The position numbers and the translations under genes were made by a program. From Pectinatus sottacetonis (GTDB lineage: Bacteria; Bacillota; Negativicutes; Selenomonadales; Selenomonadaceae), in contig NZ_WIQK01000001.1 in NCBI RefSeq assembly GCF_015732155.1, forward strand, positions 840,501 through 904,500: a stretch of DNA of 64,000 bases, written 5' to 3'. Positions within the stretch are counted from its first letter, which is position 1; every line of letters begins with the position of its first letter. Shown in pieces: positions 1-64,000 of the stretch. Under the pieces are notes generated by a model. The model was given only the letters and a program-made list of their open reading frames with translations. It was not told the origin of the DNA and made no database searches.

Positions 1-79
1 TATAGTTGATGCTTCCGTTATTATTTATGGCGGTCAGGATATCACTAAAGACGTAATAGAAAAATTAAAAACGATGTAA
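1..79 (+). CDS. C-terminal end of an OmpH/Skp-like periplasmic protein (partial)
   Basis: An open frame enters from the left edge and stops with TAA at 77-79. The last 25 residues include the stretch YGGQDITKDVIEKL. OmpH/Skp-family proteins of diderm Firmicutes commonly end in a YGG-x-DIT motif followed by a short amphipathic helix; that family knowledge is the basis of the call. Skp-like proteins are periplasmic chaperones for outer-membrane proteins, which agrees with the TonB receptor elsewhere in the window. Only the tail is visible, so the start, signal peptide and coiled coil cannot be checked. A terminator follows 8 bases later. Confidence 0.55.
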   Translation, partial: IVDASVIIYGGQDITKDVIEKLKTM

Positions 80-86
80 TCAAAAA

Positions 87-114
87 GACAGTCCAAACGG
101 ACTGCCTTTTTTAG
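87..114 (+). terminator. Intrinsic terminator after the OmpH-like gene
   Basis: A six-base stem CAGTCC/GGACTG (89-94 with 99-104) and an AAAC loop are followed by a run of T residues. It separates the OmpH-like gene from the tRNA promoter. Confidence 0.8.
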
Positions 115-121
115 TAATTTC

Positions 122-150
122 TTGACAACTGCTTATCTTTAAATTATAAT
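122..150 (+). promoter_or_regulatory. Consensus sigma-70 promoter of tRNA-Thr
   Basis: TTGACA at 122-127 and TATAAT at 145-150 are separated by exactly 17 bases. The mature tRNA starts 13 bases after the -10 box. Both boxes are perfect consensus. Confidence 0.9.
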
Positions 151-163
151 AGATACGTTATTT

Positions 164-239
164 GCTGGCATAGCTCAGTTGGTAGAGCAGGTCATTCGTA
201 ATGATCAGGTCGTAGGTTCAATTCCTATTGCCAGCTCCA
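164..239 (+). tRNA. tRNA-Thr, anticodon CGT
   Basis: The 76-base cloverleaf folds by eye. The acceptor arm GCTGGCA pairs with TGCCAGC, the D arm is GCTC/GAGC, and the anticodon stem GGTCA/TGATC (one G-U) holds the loop TTCGTAA with anticodon CGT, reading ACG (Thr). The T arm is GTAGG/CCTAT with loop TTCAATT. CCA is encoded at 237-239. Accessory DNA starts right after this gene, so it could have been an integration target, but no duplicated 3' end was noticed. Confidence 0.93.
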
Positions 240-251
240 TATGTATATCAA

Positions 252-279
252 GGCTTCCAAGGTTATCGGAAGTCTTTTT
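252..279 (+). terminator. Intrinsic terminator of tRNA-Thr
   Basis: The stem GGCTTCC/GGAAGTC (252-258 with 268-274, one G-U pair) is followed by TTTTT. Confidence 0.75.
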
Positions 280-355
280 GTTGTATTTAAGTAGAAATCC
301 CCTTTTTAGTCCCCTTTTATTCACAAAACTATTAAAAACTAAACACCTAAATTTC

Positions 356-3300
356 TTATCCATTAATTCTTTTTACTTTAGTCAATAATATATCTTTTCG
401 TACCTCATCAGTTAAATATTTTTGTTTTAGATAACGTTCCCGTTCTTTATCTAAATCTTCATGTAATAGTAAATATGATCTAATAATACGTAATACCATA
501 GTTTTTAATAATGGTTTTTCATGCTGATGCAAATTATCTACTTTTTTTAAAAATGATTCAATTCTTCCTACTTGTTCTTCCATTATCAAATTTTGTATAT
601 TATAAGTATTATTATTATCATTTTTGTATTTATCAAATAAATTAATAGTATCCTTATTTACTGAGACGCTAGCAATATCTTTATAAAGAGCTAATATACT
701 AGCAATAGTATAATCTTGAAAAAAAATTTTCAAATCATTTTTAGAAGGCATATTTTCATTTTCATCTATTTTTATTTCTTTTATTGATTTCCATATATAT
801 TCTATTAAATTATCAAAATTTTTATCAACTTCATTAAACCACCTATATATAATTTTATTAGTATAGCTATAAATCATATGAACAATATTTTCTTTTTTTG
901 TAGCTAATAACATATATGAAAAATTGGGTAATGTAGCCGCAATTAATCTTAATAATTGCATTGCTTTTGATAATTGGTAACTATTATTTTTTTTCGATTC
1001 ATCATCATATTTATAAATATCAACATCTTTACTTTCTTGTACTACGCTAATTTGACTTTCTGCTTTTATTTTACTTCTTTTTATTTGCTTTCTTTCATCA
1101 TCATCAGGAGCTTTCACTTCTTTATTTATTCTAAAATCTTCTATATATGATATGTTATAATTATCATCTTCAAAATTAAATTCATCCCAATTATCAATAT
1201 ATTTAAACGCAGCATTATAAACATAATCTAATATACCAGTATGTTGTTTAATATATGATAGAAATAACAAGATATTTCCATTAATACCAAAACAAATGTT
1301 TTCTATGACATCTTCAATTGCTTTTTTTGCTTTCTCAACATCTGATGTATATAACCTACTAAGTTTTCTTGCAACAAAAAATGCCAAATAATTATTATTT
1401 GAAAAGACTATATTCCATCCATTACCTTCCTCTAGAATTTTAGATTTTTTTAAAACTTCAAAAAATGTTTTTGAATTAATATTTTGATCATAGTCTATAT
1501 TATACTGCTCGATTATGCTGTTAAACGTTTCTTGTTTTAATGGATATTTTTTTTCAAAATGTATGACATACGCAAGTTCATCCAATACATAAAAGTATGT
1601 ATTCACTGACATAGATTTATCTTCATTTTGAATTGCTGTCATAATATTATGTTCAAAAACCATATTAAATATATCATAATTATTATTTTTGCATTCTCCT
1701 GCTTCTTTTATAAAATATAATACATACTGAATTATAAAATCTGGATTACGATTAAATAATCTTATTTGATTACTAATAAAATTTTCAATATCTTTTGCTA
1801 TATCTTCTTTGTTATCTTTATTTTCTAGTTCTTTAGAAATTTTTACTGAAATTATTTTTTTTATTAACTCTAATCTCTTATCAGAATAAAATTCTGTCAG
1901 AGTATATACATTAAATCGCGAATCTAATATATATTTTTCTTGTGCCTTCTTTACTATATCTGTTTCATATAGCTCTTGAGATAAAATAATAACCTTACCA
2001 AATTCTTCAAAAATATTAGCTATTACGTCTTCTACTAAGTCAGAATTAATTTTATCAAAATCATCAATTACTGCTATCCTTTTTTCTTTTGCTACCTGCA
2101 AAAATCTATCATATTCATAATTATTATCACCATATTGTTCTATAAATGTTGTTTTTATTATTGTATTTAATTTACGTTTAGAAAAATCATCTCCATAGAA
2201 TATAATAGGTATTTTCCCATTTTTAGAAAAATTTAAAAATATATATTGTGCAAAGATTGACTTTCCAGAATCAGAATATCCTTTGATTAATAAATAGTTT
2301 TCTTTTTCTAATGTTTTAATAAAACTATCTAAATCGCAAATTTCCATATCTTTTTTTGTATCGTCGTCTTTTTCTAATCTAGGAAAAATATAGTAATCTA
2401 AAATGTTTTTTGTAATTTTATATTTTTTATCTTCTTGCATCGCCTTAATAGTTTCTGGTTTTGGATAAATCCAATCTTTTCTACATTTTTTTCTACTTAA
2501 AACATATTCTGAATTATTTTCTTCTTTATAAAACCCATACAAAACCTCTTTACTTTTCCATGCATATTTTTTTACTTGTATCTTATTTATATCTGTATCA
2601 ATAACCGCAATATTAAAACTACTCTTATTGACATCATCTAATACGCCACCATCAATTATACACAAATTAGAATTTACATCTGTGTACTTATTATTAAAGC
2701 ATCTTGGATTATGCTCATGCCCCACTAATAATATTGATGTTCCTGCATACAATGCTTCTTCCAATTTACCTTTTATGCATTCTGCAAACCATTCATAATT
2801 ATGGTGCATAATAGTTAATACTATATTGCATTTATCGTTATCCTCATTTTCAGTTAAATACAATTCTTCAATACTATTTTCAGGAATATAATGCAGCCCT
2901 TTATCATTATCTAAAGTAGAAAAAATTGCTGAATTAATCAAGTTAACTCGCATTTTCAGTGTTCCAAATTGTAATATTTTTTTATGCAAAAAAATATTAC
3001 AATCTGTAAAACAATGCTTTCTACTAGCAAATAAATAAAATTCATCTAATCCTTTAGATGAATCATTATATAATAACTCTTTTGAGTTTACTGAAAACCA
3101 ATCTTCTATATCTTGTGATTTTATTTTTACATTATCATAATTCATATCATGATTTCCTGGCACAACTAATATCTGAATAAATGTATCAATATTTAATTTA
3201 TCACTAACAATTGAAATAAATTTACCTAATAAATATTTTGCAACTCCGTATTGAGAACATTTTCCACTAAAAACTATATCTCCAGATAAAACAATTATAC

Positions 3301-3421
3301 ATTCATCTATTTTATCTCTAAATTGAGAAACAGCTTCTCCTAATTTATTAATCTTTTCAGTAGATATTGTATATTTATCTCGTATGTGCAAATCACTTAA
3401 ATGTAATATTAAAATTTTCAT
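356..3421 (-). CDS. Metallophosphoesterase-STAND-like P-loop NTPase, candidate defence protein
   Basis: This 1021-residue protein is probably cytosolic. Residues 1-300 are a calcineurin-like phosphoesterase with all metal motifs in order: DLH (10-12), a GD motif in LSGDIVFSG, GNHD, a conserved HH pair in IMHHNYEWF, and GHEH (234-237). From about 370 a P-loop NTPase begins: Walker A GYSDSGKS with Lys387, then Walker B AVIDDFD near 451-455. The remaining 550 or so residues are helical, charged and without a recognisable repeat. A hydrolase fused to a STAND-like NTPase plus a long C-terminal sensor is the layout of bacterial NLR-like (Avs/bNACHT-type) antiphage proteins; that role is inferred. 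AGGAG precedes the ATG. It stands alone between the tRNA terminator and a mobile-element remnant, and its very AT-rich coding suggests transfer. Confidence 0.7.
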   Translation of the reverse strand: MKILILHLSDLHIRDKYTISTEKINKLGEAVSQFRDKIDECIIVLSGDIVFSGKCSQYGVAKYLLGKFISIVSDKLNIDTFIQILVVPGNHDMNYDNVKIKSQDIEDWFSVNSKELLYNDSSKGLDEFYLFASRKHCFTDCNIFLHKKILQFGTLKMRVNLINSAIFSTLDNDKGLHYIPENSIEELYLTENEDNDKCNIVLTIMHHNYEWFAECIKGKLEEALYAGTSILLVGHEHNPRCFNNKYTDVNSNLCIIDGGVLDDVNKSSFNIAVIDTDINKIQVKKYAWKSKEVLYGFYKEENNSEYVLSRKKCRKDWIYPKPETIKAMQEDKKYKITKNILDYYIFPRLEKDDDTKKDMEICDLDSFIKTLEKENYLLIKGYSDSGKSIFAQYIFLNFSKNGKIPIIFYGDDFSKRKLNTIIKTTFIEQYGDNNYEYDRFLQVAKEKRIAVIDDFDKINSDLVEDVIANIFEEFGKVIILSQELYETDIVKKAQEKYILDSRFNVYTLTEFYSDKRLELIKKIISVKISKELENKDNKEDIAKDIENFISNQIRLFNRNPDFIIQYVLYFIKEAGECKNNNYDIFNMVFEHNIMTAIQNEDKSMSVNTYFYVLDELAYVIHFEKKYPLKQETFNSIIEQYNIDYDQNINSKTFFEVLKKSKILEEGNGWNIVFSNNNYLAFFVARKLSRLYTSDVEKAKKAIEDVIENICFGINGNILLFLSYIKQHTGILDYVYNAAFKYIDNWDEFNFEDDNYNISYIEDFRINKEVKAPDDDERKQIKRSKIKAESQISVVQESKDVDIYKYDDESKKNNSYQLSKAMQLLRLIAATLPNFSYMLLATKKENIVHMIYSYTNKIIYRWFNEVDKNFDNLIEYIWKSIKEIKIDENENMPSKNDLKIFFQDYTIASILALYKDIASVSVNKDTINLFDKYKNDNNNTYNIQNLIMEEQVGRIESFLKKVDNLHQHEKPLLKTMVLRIIRSYLLLHEDLDKERERYLKQKYLTDEVRKDILLTKVKRING

Positions 3422-3493
3422 AAAATTATTCTCCTATATGTCTTTTTAAAAACACTTATATTATACATGATTTTTATAATTTATACTTTTTTA

Positions 3494-3735
3494 TTATTTT
3501 ATTTTTATTAAATATTTTTCTCTACTGATTTTTTCCTTATAAAAGTTTACAAAAACTTTATTTTGTTTTTTTAAACTTTCATTTTTTTGTAAATTATACA
3601 CACTTATTTTATTTTTATATATACTAATTTGTTGTAATATTTTTTCTTTTGAATCAACATACATACTTAATTGATTTTTAGCTCTACTTATGTCCACATA
3701 GTATTTATTTCGGTTTGGATTGTCAACAGTAAACT
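3494..3735 (-). pseudogene. C-terminal fragment of an SF1 (UvrD/TraI-like) helicase
   Basis: The frame that emerges from the end of the ISL3 element reads FTVDNPNRNKYYVDISRAK and then continues for about 60 lysine-rich residues to a stop. YVDISRAKNQL corresponds to motif VI (YVA-x-SRAK) of superfamily 1 helicases, and the following YVDSKEKILQQI resembles the C-terminal end of conjugative relaxase-helicases. Everything upstream was lost where the ISL3 element starts at 3736. That it came from a relaxase of a conjugative element or plasmid is inference; the helicase motif itself is visible. Confidence 0.55.
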
Positions 3736-5600
3736 GGTTCTTTCCACAGTTAGTTGAAAATGCATTTCTCACGTCGTAGAATTTTCTTGCGCAACATCTC
3801 AAAACTACAACGTCCATACATAATTCGTTTAACAACTTTCAATTTATTGACACTTCCTTCTGCTAAGCCATTATTATAATCATACTGAATTGCATTTTTT
3901 ATTGCATTGATATCTCTGGTTATACCATTAATAAATGAAGAAATTTCTCTGTTTTCTAGAGCAGTTGCATTCTCAATCCATTTATCTAGATTTTCTATAT
4001 GTTTACTTTTCAATACTGTTTTAAAACTATTGACTAGACTAATAATCTTTTTGAACATAGGGTATTTATCGTAAACTTTCTCTAATTGTTTTGATGACAG
4101 ATTCTTAATTTTGGATATAGGTTTATATAAAACTTTGAGCAATAAACTACGATTAAGGATTTCTGTATTTTGAGCTTCTTCAGGACTGTTTTGCTGATTC
4201 TCATATAAAGCTTTTTTAAATTTAGACCGATAATATCGAATAAGTGTACTGGACCCTTTATATCCTTTCTGACGAATTATTTATTCAATCTTATTGCAGG
4301 TATATCCTCGATATAGCAATGCATTAATTTTATCTAAATATGGATCTAAAATACTTTTTCTTTTAGTACCATAAGTGCCACGAGCTGCATCTACATCGTT
4401 TTCTAAATACTTTGCTACGGTATGTCTCGATATATCTAAGTCCTTTGCAATTTTACACATTGAATGTCCCATATTATGTAATTTTATCACTTCATCAATT
4501 AATAAACGTTTATGGGCGGTTTTTTCCTCGTGCTTTATTTGGCGCGAATTTTTAAAATACATTACCCGTTCATACTCAGTCATTTTCCGTAATTTATTCA
4601 ATAACGGAAACTCAAGACTCAATTGTTGACATATTTGATGTTTATTAAGACCATCTTGCAATAATTTATTGGCTTTTTCCATCTTGGCTTCTAGCGTTAA
4701 TAAACAGTTTGGTAGCTGCAACCCTTTTTCTTTAAAAGCGACCTTCTTTACTGAATTTGTTTCAATAATTATTTTTGAGCTAAAATATTTCATTAAGAAA
4801 TCTTTACAATAATCCGTTAAATTTTTTAAAAGATGAAATCTATCGCTTACCTGAACTGCTTCGGGATGGGTTTTGGCAATTGCGTTATTATAGGTAAGCG
4901 ATCCATCTCTGGATACGACCTGAATATTGGGATACTTTTCTAGCCATTCAGTAACATTTTCAAGTTCACGTGAATCAAGTATATCAACGATTTGATGATT
5001 ATCGATATTAATCATAAGTGTTCCATACGATTCGCGTTTTTTAAAAGCGAAATCATCAATACAAATTCTAACGATTTTTTCATTATTGATAACTGGATTC
5101 CCTTTTTTTTAAGAGATTGCAAATTGTACTTTTACCCACATCAGCAATATTGTTTCGTAACAAGTTCATCGCAGTTAATGAACTGACATTTATAGAAATA
5201 TTGATAATTTCGTCTTTTAATCTTTGAGTTTTCTTAGCATTCGCCGGAAGAAAGTCAAATTTTTCAGCAAATGTAGCATAATTGCATTCTGGATTCTCAC
5301 AAAACATCTTTCTATTTTGCAAAATAATTTGGACTTTCTTTCCTTGCATCGGCAAATCCTGAAAACTTCTTTCATAATGTGAGTGAGTTTTTACAGAAAG
5401 TCTTCCACAATAAGGGCAGATGACTTTTTGACGATTCGAAATAACACGTATAAAAATGGTATCGCCTACGATTTCATGACTTACATAATCTAAGTTTTTA
5501 TCCAGTAATTTTATAAATTCATCCATGCTTTAATCTCGTTCCTGTTTTTCTTTTATTTTATCAGAAATGAGCACATTTTCAACTAACTATGGAAAGAACC
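3736..5600 (-). mobile_element. ISL3-family insertion sequence, degenerate
   Basis: The 1865-bp element has terminal inverted repeats. The left end at 3736 begins GGTTCTTTCCACAGTTAG and the right end (reverse complement from 5600) begins GGTTCTTTCCATAGTTAG; they match over about 27 bases with one difference. It holds one transposase gene broken twice. The 8 bases flanking each side (AGTAAACT and CCTTTATT) do not match, so no target duplication survives and the two flanks may not have been contiguous before insertion. Confidence 0.85.
3750..5526 (-). pseudogene. ISL3-family transposase, broken by a frameshift and a nonsense codon
   Basis: The N-terminal part (5083-5526) has the ISL3 zinc-binding pattern CPYCGR...CENPEC. 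The frame is lost at a run of eight A residues (minus strand) near 5103-5110. Coding resumes in another frame (5015 down to 4281) with the DDE domain, including VSRDGSLTYNNAI and a helix-turn-helix near ISRHTVAKYL. An in-frame TAA at 4281-4283 then interrupts it, and the same frame continues through 3750-4142 (ending FEMLRKKILRREK), the usual C-terminus. Two independent lesions mean the transposase is dead unless both are recoded, which is unlikely for the nonsense codon. Confidence 0.88.
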
Positions 5601-5879
5601 CCTTTATTATTGATGTTATTTTACATGACCTTAAAAAAGTTGTCTAGTTAATTGTAACCTATCCAAGACCATCTGTTTCTTTTTCCAAGGCTTTAATATC
5701 TGCAACAATTTCATGGACTGGTTTGGAAGTGAAAGCCATGCAAAAAAATTTATTGAAGGAAAAATTAATAAGTAAAATTTTTTTAAATAAATCTTTATTT
5801 AGCAGGTAATAGAATCAAAAAAAGGAGAATATATAAAGCATTAGCTAAAATAGCCATTAAAGAAGAAAATGATTTTATA

Positions 5880-6155
5880 ATGAAATTATATAAAGAAGAA
5901 AATAAGCGATATTATAATAATTTATATAGTGCAATAGTATCTTTTGAAATTTTGATATTGACATTAGTAGATTATTTTTATTTAAAAAATAGTATATTTT
6001 ATAATATAATTCAAGGAAATACTAGAGTATTTATTTTTGTTTGGTGTTTTATGGGGCTCTTTTTAGTAGAGCTTTTAATAGATTTGTATAAAGACGAAAT
6101 TTATTCAATATACCTTGAATTAATAAAATTAAAATTAAACGAAAATAAAAACTAA
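5880..6155 (+). CDS. Small predicted membrane protein, unknown
   Basis: This 91-residue protein has two hydrophobic stretches, residues 15-35 (YSAIVSFEILILTLVDYFYL) and about 49-68 (VFIFVWCFMGLFLVELLIDL), and a charged lysine-rich tail. The frame stays open upstream to 5787 and reads RRIYKALAKIAIKEENDF, with AAAGGAG at 5821-5827 but no ATG/GTG/TTG suitably spaced from it. It may be the remaining part of a longer, 5'-truncated gene. No family was recognised. It sits in the remnant-filled stretch between ISL3 and IS66. Confidence 0.35.
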   Translation: MKLYKEENKRYYNNLYSAIVSFEILILTLVDYFYLKNSIFYNIIQGNTRVFIFVWCFMGLFLVELLIDLYKDEIYSIYLELIKLKLNENKN

Positions 6156-6340
6156 AAATTATATTAAGCTGAAATTATAGATATATACGAGATATTATTC
6201 GTAAATATGATGTTTTGGAGAGATTTATATTAAAATACATAAAAATACTTTAATTTTTTGCATAAATACAATAATTGAAAAAATATATTATGGGTATATA
6301 CTTATAGGTAAGATATGTGATTATAAAGGAGTGATTTATA

Positions 6341-7153
6341 ATGCTTATAAGCAAACTAGGGACAGTAAATAGTATTGGTCAGAAAACAATTTTTGAAAAA
6401 CTTCAAAGTGCGAATGCTTTAAATGTTGGAAATAATAGTAATGATAACAATACACCGGCAGCAACATATACACAATCAACATCAAAGGATTATGCGGGGA
6501 AAAATTTAAATTCTGTACAAAAAAATATTCTTCAACTACAAGATCAAATAAAGTCTATAAAAACAAATGATAATATGGATTCAAAAACAAAAGATGATTT
6601 AATAAAATCACTTAATTCTCAAATTGAAGATTTGCAGAAAAGCTTAAATGAAAATAAAAACAATAAAATATCTTTAAATAAAGATAAACAGAAATCGCAA
6701 GAAAATGATGGATCGACAAGCGTATTAAATAATACGGCAAAAGATAATGAGCAACAGGAAAAAGATAATATATCATCTTTAACAAGACTAGGAACACAGT
6801 TGGATCAGATAAGTAATACTAGTAGCACAATAGAAAAGGTTTCTAATGCGAAAAATTTAGCTGAAAGTGAATTAGATGCTGATCTTAATAATCCAGATGA
6901 GCAATTAAGATTAACAAATAAAGATGTAATTAATAGCAGAGAATCAAATATAGAAAAAATAGATCAATCTTTACAAACTGCACAGTCTATGGCAATAGAT
7001 TTAAATAATAGTATTATTACTAATAGTGATTCAGCAAGTAGTAGTATAGAAAATGATACAGATGGGAAAACTACAGAATCAAATAATAATGTAAACGTTA
7101 ATATCACTGAAAAAACGCATAACAACATTAGAAGAAGAAAACCTGCGTCTTAA
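6341..7153 (+). pseudogene. FlxA-like coiled-coil protein truncated by an IS66 junction
   Basis: The 270-residue frame follows an AAAGGAG site. Residues 55-105 (SVQKNILQLQDQIKSI...LNSQIEDLQKSL) show the Leu/Ile-Gln periodic pattern of FlxA-like proteins, found in diderm Firmicutes and enterobacteria, function unclear. The rest is rich in Asn/Ser/Asp/Lys. Native sequence stops at about residue 256: from base 7108 onward the DNA is IS66 tnpC, read here out of frame as THNNIRRRKPAS. The same DNA occurs at about 13420 (minus strand), which proves the junction. The true C-terminus is lost. Confidence 0.6.
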
Positions 7154-7698
7154 AGAACAGGTTGCTTATCTACGCAAACATGTATTTGGCCGTAAAACAG
7201 AAAAAACAGCTGTTATTTGTGAAGATCAATTAAGCCTGTTTGACGAAGCAGAACAGCAAACAAAGAAAACTGCCCCCGAACCAGAAATACAGATAATAAA
7301 AGAACATAAACGCAAAAAATATTCCGGGCAGAAAAAAGAACTGCTGGAAAACCTGCCACATGAAAAGAAAATTATAACACTACCCGAAGATAAAAGAATT
7401 TGTAATCGCTGCCAAAGTAACCTTGTCTCCATGGGTGAAGAATTTATCCGCAGCGAATTAGAATATATCCCAGCTAAAGTAAAAGTAATAGACCTTTACC
7501 GGGAGACATTTGAATGCCGCACTTGCCGAAAAAATGAACACTTCAGTATAGAAAAACCACAAATACCAGCATCCGTAATACCACATAGTATAGCCACACC
7601 GTCAGCAATAGCTCATACCATGCAGCAAAAATATGAATATGCAGTACCACTTTACCGTCAGGAAAAACAATGGCAGCAATTAGGCATAAAACTAAACA

Positions 7699-8940
7699 CA
7701 CGTTCGTTTCATAAACCGGAAAATAAATATTAACAAAAAAAGGAAATAAATGATATAATCCAAAGTAAAAAAGTATAGGTGAAAAAATGGATTATATCAA
7801 AGAAAAATTTGCAATAATAGAAGATAACAGACATTCAAGCTATGTAGAACATAGTTTAACAGATATACTTATTATAATAATGTGTGCCGTATTGTGTGGA
7901 TTAGATGAACTGGCAGATATAACAACTTATGCACAAAGCAATGCAAAATTTTTAAAAAAGAAATTTAATATCACTAAAATCCCTTCTAAAGCTACTTTCA
8001 GCCGTATATTAAATATGATGGACGCAGATAAAGTAGCCAGTGTAATTATTGAAATAATGCATGATGCAGCATACTGTGACTTGGGCGATGTTATTGCTGT
8101 AGACGGGAAGGCAATCCGTAGTACCTCTAAAAAAGGTACACCGCATTCAGCACTGCAAATATTAACTGTATATTTAACACAAAGCGGCATCGTTTTAGGG
8201 CAAAAATCTATACATGAAAAGACGAACGAGATTCCTGTATTCCAGCAGCTATTGGATAATCTAAACATTAAGGACAAGACAGTAACGGCTGATGCGATGC
8301 ATTGTCAAAAAGAAACCTGCAAGAAAATTATAGCCAAGCATGGCAATTACGTTTTTGGGCTTAAGGAAAACCAAAAGACATTGCACGATGATGTTAAATT
8401 TTTCTTTGATGAAGAATTCGATAGCAAAACATTAGATTCTTATACGACAGTTGAAAAAAATGGAGGAAGAATTGAGAAACGCATCTGCAAAAAATGTTCA
8501 GATATTAAATGGCTGAATGGATATAAAGAATGGGCAGGACTGAGTTCAATATTTGCAGTTAAGCGTATTACAACAACGAACCGTGGAACCAGTAATGAAA
8601 CTGGTTATTATATAACAAGTAAGGATACAGATGCCAAAGAGCTTTTACATATTTGCCGTGAACATTGGAAAATTGAAAGCATGCATTGGCTGTTAGATGT
8701 AACCTTTTCGGAAGATGAGTGCTCTATTATATCTGAAAATGGGCAAAAAACTTTAAACAGCCTTAGAAAATTGGCATTACTGCTACATAAAAGATATTTA
8801 GCTAAGCAGCTTAAAAAATGTAGCATTAAAGCTAATCTGTTAAAATGTCTTATGAATAGCCAACTGTTATGTGAGGTCGCTGACTTATAAACTAACATTT
8901 CTTATTTAAGAACAATTATCTTGTTTATGAAACGAACGTG
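7699..8940 (+). mobile_element. ISAs1-family insertion sequence, apparently intact
   Basis: The 1242-bp element has 18-bp perfect terminal inverted repeats, a 9-bp target duplication and one uninterrupted transposase gene. Its intact state and clean duplication make it the youngest visible insertion in this cluster. It sits in the coding sequence of IS66 tnpC. Confidence 0.92.
7787..8890 (+). CDS. ISAs1-family transposase
   Basis: The 367-residue DDE transposase starts MDYIKEKFAIIEDNRHSSYV, where an N-terminal domain and a hydrophobic helix (TDILIIIMCAVLCG) match ISAs1 proteins. Catalytic-core landmarks are IAVDGKAIRST (first Asp), TADAMHCQKE (second Asp) and HWKIESMHWLLDVTFSEDE (Glu region). 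Family members are usually 350-390 residues, so this one is full length. GGTGAAAAA is the only upstream ribosome-site candidate. It is probably active because no lesion is visible. Confidence 0.93.
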   Translation: MDYIKEKFAIIEDNRHSSYVEHSLTDILIIIMCAVLCGLDELADITTYAQSNAKFLKKKFNITKIPSKATFSRILNMMDADKVASVIIEIMHDAAYCDLGDVIAVDGKAIRSTSKKGTPHSALQILTVYLTQSGIVLGQKSIHEKTNEIPVFQQLLDNLNIKDKTVTADAMHCQKETCKKIIAKHGNYVFGLKENQKTLHDDVKFFFDEEFDSKTLDSYTTVEKNGGRIEKRICKKCSDIKWLNGYKEWAGLSSIFAVKRITTTNRGTSNETGYYITSKDTDAKELLHICREHWKIESMHWLLDVTFSEDECSIISENGQKTLNSLRKLALLLHKRYLAKQLKKCSIKANLLKCLMNSQLLCEVADL

Positions 8941-9888
8941 AACTAAACAGAGCAACACTTGCTAATTGGATAGTTTTAGCAGCACAAGAGTGGCTGCTGC
9001 CCATAATAAAAAAAATGCATGAATATCTTTTACAAGAAAAAGTTATTCATGCAGACGAAACACCAGTACAGGTAATGGGCGAAAAAAACCGTAAAAACAC
9101 AGCAAAATCCTATATGTGGCTGTATAGCAGCGGTAAATATGACCCAATACATAACATCCGGATATTCGAATACCAGCCAGGAAGAAAAGGCGATTATGCC
9201 CAAAACTTTCTCCAAGGATATAACGGGTATTTGCACACCGATGCCTATATTGGCTATGAAAAAGTAGAAAACATAAAACATTGTCTGTGCTGGGCCCATG
9301 CCAGAAGATACTTCGTTGAAGCAATACCTTCTGACACTGATGAACTTTCCGGGACAATAGCACAAGAAAGCATAAAACAAATAAATAAACTGTTTGCCAT
9401 AGAAAAACTATTAATAAAAGGCCCCATACAAAACAGGCAAAAAGAACGTCTCCAGCAAGAAAAACCGCTGCTGGAGGCCTATTAGTCATACCTTAAAATA
9501 AACAAAAATAAAATACTGCCAAAATCAAAACTAGGAAAAGCAATAAACTATGCCCTGAACAACCAACAAAAATTGCAGACCTACTTAGAAGATGGCTATT
9601 GTGACATATCTAATAACCTGGCAGAAAACAGCATACGGCCATTTACCATAGGCCGAAAAAACTGGCTGTTTTCCGGTTCGCCCAAAGGAGCCAAAGCAAG
9701 TGCTGCGGTATACAGCATAATAGAAACTTGTAAGGCAAATAAAATAGATGCTTATAAATATCTTGAATATATATTTAAAAACATACCTAACCAGCCAATT
9801 ATTCAGAATCCTGAGCTGATAGAAAATTATCTGCCATGGAGTGACGAAATAAAAAATAACTGTAGTCAATAATTATAAAGTTATAAAA

Positions 9889-9936
9889 ATGCCGCTAGTC
9901 CTTGTATGTAGAATACAGGATTAGCGGCATTTTTTC
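9889..9936 (+). terminator. IS66 intrinsic terminator
   Basis: ATGCCGCTA and TAGCGGCAT form the stem (with a partly paired inner part), followed by TTTTTT. The same arrangement, a hairpin just after the tnpC stop, is seen in the second IS66 copy and in both CRISPR-flanking repeats. Confidence 0.8.
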
Positions 9937-9995
9937 TATACACTATTTGATTGATCGCTTACAGCGTATAAGTTATCGATAACGACTTACGTACT

Positions 9996-10676
9996 TTATT
10001 TTACACTTTTTTTCAGATTCTGAGGCCTGTTCAGTTTAACTTGTATCTTCTGAATGAATTGCTGACAGATACTGAATTCCCTACCTTGCAACGATTTGCC
10101 ACCAGGAAGCAGCATGTCATGATTAGTTATACTGTATGGCTCAAAATCTGAATTTTGCATTTGCCTGGTAAATGCATCGATAAAAGTATTCATCTTATCT
10201 GGCATGGCAAAAGCGACTTTAATTAAATCCTGCCTACGGTCACTGTTATATACTACAGCAAGATCAAATACATCACGTGGTAGAACTTGATTTCCACGGA
10301 AATATATTTTTTTACTGACAATCTCAACCGGATCATCTAAGCGAACTTCTCGACCTAAAAACTGTTGCTTTTGAGCCGGGAAGTCTGTTATTTGTGGTCC
10401 AGCAATAAAATCAACCTTGCCCTCTGGAAAAGTCAAAGAAATATATTGACTCATTTCGTCATAATCCAAAGCATCTTCACTTTTATTATTGAATCGCGGT
10501 GATAAGCTTGATAGTTGCTGCACATCATCCAAGAAAACATCAATATCCTTACTCATACGGTGATTATAGGTGTTAGCTAAAATTGTACCTCCACCTATTG
10601 ACCAATTATTTGAAGAAACAGATCCTTCTTCCAGTATATTAATTGCATAGTTTAATAGTTTCTTAGAATTCTCCAT
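9996..10676 (-). CDS. AbiEii-type nucleotidyltransferase, candidate toxin
   Basis: From the preferred ATG at 10676 it has 226 residues. The AbiEii-like nucleotidyltransferase core is visible: WSIGGGTILANTYNHRMSKDIDVFLDD carries the GG and D-x-D motif that binds metal and nucleotide, followed by a further acidic segment (GKVDFIAGP). AbiEii/MenT toxins transfer nucleotides to tRNA and arrest growth; that activity is inferred here. The ATG lies 14 bases inside the end of the upstream gene, implying translational coupling. A longer frame from 10751 exists but would overlap the partner by 89 bases. Confidence 0.75.
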   Translation of the reverse strand: MENSKKLLNYAINILEEGSVSSNNWSIGGGTILANTYNHRMSKDIDVFLDDVQQLSSLSPRFNNKSEDALDYDEMSQYISLTFPEGKVDFIAGPQITDFPAQKQQFLGREVRLDDPVEIVSKKIYFRGNQVLPRDVFDLAVVYNSDRRQDLIKVAFAMPDKMNTFIDAFTRQMQNSDFEPYSITNHDMLLPGGKSLQGREFSICQQFIQKIQVKLNRPQNLKKSVK

Positions 10677-10965
10677 TTTTAAGTGCCCTTTCAAAGTTAT
10701 GTTTTTCACCTTGATTTGGCAGGAGGTTAAAAAGAGTGATGATTGATGCACGTGAAATAGATTGCTCTTTCATAAATTTTTTCATCAAAGACGGATAGCA
10801 TTCTTCAAAAAAGCCTAGCAGATACCGTTGGTGCTCCTCTTTGCAATATGGTAGTTCATTGCGCAAGATTTTGGCCAATGTCTGATAAGACATATCCTTT
10901 TTGCAACGAATGTTCATACGTACCTGACAAGCCAGTGAAGCCTTGTTCTTTATAGTATTTAGCAT
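10663..10965 (-). CDS. Small partner protein of the AbiEii-type gene, candidate antitoxin
   Basis: The 100-residue, basic, probably helical protein starts at the ATG at 10965, placed 9 bases after GGAGG; an upstream ATG at 10977 touches that site and is less likely. Visible stretches include SYQTLAKILRNELPYCKEEHQRYLLGFFEECYP. It does not look like the winged-helix AbiEi antitoxin. The coupling with the nucleotidyltransferase suggests a toxin-antitoxin pair in which this gene is the antitoxin; no family was recognised, so the role is inference from position. Confidence 0.5.
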   Translation of the reverse strand: MLNTIKNKASLACQVRMNIRCKKDMSYQTLAKILRNELPYCKEEHQRYLLGFFEECYPSLMKKFMKEQSISRASIITLFNLLPNQGEKHNFERALKNGEF

Positions 10966-11061
10966 AATGTGCATCCTCCTTTCAACTTTTCTTATTTCTA
11001 TCATAACATATCAAAATTAGATAGCAAATATCTTTTTCTGTTATCTTTGCACTATTTTTCT

Positions 11062-11217
11062 CTACATTTCAAATTTAAATACTTTTTTCCCATCTTTGAC
11101 AGGTGTCTCAAATTTTTCTTTCAAATTTACGACCACAGAAGCTATAGCAGTAAAAATTTCTTCTGCTTGTTTGTCAGTATAATGATAACTGTTACAATTG
11201 CTTTATTTTGCGGTTAC
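11062..11217 (-). other. Decayed stretch with a lone IS66 end and a gene tail
   Basis: Reading on the minus strand from 11217, GTAACCGCAAAATAAA is identical to the left end of the IS66 copy at 13983, but no IS66 body follows. Next comes a short open stretch ending VVVNLKEKFETPVKDGKKVF and a stop at 11062-11064, which looks like the tail of a lost gene. The space from here to the AbiEii partner (10966-11061) holds nothing else. Confidence 0.35.
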
Positions 11218-11296
11218 TTTCTTTAGGCCAATCCCAGCAATATCCTGCAAGAATTCTAGCCTTATTTGATATGTAAGCGCTTAATAAAACAATGGA

Positions 11297-13174
11297 ATCG
11301 AGTAGGAGGTCACTCATTAATTGAATGACCGACCTCTCACACCACCGTACTTACTGTTCAGTATACGGCGGTTCAATAATTTAACGTGAATGAAACATCT
11401 CATATTTCTTGGCTATATTCATATAACCAAGCGACTCAAGATATTTATCTGTTAGTGTTTTGCCTAATATTGGACTGTTTGCGATGCGCCAGTACCCCAG
11501 TCTTGTATTGGCATACTCCCACGCCTTGCCTTTGTACAATCCTAATCGATTCAGATTTTTAAATCTCGCGGAAATTTTCTTCCACTGTTTCCACAGATAC
11601 ATTCTCAATCTACGCCTAATCCACTGGTTTAAATCTTGTATTCTGCTGCGCATATCGCTTATGGAAAAGTAATTAAGCCAGCCTATTGTATAATTTTTTA
11701 ATTCAAGCAAGATGCTTTCTATTGACCGGCCGCGACTGCGGCCGGTTATTTCTTTCACCTTTTGCTTGAATTTCCAGATTACATTTTGGTGTGGCCTGAT
11801 TCCTATTTTCCCTACTACTTTGTGCAGAGAAAATCCTAAAAACTTTTCCCGCAATGGGCTGCCTATTTTACTTTTCTTCCGGTTGACTTTTAGTTTCAGT
11901 TTTCCTTCAAGATAGTTTATACAGCTCTCCATTACACGTTTTGCCGCTCTTGGCGTTTTTACATAGATGTTACAGTCATCGGCGTATCTTACAAATTTAT
12001 GTCCCCTGCTTTCTAGCAGTTTGTCAAATTTTGTAAGATAGATGTTAGACAGTAATGGTGACAGGTTTCCTCCCTGCGGCGTTCCTGCCATTGTCGGGCT
12101 TATTATTCCGCCTTCCATTACTCCGCTCTTTAAATATTTTCGGATGAGTGCTATTGCGCGCTCATCCTGTATTTCTTCTCGGAGCATGTTTATGAGCATG
12201 TCATGATTTACCGTGTCAAAGTACTGTGCAAGGTCAAGGTCCACTATTTTAGTGTATCCTTCTTTATAATAGGCTTCCGCCTGTTTTATGGCCAGGTGCG
12301 CACTCTTTCCCGGTCTGAATCCATAACTGTTGTCTGAGAATGTCTGTTCGAAAATTGGCTGTAGTACCTGCATTATTGCTTGTTGTATTACTCTGTCCAG
12401 TACTGTTGGTATGCCAAGCTTTCTTTTCCCTCCGTCTAGCTTAGGTATTTCTACCCGCCGTACCGGCTGTGGTTTATATTTCCCGTTCTTTAGCGATTCA
12501 AGGAATTCTTCCTTATGTTCTTTTAACCATCCGTACATTTCGTCAACTTTCATGCCATCTACTCCGGCTGCGCCTTTCTTTCGCTTTACCCTGAGATAGG
12601 CTTCATTGAGATTTGCCGGACTTAGGATTATTTCTAACAGGTTCACACGGTTCTTTGTTGCAGTTCCCAGCGATGTCATGCTCTGCGCTCCCTTGCTACT
12701 ATCTGTTTCCAACATACCCTTACAAGGGCAGTCCATTTTATTGGTTTTCTGCTTTCTTTGCATGACTTCTCCTCCCTCTGCCCAAGAACGCTATTATTGT
12801 TCGGTCCTTCCTGGATTTCTTCCAGTACTATGACCTCAGCTGACTTCTCACGATAAATCTTATTTCAACCATGTTTCAATTTTATTTCTGCATGTCCGCG
12901 AGACCTCCCCGGGTAAGAACGCAGTCTTTCTCTCCATCCATCTGCCACATTTACAGGATTGGCCTCGAATAGTTTTGGGCTTTGGTTTGTCTAGCAACCT
13001 TACCCGGTTACTCCTGCCTTATATGTGATTTCTGTTCGTCAGACCAGAGATTTGCCGCTGGCTTCCTTTAGATTCCACCTCGCGATGGACACCCTTGCCT
13101 TAAGCTATGTGCTTGGCACTATTAACCTGCACTCGGGACTTTCACCCGTTAGACTGCGCCCATGCCGGGCACAC
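11297..13174 (-). mobile_element. Class C group II intron
   Basis: On the minus strand the RNA starts GTGTGCCCGGCATGGGCGCA at 13174, the usual bacterial group II 5' end. Domain V is visible after the ORF (GAACCGCCGTAT...GTACGGTGGTGTGAGAGG), then a domain VI hairpin (TCGGTCATTCAATTAATGAGTG), ending CCTACTCGAT at 11297. Comparison with the sister IS66 copy at 9925-9962 defines both exon edges: TTTTTTCTA is followed by the element end there and by the intron here. Insertion just after a terminator hairpin is the hallmark of class C introns. Confidence 0.9.
11381..12763 (-). CDS. ltrA: Group II intron reverse transcriptase/maturase
   Basis: The 460-residue intron-encoded protein has the RT fingers-palm (GAAGVDGMKVDEM, VLDRVIQQAIMQVLQPIFE, NSYGFRPGKSAH), the catalytic YADD in KFVRYADDCNIYV, and the maturase (X) domain around LKNYTIGWLNYFSISDMRSRI with a C-terminal group II motif (KGKAWEYANTRLGYWRIANSPI). 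No HNH endonuclease domain follows, which fits class C introns. Its product splices the intron RNA and reverse-transcribes it at a new site. The frame is intact. GGGAGGAG precedes the ATG. Confidence 0.93.
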   Translation of the reverse strand: MQRKQKTNKMDCPCKGMLETDSSKGAQSMTSLGTATKNRVNLLEIILSPANLNEAYLRVKRKKGAAGVDGMKVDEMYGWLKEHKEEFLESLKNGKYKPQPVRRVEIPKLDGGKRKLGIPTVLDRVIQQAIMQVLQPIFEQTFSDNSYGFRPGKSAHLAIKQAEAYYKEGYTKIVDLDLAQYFDTVNHDMLINMLREEIQDERAIALIRKYLKSGVMEGGIISPTMAGTPQGGNLSPLLSNIYLTKFDKLLESRGHKFVRYADDCNIYVKTPRAAKRVMESCINYLEGKLKLKVNRKKSKIGSPLREKFLGFSLHKVVGKIGIRPHQNVIWKFKQKVKEITGRSRGRSIESILLELKNYTIGWLNYFSISDMRSRIQDLNQWIRRRLRMYLWKQWKKISARFKNLNRLGLYKGKAWEYANTRLGYWRIANSPILGKTLTDKYLESLGYMNIAKKYEMFHSR

Positions 13175-13177
13175 TAG

Positions 13178-13224
13178 AAAAAAGGCAGCTATTACCATAT
13201 ACTAGAAATACGGTAATAGCTGCC
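13178..13224 (-). terminator. IS66 terminator forming the 5' exon of the intron
   Basis: A 13-bp perfect stem (GGCAGCTATTACC with GGTAATAGCTGCC) is followed on the minus strand by TTTTTTCTA and then directly by the intron start. It is the insertion target of the class C intron. Confidence 0.85.
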
Positions 13225-13550
13225 AAAGTTTTATTTGCAGTTATTTTGAATATCTGTGCTCCATGGAAGATATCTATTAATAAGTTCCAGATCACGTATG
13301 AGCGGCAATGTCGGTAAATGCTTAAACAGATAAGTTTGCGTAGATAAGCAACCTGTTCTTTAAGACGCAGGTTTTCTTCTTCTAATGTTGTTATGCGTTT
13401 TTTCATTGAAGCTTCCAGCTGTGTCATATTTTTGCTGTACTAAACAGCAAAGGCCATCTATTGACTTTCGCATATCCGTATGACCACAGGCTATATAAAT
13501 ATGTTCTACTGAAGATATGTCACCGAGCATACTTCTGTTCCATTTTTATA
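13225..13550 (-). pseudogene. Fused remnants of IS66 tnpB and tnpC
   Basis: On the minus strand the start of TnpB is seen (MLGDISSVEHIYIACGHTDM and RKSIDGLCC). It runs after about 35 codons into the start of tnpC (MTQLEASMKKRITTLEEENL), and after YLRK the sequence jumps to the tnpC 3' end (YLPWSTDIQNNCK). Both joints are internal deletions. The tnpC start is the same DNA that abuts the FlxA-like gene at 7108. Confidence 0.75.
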
Positions 13551-13837
13551 AATAACATCAGCGTTTCTTCTAGATATTGAGGATGTATATTATCCTGTGT
13601 TTCCAAGCAAAAATTACCATAACGAATGGTGATTTTTGTTGGAACAGCTGCTGATTTTAATGAGGCGGAAATATTAATAGGAACAATAGCACCTGCTAAA
13701 GACTTACCTGCTTCATTACGGATTAATTTCTGCCAATAATAATAACTTTTTACGTTTAAACCATACTTTTCACAAAAAGATTTTACTGTAAGATTGCTGC
13801 CCGCTCGCTCTTTCAAATACTTCCGCCATTGCTGCAA
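13520..13837 (-). CDS. tnpA: IS66 accessory protein TnpA
   Basis: The 105-residue frame carries the helix-turn-helix typical of the first IS66 ORF: RKYLKERAGSNLTVKSFCEKYGLNVKSYYYWQKLI, then a variable region ending in IRYGNFCLETQDN. It overlaps the tnpB start, as usual in IS66. It is intact although the element around it is deleted, so any activity would need a complete IS66 elsewhere. The longer reading RQYRLQ... upstream of the chosen start is possible. Confidence 0.75.
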   Translation of the reverse strand: MQQWRKYLKERAGSNLTVKSFCEKYGLNVKSYYYWQKLIRNEAGKSLAGAIVPINISASLKSAAVPTKITIRYGNFCLETQDNIHPQYLEETLMLFIKMEQKYAR

Positions 13838-14098
13838 ACGATATTGTCTTGTTAATTCTTTAGTACTTATGAGAAAATCCCCCTTTAGACTTTTTCGAGT
13901 TTTTCGACCTGCTCTGAAAACTCTAAAGAAATTATCTCATGTTTGAGGTATGTTTTATAGCCACTGTTTTATTTTGCGGTTACATAAGTAGTTGGTAATA
14001 TTAAAATTAATTGGCTGTATACAAAAATCTCCCATAAACTATAATGTACTATTAAGTATCACAAAAAAATATATTAATTACTTTATGGAGGAGTTAGC

Positions 14099-14859
14099 AT
14101 GAGAAAAGATAGTCTTAAATATACACAGATTAATAAAATACTTTCTTCTCAAAAATTTATCACTTCAAGCGTGGTGTAAAAGATGGTCTTTCTATAGCTA
14201 TTGGATATATTCCTATTGCCATTACATTTGGATTACTCTCGAAATCATTAGGTATATCTCCCTTTGCTGCTATTACAATGTCTTTATTACATTTTGCAGC
14301 AGCAAGTCAGTTTATCGGGATAAAATTAATATCTACAGGAATACCCATCTGGGAAATAACTTTTACTACTTTTTTAATTAATTCCAGATATTTTTTAATG
14401 GCTTTTTCTATAATGCAAAAATTCCCAAAAACATTACCAAAACTAATAAGATTTTTTTTAGGATTTTTTCTTACAGATGAAATCTTCACCATTTCATCAT
14501 TAAAAAACAAAGAACAAATTGATTTAAACTATTTTTCTGGTTTATGTTTAACACCTTATTTATCATGGTTCTTAGGAACAATAATCGGAATATCCATGGC
14601 AAATACTCTTCCTCCCATAATAAAAAACAGTATGGATATTGCGCTTTATGCCATGTTCATAGGTTTGCTTATTCCCTCTGTAAAAAAATCAAAAGCAGCA
14701 TTTTCAATTACCCTAATCTCAATTGCACTAAGTTCTTTCATCAATTGGATACCAACATTTAGTAAATTACCAGCTGGTTGGAGTATTATAATTGCAACTA
14801 CCGTATCTGCTATTATGGGAGCCATATTCTTTCCCATAGAAAGGAATATTAAACAATGA
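14099..14859 (+). pseudogene. azlC: AzlC-family branched-chain amino acid permease subunit, frameshifted
   Basis: The gene begins at ATG 14099 after a strong GGAGGAG (14087-14093) and reads MRKDSLKYTQINKILSSQKF, then runs into a stop at 14177. From about 14165 the AzlC protein continues one frame over as FKRGVKDGLSIAIGYIPIA and stays open to 14859, with several membrane segments and LHFAAASQFIGI and LPAGWSIIIA motifs. The shift is at or near the AAAAATTT stretch at 14153-14160. AzlCD exports branched-chain amino acids in Bacillus. Either it is a real pseudogene or a sequence error. Confidence 0.8.
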
Positions 14860-15152
14860 GAGATGTAGTGATAATATTCTTAATGGCTATAGCCACTTGG
14901 ATACCTAAAATAACACCTATAATGTTATCGAAAGACATCAGCAATTCTAATTTTATAAGATCATTTCTATACTATATACCATATGCCGCTCTTTCATGTA
15001 TGATCTTTCCAGCAATACTAAATTCTTCTGGAGGACTTTACTATGCAATAATTGGTGGATGTACTTCGATACTATTATCATTATTAAATATGGATTTAAT
15101 TATCATTATTCTCTGTAGTACATTATGCGTAATTCTACTTCATTTATTTTAA
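14856..15152 (+). CDS. azlD: AzlD-family branched-chain amino acid transport subunit
   Basis: The 98-residue protein has three or four hydrophobic helices (VVIIFLMAIATWIPKITPIM, FLYYIPYAALSCMIFPAIL, LYYAIIGGCTSILLSLL, LIIIILCSTLCVILL). Length and the central YIPYAAL motif fit AzlD. Its ATG overlaps the azlC stop by four bases (ATGA), so it is co-translated with azlC; because azlC is frameshifted, the transporter is probably not made. Confidence 0.85.
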   Translation: MRDVVIIFLMAIATWIPKITPIMLSKDISNSNFIRSFLYYIPYAALSCMIFPAILNSSGGLYYAIIGGCTSILLSLLNMDLIIIILCSTLCVILLHLF

Positions 15153-15184
15153 CCAAGATAGGTATATATATATAATTTATTTTT

Positions 15185-15583
15185 CTACCATATTACTTTT
15201 ATTATTTTAGCAAGTTCTTCTAATCCCTGTATCATTTTTGATTCGTTAGCATATGAATAGGAAATTCTTATATGCTGTTGATCAGAAATATCATATAAAT
15301 TTCCTGGGTTTATTAAAATACCTTTATTATACGCTGCAAAAAAAAGCTTTTCCAATGAAATAGGCTTGTTTAAACAAATCCATATATAAAACCCACCAGT
15401 TGGTATATTCCACGTAGCTATATCCTTAAAAATTTGACATAATATTTTTATACACATATCTCTACGTATTTTCAGTTCTACTCGTAGAGTTTTTAAATAA
15501 TCATAAAATAAATTTGATGATAATAGCTCGTATACAGTCCACTGTGATAATACGCTTGCTCCAAAATCGAAGTGAAAAAACAA
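15185..15583 (-). pseudogene. C-terminal fragment of a MocR/PdxR-type aminotransferase-like regulator
   Basis: The 132-residue frame matches the last third of MocR-family proteins (GntR winged helix fused to a class I aminotransferase fold): GASVLSQWTVYELL, LRVELKIRRDMCIKIL, ATWNIPTGGFYIWI, LINPGNLYD and HIRISYSYAN. The DNA-binding domain and the PLP lysine region are absent; upstream DNA (15584-15710) contains no continuation. MocR regulators often sit next to azlCD, so this was probably the regulator of the neighbouring decayed operon. Confidence 0.75.
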
Positions 15584-15939
15584 TTAACATGCTGCAAGAA
15601 AATGTAAGACTTATTTTGCAAAACTTCGACGATTAATGTCGATTTTTAATAAAAAAGTTAGATATCTAATTTATTATACGTCATTGTAACCGACTTCTTT
15701 TTTACAACTACCGCCATATGCTATTCCTCCTTTTTATTTTCAAAAAAGCACAATTAAAGTATATGGTAAATACAAATACTATATGTAAGAAATACATTAT
15801 TAATATATTTACTATATAAAAGACGGTACTTATCACAGTTATATTGTATAAATAGCATTGATTCAGGCTGATTCTTGTATATTTTTTCTTTATGAAGAAT
15901 CCTGTTAATTGCTCCAGTATAAAACTTAAATATTTTATT

Positions 15940-16047
15940 TTAGTCGCTATCCTTTTCCCCCTCCCAAAAAGAACCAATTTCAATTTCATTAATCCAAAGA
16001 CCTAATACATCTTTATGACCATCCATGTCATAAGCAAGATTTCGCTT
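15940..16047 (-). pseudogene. IS256-family transposase remnant
   Basis: A 35-codon piece reads KRNLAYDMDGHKDVLGLWIN followed by EIEIGSFW, matching the DGKKDVLGLW...FW core around the second catalytic Asp of IS256 (mutator) transposases. Nothing recognisable of the element remains on either side. The rest of 15584-16055 holds no supportable gene. Confidence 0.65.
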
Positions 16048-16054
16048 TATAAAC

Positions 16055-16098
16055 GACAAGCACCCCGGAGCTGCTGACTGCTCCGGGGTGCTTGTTGT
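16055..16098. terminator. Strong hairpin, terminator of the beta-propeller gene
   Basis: CAAGCACCCCGGAGC pairs with GCTCCGGGGTGCTTG. On the minus strand it lies 23 bases after the gene stop; a clear T tract is lacking on either side, but the stem is very stable. Confidence 0.65.
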
Positions 16099-16120
16099 AT
16101 TTCTCTTACGGACAATTTAT

Positions 16121-17371
16121 TTATTTGTCTTTTTCTTGCAATTTCTTTGCCAGTTCACGGGCTTCGCGAGCCAGACGTATCTGCGATGCCATAGACTTAG
16201 CAACAGCTGGAGCAGCCACACCGCGGGTAACAACTTTATCCGGTGCAATAAAGCATGCGGAATTGAGGTTGCCGCCTACATAATCGCTCATATCAGTAAT
16301 GCTGAAGGTTCTATCGGCACTGACCGCAGTACTTGGCGTACCGTTATAAACAGCAATCGGTGTCCCTTTAACAAACCAGAGTCTGTAACCATCGGCATAA
16401 ATGCCCCATAAGTAACCATGATCATCGACCGTTATTATCGGTGTCCAAAGCGTCGGGTTCGTAAGATTAGCCAGACTGGTATGATATACTTTGCCAATAA
16501 AATTAGTATAATTACCGCCATAATGTCCGGCAAAAACATATACATTATCGTCATTTACGATTGAAATATCACGGATATCACCATCGGTAAGCGGGTTAGC
16601 AATATTTACCGTAACCACACCATTTTGCGTGAAATTATCCAAGTCAATGATGCAGATATTCGTATCCGCATTACCGGTGCCGACCTGCTGCATGCCGCCA
16701 AGAGAACAAGCGTAGAGTTTATTCTCATAGAGATCAAGCGTGAATGTATTCTTGCCCACGGTCACATAACTTTCAAAATAGAGTTCTCCTGTAGCAGTGT
16801 CTATTTCGAATTTGGCAACAATGCTGTCGTAATAATTGAGGTAGCCCTTGCCTTTATTGACATAGAATAATGCATACAGATAATCGCCAGCTACAGTCAA
16901 CGCCTCACCGTGGTAGACCCCATCACTATATGGATTATTGAAGTTGTTAAAATCTGCTGGAAATGTATATTCAATTTTTTGTTTATATTCATTATCCATG
17001 TCAATTACCGCAATTTTCGACAAATCATAACCTGTACCATAAAACCATTTCCCTTTAGTCGCTACACCATGCAGATTGGCAATAGCCGGCCAGACTAGCG
17101 GCGTTATCAATGAAGTCCAGTTCGCTGCCTGCGGGTCAATAATCTGATTCGGTTCCGAAACAGAAGTATAGTTATACTGGCGCAAAACCAGGCGGCTTTT
17201 AGATCTATCAAAAAAATTAAAGAAAGCAGGATCACCCTTAAGATTGCTTATCTTATTCTTTACCGCGCCCAGCGCACTTGCCAGTGCATTGCGTTCACCC
17301 GTTATCGCTCCAGCAGACCCTTTAGAATAGTTTTTATCTGTTGCGGTAAAAGCTAGTAAATTTTGAACCAT
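16121..17371 (-). CDS. Beta-propeller-like protein of unknown function
   Basis: From the ATG at 17371 (8 bases after GGGAAGG; a GTG at 17380 abuts that site) it has 416 residues. The body is a series of aromatic and Gly-rich beta stretches such as KGKWFYGTGYDLSKIAVIDM, GDYLYALFYVNKGKG, ENKLYACSLGGMQQ, DDNVYVFAGHYGG and DGYRLWFVKGTP, consistent with a YVTN/WD-like propeller. No signal peptide is visible. The tail is basic and helical (RLAREARELAKKLQEKDK). It follows the TonB receptor by about 100 bases with no terminator between, so it probably belongs to the same cobalamin-riboswitch transcript. A role in binding or handling the imported ligand is conceivable but unproven. Confidence 0.55.
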   Translation of the reverse strand: MVQNLLAFTATDKNYSKGSAGAITGERNALASALGAVKNKISNLKGDPAFFNFFDRSKSRLVLRQYNYTSVSEPNQIIDPQAANWTSLITPLVWPAIANLHGVATKGKWFYGTGYDLSKIAVIDMDNEYKQKIEYTFPADFNNFNNPYSDGVYHGEALTVAGDYLYALFYVNKGKGYLNYYDSIVAKFEIDTATGELYFESYVTVGKNTFTLDLYENKLYACSLGGMQQVGTGNADTNICIIDLDNFTQNGVVTVNIANPLTDGDIRDISIVNDDNVYVFAGHYGGNYTNFIGKVYHTSLANLTNPTLWTPIITVDDHGYLWGIYADGYRLWFVKGTPIAVYNGTPSTAVSADRTFSITDMSDYVGGNLNSACFIAPDKVVTRGVAAPAVAKSMASQIRLAREARELAKKLQEKDK

Positions 17372-17474
17372 TTTTAGCACCTTCCCTTAAGTTATTATTA
17401 TTATTTTACCCAAGAATTATTAAACATTCTCTGATTAAGGCATCGGAACCACCCCCTTGAATAGTCTGGTATTT

Positions 17475-20123
17475 TTAGTAATTATATTGTAATGTCAGAT
17501 AATAGCTCCTGCCTGCAATCGGATACTTGATATTCTCTACATCATTGAAATAATACTTATTATACATATCAATTGCTTTGTTAAACATATCGTTAACCCC
17601 CAATGCTACCTGAAAAACTTTATTAAACTTATACTTCACGCCCAAGTCCCAAGTAGTCAAAGAAGATTGATTTTCATATTCTCCCGTTGTAAGAGGTAGT
17701 TCGTTGATGTACATATCGCTTACATAGCGTAACTGCGTGAATAAGCTCCAGTTTCTATCTGGACGGTAAGTAACTCTTGTCGTCCCTTCCCATCTAGGCT
17801 GATATGTCATCACTCCTTTAAACACGCCGTTATTTTGCCAATAGCCAGCTTGCGGCAAAAAACTATCGTTATAAACTAAATCTCTCGGCTGCATATAAGT
17901 TCCCTGCAGGTTTAGATCCCACTTCTGCCACGACATGTCTGCCTGCATTTCAGCACCATTAATCTTGCCGCTGATGGCATTATTATAAACAAAGAAAAAA
18001 TGGTTCCAGGAATCAAGCTCCAGGATACGCTTGGAATCACGTCCGAAATAGGTCAGCTGCAAATGGGCCTGCTTTGCCCCCAGCACCTTGCCATCCCAGA
18101 TAGCGCTTAGATCCCACTGCTTGCCCTCTTCCGGCCGCGGGAACACGCTCTCCGTACCGCCGACATTCGGCATCGGCCAGATACCCGCACCATCACCGGC
18201 AATTTCATACATGTTCAGCAGGCGGAAATAACTGCCGCCGGTCGCCCTTAGCGTGAAGTTCTTATTCATTTGTTTCTTGAGCGCCAGCTGCCATGTCACT
18301 TTATCGTCTGTCTGTTCATCAGTCCGCCTGAGCCACTTAACATTCTGCGGATCATGCTTTTCGTCATACCATTCACTGCGTCCCAGAATTGTCGACCTAT
18401 TATACCTGATGCTTGGCGTCAGCCAAAAGTCCGCTGCCTTATTCAGCGTGACCGTGTCCTGCAATTGAACATTGAATAACTTTTGCTCGTAATAGTTGCG
18501 CCACCTTTTGCGAATATCTGCCGAATGGAAGTCATAATCAAACATGCGCCAGCCATTTATATTCATTTTTTCCTTGGACCCATTAATCAAGAATTCGATC
18601 AAGTTATTATTGCCGGCTTTGTAGCTCCCGTCAATCTGGCCGGTCCATTTATTGCTGCCATATTGACTCCAGAATGTATTAGGTGAATAGGTTTGCACTG
18701 TAACCCCATTTTCTTTTACAAAAGTCTGCCAATCATCAACATAATACTTCTTATTCTGTTTCAGATAGTCAACGCTCCAGCCCCATTCCAAATTACCTAC
18801 GCTATCTCTGCGTCCTACTAACGCTTCCTTATCCGTCAGCTCCTGATTACGGTGATAATACCAATCACGTGGATAGTTATAAGCCCATTCCGTATCTATA
18901 GACCAATATGGTGCGTAATTACCATCAAGAGGAAACGGCAGGTGGCGCTTGATTTGTTTCCAGGTTACTTTGGTCAGCCAGTGATTATCCTGCCATTTCA
19001 CAATTGCATCCGTATTTTTATAATCGTTAGACTTACGCCAATGGTCAGCACTTTTTGTTGCATCAAGTACACCTTTTGCATAATTGTAGTTCTCAATAAA
19101 ACCATCCATGGCTTTATAATAACCACTATTCAAATATCTCTTTTGCCTCCTAGTAAGCTGACTTTGGTCAACCGCATTAATCGCTGCCTGCATCTGTTCA
19201 TTAAACTGCGTATCACCTATCCATAAATTTTGCAATTGTATTGTTTGCTCTTTACTTGCTTCTGTTGATGAAAAATTACTCAACATATCCCTATAATTAC
19301 TATTTAACATGCCCGTTAAATTTTGCGTCTTTAAGATATCATAAACTCTTTTTGCAGATATATTATAAGTACCATCCTTAGGATTAATTACCCCTTCATA
19401 TGTTTCAGCAGCCCATTTTTTGATTTCATCTGTTACAGCGAAATTTCTATATTTGAAATCGCCGTGGCTCTGATCACGGTTTAAGCCTACCAGTACACTG
19501 CCATCGCCCAGCGGGGCATCTATTTCCACATTACCTTTCCAGCCGCCAAAGGAACTTTTGCCTACTGACGCCACAGCTTTGGCTTTAGTAGGTCTTTTCG
19601 TCACGATATTTATTACACCGCCTATGTATGTACCGCCAAACCGTGCCGGTATATAGCCGCGGTATACTTCGATGCGCTCAACGTTGTCTACAGGGATAGT
19701 CGATATATCTGCCGCAGCATCACCGCCCAGATTAAACAGCACTCCATCAACAAATACACCGACCTGGGCTGTAGTAGACCCACGTACGCTGACAGTAGTA
19801 TACTGCCCTTTACCGTTTACTTCGCGGACATGTACGCCCGGCACTTGTTTTAAGAGTTCCGGCAGAGTTTTCTGCTCGCCCATATAATCATCGGGACGGA
19901 TAATGGTAACTGTTCCCGGGGAAAGCTTTGCTTCCCAGTCGGGGCGCTTGGCTTCTACGGTCTGCTTCCCCAGATCATAAGCGGCCTCGTCACCGCTGTC
20001 ATCCTTCTTTACCTTATCCGGTGCCTTATCTGCCCATGCAGTTGATGGTATTATGATGCTTAATGCCATTATACATGCTGCTGCCTCTTTGATATAATTC
20101 CTTTTTCCGGCTCTTCTCTGCAT
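17475..20123 (-). CDS. TonB-dependent outer-membrane receptor under cobalamin riboswitch control
   Basis: The 882-residue protein starts at ATG 20123, after AAAAGGATG. A signal peptide ends near AWA (about residue 32). The TonB plug covers about 70-185: LPELLKQVPGVHVREVNG, VSVRGSTTAQVGVFVDGV, NVERIEVYRGYIPARFGG and GGVINIVTKRP. A 22-strand-type barrel follows and the last residues (YYLTLQYNY) form the C-terminal aromatic beta signal. Between about residues 222 and 362 lies a long, mostly helical insertion (e.g. INAVDQSQLTRRQKRYLNSG), unusual for the family and making it much longer than BtuB. The riboswitch suggests a corrinoid as ligand; that is inference. Confidence 0.88.
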   Translation of the reverse strand: MQRRAGKRNYIKEAAACIMALSIIIPSTAWADKAPDKVKKDDSGDEAAYDLGKQTVEAKRPDWEAKLSPGTVTIIRPDDYMGEQKTLPELLKQVPGVHVREVNGKGQYTTVSVRGSTTAQVGVFVDGVLFNLGGDAAADISTIPVDNVERIEVYRGYIPARFGGTYIGGVINIVTKRPTKAKAVASVGKSSFGGWKGNVEIDAPLGDGSVLVGLNRDQSHGDFKYRNFAVTDEIKKWAAETYEGVINPKDGTYNISAKRVYDILKTQNLTGMLNSNYRDMLSNFSSTEASKEQTIQLQNLWIGDTQFNEQMQAAINAVDQSQLTRRQKRYLNSGYYKAMDGFIENYNYAKGVLDATKSADHWRKSNDYKNTDAIVKWQDNHWLTKVTWKQIKRHLPFPLDGNYAPYWSIDTEWAYNYPRDWYYHRNQELTDKEALVGRRDSVGNLEWGWSVDYLKQNKKYYVDDWQTFVKENGVTVQTYSPNTFWSQYGSNKWTGQIDGSYKAGNNNLIEFLINGSKEKMNINGWRMFDYDFHSADIRKRWRNYYEQKLFNVQLQDTVTLNKAADFWLTPSIRYNRSTILGRSEWYDEKHDPQNVKWLRRTDEQTDDKVTWQLALKKQMNKNFTLRATGGSYFRLLNMYEIAGDGAGIWPMPNVGGTESVFPRPEEGKQWDLSAIWDGKVLGAKQAHLQLTYFGRDSKRILELDSWNHFFFVYNNAISGKINGAEMQADMSWQKWDLNLQGTYMQPRDLVYNDSFLPQAGYWQNNGVFKGVMTYQPRWEGTTRVTYRPDRNWSLFTQLRYVSDMYINELPLTTGEYENQSSLTTWDLGVKYKFNKVFQVALGVNDMFNKAIDMYNKYYFNDVENIKYPIAGRSYYLTLQYNY

Positions 20124-20126
20124 CAA

Positions 20127-20683
20127 TCACTTCATCCTTTTTTATTTATTTTTCTATTGTACCGGCTATCCGTTGTTTATTTCGCCCTGAACCTCCATAA
20201 CTAAAGCCGCTGAATTCCTGTTTCACAGACAGTTGCGCAAAAGGCACGTCTTACATTATCTCCACAGGCTATTCCCGTAATCACTACGGTTCTTATATAT
20301 GTTATTACGCTGTTATGTTTGAAATTATCAGGAATAACGTAAATTATCTGTTTATGAAGTTTTGCCATTTATGCAGCTTTTCATAAACATTACGTTGTTT
20401 TAACCGGCACAATATGAATTTATATACAAAAAATCCCTGCGAAATCATTGCTTACACAGTGATTCTCTGACCGATAGATACATGCCACTCTCTTAGGGCA
20501 GCACAAAATGACCTTCCTTAGGCACTCTCCGTGACAAAGCAGGCTTGCTGTGTCTATCCGTCTTTCGCAGGTTTATGTGGATGATGAAAACAGCTGGTGC
20601 TTTATACTTATACTGAATTTTTTGTAAATTCAGTATAAGTATCTGTTTTCGTTGATTTATATTATTTTGTATGACGGTGTGTA
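20127..20683 (-). other. Long leader between the riboswitch terminator and the TonB receptor
   Basis: About 550 bases without a convincing gene. It contains a perfect inverted repeat (20604-20642) and a weaker imperfect hairpin near 20424-20470 (TGCGAAATCATTGC with the partly complementary CAGTGATTCTCTG). A second promoter or an additional RNA element could be here; nothing definite is recognised. Confidence 0.4.
20604..20642. repeat. Perfect 17-bp inverted repeat in the receptor leader
   Basis: ATACTTATACTGAATTT (20604-20620) is the exact reverse complement of 20626-20642, with a 5-base centre (TTTGT). It lies between the riboswitch terminator and the receptor start. No T tract follows on the minus strand, so an operator or RNA stability hairpin is as likely as a terminator. 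Confidence 0.8.
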
Positions 20684-20717
20684 AATAAAAAGCCTCCATC
20701 CGCGAACAGATGAAGGC
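20684..20717 (-). terminator. Riboswitch-associated terminator
   Basis: On the minus strand GCCTTCATC pairs with GATGGAGGC, followed by TTTTTAT. It comes about 100 bases after the cobalamin aptamer, so ligand binding could decide between termination and read-through. Confidence 0.75.
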
Positions 20718-20814
20718 TGTAACAGCATATTTCGTTTGCGACAGAAAATACTGCCGCTGCGAAATCTCCTCCCTATCGCTCGTAGGTACAAGCATCACAA
20801 ATAATGCTAACGGT

Positions 20815-20975
20815 GATCGTTAAACAGGCAGTTCTTCTGGCTCGGATTCATTGCTTGCCGCACCTTCTCAGGATAAATCCCAATGGTGTTTTGCGTTTTG
20901 CTCATCCTCACAGCGGCGGGACCGCTCCGGCTTTATACCGGATTTTCTATTAAGTCCTTACGGACACCTATTTCA
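20815..20975 (-). promoter_or_regulatory. Cobalamin (B12) riboswitch
   Basis: On the minus strand the conserved core is plain: AGGTGTCC, then AATAGAAAATCCGG, GCCGGAGCGGTCCCGCCGCT followed by GTGA, and the B12 box GAGCCAGAAGAACTGCCTG. Order and spacing match the AdoCbl-type class. It would reduce expression of the downstream receptor when cobalamin is plentiful. Confidence 0.93.
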
Positions 20976-21448
20976 TTCATATGAAATTATCATAATCTAT
21001 GTAATTATAACCATATATAATTACACGAACTATGAATTAATATTGAATAGTATTAATTTATTTCTTTATCTGTAGTATACCATTGCATAATACAAAATGC
21101 AATAACAATTATTAGTTTATTAAAAAATTTTAATTTATTTTTTATTATTGTCCTTTAAACTAGTGAATTTTCTTCTCTTAGATTCATTATACAGATTATA
21201 AATTGAAGTTTTATTAATAATTTATTTATATTTTATCATTGGAATAATTAATTAATATTGTATATATTTGCTTCTCATTTTATGAATAAAAGTACCGAAA
21301 CAAATAAATACTTTTGGGAAGCGACACTAAGGGCGGACAGAAAATCATGCCTGTTTCTTGTATATATTTAAAACTTCGCCAATATATTAAAAATTTAATT
21401 TAATGATGAATTATTGGGTATACATTATCTATTATTATAATATCGTTT
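20976..21448. other. Gene-free spacer with a partial IS66-derived repeat
   Basis: AT-rich, with no supportable gene. Bases about 21327-21375 carry a partial copy of the block AGGGCGGACAGAAAATCATG...AAAACTTCGCC, which is also found in both CRISPR-flanking repeats. Confidence 0.5.
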
Positions 21449-21900
21449 TAACAAGGCCATACCTATTTTGCCGTTGTCAATGCCGTAATACAGCAACGTG
21501 CTGATTTCCAGTGTTCTATCTATGCAACCCACCACCATGCTGTGCATGGTCCCCCGCCCTTCTAAGGGCGGACAGAAAACCATGCCTGTTTCTTGTATAT
21601 ATTTAAAACTTCGCCGACCAGCCGATTGTTCATAATCCCGGGCTGATAGGAAATCATCTGTCCTGGCGTAACAAAATATAAAACAACTGTAGCCAATAAT
21701 TATAAATCCATGTAAAATACCACTTCATAAAACTGTAGCGGGAAAACTTATTTAGCCGATTAATAATTATAAATCCATATAAAATATCGCTAATCACTGT
21801 AATTACAATACAGGATTAGCGATATTTTTTTCTGCACACTATTTAGTCAATCGCTTATTCATTTATGCAAATGATCCTTTTGTCCGCCCTTAGAAGGGCG
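21449..21900 (+). repeat. Left copy of the direct repeat flanking the CRISPR-Cas locus
   Basis: About 450 bases nearly identical, in the same orientation, to 35028-35488. Its second half derives from the 3' end of IS66: from CTTGTATATATTTAAAAC (about 21592) it aligns with the tnpC tail and terminator at 9760-9960, including CCAATAATTATAAA, ACAGGATTAGCG and CACTATTTAGTCAATCGCTTA. The IS66 part is enclosed by inverted GC-rich ends (ATGCAACCCACCACC near 21522 and its complement ending near 21930), like a small non-autonomous element. Confidence 0.85.
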
Positions 21901-22014
21901 GGGGACCGCTTTAGCGGTGGTGGGTTGCATTCTTCCCTCTATGTTAAGGATAACCATAATAGTATAGACTGCTGAATACATTTTTTACAATGTTAGTTAC
22001 TAACATTATACATG

Positions 22015-25000
22015 ATTTTCGTCCCCTTACGGGGCTTATGTTTTTTAATTAGGTGCAGATTTTCTAAAGTCTTATGATGTAAACAAAGTTTTCGTCCCCT
22101 TACGGGGCTTATGTTTTTTAATATCCTAAAAAAATGCGCACTATCAGCACGTTAATTGAGTTTTCGTCCCCTTACGGGGCTTATGTTTTTTAATTATGTA
22201 AGCCAAATATTATAAGAGGTGATAGCATGAAGGTTTTCGTCCCCTTACGGGGCTTATGTTTTTTAATAAGAAAACTTATAAACCTTAAGAACCGCTTAGA
22301 AGGACACGTTTTCGTCCCCTTACGGGGCTTATGTTTTTTAATTTCAGCATTACTTCGTACAATAACATTATACTGCTTAAAGTAGTTTTCGTCCCCTTAC
22401 GGGGCTTATGTTTTTTAATATTCTTAAGTTTGCATTAGTTATATCTTTTTCCGCGTTTTCGTCCCCTTACGGGGCTTATGTTTTTTAATTGCCTATTCTG
22501 TTACCAATCTTAAAAGTGATAGGGGAAATGTCACCGTTTTCGTCCCCTTACGGGGCTTATGTTTTTTAATTGACTAGTCTAATTAAAGCAAGTTATTGCT
22601 TTAAAGGCTTGTTTTCGTCCCCTTACGGGGCTTATGTTTTTTAATTGCAAAAGAGAATGTAGGTATGACTATATTGTTGTTGTGAAGTTTTCGTCCCCTT
22701 ACGGGGCTTATGTTTTTTAATTTACAGGATTAACACCATTATTGGCTAGTTTAATAAAAACGTTTTCGTCCCCTTACGGGGCTTATGTTTTTTAATTAAA
22801 GAGTAAGAAAAAAACGTAAGCCGCTTGATTGCGCAGTAGTTTTCGTCCCCTTACGGGGCTTATGTTTTTTAATACAAGTGTGATCAATACGAATACTGTA
22901 GAGAACAATTAAAGTTTTCGTCCCCTTACGGGGCTTATGTTTTTTAATGGTGTACCTGCATGCATATCATTTGCATTGTATAATTTCCAAAGTTTTCGTC
23001 CCCTTACGGGGCTTATGTTTTTTAATGAATAAAAAAGAAATTGAAACATTTAAAGATATTATAGAAGTTTTCGTCCCCTTACGGGGCTTATGTTTTTTAA
23101 TTTTCATTACTTTACTCATCATTTCTATTTTTTTCATTTTAATCGTTTTCGTCCCCTTACGGGGCTTATGTTTTTTAATTTCAAAATTTAAATGTACAAA
23201 TGAACAAAAATATTATCATGTTTTCGTCCCCTTACGGGGCTTATGTTTTTTAATAAAAACAATTCCGTTGTCATAAATAAAAGATTTGTCATTAAGTTTT
23301 CGTCCCCTTACGGGGCTTATGTTTTTTAATTAACATATAGTACTGATCTATTGTTATACTTAACAAATACTGTTTTCGTCCCCTTACGGGGCTTATGTTT
23401 TTTAATAAAACAATATTAAAAACATAATGGATAGACTATACAGATCAAGTTTTCGTCCCCTTACGGGGCTTATGTTTTTTAATATAATTGTTTTGTAACT
23501 TCTGAAGATAACTTTTATCAAACAGTTTTCGTCCCCTTACGGGGCTTATGTTTTTTAATAAAGGGAGCCATTGGTTCGATAGAGATACTATGAAATTCTG
23601 GTTTTCGTCCCCTTACGGGGCTTATGTTTTTTAATATGAAAAAAATAAGTATTGCTGAATTTAAAAGAAATGTGTTTTCGTCCCCTTACGGGGCTTATGT
23701 TTTTTAATAAGCTTAATATTTCTTCTCTTATATCCATTTGTAAAACCGTTTTCGTCCCCTTACGGGGCTTATGTTTTTTAATAAACATTGTTTTATATTC
23801 TAAACGGGGATCATAGAAAGCAATGTTTTCGTCCCCTTACGGGGCTTATGTTTTTTAATAATTTATTTTATAAAAGGTATTGCACTATTATAATATATGT
23901 GGTTTTCGTCCCCTTACGGGGCTTATGTTTTTTAATTTCTTCTGCTCAAAACAAGGTATATTCACACAAAGTCATAGAGTTTTCGTCCCCTTACGGGGCT
24001 TATGTTTTTTAATTTAAAGCTGTTATAAATAATAGAAAAACAAATAAAGAATGTGTTTTCGTCCCCTTACGGGGCTTATGTTTTTTAATCTGTGAAAAAT
24101 GGTTATAAATTAGTATCAGATAATGATATCGTAGTTTTCGTCCCCTTACGGGGCTTATGTTTTTTAATAAATATTGCAGGTAAATCGGTGCAATATATAG
24201 GAGTTATTGTTTTCGTCCCCTTACGGGGCTTATGTTTTTTAATTTGTGATATTGTTTGTATCTATACAAGATATAAAGGTATTAAGTTTTCGTCCCCTTA
24301 CGGGGCTTATGTTTTTTAATTGCTATAGAAGGGATTCATGTTATATTTGATTATTCAGAACAGTTTTCGTCCCCTTACGGGGCTTATGTTTTTTAATTTG
24401 ATAGTAATAATAAGTTTAATATTTAATTTTAAAAAAGTTTTCGTCCCCTTACGGGGCTTATGTTTTTTAATAATTTTGTTTATCAATTAAGTCGTTTATA
24501 TGAAGGTAAATAGTTTTCGTCCCCTTACGGGGCTTATGTTTTTTAATGATATTGAAGAATTTAACAGTATTGGTATAATAAATCATAGTTTTCGTCCCCT
24601 TACGGGGCTTATGTTTTTTAATAATTATTAAAGGTAAAACAATTGAAGGTATTCATATTATAGTTTTCGTCCCCTTACGGGGCTTATGTTTTTTAATCTG
24701 CTTTTGTTTCGTGATACACTATATCAAAAAACTTGTTTTCGTCCCCTTACGGGGCTTATGTTTTTTAATAAGCTGATTACACCGCAATTATCGTAAAAGG
24801 AGGGATAAAAGTTTTCGTCCCCTTACGGGGCTTATGTTTTTTAATAATGTAGTAAAAATAGGCGAAAACATTGTAAGTGTGAAGGTTTTCGTCCCCTTAC
24901 GGGGCTTATGTTTTTTAATTCAGTGCTTTCAAAACACTGTGATGGAAATTGGCAGTTTTCGTCCCCTTACGGGGCTTATGTTTTTTAATTATGCTAATAA

Positions 25001-25062
25001 TTTTTATATTACTAGCATTTTCAATAAGTTTTCGTCCCCTTACGGGGCTTATGTTTTTTAAT
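22015..25062 (-). CRISPR. CRISPR array, 41 repeats and 40 spacers, type III-A
   Basis: The repeat is 35 bases. On the plus strand it starts GTTTTCGTCCCCTTACGGGG and ends CTTATGTTTTTTAAT; on the minus strand it ends CCCCGTAAGGGGACGAAAAC, the shape of other type III repeats, so crRNAs would carry the 5' tag ACGAAAAC. Counting repeat starts gives 41, with spacers of 35-46 bases (mean about 40). Repeats are identical by eye except the one at 22015, whose first base is A instead of G, which marks the leader-distal end. Transcription is therefore most likely on the minus strand, from the cas2 side. Confidence 0.95.
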
Positions 25063-25266
25063 CCTGTCTGCTGTGAACTCTATTGCTATTGAGCTTATTC
25101 AACAATTTGCGGCGCAGATTAGTTTTTTGATGACTTTGACTAATATTTTTTCGCATAATAACACTCTAAGTCCCACCATTATAGCAACGGCGCGAATTCA
25201 CTTTCTTATTTATAATACTTTTTTACTATAGCATATTACTGTTAAAATGTATAGTACCAGAAGGAT
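25063..25266 (-). promoter_or_regulatory. Probable CRISPR leader
   Basis: About 200 AT-rich bases between cas2 and the first repeat, without a gene. They lie at the conserved end of the array and on the cas1-cas2 side, where new spacers are added. A definite promoter was not assigned. Confidence 0.6.
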
Positions 25267-25587
25267 TCAGAAAATAATAACGTCTTCTACATGAGTATGG
25301 CCTTTTCCCCATGAACGCACTGAAGTATGATCTGCTAATAAGTAAATACGCAACGAATCCTCCTGTGTATTTACTATGCGGCTAGCTTTATTTACCAGCT
25401 TTTCATAACGTTTTTTATCGAGATAAGCCTCGAACGCTGACTTTTGCACCCGTGTACCAAATCCTTCTAAACATTTAACCATTTTATTACGGCATTTATT
25501 ATCAACAATGTCATAGATAATAAGAACTATGTATCTTTTATCATCAACAGCCACAAATTCATTTTCATCAGTAAAAACATCACTCAT
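25267..25587 (-). CDS. cas2: CRISPR integrase subunit Cas2
   Basis: The 106-residue protein has the ferredoxin-like Cas2 start YIVLIIYDIVDNKCRNKM, whose Asp after Tyr is the conserved metal residue, then LEGFGTRVQKSAFEAYL, and ends EDVIIF. Cas2 dimers bridge two Cas1 dimers in spacer integration. A 20-residue N-terminal extension precedes the core. AAAGAGG is placed before the ATG. It is the last cas gene before the leader. Confidence 0.95.
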   Translation of the reverse strand: MSDVFTDENEFVAVDDKRYIVLIIYDIVDNKCRNKMVKCLEGFGTRVQKSAFEAYLDKKRYEKLVNKASRIVNTQEDSLRIYLLADHTSVRSWGKGHTHVEDVIIF

Positions 25588-25636
25588 AATATAATACCTC
25601 TTTGTTCAATAATTCTTATTTACATAACTATATATT

Positions 25637-26632
25637 TTAACGAATGAATATTGGTAAATATGCACCTGTATCAAGAGTTGTCAATGCCTGTGAAAATAAA
25701 TTAACATGTTTATTTAAGGCATAACGGTAAGATTTTTTACTTTCTTCATATTTATTAACAGTACGCATCTTTTTTTCATAAGCACGTAAAAATATACTGC
25801 GCCCGTCTCTTGTCAAATATACACCTCCATTAGTTTCAGATTTTTGAAAATGTTCTAGTTTTATCTCATTATGCTGTATTAGTGCCAATACCATCGAATC
25901 AACAATAACAGCACGCCATTCTTCCAATAAATCAGAAGCCAACGCCGGATGGTGGTTTTTTAATGCATGCATAAATCCAAAATATGGGTGCAGACCATTA
26001 TTTTCAATAGCTGTATATAATTCATACATGACCAGTGTATAGCCAAAACTGAGCATAGAATTAACAGCATCACGCGGCGGCTGCTTACTGCGTTTTTTAA
26101 ATGTAAATGGATCTGATACTATTTTACCTAAGGCCTCAAAATATAAGCGGGCAATAATCCCTTCATATCCCATAATCTGTTCTTTACTAGTTGCACTATT
26201 TATATTTTTTCTTGTTGCCAAAATGTTGCTTATTATTGTACTTATTTCATTTGATTGTTTATGGCGGTTATAGCGACGCAGTATCACAATTTGGTTATGT
26301 ACTTTTGCCGCTATTATTTTTTTGCTTAGTTCTATAGCAAACGGGGTATCCTGCACCAGCATCTGCTGTTTGTGCTTTGTCACATTTACATGCTGTGTAG
26401 ATTCTAATCGTCCAAAAAATTTCCCCATTGACGATATCCAAGTAACAGGAATCCCTTGCTGTAATAGCGCAACCATTGCCTGTGAAGATACCTGCACACT
26501 TTCTATTAGTACCAAGCCTTCCAGTATTTCTGCCGGTATTTCCATGATAGTTTCCAGATTACGTCCCACAATAAATTTATCGCCTTTTTTTTGAATCCTA
26601 GCACCTTCTTCAGTAATATAGGCAAAGCTCAT
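25637..26632 (-). CDS. cas1: CRISPR integrase Cas1
   Basis: 331 residues from ATG 26632; a GTG at 26641 overlaps the GGGGTGGG ribosome site. Conserved features are EGLVLIESVQVSSQAM, the catalytic Glu in GYEGIIARLYFEAL, NSMLSFGYTLVMYELYTAIE, GLHPYFGFMHALKNHHPALASDL with the catalytic His, and the acidic ASDLLEEWRAVIVDS. Full length and apparently functional. It follows csm6 by 24 bases in the cas operon. Confidence 0.96.
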   Translation of the reverse strand: MSFAYITEEGARIQKKGDKFIVGRNLETIMEIPAEILEGLVLIESVQVSSQAMVALLQQGIPVTWISSMGKFFGRLESTQHVNVTKHKQQMLVQDTPFAIELSKKIIAAKVHNQIVILRRYNRHKQSNEISTIISNILATRKNINSATSKEQIMGYEGIIARLYFEALGKIVSDPFTFKKRSKQPPRDAVNSMLSFGYTLVMYELYTAIENNGLHPYFGFMHALKNHHPALASDLLEEWRAVIVDSMVLALIQHNEIKLEHFQKSETNGGVYLTRDGRSIFLRAYEKKMRTVNKYEESKKSYRYALNKHVNLFSQALTTLDTGAYLPIFIR

Positions 26633-26656
26633 TATTCCCACCCCAAAGTATTTTCA

Positions 26657-27979
26657 TTATAAATATTGCCTTATTTTTTCATTCATATGATCATAGCTGT
26701 TCCAGTCAGCATTGCCAGCAAATATTATTTGATATAATTTTTCAATATCATTAATGATTTTTTCCCACGTAGTTTTCGCATTTTTTTTAAATGTATCCTT
26801 TGATATAGCAATAATTTCATGGACTGCTATATTACGTACATTTTTTTCAAAATCCCGTAACTTATTCATTAAATCATAATATAGCATTTTTTTTTGTTTT
26901 TCTGCTTCATATTTAATAAGCGGTAAAAGATTAGATGTATTAACCGGCATATTATAATTCATCTTTCTAAATTCTTTTTCCAGTTCTTTCTTATAGCTAT
27001 CAGGTAGTTTACTTTCTTTATATTTTCTTACGCCGCCATCTTGAAATGTATAATCATCCATAGGAATATTTAATGATTTCTTTAATATCATGTAGCTTAA
27101 TCTATATAATACCGGTGATACACCTTGGGCAAATTCTAATAAATTATTACGCGTTCCTAATTTTTTTAAATGCATAATATATTCAAATATATCCCGGCAG
27201 TCACTTGATTGTACTGGATATACTTCTTTATATTTTAAACTGCTGCTGTCAAAACATTTTTTTGCCTTATTATGCTCTAAATGCAGCCTGTAATCAGCCG
27301 CCTTTAACATCAGTCTTAAATCAGCTGCAAAAAAATATTCAGCTGTCTGTAAAACAGTCAAGGCCCCTTTATAATCATATGTTTCCAAATATTTGACAAT
27401 AATATTTTTTACCAAAGCTTTTTTTATATTATCATGCTTTATTTCTTTGCAGCGTACTTCAATCTCGCTGCTGTCTGTAATATTATCAAGATTATTGGCC
27501 CAGCTTTCTTCTTTATTATACTCATCATTTACAGCTACGCTGTGATTAGATTTTTTTGCCGGTGTATCCACAGCAATAAGTTTTAATTTTATGGGGAAAT
27601 CTGCCGTTGCTGCAAAAAATCGTAATGATGTCATCATCTGTGCTGTTCCCGATGTAACATTAGCCAACACTGTGCAATCAGGATTTTCTTCATATATTTT
27701 TCTTAGATCCTCTGGATAATATTTATCAAACTTATCCATTATCTGCGGCTTATCTATATCTTCATGATATAATTTTACAATTTCTATAGCAGGATCAAGC
27801 TGTTTTAACGTCCATACATATATATCTTTCTCCCGGTCACGTTTAGCCATTTCTGCTGTTAAAAACAAATATACTTTCTTTGGCTTATAATAACGGACAA
27901 TATGCAGCATTGGCCCGTCAAAATCACCGCGTATCGGATCGGTGCTGCCTACTGGTGAAAAAAGAACACATTCTTCCAT
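26657..27979 (-). CDS. csm6: CARF-HEPN ribonuclease Csm6
   Basis: The 440-residue protein starts with a CARF domain that senses cyclic oligoadenylate (VLFSPVGSTDPIRGDFDGPM, YYKPKKVYLFLTAEM, NPDCTVLANVTSGTAQMM). The C-terminal HEPN RNase has its R-x4-H motif as RNIAVH, Arg382 to His387. In type III-A systems Csm6 is a non-specific RNase switched on by the messenger made by Cas10. It lies between cas6 and cas1 in the operon. The ligand ring size (cA4 or cA6) cannot be read from the sequence. Confidence 0.92.
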   Translation of the reverse strand: MEECVLFSPVGSTDPIRGDFDGPMLHIVRYYKPKKVYLFLTAEMAKRDREKDIYVWTLKQLDPAIEIVKLYHEDIDKPQIMDKFDKYYPEDLRKIYEENPDCTVLANVTSGTAQMMTSLRFFAATADFPIKLKLIAVDTPAKKSNHSVAVNDEYNKEESWANNLDNITDSSEIEVRCKEIKHDNIKKALVKNIIVKYLETYDYKGALTVLQTAEYFFAADLRLMLKAADYRLHLEHNKAKKCFDSSSLKYKEVYPVQSSDCRDIFEYIMHLKKLGTRNNLLEFAQGVSPVLYRLSYMILKKSLNIPMDDYTFQDGGVRKYKESKLPDSYKKELEKEFRKMNYNMPVNTSNLLPLIKYEAEKQKKMLYYDLMNKLRDFEKNVRNIAVHEIIAISKDTFKKNAKTTWEKIINDIEKLYQIIFAGNADWNSYDHMNEKIRQYL

Positions 27980-27995
27980 AATTGTTTTCCTCTCT

Positions 27996-28790
27996 TTATT
28001 TAATCAGTGCTGTTACACTGGTATTATTATCTTCACGATTTTTTGCCCATACTTCCACGTTCCCCATACCTAATGCTGTTTTTATACCAATACCGCAAAA
28101 CTGTCCATAGGCAAACAGCATATTCAGCCAGCGCACTGTCATCTCCGGCCCTTTTATAAAAATATCAATATCGCCGCTAAATCCGGTTATTCTTACTTTT
28201 TCCAAACCAAATCGCCTCGATGATAAATTATATCCACGAATAAATGTACTCTTGCATATATCTTTATAAGCTTCTTCGTCTTCAAAAATTATACTGTCTG
28301 CTAAATCATTCCATCTTCGATACAGGCTGGCCAAAATTAGCTTTATATTGGGAAACAGTTGATACTCACCATTGCTTTTAAATGATGTCGGCGTAATAAA
28401 TTTTATATGCAAATTGCGCTGCGGTTGTGCTATGGTAAAAAAACATCTGCTAAAATCCTTATATGAATAACCCGTTGATATATTATGAAGCTGTATATGA
28501 TATTTTTTATCGCGCTGACGCAGATAGATTATATTATCATTCCATAGCTTTGCCAGCTGTTCTAAGTAATTATTCATTTCCGCCGTTAAGGCATTTATCT
28601 GCCAATAACCAATATTTTTTTTTACATAAACGGCTTGGCTATATGGACGAGCAGATGCATTATGCAGTTGCTGTGCTATTTGCTCGGGCAGAAACTCTAT
28701 CATGCAGCCATGCATGATGGAGCCCATATTAAAGTTAATTCGTTCATTTTTATCCTGCGGTGTTATTTTAAATATATATTGTTTTATCAT
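27996..28790 (-). CDS. cas6: CRISPR RNA endoribonuclease Cas6
   Basis: The 264-residue RAMP protein ends with the Cas6 glycine-rich loop GIGIKTALGMGNVEVW; the N-terminal RRM half carries MGSIMHGCMIEFL. A His-Gly near residue 27-28 is a possible catalytic position, as in several Cas6 proteins. It cuts the pre-crRNA in the repeats to leave the 8-nt 5' tag. It follows csm5 by 17 bases. Confidence 0.9.
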   Translation of the reverse strand: MIKQYIFKITPQDKNERINFNMGSIMHGCMIEFLPEQIAQQLHNASARPYSQAVYVKKNIGYWQINALTAEMNNYLEQLAKLWNDNIIYLRQRDKKYHIQLHNISTGYSYKDFSRCFFTIAQPQRNLHIKFITPTSFKSNGEYQLFPNIKLILASLYRRWNDLADSIIFEDEEAYKDICKSTFIRGYNLSSRRFGLEKVRITGFSGDIDIFIKGPEMTVRWLNMLFAYGQFCGIGIKTALGMGNVEVWAKNREDNNTSVTALIK

Positions 28791-28807
28791 AACTATCTCT
28801 TTTTTAT

Positions 28808-30037
28808 TTATTCTATAAGACCTAAGCCTATATGATACATATTATTTATATCACCTGCTACTTTTAATGTTCGAGGCGAGACCTGTCGATCTAAAATATT
28901 ATGCTTATGTTTTTTAAATTTATAATCCAAATAATTTTTTACTACATTAACTGCTTCCATTCGTGGCAGCAAGGAGTAAATAATTGTCTTGGTAAGAAAT
29001 CCACTGCCGCCGCCAATAATAATATTAGCCATATTTTCTCTGCCATTCCAGTACTGTCCATAGGCATTAAAAACTTCTTTTTCCAGACTTACTATTTCTG
29101 CTGTATAATCTGCCATTATCTGCAAAACATCTTCAATCGAGTTAACCCCACAGGCCTGCATAAATTGTTTTTCCACAGTCATAGCAAAAGAAAAGCTCGT
29201 ATCAATAGGCACACATTCACGATATAATGGCAGTTTTTTTACAGCTTCTCCCTGTTTATCTTTATACAGGCTGATATCACATTTACGATAAACCTGTGTT
29301 TTAACAGCACCATTTACGCAGGCATCGCCAATGCGCAATCCGCGCATTATATCTGCCCTGGCATCAGTTACACACCGTCCTTTATCAGTAAAACCTCTAT
29401 ATTTATAAAAAACTGCCCGTTCTATTTCTTTGGCTAAGTTGTCAAAGTCTTTTTTTGCCGACGGCCTTATCTGCTGCAAACTTCTTTGCCACGATTTATA
29501 TTGCGGCGCTGTTTTTACCTGCTTATATAATAATGCTGTCCTTATTGCCCCTTTTATGCTGCTGCCGGGAATATAGATACTGCCGTCAGCCTGGCGCATA
29601 AAGGGCATCATATCATTCAAGTCATTTTTATCACTTTTTATATATGTTTGCGCTAAAGCACATGAGGCTGCATCTGTCATTTTTATGTCATTATCTATAC
29701 ACCATTGATATAATGGCAATGGTTTTCCATTGCCGGCGTTGCGAATGATATATTTTTTGTATTCCTGTAAATAGTCTTTGCTTTTATGCCCCAGTGCCTG
29801 TGCCAATGCGGCAAAATCCTTTATCTGAGCCTTTGACTCAGATAAAGCCCCCTTTTTCCCATTTGCTGGATTAAAATTTTGTAAGAACTGCAGCCATTTA
29901 TTTTGCTGTAATAAATAAATAATACCCTTACTTTTAGCAAAAATATATTCATTTTTACTTAGCTTATTGCCACTGCCAATATGGATGGGCGCCAAACATT
30001 TCAGCTGCATTTTTTTTGTTTGCAAGAACTCATTCAT
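28808..30037 (-). CDS. csm5: Type III-A effector subunit Csm5
   Basis: The 409-residue RAMP protein begins MQLKCLAPIHIGSGNKLSKNEYIF, the usual Csm5 start, and contains YIPGSSIKGAIRTALLY, the RAMP G-rich helix motif. It caps the 3' end of the crRNA in the Csm complex. The ATG overlaps the csm4 stop by four bases (ATGA). Confidence 0.93.
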   Translation of the reverse strand: MNEFLQTKKMQLKCLAPIHIGSGNKLSKNEYIFAKSKGIIYLLQQNKWLQFLQNFNPANGKKGALSESKAQIKDFAALAQALGHKSKDYLQEYKKYIIRNAGNGKPLPLYQWCIDNDIKMTDAASCALAQTYIKSDKNDLNDMMPFMRQADGSIYIPGSSIKGAIRTALLYKQVKTAPQYKSWQRSLQQIRPSAKKDFDNLAKEIERAVFYKYRGFTDKGRCVTDARADIMRGLRIGDACVNGAVKTQVYRKCDISLYKDKQGEAVKKLPLYRECVPIDTSFSFAMTVEKQFMQACGVNSIEDVLQIMADYTAEIVSLEKEVFNAYGQYWNGRENMANIIIGGGSGFLTKTIIYSLLPRMEAVNVVKNYLDYKFKKHKHNILDRQVSPRTLKVAGDINNMYHIGLGLIE

Positions 30038-31032
30038 AGCTCTAACCTCACATATATTCCTTTACCATATCTATATACAGGATGACTGCCATTATCATTA
30101 ACATCGATGACTGTCCCTGCCAAAGGCTGTTTAAAACAGCTGCCATGCATAACCGCAAAATATCGATTGCGTTTAAGCGGAACTGTACTATAATTTTCAT
30201 CTGTTATAAAGCCACCGCGCGGCAACAACCGATAAGAACCTTCCTGTAATTGATCAATTTCTGTCTGTGCCGGTATCATATTTGATAGACTCATATATAC
30301 CTGCCCTTGTGATTTTGCCAATAAATGATATAAATTGCTTGTATCTTCTCCATCATTATTATCTTTTAATACTTCTTTGGTATAAGTAAATTTACCATAA
30401 CCACTGCTGCGCTTACCACCAATGCCCGTATATACTAATAACTGCAGCAATTTATCCAATAATTTTATATCGTCACTGCCTGCTGTTGCCGCTATAAAAT
30501 AAAGGCCGCAGTTTGCTTTAATATGCACTTGTTCCATAAAATAGGGCAGACTTTCCTCACCACGGCAGTTTACTTTTTCTATTAACTGCTTTTGATATAT
30601 GTCATCAGCAGTTATATATTTATCATCCTCCTCTTCAATGTAAATTTTACCCGTTTTCATGCACTCAAGATAGTTTTCAAAATCATATATAGGTATATAC
30701 TGCAGTTTTTTTAATTTTTTTGCTCCACCCATACGCGTTTTTATGACTGTAAGACTTTCCCGCTTATTTTTTTTATCTACTGTCCATAACGGCTTAGGCA
30801 AAAATAAACAAGCTTCATCATATGGCAGTAAATCACTAATTAAGAACTGCCCCTTGTCTACACTTTGCTTTAGTATTTGCAATTTATCAGTGCCATAGAA
30901 AGCTATACATTCATTGGCTAGTGCTGAAAAGAAAGTGTCCGCCTGACAAATAACATCACTTTTATCAAGTCCTGCCGTTGATCCAAAACGGCAGGGAGTA
31001 GTAAATGACAATTTATATATATGATAGTCCAT
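30034..31032 (-). CDS. csm4: Type III-A effector subunit Csm4
   Basis: 332 residues from ATG 31032, preceded by AAAGGTGG at 8 bases and one base after the csm3 stop; a GTG at 31044 overlaps that site. It starts YHIYKLSFTTPCRFGSTAGL, then ADTFFSALANECIAFYG, FLPKPLW and the Gly-rich GIGGKRSSGYGKFTY. Csm4 binds the crRNA 5' tag and contacts Cas10. Confidence 0.93.
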   Translation of the reverse strand: MDYHIYKLSFTTPCRFGSTAGLDKSDVICQADTFFSALANECIAFYGTDKLQILKQSVDKGQFLISDLLPYDEACLFLPKPLWTVDKKNKRESLTVIKTRMGGAKKLKKLQYIPIYDFENYLECMKTGKIYIEEEDDKYITADDIYQKQLIEKVNCRGEESLPYFMEQVHIKANCGLYFIAATAGSDDIKLLDKLLQLLVYTGIGGKRSSGYGKFTYTKEVLKDNNDGEDTSNLYHLLAKSQGQVYMSLSNMIPAQTEIDQLQEGSYRLLPRGGFITDENYSTVPLKRNRYFAVMHGSCFKQPLAGTVIDVNDNGSHPVYRYGKGIYVRLEL

Positions 31033-31033
31033 A

Positions 31034-31735
31034 TTATCTACCACCTTTTAAAATTGCCGCTATTTTCTCCTTATCAATACTTACATCATCGCGTTTTATT
31101 GGTATATCCACCTGTAAGTTATCTATTTCTATTCTGCCATATCCACGCGAACCATGACTGCCAATATAGTCATCTTCTAACAATAAAATGGCTTGCTGTA
31201 ATCCTTTTATATCTTCTTCATATTCAGCCATACTTTCTAAATTATAGATAAGTTTAAAGGAAAATACTGCGCCAGCGGGAACCCGTTCAATCTGGCGTGG
31301 ATTTGCCTGTGCTGTTAAACGATTTATTGTATTTTCAAATTTAACTTCCGTAAGGTAAAGATCAGTATCCATTTTTTCAATACTTTCTTTGCTTTCCTCT
31401 TGCATAGATAAATCAAAAAATTGTAAACGGGCTGGCTGTATTGGCTCACTCGAACCAAAAAGCCGCTTTACTACTTCATCATCTTTATCAGGTTCCCCCA
31501 ATACACCGATGCCTCTTTTATCATAAAGCTTAGCCAATAATGTTCTCATTTTACCCTTTATGGAACTGCCTGGAATAACAGGACATTTTGTTAAAGAATC
31601 CCTGATAATAGGACTATCCACCGCACCAATAGCCGAGGTATTGCCGCCACCGCCAATATGCATGCCTGTTAATATTTTTAAATCACCGCTGATACATACT
31701 TTCGCCTGTAAAGTCCTTATATTATTTTGTTCCAT
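31034..31735 (-). CDS. csm3: Type III-A backbone RNase Csm3
   Basis: 233 residues. The RAMP core shows LKILTGMHIGGG, then AVDSPIIRDSLTKCPVIPGS and SSIKGKMRTLLA, and ends SHGSRGYGRIEIDNL. The Asp in GAVDSPI occupies the position of the catalytic Asp that cuts target RNA every six bases. Several copies form the Csm filament. It overlaps csm2 by one base. Confidence 0.95.
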   Translation of the reverse strand: MEQNNIRTLQAKVCISGDLKILTGMHIGGGGNTSAIGAVDSPIIRDSLTKCPVIPGSSIKGKMRTLLAKLYDKRGIGVLGEPDKDDEVVKRLFGSSEPIQPARLQFFDLSMQEESKESIEKMDTDLYLTEVKFENTINRLTAQANPRQIERVPAGAVFSFKLIYNLESMAEYEEDIKGLQQAILLLEDDYIGSHGSRGYGRIEIDNLQVDIPIKRDDVSIDKEKIAAILKGGR

Positions 31736-32154
31736 TATTTATCGCTTCCTCCATGATATTTATGTAATGCTACAACAGCTTCCATTAAATCGGCAAATCT
31801 TTTATATTCCGTTATTCCCTGCTTGGCAGAATTTATTCTTTTAGCCATATTACCAGCTTCGTAAAATTTTTTTAGCGGCCGTGGCCCTTTATTATCTTCA
31901 CGACCTACTTGATACATCAATTTAACATCTAAAAAATCCACTAAATTTTGCAAATTCTGCGGTAAATCATTGCTATTGTCATTATTTTGTATTCGTTTAG
32001 CTTTTAAAATTTCTACACGGTTACTAATAGTTACAACCTCATTTAAAAAGTTACGCAATTTTGATGTATTTAATGCTGGAATTGGTCGATCCTTTCTCAT
32101 CTCCATTGCCTTGTCAAAAAATTGCTTAGCTTCATCTAATATGCTTTGTGCCAT
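31735..32154 (-). CDS. csm2: Type III-A small subunit Csm2
   Basis: From the ATG at 32154, with GGGGGCAGAG upstream, it has 139 mostly helical residues. Landmarks are LNTSKLRNFLNEVVTISNRV, LMYQVGREDNKGPRPL and ITEYKRFADLMEAVVALHKY, all Csm2 signatures. It overlaps the end of cas10 by 23 bases, indicating coupled translation. Confidence 0.9.
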   Translation of the reverse strand: MAQSILDEAKQFFDKAMEMRKDRPIPALNTSKLRNFLNEVVTISNRVEILKAKRIQNNDNSNDLPQNLQNLVDFLDVKLMYQVGREDNKGPRPLKKFYEAGNMAKRINSAKQGITEYKRFADLMEAVVALHKYHGGSDK

Positions 32155-34768
32155 TTTCTCTGCCCCCATTATCCATTTCTTTATTTTTATCACGCAATCC
32201 ATATATTATAAGCAATAATGCTGTAAGCAGCTGCCTGCTGTTTTGCCAATCTTTTTCCGTAAGCCAATCATATAATTTTTCCCGGACTTTTTGGTAATCA
32301 GCATCGGCCTCAGCATCTTTTTTATCAGGCTGCAGACGAGCCAGCCAATAAATAAAACGAACTATATTCATGCGTTGCGGCTTATCCTGATTTTGCTCAC
32401 TGCCATTAATTTTTTCCCGTAAAAATTCTAGCAAACGATAGAGCTGTCCCTTGCCCACTGGCAAATGGCCTTGTCCCAATACAGCCGCTTCAATCTCAGT
32501 ATTAAATTTAAAGTATTTCGTTAAAAATGATATTTTTTCACCAACTACTTCATCAATAAATACCGGCCATTCATAACAATGCACTGCCTGTTTATTCTTA
32601 TCCTCTATCCCCATTTGTTCTAAATTGTCTAACAATGCAATACGATTACGCCCACTGTCTTTAGCCAGGGATTCTAATTGTCCGGCAATATTAGCCATCT
32701 GACTAATGGGATAATTATGTTCCAGCATCGCCATCCCAGCTGATATAGTTATTTTCCCACCACTAAATCGGTTTAAGGCCTGATACAGGTCAACAGCAAA
32801 TTCCAATACTTCATCCCATGCACCAACGACAAAAACATCATCACCGCCTGAATAAACAATAGCCAGCTGCCGGCCACCTTTTTTCCTATTCCATAATGAA
32901 AACAATGGCTGATCCTGCTCATTTTCCCCAGCAATATTACCCTTGCAGATACAATTTATATATTTTTTAAAAAATAGTGATAACTGACGGGACAATGTTG
33001 CCATACGCGATAATGTCAGATAATGCGTTCCTTTTTCATCACGAAAAGCTGTAGCAAACGTTTGTCCCAGTCGGTCAACATCAGCACGCAATATGCCCAG
33101 TCGTTTAATCCCCTGACTTTGCTCCGCCAAATACTCAAAATCAGCTGTTTGTGGATATTTACTATTGTTCTGTTGTAACTGGACAATATAATCGCCTACC
33201 CATAAATTTGTTGCTAAAAGATTACCTGTTTCTAATACATTTTTCGTATATAGGCGTTTAATTTTTGCCTGATCATAGCTTGCTAAACGATTTTTTCCCA
33301 TTATATGAAGACTATATATGTCATTCCATGATGGTAATGGCAATCCTTTATCATCATTCACAACAACAAACACGTTCTTGTCTTCGGAAATAATTTCTTT
33401 GCCAAAATCATATAACTTATTGCACAATGAACAAACCTTAGTATTACTATCATTACTTCCGTGAAAATTCTCTAAGTCAGTTGATGAAGTATGACATATA
33501 CCACATTCCCTGCTGCCGTCACGCGTTTTATTAATCACACTTTGCGGATCAAACATCTGTATAAGCTGCTGTTTACCATAGCGGCATAATTTCTGCTTAC
33601 TTAATTTACTGCTTAACTTACGAAACAATTCGCCAATCTGTTCATATTCTTCTGTATCTATAGCAGATGCATCTGGAACCATAAAATTAACAGCACTGCA
33701 TTCCTGCCAGCCCAATTCCAAGTATAGTGTTGTCCCGGTTTTCTGCAAGAACCATTCATTACATTTATTTTTCAGCTTAGCCATTTTTTCTTTAACTTTC
33801 TGTGTATCAGCTGCCAATAAATAGAAATGACCGCCACCGGTGTATATAAGATTACAGCGATTTAATCCTAATTCTTCCAGTATTTCATCGGCAAGATATT
33901 CCAATACCATATCAAGATAAAATGAACGACCACGTAATGATTTTAATGCTCCGGTAGCAGCTATCGTATAAATAAAGTCCTGTATACCTGACATATCCCC
34001 AGACACCAGCAAAAACATATTTTTCTGCCGATAGTTTTTATTATTTTTAAAACAAGCTGCCTTATAATCAGTAATATTATTTTCTGTAAAATATAAATAC
34101 ATAGCATTGGCAACTGCCGCTGTTAATTTTACATGGTCATATAAAGAAATATCAGTGGCTTGTTTTTGCATAGTGCTTGATGGCATATATGAGCAAATAG
34201 CCTCAATTATTTTTAATAACTGTTCCGGTGTTGTGTTTATAAAATTATCTTTTGTTATATTGCCATCTTTTATCATCAATGACTGTAAATTTTCTTCAAA
34301 GCAATTCAATAATTTTGCATAATTATCACGACTTGCCTGTATTTCATTATCATTTACTGGTACGCCATAATTAATTTTTTCATTTTGTACAAGCCCCCGC
34401 AAATAGTGATATGATTTATCTTTATCTGCACATGCTCCATTCAAATGATCAAAAATACTTTCTAAAGCAATATATTTTTTAAATCCGGCTTTATCTGTAC
34501 CTTCTTCGTCACGCCTATCAAATCCAGATGCTATATTATCAGCTTCATAAATAATATAAGCTATATTATCATCAGTTAATTTTGCCTGTGCCAATGCTCT
34601 GCCATGATGGTATTTCACAGCTTGCAATATTTCTTTATCACTACAGTATTTCGATAATAATTCTGTACCTAATGACGAATGATCCCGTTTTATATCATTG
34701 CTGCGATAAACTATTTTCCCACAATCATGCAAAAGTGCCGCCAATGATATTTTATGTATTTTCTCCAT
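32132..34768 (-). CDS. cas10: Type III-A signature protein Cas10 (Csm1)
   Basis: 878 residues. The N-terminal HD nuclease has LLHDCGKIVYRS (His14-Asp15) and VKYHHGRAL. The first palm has SGDMSGIQDFIYTI and TGGGHFYLLAAD. A zinc finger (CGIC...CSLC) lies near 420-450. The cyclase palm carries YSGGDDVFVVGAW, GGDD at 641-644. Both the ssDNase HD and the cyclase motif are intact, so DNA cleavage and cyclic oligoadenylate synthesis are both expected. GAAAGGATAT precedes the ATG and it is the first gene of the operon. Confidence 0.96.
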   Translation of the reverse strand: MEKIHKISLAALLHDCGKIVYRSNDIKRDHSSLGTELLSKYCSDKEILQAVKYHHGRALAQAKLTDDNIAYIIYEADNIASGFDRRDEEGTDKAGFKKYIALESIFDHLNGACADKDKSYHYLRGLVQNEKINYGVPVNDNEIQASRDNYAKLLNCFEENLQSLMIKDGNITKDNFINTTPEQLLKIIEAICSYMPSSTMQKQATDISLYDHVKLTAAVANAMYLYFTENNITDYKAACFKNNKNYRQKNMFLLVSGDMSGIQDFIYTIAATGALKSLRGRSFYLDMVLEYLADEILEELGLNRCNLIYTGGGHFYLLAADTQKVKEKMAKLKNKCNEWFLQKTGTTLYLELGWQECSAVNFMVPDASAIDTEEYEQIGELFRKLSSKLSKQKLCRYGKQQLIQMFDPQSVINKTRDGSRECGICHTSSTDLENFHGSNDSNTKVCSLCNKLYDFGKEIISEDKNVFVVVNDDKGLPLPSWNDIYSLHIMGKNRLASYDQAKIKRLYTKNVLETGNLLATNLWVGDYIVQLQQNNSKYPQTADFEYLAEQSQGIKRLGILRADVDRLGQTFATAFRDEKGTHYLTLSRMATLSRQLSLFFKKYINCICKGNIAGENEQDQPLFSLWNRKKGGRQLAIVYSGGDDVFVVGAWDEVLEFAVDLYQALNRFSGGKITISAGMAMLEHNYPISQMANIAGQLESLAKDSGRNRIALLDNLEQMGIEDKNKQAVHCYEWPVFIDEVVGEKISFLTKYFKFNTEIEAAVLGQGHLPVGKGQLYRLLEFLREKINGSEQNQDKPQRMNIVRFIYWLARLQPDKKDAEADADYQKVREKLYDWLTEKDWQNSRQLLTALLLIIYGLRDKNKEMDNGGRENGTKHIR

Positions 34769-35027
34769 ATATATCCTTTCTATATACTATTTAATCTATA
34801 AGTAATGTATTTTTTTAAGAAAATATAAACTATTCACTATATATTATTCCCACTTTTTAATACAAAATCCTTTAATTAGAAAATTTATTTACCTGCCAGC
34901 CATGCATTTCCGTATCATAATACCTGTATTATGAAGTTTTTTACTATTTTTTCGGCTCTATAGTTTTGCATGAAAGTGTTATGATATTATATTAATTACA
35001 GTACAGCAGAAATAAATACATTAGCCC

Positions 35028-35488
35028 TAACAAGATCATACCTATTTTGCCGTTGTCAATGCCGTAATACAGCAACGTGCTGATTTCCAGTGTTCTATCT
35101 ATGCAACCCCACCACCATGCTGTGCATGGTCCCCCGCCCTTCTAAGGGCGGACAGAAAACCATGCCTGTTTCTTGTATATATTTAAAACTTCGCCGACCA
35201 GCCAATTATTCATAATCCCGGGCTGATAGAAAATCATCTGTCTTGGCGTAACAAAATATAAAACAACTGTAGCCAATAATTATAAATCCATGTAAAATAC
35301 CACTAATCTATTATAAAACTGTAGCGGGAAAAACTTATTTTGCCGATTAATAATTATAAATCCATATAAAGTATCGCTAATCACTGTAATTACAATACAG
35401 GATTAGCGATATTTTTTTCTGCACACTATTTAGTCAATCGCTTATTTATTTATGCAAATGATCCTTTCGTCCGCCCTTAGAAGGGCGG
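35028..35488 (+). repeat. Right copy of the direct repeat flanking the CRISPR-Cas locus
   Basis: It matches 21449-21900 with a few substitutions and small indels (e.g. an extra C in CAACCCCACC and an added AATCTATT near 35310). It contains the same IS66 3' remnant. Its right end breaks inside the palindrome CCGCCCTTAGAAGGGCGG and continues with ACAGAAAACCATGCCTGTTT instead of the GC-rich end seen on the left. Between this repeat and cas10 (34769-35027), and from 35489 to 35676, no gene is seen. Confidence 0.85.
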
Positions 35489-35676
35489 ACAGAAAACCAT
35501 GCCTGTTTATCTTGAATTACGATATTATAACAGTTCTGTAAAATATAGTTTCATCTATTAAAAATATATTTCATTAAGCATTATGAAAAGGCAGTTATTT
35601 TAACCAGTATAATATGAATTATACTATATATAAAAACCCATCTCCCCCTAAGTTGATGCAATAACTATAAAACATA

Positions 35677-36609
35677 CTACTCAACAATACCAGTCACAGC
35701 AACACAATTACCGCCATTATTTTTAGCAATATACATCTGTTTATCTGCCAAGCCTATTATTTCTTCTATTGATACATTTTTAGTTATATTTTTTATATCT
35801 ATAGTATAAACACCGATAGATGCTGAAATACCTGGTTTTACATTTTCGCGTAATTGAAATATCCTGTGCCGAATACGTTCAGCAATTTGGCATGCTGCTA
35901 TTTCACCCACGTTATTTAAACAAATAATAAATTCATCTCCCCCAAACCGACATGCCCAATCTTCTTTTATTCGGATTGTCCCAGAAAGTATTCTTGCTAC
36001 ATCAGTGAGTAGTTGATCTCCCTCAATATGCCCACAATCATCATTTATTAGCTTAAATTTATCCAAATCAACAAATAAAATTGACATTGTTTTTTTGGTT
36101 GATATGGCTTCACTAATATCCCTAGGCAGACGATTATACAAATATTTTTTATTATACAGCCCAGTTAATTTATCCTTAACCATCATATCATTCATTTGCA
36201 TAAAAAATTCTTGAAATAAGGTAATTTTCTTATGTTCATTTTCCATACACTCATCATCCTGAATAGTCAGCCTATCCGTTACATCTTTTACTAATTCTAA
36301 TACACTAGGAGTAGATTTATATAACAGTGGAATAGCAATAGCCAGCCATAATTTGTCGCGGTGTCTTATTAGCTTATGTAATACTCTTTTTTCTATATAC
36401 GATTTTTCTGCTATACAACAATTTTGTTTGCATGGACTTTCTTTATTCTTAGAACAAATACCACACCAATTAAACGGATGTACATTATGCCTACTATAAT
36501 CAATAATCACTTTTCTAGAAAAAGGTTGTACTATTCTAACGCCCGTATATAGTGTACTTAAAAAAGGCCCCGTAACCATATTTTGCATATCATCATGACT
36601 GCTTACCAT
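35677..36609 (-). CDS. GGDEF diguanylate cyclase with a cysteine-rich N-terminus
   Basis: 310 residues. The C-terminal GGDEF domain is complete: KDKLTGLYNKKYLYNRL, ILFVDLDKFKLINDDCGHIE, and CRFGGDEFIICL with an intact GGDEF active site. It should make cyclic di-GMP. No RxxD inhibitory site precedes the GGDEF in the usual place. The N-terminal 120 residues are PAS-like and hold a cysteine cluster (NWCGICSKNKESPCKQNCC) that could bind metal or sense redox state. No membrane segment is seen. It has no close neighbours on its strand. Confidence 0.85.
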   Translation of the reverse strand: MVSSHDDMQNMVTGPFLSTLYTGVRIVQPFSRKVIIDYSRHNVHPFNWCGICSKNKESPCKQNCCIAEKSYIEKRVLHKLIRHRDKLWLAIAIPLLYKSTPSVLELVKDVTDRLTIQDDECMENEHKKITLFQEFFMQMNDMMVKDKLTGLYNKKYLYNRLPRDISEAISTKKTMSILFVDLDKFKLINDDCGHIEGDQLLTDVARILSGTIRIKEDWACRFGGDEFIICLNNVGEIAACQIAERIRHRIFQLRENVKPGISASIGVYTIDIKNITKNVSIEEIIGLADKQMYIAKNNGGNCVAVTGIVE

Positions 36610-36767
36610 AAAAAATGATGCATCTCCTGTATCCTCGTTTTCTTTTAGAATAATCTATATAAAATTATTCTTATAGTATACTACCACATATATCCTTAAA
36701 ATTGGCAAAATTAATACATTATTTTATAAAAAACTTATATCAATAAGTTAATTATCCTTTGTTTTGT

Positions 36768-38039
36768 CTACAATACACTATTGTTAATTTTTACCGTAAA
36801 AATAATTTTCCCTTTCGTATATGATACATTGATTTTTCCGTTAATAAGTTCTGTCAATTCTTCTGCTATGGATAAACCTATTCCATAACCTTTTTTTTGG
36901 CTGTTATGCGATTCATCCCCGCGATAAAAGCGTTCGAAAAATCGCGAATAGTCAATATTTGCACCAGCAGCATAATCGTTTATAACAGATATTATTGCTG
37001 TTTTTTTCTTATTCTGTCGGAGTATTATGTCAATGGTCCCTTTATCATCACAATATTTTACTGCATTATCTACAAGTATGTTAACAAGTTCATATATACA
37101 TTTGGCATCTGACTGGATATAAATCGGTGCTTTAATATTTGAAAAAAGTTTTTTATCCTGATCTTTTGCCATCTGCTGAAATGATGTGACAATTGTTGTT
37201 ATAGTTTCTGACAAGTCAAATTTGGTAATATTCAGGTCTGCATATGAACGTTCTCCCATTTTGGACAGCATCACTAAATCGTTTATTAGATTAGACAGCC
37301 GCTTAACTTGTTTTAAAATACTCTCTGTCCATTGATTTTTCCCATTAATTAATGCTATTGCTTCTGCATTAGTTGAAATTATGGCAATAGGTGTCTTAAG
37401 TTCATGCCCGGCATTAGTAATAAATCTTTTTTGATTTTCCATGTTGCGGATAAACGGCTTCAGTGGCAATTTTGATAATGCTGTCAATATGACAATATAC
37501 AATAATACACAAGCAATCCCTACCAGAAGAGAATACCGCATAAATGCTTTTACTGCATCTACATCATGTGTACAGTCCATAATAACAATTAAAAAATCTC
37601 CATCGTTCCTTTTTGTAATCATATAGGCATAACTAGCTCTGTCTTTTTTAAAAAAGCCGGTGTTTTTTCCCTTCTGCACTGTAGTCTGGGCATATTCAAT
37701 TGCTTCATGTTCCGTAAAAGCTGCAATATTTTTAATATTAATTTCTCTTACATAACCAGCAGGATTAACAATAACACTAAAAAAGCGTATCTGATAGGAA
37801 AATTCCGGCGTATCATCCGACCAATTTGTATTATTGAACCAGCTGCTATCATCAACAGGCACTTTTCTTGGTATTCTTCCACTATTTTGTGAAATATAGG
37901 AAAGAACCGAATTCACCTGATCAGTCATATGTATATAGGTAATAGTATTGATCAACCCCAATACACCAGCAATAATTGCAATAACGGCTGCCGTAGCAAT
38001 TAGAACAAATTTCCAGCGCAGACTTTTTATCATATTCAT
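36768..38039 (-). CDS. Membrane sensor histidine kinase
   Basis: 423 residues. Two membrane segments (about 9-31 and 167-190) flank an extracytoplasmic sensor of about 130 residues. HisKA follows with NAGHELKTPIAIISTNAEA (phospho-acceptor His), then HATPase boxes: LVNILVDNAVKYCDD (N box) and GYGIGLSIAEEL (G box). It is 50 bases downstream of the response regulator gene and is its partner. The signal is unknown. Confidence 0.92.
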   Translation of the reverse strand: MNMIKSLRWKFVLIATAAVIAIIAGVLGLINTITYIHMTDQVNSVLSYISQNSGRIPRKVPVDDSSWFNNTNWSDDTPEFSYQIRFFSVIVNPAGYVREINIKNIAAFTEHEAIEYAQTTVQKGKNTGFFKKDRASYAYMITKRNDGDFLIVIMDCTHDVDAVKAFMRYSLLVGIACVLLYIVILTALSKLPLKPFIRNMENQKRFITNAGHELKTPIAIISTNAEAIALINGKNQWTESILKQVKRLSNLINDLVMLSKMGERSYADLNITKFDLSETITTIVTSFQQMAKDQDKKLFSNIKAPIYIQSDAKCIYELVNILVDNAVKYCDDKGTIDIILRQNKKKTAIISVINDYAAGANIDYSRFFERFYRGDESHNSQKKGYGIGLSIAEELTELINGKINVSYTKGKIIFTVKINNSVL

Positions 38040-38089
38040 CCATTATCATCCCCCACTATATAAAAACCTATCATATTAATTCTTAGTTT

Positions 38090-38758
38090 TTACTTTTCTA
38101 TCAGGGAAAATTCATGGTCTTTACATCCTGTAATTTGAATATTTGCCCCTATGGAATGCATTTTTTCCCGCAAATATGATATATATACCCAAACTATAGA
38201 TTTATCCACATCTATATCACCTTTCCAAACATGGGCAAAAATATCTTCTGTAGTCAGTATTTTTCCGGCATTAAGCATAAAAAATTTCATAAGTTTTGTT
38301 TCTTTACTTGATAAACGGATCGTATTTCTGCATGATAGTTCCTGCTCTTCTATATCCAAGTCTACTGCCCCAATGGAAAGTTTTGCCGGTGCATAGGAAT
38401 CGTTTCTTCTGGTCATGGAACGGATACGGGCTAATAGTTCTCCCATGGCAAAGGGCTTAGTAAGGTAATCATCCGCACCGGCATCAAGTCCGGTAACTTT
38501 ATCATTTACTTCTGCTTTAGCCGTCAACATAATTGCCGGTGTCAAATTTCCCATACTGCGCAATTTTTTTAAAGCCTCAATGCCATCCATTTTCGGCATC
38601 ATAACATCGAAAATAAAGCAATCATACATATTTTCAGCAGCTTTTTCCAGTGCGGCTTTTCCATCATATACTGCATCGACATCGTAACCGGAGTGAGCCA
38701 GTATCGCCACTAGTGCAGCTGACATATCATGTTCATCTTCTGCTAATAATATTTTCAT
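38090..38758 (-). CDS. OmpR-family response regulator
   Basis: 222 residues from ATG 38758, with AAAGGAG 8 bases upstream. The receiver has the acidic pocket EDE (7-9), phospho-acceptor Asp51 in FIFDVMMPKMDG, and Lys in MLTAKAE. The C-terminal winged helix shows ETKLMKFFMLNAGKILTTED and VDKSIVWVYISYLREKM. It starts 16 bases after the alarmone synthetase gene and precedes the kinase, so the three form one transcription unit. Confidence 0.93.
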   Translation of the reverse strand: MKILLAEDEHDMSAALVAILAHSGYDVDAVYDGKAALEKAAENMYDCFIFDVMMPKMDGIEALKKLRSMGNLTPAIMLTAKAEVNDKVTGLDAGADDYLTKPFAMGELLARIRSMTRRNDSYAPAKLSIGAVDLDIEEQELSCRNTIRLSSKETKLMKFFMLNAGKILTTEDIFAHVWKGDIDVDKSIVWVYISYLREKMHSIGANIQITGCKDHEFSLIEK

Positions 38759-38774
38759 TTCCCATGCTCCTTTA

Positions 38775-39389
38775 TTATTCTGCATTAATTAAATCTCTAA
38801 TTGTCTGCATGGATACATCACATGCTGCCAGCTCATCAGCACAACGTTTTAATTCTTTTTCTATCATCTTTGGTTCTTTTATGTCGTGTTTATATTTCAT
38901 TTGATGTTCCAAGCTGGCCCATGAATCCATGGCAATAGTACGTATCTGTATCTCCGCAAAAAAATGTCCTGGTTTTATTTTCTTTACATCTTCGTACGGT
39001 TCTGTCAGTTCAACAATCATATGATAACTGCGATAGCCATTTGCTTTGACGTTCTTAATATAATCTTTTTCTTTAATAACACGGCAGCCTTTTATAGACT
39101 TTATATAGGCAATGTTCAAGTAAATGTCTTTGATAAACCGACACACAATGCGAATACCTATGGCATCATGTATAGAAAAAAGAGCGGCCTTAGCCGTCGG
39201 TGCCAGTCCTTTGCGACAGCATTTTTCTTTCATGCTTTCTGATGATTTTACCCGGTATATTAGATGTTCATAAGCCATTTCACCGGTTTTTGCTTCTTCT
39301 TGTTCATTATAAGATTGAATTTTTTTTATTATATTATCCAAAACTGCTTTTAATACAGGTTCATATTTGCCATATATATTGTCATCCAT
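38775..39389 (-). CDS. Small (p)ppGpp synthetase, RelA/SpoT synthetase domain only
   Basis: 204 residues from ATG 39389; AGAGGTG is upstream. The synthetase motifs are present: YEHLIYRVKSSESMKEKC, IHDAIGIRIVCRFIKDIY, EKDYIKNVKANGYRSYHMIV and AEIQIRTIAMDSWASLEHQM followed by KYKHD. No HD hydrolase, TGS or ACT domain, so it is a small alarmone synthetase of the YjbM/YwaC kind. It would make (p)ppGpp from ATP and GDP/GTP. It is the first gene of a unit with a two-component system. Confidence 0.9.
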   Translation of the reverse strand: MDDNIYGKYEPVLKAVLDNIIKKIQSYNEQEEAKTGEMAYEHLIYRVKSSESMKEKCCRKGLAPTAKAALFSIHDAIGIRIVCRFIKDIYLNIAYIKSIKGCRVIKEKDYIKNVKANGYRSYHMIVELTEPYEDVKKIKPGHFFAEIQIRTIAMDSWASLEHQMKYKHDIKEPKMIEKELKRCADELAACDVSMQTIRDLINAE

Positions 39390-39611
39390 ATTTGCTGCAC
39401 CTCTGATCATATTCATACTAAGTGATTATTTATTATAGTTTTTTTACTATATTTTTATATTTTACCATATTTTTCAGCAAAATTTTTATACTTCTGCTTT
39501 ATATATGATCTCAGTACATTTACAGTGTCCGCAAAATAAAACAATGAAAATAAAAAATTTTTCTATTTATAATTGGAGTATTTTATTTTCATTAATATAA
39601 CACTAGGACTA

Positions 39612-39720
39612 ATTGATTTTTAAATAATCTATGTTATAATTAAATGTAGAAAAGGATAGTTGATGCGTTGCGGCTCGGCTTTCCTCGAATGACATGTTTG
39701 AAAGAAAGCCGGCTTGCTAA
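39612..39720 (+). ncRNA. Probable antisense RNA (antitoxin) to the holin-like toxin transcript
   Basis: A plus-strand promoter, TTGATT near 39616 and TATAAT near 39634, would start an RNA near 39648. Its first part, GGATAGTTGATGCG, and the hairpin CGGCTTTC...GAAAGCCG are complementary to the 3' end of the toxin transcript. This resembles RatA/TxpA, where the antisense RNA overlaps the 3' end of the toxin mRNA. The 3' end is not defined; the hairpin at about 39674-39717 may be part of a terminator. Confidence 0.5.
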
Positions 39721-39731
39721 CGTGAGTCGGT

Positions 39732-39815
39732 TTATTTCATTTTAGTACATGAAATAATGGCTACTATAAGTAAACCAAAACTTATCATTAAGGATAAGAC
39801 TTGAAATGTACTCAC
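39732..39815 (-). CDS. Holin-like type I toxin peptide
   Basis: A 27-residue peptide starts at GTG 39815 behind GGAGGAGG: (M)STFQVLSLMISFGLLIVAII then SCTKMK. It matches the putative holin-like toxin family (S-x-[FY]-[EQ]-x-L-x-LMISFG), single-helix membrane peptides of Firmicutes type I systems such as TxpA/BsrG. The transcript would start near 39870 after an extended -10 (TGTTATAAT, minus strand). Its 5' segment GGATAGTTGATG is perfectly complementary to CATCAACTATCC at its 3' end (39655-39666), a long-range pairing typical of this toxin class. Confidence 0.8.
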   Translation of the reverse strand: MSTFQVLSLMISFGLLIVAIISCTKMK

Positions 39816-39998
39816 AGCACCACCTCCTCCAAAGAGGAAAAACCGAAACATCAACTATCCCATGCGGATTATTATAACATATGCAAAATATTAAATCTAT
39901 TGTGCCAGCAGGCATAAGAAGAAAAATAGTTTAAGGAAATTTTTTACCAAGTTAACGATTATTATGGATAAATATATAAATTCTAAGGGGGGTTCTTT

Positions 39999-40223
39999 AT
40001 GGATGATGATGCATTAAGACAAAAGGTTTTAGATAAAATGACAAGAGTTTGTCTTTGTAAAGTGATTAATCGTGCTGCAATGAAAAAAGCTATCGCAGCC
40101 GGAGCAGATACTGTTGAAAAAGTTAAGCGGGCAACGGGTGCGGGTTCAGGCCCTTGTCATGGCCGCCGCTGTACGCCAAAGATAGAGGAACTTTTATTAG
40201 CTGCTAAACAGCAATCAGAATAA
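39999..40223 (+). CDS. Bfd-like [2Fe-2S] domain protein
   Basis: 74 residues with the Bfd-type iron-sulfur pattern: C-x-C in VCLCKVINRAAMKKAI and C-x4-C in GPCHGRRCTPKIEELL. Bacterioferritin-associated ferredoxin and the BFD domains of NasB/NirB bind a [2Fe-2S] cluster with this spacing. A free-standing copy may act as a small electron carrier in iron release or in a flavoprotein complex; the partner is not in the window. AGGGGGG lies just upstream and a terminator follows. Confidence 0.8.
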   Translation: MDDDALRQKVLDKMTRVCLCKVINRAAMKKAIAAGADTVEKVKRATGAGSGPCHGRRCTPKIEELLLAAKQQSE

Positions 40224-40267
40224 TACTAAACAATAAATATCAGTAAAATAAAAGTGCAATAAACAAA

Positions 40268-40320
40268 AACCTCGAGTTTCCTGACTGTTTCACACAACTG
40301 GGAAATTCGAGGTCTTTATT
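40268..40320 (+). terminator. Intrinsic terminator of the Bfd-like gene
   Basis: CCTCGAGTTTCC pairs with GGGAAATTCGAGG, followed by TCTTTATTT. From here to 40565 no further feature is seen. Confidence 0.75.
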
Positions 40321-40565
40321 TATGTATTAATCTGTTTCAAATTTTATATCTTATTACTATACTATTTTTAAATTTAAAGCAGGCTTCTGTCAGCACTTAG
40401 AAAAAAATCGTTTCCAGCAGTAGCAGGCTGTATTCCAGCCCACTATTCTGGTGCATTTTTACTATATTGGCGGATAAATGCATTTTTTAACAACAAATTT
40501 TCTGCTAATTATCTTAATAATGTTTACCATAATAATTTATTAACAGTTTTAGTAAAAAATTTTAC

Positions 40566-41171
40566 TTATACTTCATCATCGTCCATAATGCCAAGCTTTC
40601 TTTTCCAATAACGCGAATACACTGCTCCCAGGGGATTATGCGCTAATAGTCTGTCTTTTACGACGAGAGTTGTAACAAGTCCCGGACAGCTTTTGTTGAA
40701 TAAAGCATCATGCCCTACACATAGCCCACAGGAAATATAAAGTTCAACACTGTTTTCTTCTAAAAAACGGGCCTGAAATTTGGGATTGCACATAGCTTCA
40801 TGTTCTAGTTCCGGCTTTACCTGTTTCAATCCTAATTCTTTTTTAGGGAAACTACAATTTTTGCAACACACACTAAAAAATTCAAATCCCTGGTTGTTAA
40901 AATATTTAGCTATATAATGTGCTTCTTTATTCAAACCAATACAAAAAGCCATTCCAAGTTTTTTATAATTCATGGCTTTGGCAAACTCAGCTGTTTCCTG
41001 TAAACGGGTAATGTTACTGTAAAAGGTTCCTTCTACATAGGCTGCTGCCTGCATAATTTTTAATTCTTCCTCATCGTATGCTTTGCGGACAGTTTCTAAA
41101 TCAGTTTGAGTACAATTTACCCCTTTAGTATAACAGGCATGTGTAGCACATTCTGCACAATTGCATTTCAT
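40566..41171 (-). CDS. DUF1847 cysteine-rich protein, probable metal binding
   Basis: 201 residues from ATG 41171, after AAAGGAG. Cysteine motifs are spread along the protein: MKCNCAECATHACYTKGVNC, FFSVCCKNC, MCNPKFQARFLEENSVEL, YISCGLCVGHDALFNK and SCPGLVTTLVVKDRLLAHNP. These are the landmarks of DUF1847, a family of anaerobes with unknown reaction, thought to bind metal through its cysteines. It stands alone. The gap 41172-41388 has nothing recognisable. Confidence 0.85.
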   Translation of the reverse strand: MKCNCAECATHACYTKGVNCTQTDLETVRKAYDEEELKIMQAAAYVEGTFYSNITRLQETAEFAKAMNYKKLGMAFCIGLNKEAHYIAKYFNNQGFEFFSVCCKNCSFPKKELGLKQVKPELEHEAMCNPKFQARFLEENSVELYISCGLCVGHDALFNKSCPGLVTTLVVKDRLLAHNPLGAVYSRYWKRKLGIMDDDEV

Positions 41172-41388
41172 TTTTGTTCTCCTTTCACATTGTACTAATG
41201 AATACAAATCGCAATAACTATTTTATCTTTTCAATTCCAAAAAGATTTTACAAAATATTATATAAAATAATAATCTCGGGATTACAACACGAACGAGGTT
41301 GTCCTTATAAAAATAGACGGAGGAAATAACATATTTTATGTTATAAATGAAAAGCTTTACCAGAAAACCTCATTGGTATTTTAATTTA

Positions 41389-41772
41389 TTATTTTTCAGC
41401 AGCAATAACTTCTATTTCTACTAAAGCATCCTTTGGTAGTGCTGCTGCCTGAAAAGCGGAACGAGCCGGACATTCTTGGGAAAAAAATTCTGCATAAACT
41501 TCATTCATTGCAGTAAAATCAGCTATATTTTTCAATAGTACTGTTGTTTTTACTACATCAGCCAAAGATATTCCTTCAGACTCTAAAATATATTTTATGT
41601 TCAATAAAGATTGTTTGGTCTGCTTTTCTATAGTATCTCCGGCAAATTTTCCTGTAGCAGGATCTATTGGCAATTGTCCTGAAATGAAGATAAATCCATT
41701 TGCTTTTGTTCCCTGAGAATAAGGGCCTATAGCCCCCGGGGCTTTATTTGTTGATAATATTGTCTTATGCAT
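41389..41772 (-). CDS. ridA: RidA-family enamine/imine deaminase
   Basis: 127 residues, full length for Rid proteins. Signatures are STNKAPGAIGPYSQGTKANG, FISGQLPIDPATG and CPARSAFQAAALPKDALVEIEVIA with the active-site Arg (PARSAF) and Glu (EIEVIA). RidA hydrolyses reactive 2-aminoacrylate released by PLP enzymes. It overlaps the end of the MalY/PatB-type lyase by 8 bases, so it is co-translated with an enzyme that would produce exactly that intermediate. Confidence 0.95.
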   Translation of the reverse strand: MHKTILSTNKAPGAIGPYSQGTKANGFIFISGQLPIDPATGKFAGDTIEKQTKQSLLNIKYILESEGISLADVVKTTVLLKNIADFTAMNEVYAEFFSQECPARSAFQAAALPKDALVEIEVIAAEK

Positions 41773-42955
41773 TATCCATACCTTCTTTTGTTAAATTTTG
41801 TACTGCATCTGCCATTCGCTTTAGAGCTTCCTGCAACTGACTTTTGGGGCAGGCGATATTAAAACGCATAAATTTATCTCCCCCTGGACCGAATGTGTTC
41901 CCATCATTCAAGGCAACTTTTGCTTTTTTCAAGAAAAACTCCATTAATTTATCATGTTCCATATGCAAATCTCTGCAATCCAGCCAAAGTAAATATGTTG
42001 CCTGTACCTGTCCTAATTTTATCTGTGGTATATTTTCTTTTAAAAAGACCTGTGTATACTCTAAATTGTTTTGGAGATATTCCATTAATTGGTCTGCATA
42101 ATATCCACATTCAGTATAAGCAGTTTGAACAGCCAGTGTTCCAAAAATATTACGTCCAAATGCTTTCAAATTTTCTAATTCACTGTAAAATCTATCATGG
42201 TTATTACGGTTTGGGATAATAACAGCTCCCGTACGAAATCCCGCTATGTTAAAAGTTTTGCTGGGATTTATGCACACTATACTATTATCTGCTGCTGATT
42301 GGGAAATACTGCCAAATGGAATATGCGTAAACCCTTTATAAATAATATCAGAATGAATTTCATCAGATACGACAAATACATGATTTTTTATACACAGGTC
42401 GTTTATTTTTTCCAATTCTTTTCTTGTAAAACATCGGCCTGTTGGATTATGTGGATTGCATAAAAGAAACATTGTAGTACGCGGTTTTGCTAATTTTTCT
42501 GCTAAATCTTTCCAATTTATTGACCAAGAACCATCTGTATTTTCAATTAAAAGGTTTGGCATAATATATCTTCCATTATGGGGAATAACTTGATGAAACG
42601 GATGATAGGCTGGCATTTGCACCAGTATATTATCCCCGGGATTTGTAAAAGCTTTCATAGCGTAAACAATTGCCGGAACTACAGCTGGTGTATATTCTAC
42701 CCAGCCTTGCTGTACATCCCAGCCAAAGCGGCATTTCTGCCAATGGCAGACTGCTTTTTCATAGCTTCTGTCAATGCAGGGATAGCCATAAATTTCGTGT
42801 TCTGCCCGCTTTTTTACAGCTTTGATAATTGGTTCCGGACATTTAAAATCAGTATCTGCTATCCACATAGGAATGACATCTTCTCCATATGTATCCCATT
42901 TTTTACATTGTGTATGCTTTCTATCTATAACTGCGTCAAAATTGTGATATAACAT
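41765..42955 (-). CDS. MalY/PatB-type PLP-dependent cystathionine beta-lyase
   Basis: 396 residues, fold-type I aminotransferase-like. Signatures are DVIPMWIADTDFKCPEPI, NPHNPTGRCF, VVSDEIHSDIIY and the Schiff-base lysine in INPSKTFNIAGFRTG. MalY/PatB enzymes cleave C-S bonds of cystathionine, cysteine or related amino acids to pyruvate, ammonia and a thiol, through 2-aminoacrylate. AAAGGAG precedes the ATG. It stands between the DcuC-like carrier and ridA. The exact substrate is unknown. Confidence 0.9.
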   Translation of the reverse strand: MLYHNFDAVIDRKHTQCKKWDTYGEDVIPMWIADTDFKCPEPIIKAVKKRAEHEIYGYPCIDRSYEKAVCHWQKCRFGWDVQQGWVEYTPAVVPAIVYAMKAFTNPGDNILVQMPAYHPFHQVIPHNGRYIMPNLLIENTDGSWSINWKDLAEKLAKPRTTMFLLCNPHNPTGRCFTRKELEKINDLCIKNHVFVVSDEIHSDIIYKGFTHIPFGSISQSAADNSIVCINPSKTFNIAGFRTGAVIIPNRNNHDRFYSELENLKAFGRNIFGTLAVQTAYTECGYYADQLMEYLQNNLEYTQVFLKENIPQIKLGQVQATYLLWLDCRDLHMEHDKLMEFFLKKAKVALNDGNTFGPGGDKFMRFNIACPKSQLQEALKRMADAVQNLTKEGMDNA

Positions 42956-42988
42956 AACTTTTTCTCCTTTATATACTTACATATATTC

Positions 42989-44344
42989 TCAAAAATTTAT
43001 GAACAGGAATATTATATTGATAATGGCCGCTACAGCCATAGGTATGCAGGTGCGTTTTACAACTTGTATAGGATTTACATCAGCTACACCAGAAATAGCA
43101 ACAATTGCTGCTGTTATAGGTGAACAAACACGACCAAAACTCGTCATTATCTGCATAGGTAAAATAAGATTCAAACTGGAAATCCCTACTGATTCTGCAA
43201 TTTTAGGCGCCAAAGCCGCAAAAGAAAAGAACGCTGCATTACCGCTCCCCATTAAAAAGGCACATATAGCAATAGCTATACAGAAGAAAATTATTAAAAC
43301 ATAAATATTTAATCCCAAATGCTGTAAACTACCTGTAAGAGCATTTACTGCCCCAATTTTTACTAAGCCATTAGCAAAAACTTCGCCTGATACAATCAGG
43401 GATATTACAATTGCGAAACTTTTTCCCATACCATCAAACATATGTTTTAATCCACATAATGTAAAATGCAAACTTTTCGTTCTAGCTAGCTCAAAAATCA
43501 TGGCAATAAATGTACTCAAAAACATAGCTGTGACTACATTAATTTTTATGGGACTCTTGAACAGCGGACTAAATCCCAAAATAAAGATCATCGGGATAAT
43601 TGGTAAAACAGCATAAATCAGAGGTGGTCTTTCGGTGTTTTCTTTTACGCTCATTACTTCTATATCAGGGACATAACCTTCTTTTTTATCCCACCACCGC
43701 TGTACAAAAAAATGTACTATTCCTAAAATCAGTGTTGTTGTTATGAAAATAGGGAACTGCCATTTGACAAAATATACTGCCGGATTCAAACCTGTAATAT
43801 TAGCAGCCAATATAGCATTACCGCTCCCCGGCCCAACATCCATGTACTGCGCGCAGCCTATTACTCCTAATGCAGATAATTTGCTAATGCCTGCCCTGAT
43901 AAAAATAGGATACATAGTTACCATAAGAAGCAACCCCAAACCGGCATGACTTGGTATAAATATTACCAAAAACTGACTTATAAAAAAACCCATGACCAAA
44001 AGAATATATGGTGACTTTATTTTTTTTATAGGTGCGGCCACTACAGCAAATAAAGATTTACCGGCGCCAACATAATCCATATACTTGGCAAATCCGGCAA
44101 TCGACATGATTGTTAAACCCAGCCCTGCAACCCGCTTACTCATTAAAACCTGAATCATCGTAAAAATATCCAAAATGGCAGATCCTGACGATACCTTAGC
44201 TGATAAAATCATAGTTCCATTAACAAATACAGCACATATTAATAAAATAATACCGGCTAATAAAAGCACCGCTTGAGGATAATGCTTTTTTACAATCATA
44301 TAGATTACCCACATAATAACGAGAATTGACACCAGTGAACTCAT
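42989..44344 (-). CDS. DcuC-family anion/amino acid carrier
   Basis: 451 residues with about 12 hydrophobic segments. Family marks are ILDIFTMIQVLMSKRVAGLG, VIFIPSHAGLGLLLMVTMYP, CAQYMDVGPGSGNAILAANI, FLMGSGNAAFFSF and a C-terminal FGRVCSPITAAIVAISGVAD. DcuC proteins exchange C4-dicarboxylates in enterobacteria, but family members beside PLP lyases may carry amino acids; the substrate here is not decidable. AGAGGGG lies upstream. It is the first structural gene behind the YheO-like regulator. Confidence 0.88.
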   Translation of the reverse strand: MSSLVSILVIMWVIYMIVKKHYPQAVLLLAGIILLICAVFVNGTMILSAKVSSGSAILDIFTMIQVLMSKRVAGLGLTIMSIAGFAKYMDYVGAGKSLFAVVAAPIKKIKSPYILLVMGFFISQFLVIFIPSHAGLGLLLMVTMYPIFIRAGISKLSALGVIGCAQYMDVGPGSGNAILAANITGLNPAVYFVKWQFPIFITTTLILGIVHFFVQRWWDKKEGYVPDIEVMSVKENTERPPLIYAVLPIIPMIFILGFSPLFKSPIKINVVTAMFLSTFIAMIFELARTKSLHFTLCGLKHMFDGMGKSFAIVISLIVSGEVFANGLVKIGAVNALTGSLQHLGLNIYVLIIFFCIAIAICAFLMGSGNAAFFSFAALAPKIAESVGISSLNLILPMQIMTSFGRVCSPITAAIVAISGVADVNPIQVVKRTCIPMAVAAIINIIFLFINF

Positions 44345-44572
44345 ATAATCCCCTCTTTTACAATTATATTATATAGATAATAATTTATCATTATTCATAT
44401 AATAAATTATTATCACAAGCAAGCAAAACTATCCTTAAAACACAAAAAAGCAACAAAAAAAGACACTGATATCAATCCATCAGCGCCCTTGCTGTATCTT
44501 TGTATGCCTATATATTACGCAATAATATTTTATTTGTCAAGATTAATATTTTATTTTGGCAAATTTTATACT

Positions 44573-45235
44573 TCATTTTTCTATGTGGCGTTTTATACGG
44601 TTCAAATATCTATAAAGTGTCGGTTCAGATATGCTTAGCTTTTCTGCTAATACACTAACACTGCCGCGTAATAAGAAAAATCCGTCATTATATAGATCTC
44701 TGACCAGATTCAAGCGATCATCAACTGACATCTGACTTCCCATGTTGGTATATTGTTCAAATCGTGACGTTATCATATTCTTTATCAAATCATCAACTGA
44801 ACCTTCCAGATTTTCCATTATGTCATCTTTTAATGTTTTTTTGTCTTCATAATTCACAAAGGAAATTTCATTATCTATAATTTTTTTAAAATCTATCAAT
44901 GGTGTAATATCAACATTGATGCAAAGTACACCAATTATTTTTTTTGTCTTATCATAAATAAAATAACTTGATGACCGACATGTTTTATTACCCGTTTTCC
45001 CCTTATAATTAGTTATAAAAGTTATATGTTCTTTTTTGCCTTTTTTTAAAATCTTAAGCAATAGATCCGTAATAGGCCCCCCGATTTTACGCCCGCTTAT
45101 ATCCCCATTAGCTATTGCTATAATGGATTTCTCCGGGACCGTTAAATCATGAAGCACCACTTCATATCTGTTTCCTAGCGATTTACCCAAAAAATCGACT
45201 AACGTAATATACTGTTTTAAATCCTCCACGCACAT
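44573..45235 (-). CDS. YheO-like PAS / helix-turn-helix regulator
   Basis: 220 residues. The N-terminal YheO-like PAS domain shows YITLVDFLGKSLGNRYEVVL, VPEKSIIAIANGDISGRKIG, SSSYFIYDKTKKIIGVLCIN. The C-terminal helix-turn-helix is LRGSVSVLAEKLSISEPTLYRYLNRI. DNA-binding regulators of this kind often sit next to catabolic clusters with ridA and PLP enzymes. It is the first gene of the group, 228 bases before the carrier. The 44345-44572 gap contains no clear terminator. Confidence 0.88.
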   Translation of the reverse strand: MCVEDLKQYITLVDFLGKSLGNRYEVVLHDLTVPEKSIIAIANGDISGRKIGGPITDLLLKILKKGKKEHITFITNYKGKTGNKTCRSSSYFIYDKTKKIIGVLCINVDITPLIDFKKIIDNEISFVNYEDKKTLKDDIMENLEGSVDDLIKNMITSRFEQYTNMGSQMSVDDRLNLVRDLYNDGFFLLRGSVSVLAEKLSISEPTLYRYLNRIKRHIEK

Positions 45236-45370
45236 AACCTCTTTTATAGTTAATTTATCTTCTATGAGTTATTTTTTTCCTTGTGTATTTTCCTGATAAA
45301 GCAAAACTTCTAAATAATAAATATAATTTTATATAACATTGCCATATAAGTCAATTCTTGCCTAGATGCC

Positions 45371-45406
45371 AAAAATACCACTGTTCAGTGAATGAACAGT
45401 GGTATT
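45371..45406 (-). terminator. Terminator hairpin after the Ula-locus regulator
   Basis: AATACCACTGTTCA and its exact complement TGAACAGTGGTATT form a 14-bp stem with a 5-base loop; on the minus strand TTT follows. It lies 35 bases after the regulator stop. Confidence 0.75.
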
Positions 45407-45440
45407 AAAGTACAAGCTTAATAATATTTAATATTTTTTA

Positions 45441-47477
45441 CTATTGTTTTATTTCAAAGCACTGGGAAATTTCGTCATATGATTTTACTTTTAACAGCTT
45501 TTTAATGTTGTTTTCGTTTTCAAAAAAACGCATAAGTTCTTTTAATGCCTGAGAATGATAAACAGCATCTGCCCCTGCAAGTGTGATAATAACTTTAATT
45601 GATTTATTACCGGTAAAAACCAGTGGACTTTTTAAAGTTATAAGACTAAACGATGTCTTTATCACACCATCTTCCGGTTTCGCATGGGGCATAATGACCC
45701 CTGGATACAGCATCATATAGCTGCCCATTTTTTCTACATTATTAAGTACAGCTTTAATATAGTTCTTGGCAATACAGCCCGCGCTAAACAGCAATTTACT
45801 TCCAAGTTCAACTGTTTCCCGCCAGTTTGTCCCTTGATAGCCCAGTATTGCACAGTTTTTATCTAAAAGCTCTATAAAAGAAGGATAGCTTTTTTCTTTT
45901 CCCATAAAAAGATGCGCCATATCTTTTTGCAGGAGTTTTTCATCAACTGTTGGACAATATTTTCTAGCTACTGCCAATACTTCATCCAGTTTAGGAATAT
46001 ATAGCGATTTTTGTTCTTCCCTGACATATTGGGAAAAGAAAATACTAAGTTCACTAATATTTTTTTCGGTCAAAAATGGTTGTACGAGGATACATTTTAT
46101 ATTAATTGACTTCAGCGGTACTGTAGTAATTACCAAATCTACATCATTATTTGCAATCACCTCATATGCATTATGCAGGGATACTGTTGCCACAGTAGTA
46201 AAGTCAAAAATACTTTGCAGCTTCATAAGCACATATTTTGATGTTCCTATTCCTGTAGCACAGACCAAAAGGACTTTTGCTTTTCTTTCCTTTTTATTCT
46301 GCATACGTTCTTTGGCTGTCATAAAATGAATACAAATATAGCCGCATTCTTCTTCACTGAATACTATATGCCAGTCTTTTTCTAAAAAAACCACAGCATT
46401 TTGCACACAATTAAACAGCCGTGGATAAGTTTGCTTAATCTGCTGCAATATAGGATTATTAATTTTAATGTTACGGCGGGTCCTGTAGATTGATGAATGA
46501 ATATGCTGAAGCAGGTTTTCATATAAAGCTTCATCTTTTTCAAAAGCGGTGCCATAGTCATTTGCCACTTTTCCTATCAGAGTCAATACAATCATTTGTT
46601 GATAAAAATCATTTTCATCTTTTTCCCAAAAAAGATTGCTTCCCAGCAAATGTATTGTAATATAACCTATTTCACTCCGGGGAATTTTTACATTAAATGA
46701 TTCCTCCAAGTGCTTTGCAATCCCTGCTGCAATAGCAAATTCAGGTGTATTCAACAAATTTCTCAGCTCAGCAGTTTCCATCACTATATCTTTTCCCATG
46801 CGTATTCTCTTTATCGCAATCGCCAAATGAATTACTAAATTATTAAAAGCATCATCGGAAAGTGTATTCTGGAGCTGTTTTTCTGCTTCCCTGACAAAAT
46901 TTTGTATCTGAAGAATAGAAACGTCATTAAATAATTTTAGAAATTCCTGATTATTCATTCCCAAATAAGCAAAAAGTGTTTTTGAGGCAATTTTCCGCAG
47001 TTTTTGCTCTTTGCCTGCAAGACGTATTCCCTTGCTTTTTATTGTTTCAACATACTCTGTCTGTGTATTGATCCGACATTTAAGTTCATGGATATCGTTC
47101 TGCAATGTAGTTTTACTGACATTCAAATACTCTGATAGATACTGTATTGTAATATAATTTTTTTCGCCTAAAAGTTTGCAAAAAATATATACTAGCCGTT
47201 CTTCCTGTGAAAACACATAAGTATATGTATCTATCTCTTTGACTGTTTCACGTAATTTTCTCCGAATATCTTTTTCTACCGCAAAAGATATTCCTTCACT
47301 CTGCTTTCTTATCAAAGCTGGATATTTATTATCTCTCAAGTATTCATCAATATTATCTAAATCATACCGTATAGTCCTGTCACTAACACCAAAAGCATCT
47401 TTTAAGGTTGCAATTTTTATAGGCTGGCAACTGTGTAAAATTCTATGAAAAATTTGCATACACCGTTTGTTCAGCAT
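45441..47477 (-). CDS. PRD-domain PTS regulator with EIIB- and EIIA-like domains
   Basis: 678 residues, MtlR/BglG superfamily. Domains are HTH (FGVSDRTIRYDLDNIDEYL), a second HTH (LNVSKTTLQNDIHELK), two PRDs (about 190-390, with NNLVIHLAIAIKRI and YITIHLLGSNLF), a GatB-like EIIB (LLVCATGIGTSKY, Cys406) and an EIIA type 2 domain (VIMPHAKPEDG, His598). Phosphorylation of the PRD, Cys and His sites couples DNA binding to PTS flux. Unlike usual layouts it comes last, after EIIC, and probably controls the PTS genes upstream of it. Confidence 0.92.
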   Translation of the reverse strand: MLNKRCMQIFHRILHSCQPIKIATLKDAFGVSDRTIRYDLDNIDEYLRDNKYPALIRKQSEGISFAVEKDIRRKLRETVKEIDTYTYVFSQEERLVYIFCKLLGEKNYITIQYLSEYLNVSKTTLQNDIHELKCRINTQTEYVETIKSKGIRLAGKEQKLRKIASKTLFAYLGMNNQEFLKLFNDVSILQIQNFVREAEKQLQNTLSDDAFNNLVIHLAIAIKRIRMGKDIVMETAELRNLLNTPEFAIAAGIAKHLEESFNVKIPRSEIGYITIHLLGSNLFWEKDENDFYQQMIVLTLIGKVANDYGTAFEKDEALYENLLQHIHSSIYRTRRNIKINNPILQQIKQTYPRLFNCVQNAVVFLEKDWHIVFSEEECGYICIHFMTAKERMQNKKERKAKVLLVCATGIGTSKYVLMKLQSIFDFTTVATVSLHNAYEVIANNDVDLVITTVPLKSINIKCILVQPFLTEKNISELSIFFSQYVREEQKSLYIPKLDEVLAVARKYCPTVDEKLLQKDMAHLFMGKEKSYPSFIELLDKNCAILGYQGTNWRETVELGSKLLFSAGCIAKNYIKAVLNNVEKMGSYMMLYPGVIMPHAKPEDGVIKTSFSLITLKSPLVFTGNKSIKVIITLAGADAVYHSQALKELMRFFENENNIKKLLKVKSYDEISQCFEIKQ

Positions 47478-47541
47478 AATAAAACCACCATTTCTTAAAA
47501 TAAGGATACTGTCACATTATAATTTCGACTTCACAAATATG

Positions 47542-47578
47542 CAGTTCCTCCTGTCTTTCTAAAAACAGGAGGAAACAG
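47542..47578 (-). terminator. Hairpin between EIIC and the regulator gene
   Basis: TTCCTCCTGT (47545-47554) pairs with ACAGGAGGAA (47565-47574). On the minus strand there is no T tract after it, so it may attenuate or process rather than terminate the transcript before the regulator. Confidence 0.45.
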
Positions 47579-47625
47579 CATTGCTTATTTATAAATAATT
47601 TTTTATATTTAACAGCATCTTTTAT

Positions 47626-48993
47626 TCACTCTTCGTCTGGATTGTTAATTACTCTATTCTTTGTCCTTATGAAATTCGGCAGTAAAAGTGCCAGTACAAA
47701 AATACCAATAATTGCAAAAACACCTGCTTGACCAAAATGTACAGAAAGTTCTCCAATTACTATACCTAAAACACCAAAGTCAAAATCTCCAAATGTAGTA
47801 TTTTGAAATCCTAACGCTCCCAATACAGGAAGTAAAAGTGCCGGAGCAAATGTTATCAAAAGACCATTAGTAAATGCACCCAGAACAGCCCCTCTTTTAC
47901 CACCAGTTGCATTGCCAAAAATACCCGCAGTAGCACCACAGAAGAAATGCGGCACCAGTCCGGGAATAATTAATACTCCTCCTATCCCGCCAAGTATCAA
48001 CATGCCCAGCACACCGCCTACAAATGAAGCAACAAAGCCAAGGACAACAGCAGTAGGTGCATACGTAAAAAACACTGCGCAGTCAACTGCCGGAACTGCT
48101 GAAGGAATAACTTTAGTTGCTATGCCTTCAAATGCCGGAATAAGGTCTCCTAAAATCATCCGAACACCTGAATAAACAATTGTTACACCGACAGCAAATT
48201 TAAGTCCTGATATTATTGCAAATAATATGGGCGACATGCCATCTGATATAGTTGATACATAAGCTGGTCCTGCTGCAATTGCTGAAATCAAGTAGAAAAC
48301 CATCATTGTCAATCCTGTGGAAACTGTTGTATCACGTAAAAATCCCCATTTTTCTGGTATTTCTATTTTTTCTGTACTATCTTCCGGTGATCCGACTTTA
48401 GAACCGACCCATGCTGAAATATAATATGCCAAACTACCAAAATGTCCCATGGCGATGCCATCATGATCAGTTACTTTATTTGTATATTTCTGCCCAATAG
48501 CTGGAGAAATAGAACTCCATGCTCCCAACAAAAAACCACCGCAAAGAATAAGCTCTGTCCCTTTCATTCCCGCTGTTCCCAAAACAGCAGACAGTAAACA
48601 TGCCATAAAGAAACTGTGATGCCCCGTCAAAAATACATATTTGTATTTAGTAAATCTGGCAATCAGCAGATTTACTATAAGTCCTACAACAAGAATCGAC
48701 ATTGTTTCAACGCCCAAAAGTTTTTGTGCCACAGATACTATTGCTTCGTTATTGGGCACGACACCGGTAATATGAAATCCCTTTTGGATCATTTTCCCTA
48801 AAGGATCTAAATTACTTACAATAAAATTAGCTCCAGCGCCAAGCATTAAATATCCTAAAATAGGTTTTAACGTTCCTGTCATTATCTTATAAAATGGTTT
48901 TCGCAATGCAATTAATCCAACACAGGACACAATTCCTAATAATAATGCCGGCTGCTGTAATACATCGCGCAAAAATTCCAGAATTTCTATCAT
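47626..48993 (-). CDS. PTS EIIC, ascorbate (UlaA/SgaT) family
   Basis: 455 residues, about 10-12 membrane helices. UlaA-type marks are LKPILGYLMLGAGANFIVSN, ARFTKYKYVFLTGHHSFFMA, GGFLLGAWSSISPAIGQ, VTDHDGIAMGHFGSLAYYIS and FFCGATAGIFGNATGGKRGA. The family imports L-ascorbate or other sugar acids/pentitols with phosphorylation. It follows the EIIB gene by 10 bases. The real substrate is not fixed; the transaldolase in the operon suggests a sugar giving pentose- or hexose-phosphates. Confidence 0.9.
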   Translation of the reverse strand: MIEILEFLRDVLQQPALLLGIVSCVGLIALRKPFYKIMTGTLKPILGYLMLGAGANFIVSNLDPLGKMIQKGFHITGVVPNNEAIVSVAQKLLGVETMSILVVGLIVNLLIARFTKYKYVFLTGHHSFFMACLLSAVLGTAGMKGTELILCGGFLLGAWSSISPAIGQKYTNKVTDHDGIAMGHFGSLAYYISAWVGSKVGSPEDSTEKIEIPEKWGFLRDTTVSTGLTMMVFYLISAIAAGPAYVSTISDGMSPILFAIISGLKFAVGVTIVYSGVRMILGDLIPAFEGIATKVIPSAVPAVDCAVFFTYAPTAVVLGFVASFVGGVLGMLILGGIGGVLIIPGLVPHFFCGATAGIFGNATGGKRGAVLGAFTNGLLITFAPALLLPVLGALGFQNTTFGDFDFGVLGIVIGELSVHFGQAGVFAIIGIFVLALLLPNFIRTKNRVINNPDEE

Positions 48994-49003
48994 ATGAATT
49001 CTC

Positions 49004-49288
49004 CTATCTTTGTTGTTTAATTTGTATTGCTTTTATAATATCAAGAACATCTTCTCTTATCTTCTTTTTATTAACATAACTTCTAATTGCCACAACACGC
49101 TTATTTTCAAACTGTTGTGCCAATTCTTTTATTGTTACTATAAGATCGGGATTTTTGCCTTGTGCTGAATTGAAGTCGCTTGATTCTACTTGTGCATCAA
49201 TATTTTCTTCTTTACAAATTTCTTCTATTTTCATAGCCAGCATAAGACTACTTCCAATGCCATTGCCGCATACGGTTAATATCTTCAT
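49004..49288 (-). CDS. PTS EIIB, ascorbate/galactitol type
   Basis: 94 residues with the phospho-cysteine loop ILTVCGNGIGSSLMLAMK (Cys7), typical UlaB. It takes the phosphate from EIIA and passes it to the sugar in EIIC. The ATG overlaps the EIIA stop by four bases. Confidence 0.92.
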   Translation of the reverse strand: MKILTVCGNGIGSSLMLAMKIEEICKEENIDAQVESSDFNSAQGKNPDLIVTIKELAQQFENKRVVAIRSYVNKKKIREDVLDIIKAIQIKQQR

Positions 49289-49749
49289 TTGTTTTCTCCT
49301 TTACAGGCTTTCTGATGAATATAGTTTATGATAGCATTTTTTTCCATACCACCACGCACCTGTTTTAAAAAAAATTCATCTTCAATAAGTTCCATAAGTT
49401 CTGACAAAACATTAATATGTGTATTCTTATCTGTAGCACACAAAAAAACAAGAATATCAACTGGATCATATTCCTTATTGCCAAAAGCAACAGGTTCTTT
49501 TAAATGCACTAGTCCTAATCCAATCTTTTTTACGCCAAATTCAGGACGGGCATGTGGCATAGCCAATCCCGGCGCAATCACAATATATTGTCCCATTTTG
49601 CGAATATTTTCTATCATAGCTTCAATATATGCTCTGCCCGTATTCCCTGCTTTTACAAACATTTCTCCACCATAACGTACTGCTTCTTCCCAGTTTTTAG
49701 CTTTCACATTAACGGCTACAGTAGTTGAATTGAATAATTTTTCAATCAT
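49285..49749 (-). CDS. PTS EIIA, mannitol/fructose/ascorbate type
   Basis: 154 residues, PTS EIIA type 2. The phospho-His is His66 in GLAMPHARPEFGVKK; IENIRKMGQYIVIAPG and VDILVFLCATDKNTHINVLSELM support the call. It is the first PTS gene after the transaldolase and feeds EIIB. Confidence 0.92.
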   Translation of the reverse strand: MIEKLFNSTTVAVNVKAKNWEEAVRYGGEMFVKAGNTGRAYIEAMIENIRKMGQYIVIAPGLAMPHARPEFGVKKIGLGLVHLKEPVAFGNKEYDPVDILVFLCATDKNTHINVLSELMELIEDEFFLKQVRGGMEKNAIINYIHQKACKGENK

Positions 49750-49778
49750 TTCCCGACCACCTTAAAGAAATATTTTCC

Positions 49779-50498
49779 TCATAAAATTGAAAATCCCAGT
49801 TTAGAGGCATCTTCATAAAAACCACATACAGTTTCCAAAGAATATTCACTTAAATCTTTTCCATAATTAACTCTTTTGGTTAAAATATTATTTGGAACTG
49901 TTATTATACTGCAACCTGTTTCAACTGCCTCCAGAATATTATAAAATTCACGGCAGCTTGCCCAAAGCAGCTGTATCCTAGGCTTCTTTTTGCAAATGGC
50001 ACTGGCCTTTTTCATCAGATCTGCCGCATTGACCCCTGTATCAGCAATTCTTCCTGCAAATACCGATACAATATTTTCCGTATTACTATCCAGTGCATCA
50101 ACCACTTCCTGAACCTGTTTTAAGGTGAAAATGGCTGTAATATTTAAGTGGTACCCCTTTTCTGACAATTTTCTTATCAGCGGAACCGAAGATACCCCCT
50201 TAGTATTGGTAACTGGTATCTTTACATATACGTTGGGCGCCAAGCCCGCCAAAACATCTGCCTCCCTCTCCATTTTTTCAAATTTATCGGCAAAGACTTC
50301 AAAAGATACAGAACAATCTTTTATCTGCTTCAACACATTCTGGGCGAAAGTTTTATAATCAGAAACTCCCGCTTTTTTCATTAGGGAAGGATTCGTCGTA
50401 AATCCTTTAACTACTCCCGTCTTGTAAATTGCTAACATTTCCTTTAAATCTGCCCCATCAGCAAAAATTTTTATTGGCAGTTCTCTTAAATCTTTCAT
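49779..50498 (-). CDS. Transaldolase-like protein (FSA/TalC family)
   Basis: 239 residues, the short form. The Schiff-base lysine is Lys93 in NVYVKIPVTNTKG; other marks are IFADGADLKEMLA, VKGFTTNPSLMKKAG, LNITAIFTLKQVQ, SVFAGRIADTG and LLWASCREFYNI. Enzymes of this group are transaldolases or fructose-6-phosphate aldolases. It leads the operon with the Ula-type PTS, so it probably acts on the phosphorylated product. AAAGGAGG and a clear promoter precede it. Confidence 0.9.
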   Translation of the reverse strand: MKDLRELPIKIFADGADLKEMLAIYKTGVVKGFTTNPSLMKKAGVSDYKTFAQNVLKQIKDCSVSFEVFADKFEKMEREADVLAGLAPNVYVKIPVTNTKGVSSVPLIRKLSEKGYHLNITAIFTLKQVQEVVDALDSNTENIVSVFAGRIADTGVNAADLMKKASAICKKKPRIQLLWASCREFYNILEAVETGCSIITVPNNILTKRVNYGKDLSEYSLETVCGFYEDASKLGFSIL

Positions 50499-50527
50499 AG
50501 TAATCCTCCTTTATTTATTATAATTTC

Positions 50528-50556
50528 ATTATAAAATTAAGAATATTTTGTGTAAA
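50528..50556 (-). promoter_or_regulatory. Promoter of the transaldolase-PTS operon
   Basis: On the minus strand TTTACA (50551-50556) and TATAAT (50528-50533) are 17 bases apart, 30 bases before the transaldolase start. Confidence 0.8.
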
Positions 50557-50611
50557 CAGTAAATTCTTTCAAAAATCATTCGGCAAAAGTAATTCTAAAA
50601 CCACAAACAAA

Positions 50612-50650
50612 ACAGCACTATATATGAAATTATTTCATATATAGTGCTGT
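50612..50650. repeat. Perfect 19-bp palindrome upstream of the transaldolase promoter
   Basis: ACAGCACTATATATGAAAT and its exact reverse complement flank one central T. It lies about 55 bases upstream of the -35 box. It could be a regulator site or, with the TTTTGTTT that follows on the minus strand, a terminator. The stretch 50651-50828 holds nothing else. Confidence 0.8.
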
Positions 50651-50828
50651 TGAGATAAATTATAATTTGAATATTACTTTATTTACTGCCCAAGTTAGTT
50701 ATACTGTTAACTTTCTAATAAAACCATATATGTAAAAATATAATAATTCCTATAAATAAGCTTATTATATAATATATATGTGTAACGGTTATTAACAAAT
50801 TATTTATTTACTTTTTACGGAAATAATT

Positions 50829-50878
50829 AATAAGGCTGCCGCTGGAGTAAAAAATTACTTCATGTGCGACAACCCTGT
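50829..50878 (-). terminator. Terminator after the second aldolase operon
   Basis: On the minus strand AGGGTTGTCGC pairs with GCGGCAGCCTT (G-U pairs included) around a 23-base loop that folds itself. A related sequence ends the rib operon at 60592. Confidence 0.5.
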
Positions 50879-50880
50879 AC

Positions 50881-51729
50881 TTAATTTTTACCTGATGATC
50901 CAGAAAGTTTTATATAATCTTTTACTACTGTTATACTATCTTTTTCTGCTACATTTACCATATCAAAAAAATTTATTGTTGGATTTCTAATTATTGATTT
51001 TTTTATTGCATTTGCGTTTGCATTCATAAAATCACAACCAACATTAATTTTATTAATACCATACTTTACACACGTTACAATATTTTTTTCTCCAGAACCA
51101 GACCCTCCATGGAGTACTAATGGCATTTTTGTTAAGTTTTTTATTTTCTTTAGTCTTTCAAAGTCAAAACCAGGAATTACTCCATCAGGATATATTCCAT
51201 GCGAAGATCCTATAGATATAGCCAACGCATCAACATTTGTTTCTTCCAAAAATTTTTTTACCTGATCAACATCAGTATACATAGATTTATTAGTGTATCT
51301 TTCTTCTGTCGCTCCGATACAACCGATTTCACCTTCTACGCTCACTCCTTTAGGATGTGCATATTTGACAATTTCTTTAGTCATTTCAATATTATTTTTA
51401 AAACTATGGCGGGATGCATCTACCATAACAGATGAAAAACCGTCATCAATTGCTTTTTTCAAATCAATAATTTCCTGCCCATGATCAAAATTTAATGCTA
51501 CATTTATTTTTGTTCTATAGGCAAGTGTTTTTACTATTGGTGTTATTATTTCACTATCACAATGATGTAAAAGATGATCTTGAAATATATTTATAATTAT
51601 TGGTGCATATTCTTCTTCCGCTGCTAAAATTACACTTCGCACTGTTTCTAAATTAAAACAATTAATCGCCATTACTGCATAATTTTGCTTATTGGCTTTT
51701 TCAAGCATGTTTTTCATTGAAACATACAT
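50881..51729 (-). CDS. Class II aldolase, fructose/tagatose-bisphosphate type (last gene of the Fru-type PTS operon)
   Basis: 282 residues, zinc-dependent class II aldolase. Metal and catalytic motifs: ALNFDHGQEI, VMVDASRHSFKNNI, VSVEGEIGCIGATEE, ISIGSSHGIYP, LVLHGGSGSG and INKINVGCDF. Members split ketose-1,6-bisphosphates or ketose-1-phosphates into C3 units. It is clearly different from the aldolase at 53235 in the same operon. It ends the unit, 18 bases after EIIC. Confidence 0.92.
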   Translation of the reverse strand: MYVSMKNMLEKANKQNYAVMAINCFNLETVRSVILAAEEEYAPIIINIFQDHLLHHCDSEIITPIVKTLAYRTKINVALNFDHGQEIIDLKKAIDDGFSSVMVDASRHSFKNNIEMTKEIVKYAHPKGVSVEGEIGCIGATEERYTNKSMYTDVDQVKKFLEETNVDALAISIGSSHGIYPDGVIPGFDFERLKKIKNLTKMPLVLHGGSGSGEKNIVTCVKYGINKINVGCDFMNANANAIKKSIIRNPTINFFDMVNVAEKDSITVVKDYIKLSGSSGKN

Positions 51730-51747
51730 TGTATTATATCTCCTCTA

Positions 51748-52830
51748 TTATTTAATTTTAATTTCACCCAAATTGATATCTTCTTCCTCGTCTACTATTT
51801 TTTCTTCTACAGCATCTTTTTTTAACATCGTAAGTAAAATAGCCGTAACAACAGTTCCAACACCAAGCGCAATTAAAAATCCTATAGGATTATTCATAGC
51901 CGGAACTATAAACATTCCTCCAGAAGGTACCCTCGATTCTACTCCCATCAACATAATAAGTGCACCACCCACTGCAGCACCAGTTGAGCAAGAAAAAATA
52001 ACTCGTAACGGATCTACCGCAGCAATAGGTATAACACCTTCTGTAATCATACATATCCCAAGAGGAAAAGCTATTTTTATATTATCGGCTTCGCCTTTGC
52101 TATATCTTTGTCTCCTCATAAGCCACGAAAGAGTTACACCAAAAGGTGGAATCATCGATGCACATATTTTTATCGCTTCCGGTCCATATACCCCTTGTAA
52201 TAAAAGTCCATCTGCAAACAATGATGCTACTTTATTTACCGGTCCACCGAAATCAAATGCTGCCATAGCTCCCATAATAGCTCCAAATAATGCAGCTGAA
52301 CCTCCCTGCATACTCTGCAACATCGCTGTTAAAGTAAACGAAACTGCAGCTATAGGTTCTCCAATTACAAAAAACATTACAAAACCAACTATAAGTGATG
52401 ATAATAGCGGTAATATAAGCATTGGTAATAATGCTTGTGCCCAAACAGGAACTTTAACAACTTTTTTCAAAAAATTTATACACCAGCCAGCTAAATATCC
52501 TCCAAGCATACCACCAAAAAATCCTGCACCTATCGCATTAGCAATCATTCCCATTAAAAGTCCAGGAGCTATTCCTGGACGATCTGCAATAGAATATGCT
52601 ATAGCAGCAGACATAATTGCTGGAATAAGCTGCATACCATAAACTCCTAGAGTCACTGCTGCCTGCCATATAGTATATGGGCTTTTATAGTCTGAAATCA
52701 GTGATGGATTATTCCCTAAAATATTTCCTATAGCAATTAATAATCCAGAAGCTACTACTAGCGGAAGCATATAAGAAACACCAGTCATTGCATGTCTCTT
52801 TATTTCACTTAATTGTAATTGTTTTATCAT
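51748..52830 (-). CDS. PTS EIIC, fructose family
   Basis: 360 residues, about ten membrane helices, Fru-type IIC. Marks are HAMTGVSYMLPLVVASGLLI, SIADRPGIAPGLLMGMIANA, GAGFFGGMLGGYLAG, MGAMAAFDFGGPVNKVASLF and VPSGGMFIVP. It is EIIC only; EIIA and EIIB are separate genes here. The C-terminal tail is acidic (EEKIVDEEEDINLGE). It is placed between EIIB and the last aldolase. Confidence 0.92.
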   Translation of the reverse strand: MIKQLQLSEIKRHAMTGVSYMLPLVVASGLLIAIGNILGNNPSLISDYKSPYTIWQAAVTLGVYGMQLIPAIMSAAIAYSIADRPGIAPGLLMGMIANAIGAGFFGGMLGGYLAGWCINFLKKVVKVPVWAQALLPMLILPLLSSLIVGFVMFFVIGEPIAAVSFTLTAMLQSMQGGSAALFGAIMGAMAAFDFGGPVNKVASLFADGLLLQGVYGPEAIKICASMIPPFGVTLSWLMRRQRYSKGEADNIKIAFPLGICMITEGVIPIAAVDPLRVIFSCSTGAAVGGALIMLMGVESRVPSGGMFIVPAMNNPIGFLIALGVGTVVTAILLTMLKKDAVEEKIVDEEEDINLGEIKIK

Positions 52831-52843
52831 TCTAATCCCCCTT

Positions 52844-53155
52844 TCACTGTCCTAAATCTGATTGAATTTTATTAATAAGCCCTTTAGGTGATTTTATTAC
52901 GACACTCGTAGGTACTTCTACAATTTTTTTATTTTTAAATCGCTCCATCCCATTTATTTTTATGTCCGCCGCAATTATAACAACATCCGCTGTAGATATT
53001 TCATTTAAGGTCAATTTATCCTCTGTCCCAATTGTTCCTTGTGTTTCTATACGGACATTATGGCCTAATGCTTTTCCTGCTTTTATCAATTTTTCTTTGG
53101 CAATATACGTATGAGCAATTCCCGATGTACAGGCAGCCACTCCAACAATATTCAT
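52844..53155 (-). CDS. PTS EIIB, fructose family
   Basis: 103 residues from ATG 53155, 7 bases after AGGAGG; a TTG at 53161 is less likely. The phospho-cysteine is Cys9 in VGVAACTSGIAHTYIAKEKL, then HNVRIETQGTIGTEDKLT and ADVVIIAADIKING. It accepts phosphate from EIIA-Fru. Confidence 0.93.
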   Translation of the reverse strand: MNIVGVAACTSGIAHTYIAKEKLIKAGKALGHNVRIETQGTIGTEDKLTLNEISTADVVIIAADIKINGMERFKNKKIVEVPTSVVIKSPKGLINKIQSDLGQ

Positions 53156-53234
53156 GGTCAATCCTCCTTATATAGTCTTATTATATAAATTTATACTATT
53201 GATGTAATAAGACTATATTATTTTATCAAAAAAT

Positions 53235-54104
53235 TCAGTTTTTAAAATATTTTACTTTATCCATGTCATTGAACAACGCCATTTTTTCTTCTATAGTATC
53301 ACGACACATCCGTATACATGATGGATAAATAACATTTGGTTCACGTTCAAATCCTTTTTCCTGTAAATACTTTTCTATGCCTTTCATAAAGCTGTATTTT
53401 ATATCACTAGATATATTTATCTTACATATACCTCTTTTTACCGATTCAGCTACTTCATTATCTGCATTGCTGGAGCCTCCATGCAACACTAATGGAACAT
53501 CAGTAATTTTTCTAATTTCTGATAATAAATCGAGTTTTAGTTTTGGCACAAATCCCTTTGGATAAATTCCATGTGCAGTACCTATAGCTATTGCTAAGGC
53601 ATCAACACCTGTTTTTTCAACGAATGTTTTTACATCTGCCGGATCAGTGTATATTATTTTAGTAGTTCCCCCTTCTATAGAATTGCCGGTCTGTCCTATA
53701 GTCCCTAATTCACCTTCAACTGATACCCCTATAGAATGTGCAATATCTACAACTTTTTTTGTCAAAGCTGCATTTTCCTGAAAAGATAGCTGTGACCCGT
53801 CAATCATAACTGATGTAAATCCTAATTGAATGGCATGAATACATTGTTCATATGTCCCGCCATGATCAAGATGTATCACCATAGGTACTTTAGTATGATT
53901 AGCTTCATAAATCACACTGCTGATAAAACTATCTCTTAAAAATTTTAATTCATCAGGATGAATTGCCATAATAACAGGGGCCTGTTTTTCTTCAGCACTT
54001 TCCATCATGGCTGTTAATAACTGTCCTGTACCAGCATTAAAAGCAGGTACGGCAAACTTATTTTTTTGTGCTGTTTCTAACATTTCTTTCATTGTAATTA
54101 ACAT
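53235..54104 (-). CDS. Class II aldolase, fructose/tagatose-bisphosphate type (mid-operon)
   Basis: 289 residues with the full set of class II motifs: VPAFNAGTGQLLTAMMESAE, VIHLDHGGTYEQC, VMIDGSQLSFQENA, VSVEGELGTIGQTG, IAIGTAHGIYPKG, LVLHGGSSNADNE and ICKINISSDIKY. The C-terminal extension has a Cys pair (YPSCIRMCRDTIEEKM). It differs strongly from the aldolase at 50881, so the two may act on different phosphates or form a two-step or hetero-oligomeric arrangement. It lies between EIIA and EIIB. Confidence 0.92.
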   Translation of the reverse strand: MLITMKEMLETAQKNKFAVPAFNAGTGQLLTAMMESAEEKQAPVIMAIHPDELKFLRDSFISSVIYEANHTKVPMVIHLDHGGTYEQCIHAIQLGFTSVMIDGSQLSFQENAALTKKVVDIAHSIGVSVEGELGTIGQTGNSIEGGTTKIIYTDPADVKTFVEKTGVDALAIAIGTAHGIYPKGFVPKLKLDLLSEIRKITDVPLVLHGGSSNADNEVAESVKRGICKINISSDIKYSFMKGIEKYLQEKGFEREPNVIYPSCIRMCRDTIEEKMALFNDMDKVKYFKN

Positions 54105-54123
54105 AATACAACCTCTTTTTTAT

Positions 54124-54585
54124 TTATTTCATTTCCTGCGAAAGCAGTTTTATGATTTCTCTTTTATCATTAGTTTTTAACAATTCATCTAATGTATTAT
54201 CATCTGCCAAAGCCATGGCCACCTGGGAAAGTAATTTTAAATGGACTGTCGTTTTATCAACGTTACGAACTGCAAAAAGGATAACTACATGAACCGGTTT
54301 CCCATCAGGAGATTCCCATTCTAAATCATTTTTAGTACGTCCAAAGGCTATTGATGTAACTTTTACTGCATCTGATTTTCCATGGGGAATAGCAATGTGA
54401 TTTCCCAATCCTGTCTGTCCTTCATTTTCTCTTGAATAAACATCTTTTATAAAATCTTTTTTATTTATTACATATTTCTCACGATAAAGGTTTTCTACGA
54501 GTTCTTCTAAAGCCTGTTCTTTATTGGCTGCTTTCATATTTAAATCAATCAGACGCTCGTTAAAAACTTCTTCAATATTCTCCAT
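54124..54585 (-). CDS. PTS EIIA, fructose family
   Basis: 153 residues. Phospho-His68 lies in GLGNHIAIPHGKSDAVK; VHVVILFAVRNVDKTTVHLK and LLSQVAMALADDNTLDELL are typical. It follows the regulator by 15 bases and is the first transport gene of the unit. Confidence 0.93.
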   Translation of the reverse strand: MENIEEVFNERLIDLNMKAANKEQALEELVENLYREKYVINKKDFIKDVYSRENEGQTGLGNHIAIPHGKSDAVKVTSIAFGRTKNDLEWESPDGKPVHVVILFAVRNVDKTTVHLKLLSQVAMALADDNTLDELLKTNDKREIIKLLSQEMK

Positions 54586-54600
54586 ACCAAGTCTCCTGTT

Positions 54601-56370
54601 TCATTTATTCTCTAATATCCAGCAATATATTTTCTTTATAATATCTGCTGAAAGATTCTTCCTGTTTGACAATAAAACATCAATATTTTTTTTATCATCA
54701 TCTCCACTGCTAAAATATATTTCCGATTTAACCAGCTGGATATTTTCATAAATAGTCACATATATCTCAGGATTTATTATGCAATCAGCAAGATATACAC
54801 CCTTATTAATTTTTTTTATATCATTATTGCAAATATCCATAGAATTTTTATTATTATTTTTATCCATATCAGGAAATTGTTTCACAAAAGAACTGCGTAA
54901 TTTTTGCGCATCTTTTTCATTAAATAATGCACTCACATAAGCAATAGGTATATTTGTAGATATTGACAGTTTTACTGTGGCAATGACTAAATCTATCTGT
55001 ACACTATCAATAATTTTTTCAAAAGTTTTTGCAGAAGTAACATCTACTATCTGCCATTCTGGAAAATATTTTTTAATACGCTTCTCCAGCAAATGTGATG
55101 TCCCTATGCCGCTGGAACAAACAATAATTACTTTTTTCTTATTTATAATTTCTTCAACAGCATTTTGAAAATAAACAGCCAGATATGCTATTTCATCTTC
55201 TCTTATAACAGGAAGATCATATTTTATCTGTATTTTCAGCATAATCAGCTTTAACAGGATCATTGCTTCTGGAAACTCTGTGTTTACTTCTTCCAATATT
55301 GGGTTTTTTATATAAATTTTATATATCACACGGTTAAGCATAGGGCGAATATGCAACAATAATGCTTTATACAACGTTTGGCTAAATGAAAACCTAAGTG
55401 GATATACCTGCAAACTTATTTCAATAATATCTGTAGCGACTGCCTGCACTCGAAAATCATTATCAAAATTATTGCTAATTTCTGTAACACTTGTAATTCC
55501 ACCTGATGAAGTCAAATAACGATAAATATAAAAAATTTCTGCTTCATTTAACACAACATCAAATTTTTCTTCTATATAGGATTTCATCAATTTTGCCGCT
55601 CTATAAAATTTTTCATTGTACGGCGGCCGATAAGAATCAAACTCAGCATATATTGTTTTGTCATGCTGTATACGCCTAATCAATATCAAAATATGCGTAA
55701 CAAAATTTATATAATAAGGTTCTGTTATTTTATAATTGAGGTAATTTTCTATTTTTTCAATTAATAATTTAACAGTTTCTACTTTTTCTTCCCCAAAATG
55801 TTGTTTTAATTCTTTCAATGTATCATAATCGATTCTCGAATATGTTTCCTGCAAATTATTTTCTTTGTTTTTTACGAATTGATTGATTGTTTCCCCCAAG
55901 GCACGACGTATATCTGTTTCTGCTCCAGTTAAGCATGTACCTCTAACATCTTTATGCAATTTTAAATTATATCGGGATATTTCATTTTCTATCATTACTA
56001 AATCATTTACTATAGAAGTCTTACTAACAAAATATTCATCCGATAATCTTTGTATTGATAATCTTTTTTCTTTGCCTTCCAGTAGTGCAAATAAAATTTT
56101 CATTCGCCGTGCTTTTGTTGATAACCCATTATTGTTATCTTTCTTGTCTAATATGGCATTTACTGAATCATTTTGATTTTCTGCTAACCTTATTCCCTTA
56201 CCGGAAATTCTTTCTATAATGATACCCTGTTCCTGCCAGCAATTAATATCATTACGAATTGTCTTATCAGAACATGACAGCATTTTAGCAAAAAATTTAA
56301 CTGGCTTAAATTTATTATCAGACAATAAATATTTCAACAATATCTTTTGTCTATCGCTTACTCCTTCCAT
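54601..56370 (-). CDS. PRD-domain PTS regulator of the fructose-type operon
   Basis: 589 residues. An N-terminal HTH (MLSCSDKTIRNDINCWQEQG), a second HTH (YFVSKTSIVNDLVMIENEI), two PRDs (about 170-390) and a GatB-like EIIB domain (VIIVCSSGIGTSHLLEKRI, Cys418) are seen. The last 100 residues are degenerate: no EIIA His motif, and Asn/Lys-rich sequence (DMDKNNNKNSMDICNN). It comes first in the operon and probably activates it, depending on its phosphorylation. Confidence 0.9.
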   Translation of the reverse strand: MEGVSDRQKILLKYLLSDNKFKPVKFFAKMLSCSDKTIRNDINCWQEQGIIIERISGKGIRLAENQNDSVNAILDKKDNNNGLSTKARRMKILFALLEGKEKRLSIQRLSDEYFVSKTSIVNDLVMIENEISRYNLKLHKDVRGTCLTGAETDIRRALGETINQFVKNKENNLQETYSRIDYDTLKELKQHFGEEKVETVKLLIEKIENYLNYKITEPYYINFVTHILILIRRIQHDKTIYAEFDSYRPPYNEKFYRAAKLMKSYIEEKFDVVLNEAEIFYIYRYLTSSGGITSVTEISNNFDNDFRVQAVATDIIEISLQVYPLRFSFSQTLYKALLLHIRPMLNRVIYKIYIKNPILEEVNTEFPEAMILLKLIMLKIQIKYDLPVIREDEIAYLAVYFQNAVEEIINKKKVIIVCSSGIGTSHLLEKRIKKYFPEWQIVDVTSAKTFEKIIDSVQIDLVIATVKLSISTNIPIAYVSALFNEKDAQKLRSSFVKQFPDMDKNNNKNSMDICNNDIKKINKGVYLADCIINPEIYVTIYENIQLVKSEIYFSSGDDDKKNIDVLLSNRKNLSADIIKKIYCWILENK

Positions 56371-56565
56371 CTAACCTCCTCCTGTTCTTTCTTCAAGATT
56401 ATAATACCATCTTCCATTCACTATAAAAATACCAAAACATTGCTACAACCTCCTCCATGAATTAGTATACTATTTTTTCTGTAATTGATATAGAAAAAAC
56501 TGATATGTCTGTATATTCTAAATTTTATTCTTTTTAAAGATCCATACCATACAAAAAAACTTTTA

Positions 56566-56594
56566 TTGCAATAAAAATCAATATGTAGTATTAT
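56566..56594 (+). promoter_or_regulatory. Promoter of the riboflavin operon
   Basis: TTGCAA (56566-56571) and TATTAT (56589-56594) are 17 bases apart, about 50 bases before the riboswitch. The rest of 56371-56565 holds nothing recognisable. Confidence 0.6.
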
Positions 56595-56642
56595 ATCTGT
56601 AAAAGCAGTATATATATTGTTTTTATATTGACAATTGATTAG

Positions 56643-56753
56643 CAGTCTTTGGGGCAGGGTGTAAATCCCTACCGGCGGTATAGCCCGCGAGCCTTTTGGC
56701 AGATTCGGTTTAATTCCGAAGCCGACAGTTATAGTCTGGATGGAAAAAGATTG
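56643..56753 (+). promoter_or_regulatory. FMN riboswitch (RFN element)
   Basis: The conserved segments occur in order: GGGGCAGGGTGTAAATCCCT, ACCGGCGGTATAGCCCGCGA, GCAGATTCGGTTTAATTCCG, AAGCCGACAGTTATAGTCTGG and the closing TGGAAAAAGA. FMN binding would close expression of the rib genes. Confidence 0.97.
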
Positions 56754-56833
56754 TGTTATTTTATAATACTTTTAATAAGATTATCACAAAACTCGTTCCG
56801 TGCGATTTAAGTCGTTTTTGTTTTGCCCTATTG

Positions 56834-56873
56834 GCTGTTAAATACATTATGTATTTAACAGCTTTTTTGTTTA
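56834..56873 (+). terminator. Riboswitch-controlled terminator before ribD
   Basis: GCTGTTAAATACAT pairs with ATGTATTTAACAGC, followed by TTTTTTG. The stem lies between the RFN element and ribD, so transcription attenuation is the likely mode. Confidence 0.85.
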
Positions 56874-56899
56874 TATAATATTTTTGCGGAGGTCTTTAT

Positions 56900-57997
56900 A
56901 TGAATCGCGATGAAAAATATATGCAGGCAGCTATCCAGCTTGCCCAAAATGCTCTTGGCAGAACCAGCCCAAATCCTATGGTAGGTGCTGTTATTGTAAA
57001 AGACGGGCGCATCGTTGGCTGCGGCTGGCATAAAAAGGCCGGCACCCCGCATGCTGAAATCCACGCTTTAAACGCGGCTGGAAATCTGGCAAAAGGTGCT
57101 ACCATCTATGTAAGTCTTGAACCATGTTCCCACTTTGGCAGAACCCCGCCCTGCTGTGATGCAGTAATAAAAGCCGGTATAAAAAAAGCCGTAGTTGCCA
57201 TGACCGATACTAACCCCAAAGTTTCTGGACGGGGCATACGAAAAATGCGTGAAGCTGGTCTGGAGGTAGTAACAGGTGTACTTGAAAATGAAGCCAGACA
57301 ACTAAATGAAGTGTTTTTCAAATGGATAGAAAAAAAACTTCCTTTTATTACTATAAAAACAGCTATGACTCTTGATGGAAAAACAGCCACAGTTACCGGA
57401 CAATCAAAATGGATAACCAGCGATATTTCACGCCAGTATGGCTATAAACTCCGAGACATAAACGATGCCATAATGGTTGGAATAAATACAATAATTTCTG
57501 ATGATCCATCGCTAACTACCCATTCTATTGAAGGCGGCAAAAATCCCATTCGCATTATTCTCGACAGTACAGGCCGTATTCCCCTTACTTCTGCTGTTCT
57601 AACTGATAATAAAGCCCCGACAATAGTTGCCGTTACCCAAAACGCTCCTGAAGAAAAAATAAATATTTTAAATAACAACGGCATTGATGTTATAAAAACG
57701 ACTGCTGATGAAAACAACCATGTCAGCATACGGGAACTTTTAACTAAACTGGCCCAAAAAGACATATGCAGTATTCTGGTTGAAGGTGGTGCAACATTAA
57801 CCGGCAGCCTGATAAAAGAAAAACTAGCTGATAAAGCATATTTTTTCATTGCCCCTAAACTTATAGGCGGCAAAACGGCAAAGTCAGCTATAGAAGGTCC
57901 TGGTATTGGTAATTTAACTGATGCCGTACAGTTAAAACGAGCTTCTGCAGAAATTTTACCAGGCAATGATATCCTGATAAAAGGATATCTTACTTAA
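56900..57997 (+). CDS. ribD: Bifunctional riboflavin deaminase/reductase RibD
   Basis: 365 residues. The deaminase domain (1-145) has zinc motifs HAEIHALNAAG and EPCSHFGRTPPCCDAV. The reductase domain (about 150-365) has FITIKTAMTLDGKTATVTGQ, DAIMVGINTIISDDPSLT and ILVEGGATLTGSLI. It converts the pyrimidine from GTP cyclohydrolase II in two steps. GCGGAGG lies upstream. First gene behind the FMN riboswitch. Confidence 0.97.
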   Translation: MNRDEKYMQAAIQLAQNALGRTSPNPMVGAVIVKDGRIVGCGWHKKAGTPHAEIHALNAAGNLAKGATIYVSLEPCSHFGRTPPCCDAVIKAGIKKAVVAMTDTNPKVSGRGIRKMREAGLEVVTGVLENEARQLNEVFFKWIEKKLPFITIKTAMTLDGKTATVTGQSKWITSDISRQYGYKLRDINDAIMVGINTIISDDPSLTTHSIEGGKNPIRIILDSTGRIPLTSAVLTDNKAPTIVAVTQNAPEEKINILNNNGIDVIKTTADENNHVSIRELLTKLAQKDICSILVEGGATLTGSLIKEKLADKAYFFIAPKLIGGKTAKSAIEGPGIGNLTDAVQLKRASAEILPGNDILIKGYLT

Positions 57998-58015
57998 TTT
58001 ATTAGAGGTGAAAAT

Positions 58016-58666
58016 ATGTTTACCGGTATAATTGAAGAAATCGGCCGCATACAGAAAATAGAATTCGGCAGTGCTTCTGCCAGACTGACTATAGCTGCAA
58101 AAAAAATACTATCAGATGTTCATATAGGTGATAGTATCGCTGTAAATGGCACCTGCCTGACTGTAACACGCTATGCTGATAATAGCTTTTCAGCAGATGT
58201 AATGCCTGAATCTATGCGAAAAACTGCCCTGAATGAATTAAAAATCGGTAGTCCGGTAAATCTGGAGCGAGCGCTGAAAATAGAATCGCGCTTAGGTGGT
58301 CATATTGTAAATGGACATATTGACGGAACTGGTACTATCACCAAAAAAACTCCAGAAGATAATGCAGTCATTGTTACTATAGCCGCAGCTCCTGATATAC
58401 TGCGTTATATCGTGAAAAAAGGGTCTGTGACTATAGATGGCATCAGTCTCACAGTCACCAATGTAACGGATAAAACTTTTTCTGTTTCCCTTATTCCCCA
58501 TACAGCAGCAATAACTACTATCGGACAGAAAAATAAACATTCACTGGTAAATATTGAAACTGATATTTTAGGCAAATATGTAGAAAAATTGCTTTTGTCC
58601 GCTAAAAAGGAAGAGCAATCTACGCCAAGGTTAAGTACAGCTTTTTTACATGAAAATGGTTTTTAG
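58016..58666 (+). CDS. ribE: Riboflavin synthase alpha subunit
   Basis: 216 residues with the duplicated lumazine-binding barrel: MFTGIIEEIGRIQKIEFG, GDSIAVNGTCLTV, ALKIESRLGGHIVNGHIDGT, then the second repeat GSVTIDGISLTVTNVTD and SLIPHTAAITTIG. It dismutates two 6,7-dimethyl-8-ribityllumazine molecules to riboflavin. RBS AGAGGTG; 18 bases after ribD. Confidence 0.97.
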   Translation: MFTGIIEEIGRIQKIEFGSASARLTIAAKKILSDVHIGDSIAVNGTCLTVTRYADNSFSADVMPESMRKTALNELKIGSPVNLERALKIESRLGGHIVNGHIDGTGTITKKTPEDNAVIVTIAAAPDILRYIVKKGSVTIDGISLTVTNVTDKTFSVSLIPHTAAITTIGQKNKHSLVNIETDILGKYVEKLLLSAKKEEQSTPRLSTAFLHENGF

Positions 58667-58780
58667 TCCTGAACATAATGCCTCAGCAGGATATCTACCA
58701 TACCGCATAAATTATAACAAAATATATAAACTAAGCTTTGTAGGCTGACTTACAAAATTTATTATAAGAGGAGCTTTAAT

Positions 58781-59995
58781 ATGAATATAAAATTTGATTC
58801 TATTGAAAAAGCAATAGAAGATTTTAAAAAAGGAAAAATGGTTCTTGTTGTAGATGATGAGGACAGAGAAAATGAAGGCGACCTTATCGCTCCGGCAGAA
58901 AAAGTAACACCAGAAATAATTAATTTTATGGCTATCCACGCCAGAGGATTAGTCTGCATGCCAATGGAGGCTTCTCTAATTGACAAAATGGAACTTAACC
59001 AAATGGTTGCTAACAATACTGATAATCACGAAACGGCATTTACTGTTTCTGTAGACCACGTTGATACAACAACTGGTATTTCTGCTTTTGAACGTGCCTT
59101 AACTGTACAGAAAATGATGCAGGATGATATAAAACCTTCTGACCTGCGCCGTCCCGGCCATATTTTTCCATTACGTGCAGTTGCAGGCGGTGTTATGCAC
59201 CGTACTGGACATACGGAAGCCACTGTCGACCTGGCGCGGTTAGCCGGATTAAAGCCAGCCGGACTTTGCTGTGAAATTATGAGTAAAGATGGACATATGG
59301 CCCGTACTCCAGAATTATATGAATTTGCCAAAAAAAATGATTTAACTTTTATAACAGTTGCTGATTTAATAAAATATCGCAAACGCACTGAATGTTTTGT
59401 CAAAAAAATTGCTGAGGCTGATTTCCCCAGCAAATACGGTATATTTAAAATAGCTGCTTATCAAAGTGAATTAGAAAACAAATGCCATATTGCTATAATA
59501 AAAGGCGATGTACGCGGTAAAAAGAATGTATTAGTGCGTGTCCACTCCGAATGTTTAACTGGAGATGTTTTAGGCTCACTGCGCTGCGATTGCGGCGACC
59601 AACTGGCAAAAGCACTGCGATATATAGAAAAAGAAGGCCAGGGCGTTGTATTATATATGCGCCAGGAGGGACGCGGTATTGGTCTTGGTAATAAGATTCG
59701 TGCCTATGCACTGCAGGATGAAGGCAAAGATACTGTAGAGGCTAATGTTTTATTGGGTTTTGCTCCTGATATGCGGGACTATGGCATTGGTGCCCAAATA
59801 CTTGCTGATCTTGGCCTTACCAGTATCCGCTTAATGACAAACAACCCAGAAAAAAGAGCCGGTTTAGAAGGCTATGGCTTGAAAATAGTAGAAAGAGTAC
59901 CTCTAGAAATACCCGCCAATAATTTTGATGCAAAATATCTTGAAACAAAAAAAGAAAAAATGGGACATTTATTGGAAAATATTACTACGGAATAA
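58781..59995 (+). CDS. ribBA: DHBP synthase / GTP cyclohydrolase II RibBA
   Basis: 404 residues. The RibB half has [49 protein letters not shown] and [17 protein letters not shown]. The RibA half from about 205 has [20 protein letters not shown] with zinc-binding Cys, [20 protein letters not shown] and [14 protein letters not shown]. It supplies both precursors of lumazine. AAGAGGAG precedes the ATG. Confidence 0.97.
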
Positions 59996-60100
59996 TCAGC
60001 AAATAAATAATTATAAAAACAGCCGTCTATATCACATTTAAAATAAAATTATTTACATTGCTTTTCACAAAAATTTAATTATATCTGGAGGATTATCATT

Positions 60101-60565
60101 ATGGCAAAAATCATCGAAGGTCATTTAACAGCCAAAGGTTTAAAATTTGGTATTATAGTAGCTCGTTTCAATGAATTTATTACCAACAAATTATTATCAG
60201 GAGCATTAGATACTTTAAACAGACATGACGTAAACCAGGACGATATCACCGTGGCGTGGGTTCCCGGCGCATTTGAAATTCCTATTGTTGCAAAAAAAAT
60301 GGCCCTTAGCAATAACTATGATGCCGTTATCTGCCTGGGAGCCGTTATCCGCGGATCAACAACCCATTATGATTATGTATGCAATGAAGTATCCAAAGGT
60401 GTTGCTGCCGTCGGCCTTTCCACTGGTGTACCAACTATATTTGGTGTAGTTACGACTGAAAATATTGAGCAAGCCGTTGAACGCGCCGGCACAAAAGCAG
60501 GCAATAAGGGTTCTGATGCTGCCATGAGTGCCATCGAAATGGCTGATTTGCTCAAAAAGTTATAA
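60101..60565 (+). CDS. ribH: 6,7-dimethyl-8-ribityllumazine synthase
   Basis: 154 residues. Marks are [58 protein letters not shown] and [20 protein letters not shown]. The His of THYDY is the catalytic region. It ends the rib operon. Confidence 0.97.
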
Positions 60566-60589
60566 GATCAGACAATTTTATAAAATTCA

Positions 60590-60731
60590 GAGGCTGTCGC
60601 ACATAGCCATTCTCATCCATAAACATGCACTGATTCATTTTAATCCGTTCGCAAAAGAATCAGAACCGCAAAGCGGTAATGAACTGTACTTTATGAGGTT
60701 AATGGCAATTATGCGGCGGCCTCTTTTTGCT
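60590..60731 (+). terminator. Probable rib operon terminator with a long loop
   Basis: AGAGGCTGTCGCA (60591-60603) can pair with TGCGGCGGCCTCT (about 60712-60725), followed by TTTTT. The loop of about 110 bases contains smaller stems (CCGCAAAGCGG). Because the outer arms are far apart it may be a small inserted repeat; a related sequence lies at 50829-50878. Confidence 0.5.
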
Positions 60732-60739
60732 GATGGCAG

Positions 60740-61594
60740 TCATAATAAACTGCGTATGGAATTACTGATTGTCGCTGCAATATAAGGATTATTCATTGTA
60801 TATATGTGGATTCCATCTACTCCATGTGCCAATAAATCAACTATCTGGTCAACAGCATAGGCAATACCCGCATCACGCAGGGCAACAGGATCTGACTCAT
60901 ATCTTGCTATTACTCTTTGAAATTTTCTTGGTAGCGTAGCACCACAAAGGGTAACCATCCTCTCGATCTGCTTTTTACTTGTCACCGGCATAATACCGGC
61001 TTCGATCGGCACATTAATGTTCATGCTTTCTGCTCGTTCTATAAAAGAATAAAAATAATTATTGTCAAAGAAAAGCTGCGATATAAGTTGGTTTATTCCT
61101 GCATCAACCTTATATTTAAGATTTTTTATATCAGCGGATTTACTTTTGGCTTCAATATGTCCCTCAGGATAACACGCTCCGATTATGTTAAAATCACTAT
61201 TTTCTTTAACAAAAGCGACCAAATCACTAGCATATTTAAAATCTGTTTTATAAGCAGCCTGTTCACCGCGATCACCACGCAATGCAAGTATATTTTCTAT
61301 ATTGTTAGCCTGAAGTTCATATAATATCTGCTTTACTTCATCCTTAGTAATATTTATGCCTGGTAAATGGGCAACACTTTCTCTTTTATATTTATTTTTA
61401 ATCAATGATGCTATCTGGACAGTATTTTTCCCACCATTTCCATTTGCACCGCAGGTAACACTTATAAAATCAGGACAAAGTTCATTTAATTGTACTATGA
61501 TTTTATCTATGGCATCTACTGTCAAACTATCCTTAGGCGGGAAGACCTCAAAAGACAACACTGTCTTATTTTTAAAAACTTCATTTGTATGCAT
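60740..61594 (-). CDS. metF: 5,10-methylenetetrahydrofolate reductase
   Basis: 284 residues from ATG 61594, which shares one base with the metE stop (TAATG) and has AGGGGAAG upstream. Motifs are VLSFEVFPPKDSLTVDAIDK, PDFISVTCGANGNGGKNTV, NIENILALRGDRGEQ, IGACYPEGHIEAKS and ISQLFFDNNYFYSFIE. It makes the 5-methyl-THF used by MetE. Translationally coupled to metE. Confidence 0.95.
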   Translation of the reverse strand: MHTNEVFKNKTVLSFEVFPPKDSLTVDAIDKIIVQLNELCPDFISVTCGANGNGGKNTVQIASLIKNKYKRESVAHLPGINITKDEVKQILYELQANNIENILALRGDRGEQAAYKTDFKYASDLVAFVKENSDFNIIGACYPEGHIEAKSKSADIKNLKYKVDAGINQLISQLFFDNNYFYSFIERAESMNINVPIEAGIMPVTSKKQIERMVTLCGATLPRKFQRVIARYESDPVALRDAGIAYAVDQIVDLLAHGVDGIHIYTMNNPYIAATISNSIRSLL

Positions 61595-63861
61595 TATATT
61601 CTTCCCCTGACATTTTTTACCGCACATACAAGATTTTTTAAACTAGCTTTAGTTTCAGTTACTCCTCTTGTTTTCAATCCGCAGTCGGGATTTATCCAAA
61701 GCTTATCTATAGGAATTTTTTTCAACATACCTATAATTTCATTTTCAATTTCTTCTACACTGGGAACACGCGGTGAATGGATATCATAAACACCCGGACC
61801 AACTTCTGTCGCAAAATTTGCAGCATTCAAGGCATCTACAACGGTAAAATCCGAACGGGAAGCTTCAAAGGTAATAACATCTGCATCCATATTATCTATA
61901 TCCTTAATAATATCATTGAATTCACTATAACACATATGTGTATGTATCTGTGTTTCTGCACTTACGCCGCTATGAACAAGCTTGAAAGCCCGAATAGCCC
62001 AATCAAGGTATTCACTATGCCAGTCAGCTTTGCGTAAGGGCAGCTTTTCCCGCAGTGCTGCTTCATCAATCTGAATAATCTTAATGCCATTTGCTTCAAG
62101 ATCAAGTACTTCGTCACGAATAGCCAGCCCTATCTGGAATGCACTTTCCTGTAAAGAAATATCTTCACGTGGGAATGACCAGTTAAGTATGGTTATTGGG
62201 CCTGTCAGCATTCCTTTTACCAGTTTTTTAGTACAGCTCTGAGCATAAGTTATATAATCTACGGTAATTGGCTGACGGCGTGATATATCACCCCAGATGA
62301 CCGGTGGCTTTACACAACGCGTTCCATATGACTGTACCCATGCATTTTCCGTGAAAATATATCCTTCCAGATTTTCTCCAAAGTACTCTACCATATCATT
62401 GCGTTCAAATTCGCCGTGAACTAGCACATCAAGTCCTATTTCTTCCTGCAACTGAATACAGTCAGCAATAAATTTCTTGTTTTGTTTTATATATGCTTCC
62501 TTATTAATTTGCTTTTTTCTAAAAGCGAATCGGTTATCACGGACTTCTTTAGTCTGAGGAAAAGATCCTATTGTTGTCGTCGGCAGTACAGGCAGATTAA
62601 ATTCTCTTTTTTGGATTTTTTCTCTTTCACTGCGTACAGGTAATCGTTCAAAATCAGTATCACTTAAATCGGCTATTTTACTTTGTACTTCTTTATTGGG
62701 AATATATCTTTGTGTTTTAAACAGTTCTACATTATTTTTATATTCTTCAGTATCTGCAAACACTGTATCCCGCAATATTATTTTTAGTTCCTTCAATTCA
62801 TGCAGCTTTTCTACCGCAAAAGAAAAATATTTTTTATATGCGTCTATATTATGTTCATTTTCCAATGTAACCGGAACATGGAGTAAAGAACACGATGTAT
62901 TAAGCACTATATTAGCTGCATATTTTTTTAATTCATCAATGTATCCAATGGTTTTCTTATAATGATTACGCCAAATATTTTTCCCATTTATTATACCGGC
63001 AAAAAGTACTTTATCCGCATCAAAACCATTTTTTTCAATAAGTGACAGGCTGTTTTTACCTTCTACAAAATCTATTCCCACTCCGTCAAAAGAAAGCTTC
63101 TTTATCGTTTCATAGCAATCCCGAATATCACCAAAATATGTCTGACATAATATTTTTATACCATGTTTTTCTTTTAGAACATCCCTATATATATCAACAA
63201 ATAAACTAATCTCTTCCACTGTAAGATCAGTAACCAGCACAGGTTCATCAAGCTGTACCCATTCTGGCCCGAGTTGACTGAATTTATCTAATAAATCGAT
63301 ATACGCTTTTTTTATACTGTCAGCGAAATCAATCATTTTTTTCTGTCCGGTAAAGTTGGCCAACTTTAAAAAGGTAAAAGGACCTACAATAACTGGTTTT
63401 GTTTTTATTCCCAATGCTTGCGCTTCCCGAAATTCATTAAGCGGTTTTTCTGCTGCCAGTTTTATTTCCGTATCATCGTTAAATTCCGGCACCATATAAT
63501 GATAATTGGTATTAAACCATTTTTTCATCATCAACGCTTTAACATCACCAGCATCGTTTTGATAACCACGAGCCATTGCAAAATATTCATCTATATCATT
63601 GAGTCCCAGCATCTTATATCTTTTTGGCACAACATTAAGCATGACCGCTGTATCGAGCATTCCATCATAAAAAGAAAAATCATTTGATGGAATTATATCA
63701 ATATCATTGTCTTTCTGTAAAAGCCAATTTTTCTTGCGTATTTGCTTTCCTTCTTCTACTAGTTCATTAAGTGATAACTGTTTTTTCAAATATTTCTCAA
63801 CCGCAAATTTTAATTCTCTATGTGCACCAATTCGGGGAAAACCAATAATTGACGTCTTCAT
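61594..63861 (-). CDS. metE: Cobalamin-independent methionine synthase
   Basis: 755 residues from the second ATG at 63861, 6 bases after GGAG; an ATG at 63864 is just adjacent. It has the MetE double barrel: N-terminal SIIGFPRIGAHRELKFAVEK, QLDEPVLVTDLTVEE; C-terminal LPTTTIGSFPQTKEVRDNRF, VHGEFERNDMVEYFGE, HTHMCYSEFNDI with zinc-ligand His and Cys, and WINPDCGLKTRG with the last zinc Cys. It methylates homocysteine without B12. Full length. Confidence 0.97.
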   Translation of the reverse strand: MKTSIIGFPRIGAHRELKFAVEKYLKKQLSLNELVEEGKQIRKKNWLLQKDNDIDIIPSNDFSFYDGMLDTAVMLNVVPKRYKMLGLNDIDEYFAMARGYQNDAGDVKALMMKKWFNTNYHYMVPEFNDDTEIKLAAEKPLNEFREAQALGIKTKPVIVGPFTFLKLANFTGQKKMIDFADSIKKAYIDLLDKFSQLGPEWVQLDEPVLVTDLTVEEISLFVDIYRDVLKEKHGIKILCQTYFGDIRDCYETIKKLSFDGVGIDFVEGKNSLSLIEKNGFDADKVLFAGIINGKNIWRNHYKKTIGYIDELKKYAANIVLNTSCSLLHVPVTLENEHNIDAYKKYFSFAVEKLHELKELKIILRDTVFADTEEYKNNVELFKTQRYIPNKEVQSKIADLSDTDFERLPVRSEREKIQKREFNLPVLPTTTIGSFPQTKEVRDNRFAFRKKQINKEAYIKQNKKFIADCIQLQEEIGLDVLVHGEFERNDMVEYFGENLEGYIFTENAWVQSYGTRCVKPPVIWGDISRRQPITVDYITYAQSCTKKLVKGMLTGPITILNWSFPREDISLQESAFQIGLAIRDEVLDLEANGIKIIQIDEAALREKLPLRKADWHSEYLDWAIRAFKLVHSGVSAETQIHTHMCYSEFNDIIKDIDNMDADVITFEASRSDFTVVDALNAANFATEVGPGVYDIHSPRVPSVEEIENEIIGMLKKIPIDKLWINPDCGLKTRGVTETKASLKNLVCAVKNVRGRI

Positions 63862-63913
63862 CATAATCTCCTCTTTTCTTTTATTATGAAAAGTATAACA
63901 AAAATAGTTAGTT

Positions 63914-63958
63914 ATAGATAATTGTTTTTACATATAGTCAAGTATAGTTTTTAACTAT
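63914..63958 (-). promoter_or_regulatory. metE promoter with adjacent palindromic operator
   Basis: On the minus strand the palindrome ATAGTTAAAAACTAT (63944-63958) directly precedes TTGACT (63936-63941), and CTATAA (about 63912-63917) follows 18 bases further. The palindrome resembles the TATAGTTT-N-AAACTATA box of MtaR/MetR-type LysR regulators of methionine genes in other Firmicutes. Such activators bind just upstream of the -35 box. The regulator is not in the window. Confidence 0.55.
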
Positions 63959-64000
63959 GTATAAGATAAAAAGTAACTTTTATTTTATAATTATATATTT

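Follow-up and report, generated by a model that had tools for sequence, protein, structure and literature searches.

The window, the whole 64,000-nucleotide stretch of Pectinatus sottacetonis DNA that we analysed, carries on its minus strand a cobalamin riboswitch, a terminator-like hairpin, a long leader, the gene of a BtuB-like TonB-dependent receptor and the gene of a BtuG-like beta-propeller protein (Table 1). The covariance model of the cobalamin riboswitch (RF00174) matched 20986-20810 at 104.1 bits (gathering score 31.5; E 5.7e-25), and this aptamer is one of 13 cobalamin riboswitches in the genome. The hairpin downstream of it (20718-20691), followed directly on its 3′ side on the minus strand by TTTTATTTAC, was also present in the minimum-free-energy fold of 20640-20990, a region whose folding beat 100 of 100 shuffles (z -3.78). 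Since a scan of the region returned six terminator-like sites and 4.4 would be expected by chance, the case for a terminator rests on the position of this hairpin and the length of its stem. The leader contained no other Rfam element (lowest E 0.17, all matches far under their gathering scores). A preliminary description, made from the DNA alone, had placed a riboswitch, a terminator and a leader of about 550 bases before an 882-residue receptor, and this arrangement was confirmed (883 residues from the TTG, 882 from the adjacent ATG); its end coordinate of 20975, however, cut 11 nt from the aptamer.

Table 1. Features of the riboswitch-receptor-propeller locus (positions in the window).
Feature	Position	Strand	Remarks
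Cobalamin riboswitch aptamer	20810..20986	minus	full model 1-189 matched
Terminator-like hairpin, expression platform	20691..20718	minus	12-pair stem, 4-base loop, T-rich tail
Leader, terminator to receptor	20127..20690	minus	~565 nt
BtuB-like TonB-dependent receptor with signal sequence	17475..20126	minus	ATG at 20123 or TTG at 20126
Plug domain of receptor, residues 69-171	19614..19922	minus	PF07715, E 4e-18
Variable loop insert of receptor, 138 residues (229-366)	19029..19442	minus	between GDFKYRN and NDYKN motifs
BtuG-like beta-propeller, 416 aa	16121..17371	minus	homology to BtuG, modelled fold
C-terminal helical tail of propeller, residues 392-416 (392-411 conserved)	16124..16198	minus	common to free-standing propellers
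Terminator-like hairpin 3′ of operon, 19 pairs	16053..16098		flagged by scan on + strand only

The nearest NCBIfam model and the nearest solved chain of the receptor are both BtuB. TIGR01779 (BtuB) matched with an E value of 8.6e-29, but its 100.5 bits lie under the equivalog cut-off of 599.7. The match to BtuB in the PDB (E 1.1e-17) covered residues 68-212, and the remaining barrel beyond residue 212 gave no phmmer alignment to BtuB. The barrel domain PF00593 was not matched in the receptor of the window at E <=1; it does match receptor relatives, including an aligned one (E 5.4e-23) that belongs to seven relatives 45-54% identical to the receptor of the window. The structural model of the receptor was poor (mean pLDDT 40.6) and unusable.

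The propeller gene likely starts at the ATG at 17371, not at the GTG at 17380 chosen by the ORF finder. Structure prediction, proposed in the preliminary description, yielded a confident propeller model (pLDDT 86.5, pTM 0.88). BtuG alone was significant in a phmmer search of PDB sequences (E 4e-6 to 1.1e-5; next match 0.56), and a profile search of the PDB returned BtuG at E 2e-5 and listed nothing else at 0.01; the matched stretch spans about 84 residues, with an identity of 12-14%. The model gave the same answer, with BtuG occupying ranks 1-7 in Foldseek (best E 9.3e-10) and ranks 1-11 in VIA-align (Z 24.4-25.9, rmsd 3.0-3.4, 301-315 residues aligned). The fold is a common one, and the lactonase propeller PpgL (Z 24.1 in VIA-align) was level with the lowest BtuG row; that the propeller is seven-bladed was judged from the BtuG structure matches and not from a direct blade count. 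By sequence as well as by fold, BtuG is the closest solved relative of the propeller. According to PMC6143338 and PMC10404256, BtuG is a propeller of seven blades that binds B12 and sits on BtuB as a cap, and the earlier view that the propeller has no known link to B12 was thus mistaken.

BtuG-like propellers were found in 47 of 380 Negativicutes genomes and in 24 of the 102 genera searched. The preliminary description had called for a co-occurrence check, and 55 of 59 examined propellers adjoin a BtuB-like receptor, within 1 kb and on the same strand (38 of 42 in a first set and 17 of 17 in a second). The second set was chosen from 73 matches as free-standing, whole and not in the first set, which left aside three autotransporter-type and several fragmentary matches. 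Propellers below 300 residues (two fragments at L079) were dropped from the pairing, tree and hydrophobicity counts, L080 and L086 were left out of the tree, and the propeller of Sporomusa acidovorans (L114), broken in two frames, was kept as pieces. Across many genera, a cobalamin riboswitch lies on the sense strand within 1.5 kb upstream of 45 of the 48 receptor-propeller operons that could be tested, with one weak match among them (L115, 35.4 against 31.5 bits). Three operons lack one within 1.5 kb: L085, L099, where the sole match is weak and antisense, and L183, whose riboswitch is 2.2 kb away; L069/L108, L101, L102, L106, L173, L181 and the second operon of L172 were left out of this tally because of contig or fetched-stretch ends. 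Among the four propellers without a receptor (L080, L086, L093 and L094), none had a riboswitch within 1.5 kb upstream. In the genome of the window, other cobalamin riboswitches precede genes for TonB/ExbB/ExbD, CbiK, CbiL, an ABC importer and methylmalonyl-CoA mutase. A 374-residue neighbour protein, found near seven signal-less propellers, was considered as a marker and dropped because the genome of the window contains a copy 72% identical to it whose neighbourhood, in the part listed, shows no propeller.

Four overlapping architectures of the propeller were observed, three of which occur in the genome of the window. The commonest, and the form of the window, is a propeller without a Sec signal. 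In the second, at five loci, a propeller with a Sec signal is clustered with a secretin; in the third, the propeller is the N-terminal part of a giant autotransporter; in the fourth, it is paired with a fusion of an autotransporter barrel and a TonB-dependent receptor in a single polypeptide. One paralogue in the same genome heads a 3,093-residue autotransporter (PF03797, E 2.1e-42) and another is associated with an autotransporter barrel fused to a receptor; Pfam found no autotransporter domain at the locus of the window. Pfam confirmed all five second-set fusions tested, the rest of that set being judged by length. In one clade, all 16 propellers are preceded by a signal peptide (read by eye) and 10 of the 16 are followed by an autotransporter barrel, the frames of the remaining six running off the fetched DNA. 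Therefore, the site of action is extracytoplasmic at least in that clade.

All signal peptides were identified by visual inspection. The propeller of the window showed neither a Sec signal nor a lipobox, only five in-frame codons preceding the ATG (two the GTG), and the signal-bearing relatives, also read by eye, have AxA-type ends with no Cys after them and no lipoprotein signature. A hydrophobicity window did not separate the groups cleanly: the autotransporter and signal-bearing forms scored 1.82-2.92 and the propeller of the window 1.40, and several propellers called signal-less scored 1.8-2.4 (L082, L086, L096, L177 and L180), as did the second copy of L075 (2.19) and L169 (2.39, in an upstream stretch absent from its near-copy L100). 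The call is uncertain for L080 (2.05), where the match begins at residue 107. Signal-less propellers make up the majority in the tree (36 of 57), and signal-bearing ones fall among them; trees were quick searches with SH-aLRT support only. The signal-less form is the sole match in four genomes (G018, G024, G056 and G260), with one candidate unscored in each of G024 and G056. In four signal-bearing relatives the mature start aligns with Met-1 of the signal-less forms. The C-terminal tail is common to free-standing propellers with and without a signal and is clearest in type A (the tail alignment excludes L080, which has no tail, and the count excludes the 17 second-set propellers). Type I secretion was considered as the export route and set aside on the basis of two exporter models, HlyD- and PrtD-type, neither of which exceeded its cut-off in the genome (TIGR01843, best 58.7 against 208.65 bits; TIGR01842, 256.6 against 510.15).

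A secretin lies in the cluster of all five signal-bearing free-standing propellers and of no other among the 43 first neighbourhoods; it is absent from 16 later neighbourhoods, which also had no signal-bearing propeller (L075 belongs to both sets, and the copy at L070 is an 85-residue piece at a contig end). Anaerospora is among the hosts of the secretin cluster. Because the five signal-bearing propellers sit in two places in the tree, the number of events behind them is small, a few at the most. Secretins of this subfamily also occur in nine neighbourhoods without a cobalamin riboswitch or a propeller match. The secretin link is a correlation and not a demonstrated route.

The preliminary description had noted about 140 mostly helical residues (222-362) inserted in the receptor. 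The insert is real, at slightly different limits, and is predicted to be helical in the low-confidence receptor model; it proved to be a variable loop and not a hallmark, ranging from 11 to 233 residues among 37 receptors paired with such propellers (receptors below 700 residues left out) and varying in sequence too. It was also tried as a mark of free-standing propellers and ruled out, since lengths overlap between architectures. The insert is probably extracellular loop 2 (EL2), the number being taken from strand order because the BtuB alignment stops at residue 212; in BtuB, EL2 is a contact site with the linker of BtuG.

We consider it highly probable that the locus encodes an uptake pair of the outer membrane that responds to corrinoids and functions in the manner of Bacteroides BtuB/BtuG. 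Judging by the riboswitch class and the terminator, low intracellular adenosylcobalamin would let transcription pass the terminator, so that receptor and propeller are made. The receptor, in which a signal sequence and a plug are seen, would reach the outer membrane via Sec. By its homology, fold and linkage, the propeller would bind corrinoids and present them to the receptor as a lid, and the receptor would then import them with TonB-ExbB-ExbD and pass them to a BtuFCD-type ABC transporter; the genome has genes for both of these systems downstream of cobalamin riboswitches. Propellers of this class would not be lipoproteins, being signal-less, equipped with a Sec signal and clustered with a secretin gene, or part of an autotransporter. 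The preliminary suggestion of a corrinoid capture system new to diderm Firmicutes thus gains support from riboswitch control and pairing, and the literature searched (preprints and most subscription journals apart) does not describe any BtuG-like protein from Negativicutes. Homologues under iron or haem control, which would have counted against that suggestion, did not turn up in this survey of regulation, which was directed at cobalamin riboswitches. On display, we tentatively put forward a fuller scheme, as a possibility that may well prove wrong: Negativicutes would carry out BtuB/BtuG-type capture without lipid anchors, window-type propellers would be exported by an undescribed route independent of Sec with the conserved C-terminal tail as an export or docking signal, the gain of a Sec signal would have come with secretin recruitment, and fusion to an autotransporter would have lost the tail.

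The want of a Sec signal in the window, and of room for one, would also fit a receptor that imports corrinoids alone, with the signal-less propeller acting as a cytoplasmic corrinoid buffer, chaperone or delivery protein and only its signal- or autotransporter-bearing relatives working at the surface. The predominance of signal-less forms, the genomes where they are the sole match, the lack of a HlyD- or PrtD-type exporter over cut-off and the occurrence in a related cluster (L095) of CbiZ, a protein acting on corrinoids, all agree with a cytoplasmic role. However, all forms mostly sit beside an outer-membrane receptor, the signal-bearing forms are interspersed with signal-less ones on the tree, the mature start of four of their number aligns with the signal-less Met-1, and the tail is common to free-standing forms of both kinds; we therefore regard a cytoplasmic propeller as unlikely.

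It is very improbable that the propeller works at the surface on some other ligand (a siderophore or haem, in the manner of XusB, or as a lactonase-like enzyme) and has only the riboswitch in common with the corrinoid system. XusB does turn up among the fold matches (Foldseek rank 28; Z 21.3), as does the lactonase, and the best NCBIfam names for the ABC importer of the regulon were those of haem and hydroxamate transporters; BtuF and BtuC came further down, and every name stayed under cut-off. However, BtuG leads by sequence and by fold, cobalamin riboswitches head nearly all testable operons, and CbiK, CbiL and methylmalonyl-CoA mutase in the regulon point to corrinoids. We give hardly any credence to the idea that corrinoid binding or docking depends mainly on the helical loop insert and not on the propeller: the insert is large in the window and in most type-A relatives, but besides its variability it is near-absent in several paired receptors and large also in some autotransporter-type pairs (the second receptor of L068, L099 and L102).

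Read as a BtuB/BtuG-like uptake pair, the locus suggests that capture of B12 with a lid extends beyond Bacteroides. If so, lid-type vitamin capture would be older or more mobile than thought, and several means of displaying the lid would have arisen, one of them involving a polypeptide that unites the barrel of an autotransporter with a TonB-dependent receptor. The family would also offer a test case, in Sporomusa and other organisms, for proteins whose place seems to be outside the cell although they have no signal; Sporomusa is a genus with unusual cobamides.

Among known systems, the Bacteroides BtuB-BtuG complexes (BtuG1-3; PDB 8blw, 8bmx, 8okv, 8ptf) likewise combine a BtuB-type receptor and an adjacent propeller under cobalamin riboswitches. 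In PMC6143338, BtuG is a surface lipoprotein described as exclusive to Bacteroidetes, and section 7 describes the export signal of such lipoproteins as exclusive to the phylum. In contrast to the lipid-anchored BtuG, the propeller of the window comes from a Negativicutes host, is distant in sequence and shows neither a lipobox nor a lipoprotein export signal, and we therefore call it BtuG-like and not BtuG. Compared with E. coli BtuB, the nearest solved receptor, the receptor of the window has the long variable loop insert, a propeller partner and a TIGR01779 score below cut-off. XusB, a xenosiderophore-binding propeller lipoprotein of Bacteroides fragilis, has the fold in common with the propeller of the window, ranks under BtuG and gave no sequence match at E 10. 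The barrel of type Va autotransporters (PF03797) is found in both paralogues of the same genome and not at the locus of the window. Finally, in Myxococcus xanthus, secretion of the protease PopC, which has no signal peptide, needs the TonB-dependent transporter Oar, according to PMC6434023; for the pair of the window, this offers no more than a parallel to a possible export route and implies no relatedness.

The locus contains every element named in the preliminary description, which had claimed a riboswitch-controlled receptor with a helical insert and a propeller partner: the aptamer, hairpin, leader, receptor and second gene are all present. An Rfam-type search of the leader of approximately 565 nt that precedes the receptor returned no known RNA family. 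The receptor carries a Plug domain (Pfam, E 4e-18), and its nearest solved protein is BtuB (E 1.1e-17); it scored below the cut-off of the curated BtuB model and did not match the Pfam barrel model.

Features of the locus, the rest of the window and related loci (positions without a handle are in the window; L, fetched neighbourhood; G000, the window's own genome)
Feature	Position	Strand	Evidence
Cobalamin aptamer, complete	5' end of 20986-16121	-	104.1 bits
Terminator-like hairpin	20718-20691	-	terminator scan
TonB-dependent receptor, 883 aa	after leader, within 20986-16121	-	ORF, Plug domain
Propeller protein, 416 residues	start ATG 17371, 103 nt past receptor	-	ORF reading
Group II intron	11297-13089	-	reverse transcriptase ORF named by eye
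CRISPR repeats, probable	22947-26641		by eye
FMN riboswitch	56641-56755	+	118.7 bits
Cobalamin riboswitch, no obvious downstream gene	G000:C1:1093687-1093873; G000:C1:1236564-1236741 (in L034, L035)	+	
Cobalamin riboswitch upstream of secretin	L084 12572-12755; L110 (same locus as L071) 4090-4271		L110 after coordinate conversion
Secretin and signal-bearing protein	L071 7175-9062; L073 3911-6436; also L160-L166		
Protease loci	L095 15751-17821, L069, L075, L076, L096, L100; L074, L077, L078, L083		PF00112 tested in L095; PF00082 in L077
DWEIS protein	L068 11391-11936, L069, L070, L073, L077, L078, L079		
SbmA/BacA-type ABC transporter	L096 3716-5641	-	PF05992, E 2.7e-28

Pfam and NCBIfam assigned no family to the propeller, the best Pfam match being a kelch model under the cut-off (E 0.045). 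Three PDB sequences matched significantly (8ptf, 8ptd and 8blw; E 4e-6 to 1.1e-5), and the fourth-best was already at E 0.56. PMC10404256 identifies 8blw as Bacteroides thetaiotaomicron BtuB1-BtuG1, and in the structure-search listing 8ptf carries the title BtuG2 and 8ptd the title BtuG1. BtuG is described as a seven-bladed, B12-binding propeller that forms a lid over BtuB, with its linker running along the BtuB loop EL2 (PMC10404256). In structure searches with a model (mean pLDDT 86.5, pTM 0.88) built on the window's protein plus seven relatives from named genomes, BtuG took ranks 1-7 in Foldseek and ranks 1-11 in VIA-align (Z 24.4-25.9). Fold alone would not decide the identity, because a lactonase follows directly at Z 24.1. 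Sequence similarity, fold ranking and gene context all point to a BtuG-like propeller.

A profile of 17 propellers gave 73 matches in 47 of the 380 genomes of the window's class, covering 24 of 102 genera; an earlier single-sequence search had placed the propeller in 32 of 300 genomes. Carriers include Megamonas sp. UBA1799, Anaerospora hongkongensis, Sporomusa ovata and Pelosinus fermentans JBW45, and the copy in Sporomusa acidovorans is broken (Sporomusa is placed in Negativicutes). A BtuB-like receptor is encoded on the same strand, no more than 1 kb away, for 38 of the 42 propellers in the first neighbourhoods and for 17/17 in the second set. No cobalamin riboswitch was found at the four propellers that lack such a receptor (L080, L086, L093 and L094; 0/4). 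Among the 48 receptor-propeller operons with testable upstream DNA, 45 have a sense-strand cobalamin riboswitch within 1.5 kb upstream (by batch, 3/3 in the window's genome, then 7/7, 6/7, 17/18, 7/7 and 5/6). Therefore, the corrinoid association belongs to the propeller family and not to a single locus.

Four gene arrangements were distinguished. Arrangement A, the window's form, pairs the receptor with a free-standing propeller. In arrangement B, the receptor accompanies a giant protein with a signal peptide and propeller at its N-terminus and an autotransporter barrel at its C-terminus, as in paralogous locus L029 of the window's genome (3,093 aa; PF03797, E 2.1e-42); the barrel was found in 10 of 16 such frames, and the remaining 6 extend beyond the fetched DNA. 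In arrangement C, the propeller is free and its partner is a fusion protein, an autotransporter barrel followed by the receptor, with two outer-membrane barrels in one chain. Paralogous locus L030 carries PF03797, Plug and TonB_dep_Rec within 1,456 aa, and all three domains were present in 5/5 further examples tested. Arrangement D (L070-L073 and L084) follows A or C, but the propeller bears a Sec signal and the cluster includes a secretin gene. A quick-search tree of 57 propellers comprised 36 signal-less, 16 arrangement-B and 5 signal-bearing sequences; the arrangement-B propellers form one side of one branch (SH-aLRT 99), and the signal-bearing ones fall in two places.

Several neighbours recurred. 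Of nine additional neighbourhoods with a solo secretin, seven have an unannotated protein of ~270-290 aa with a signal peptide directly behind the secretin; none of the nine yielded a cobalamin riboswitch. Similar proteins adjoin the secretin in L071-L073. Signal-less-propeller clusters often carry a papain-like or subtilisin-like protease, seemingly without a signal peptide, and the L095 cluster also carries a CbiZ gene. A small exported-looking protein of ~180 aa with a DWEIS motif occurs in seven neighbourhoods; its L068 copy matched no Pfam family, and none was seen beside the window's propeller. Cobalamin riboswitches lie near the SbmA/BacA-type transporter, and similar ABC proteins cluster in ten neighbourhoods.

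The insert in the window's receptor comprises 138 residues, with helices in a low-confidence predicted structure, and ranges from 11 to 233 residues across 37 receptors. It begins soon past the last part alignable to BtuB and, by strand order, should thus be extracellular loop 2, which in BtuB2 is described as contacting the BtuG2 linker (PMC10404256). The insert could plausibly act as the propeller's hinge or docking site. The propeller itself has no signal-like stretch, with just 5 in-frame codons ahead of its ATG, and its Met aligns with the mature start of four signal-bearing relatives. Less probably, the signal-less propeller has a cytoplasmic role and would handle corrinoids inside the cell. 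A search of the window's genome for type I exporters with HlyD- and PrtD-type models found none up to the cut-off. The signal-less form was the only match found by profile search in four genomes, including the complete Pelosinus fermentans JBW45 chromosome, so it is not necessarily a degenerate side copy. In 25 of the 26 free-standing propellers of the first set (L080 left out), tail residues 392-411 had a mean top-residue frequency of 0.54, compared with 0.45-0.53 for propeller parts and 0.34 for the preceding linker. This C-terminal tail, clear in arrangement A and looser in C, is a putative export or docking element. The one precedent that we met, PopC of Myxococcus, is described as signal-less and dependent on the TonB-dependent transporter Oar for exit (PMC6434023); its likeness to the propeller is by analogy only.

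The 2.69 Mb genome contains 13 cobalamin riboswitches, and the genes behind them include TonB, ExbB, ExbD, CbiK, CbiL, methylmalonyl-CoA mutase and further TonB-dependent receptors. We read a riboswitch-linked ABC importer as BtuFCD-type; NCBIfam ranks haem and hydroxamate transporters highest for it, below the cut-off. With riboswitches ahead of TonB/ExbB/ExbD, the importer and receptors, the likely route from the outer membrane into the cytoplasm would thus be under corrinoid control. An element roughly like ACCTRCGAGCGATRGGRAGGAGATT, with variations, follows the aptamer in 12/12 loci read in orientation by eye (L001-L012, 12 of the 13 aptamers); the Rfam model does not cover this element, which may supply the switch's kissing loop. 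One of the two riboswitches without an obvious downstream gene (C1:1093687-1093873) faces the 3' side of an opposite-strand gene that by eye is acetolactate-synthase-like, and it might therefore act in antisense. Elsewhere in the window, the probable CRISPR repeats show up as a peptide that recurs within a spurious ORF, near cas1- and cas2-like genes (by eye).

Overall, we predict from sequence, fold and context that the window's pair is a BtuB/BtuG-like corrinoid capture pair of a Negativicute. BtuG was reported as exclusive to Bacteroidetes after 313 gut genomes had been surveyed with BlastP (PMC6143338). Because the lipoprotein signature was sought and not found in the window's propeller, the protein is not BtuG in the strict sense; in contrast, Bacteroidetes BtuG is reported as a lipoprotein with a lipobox and an export signal (PMC6143338).
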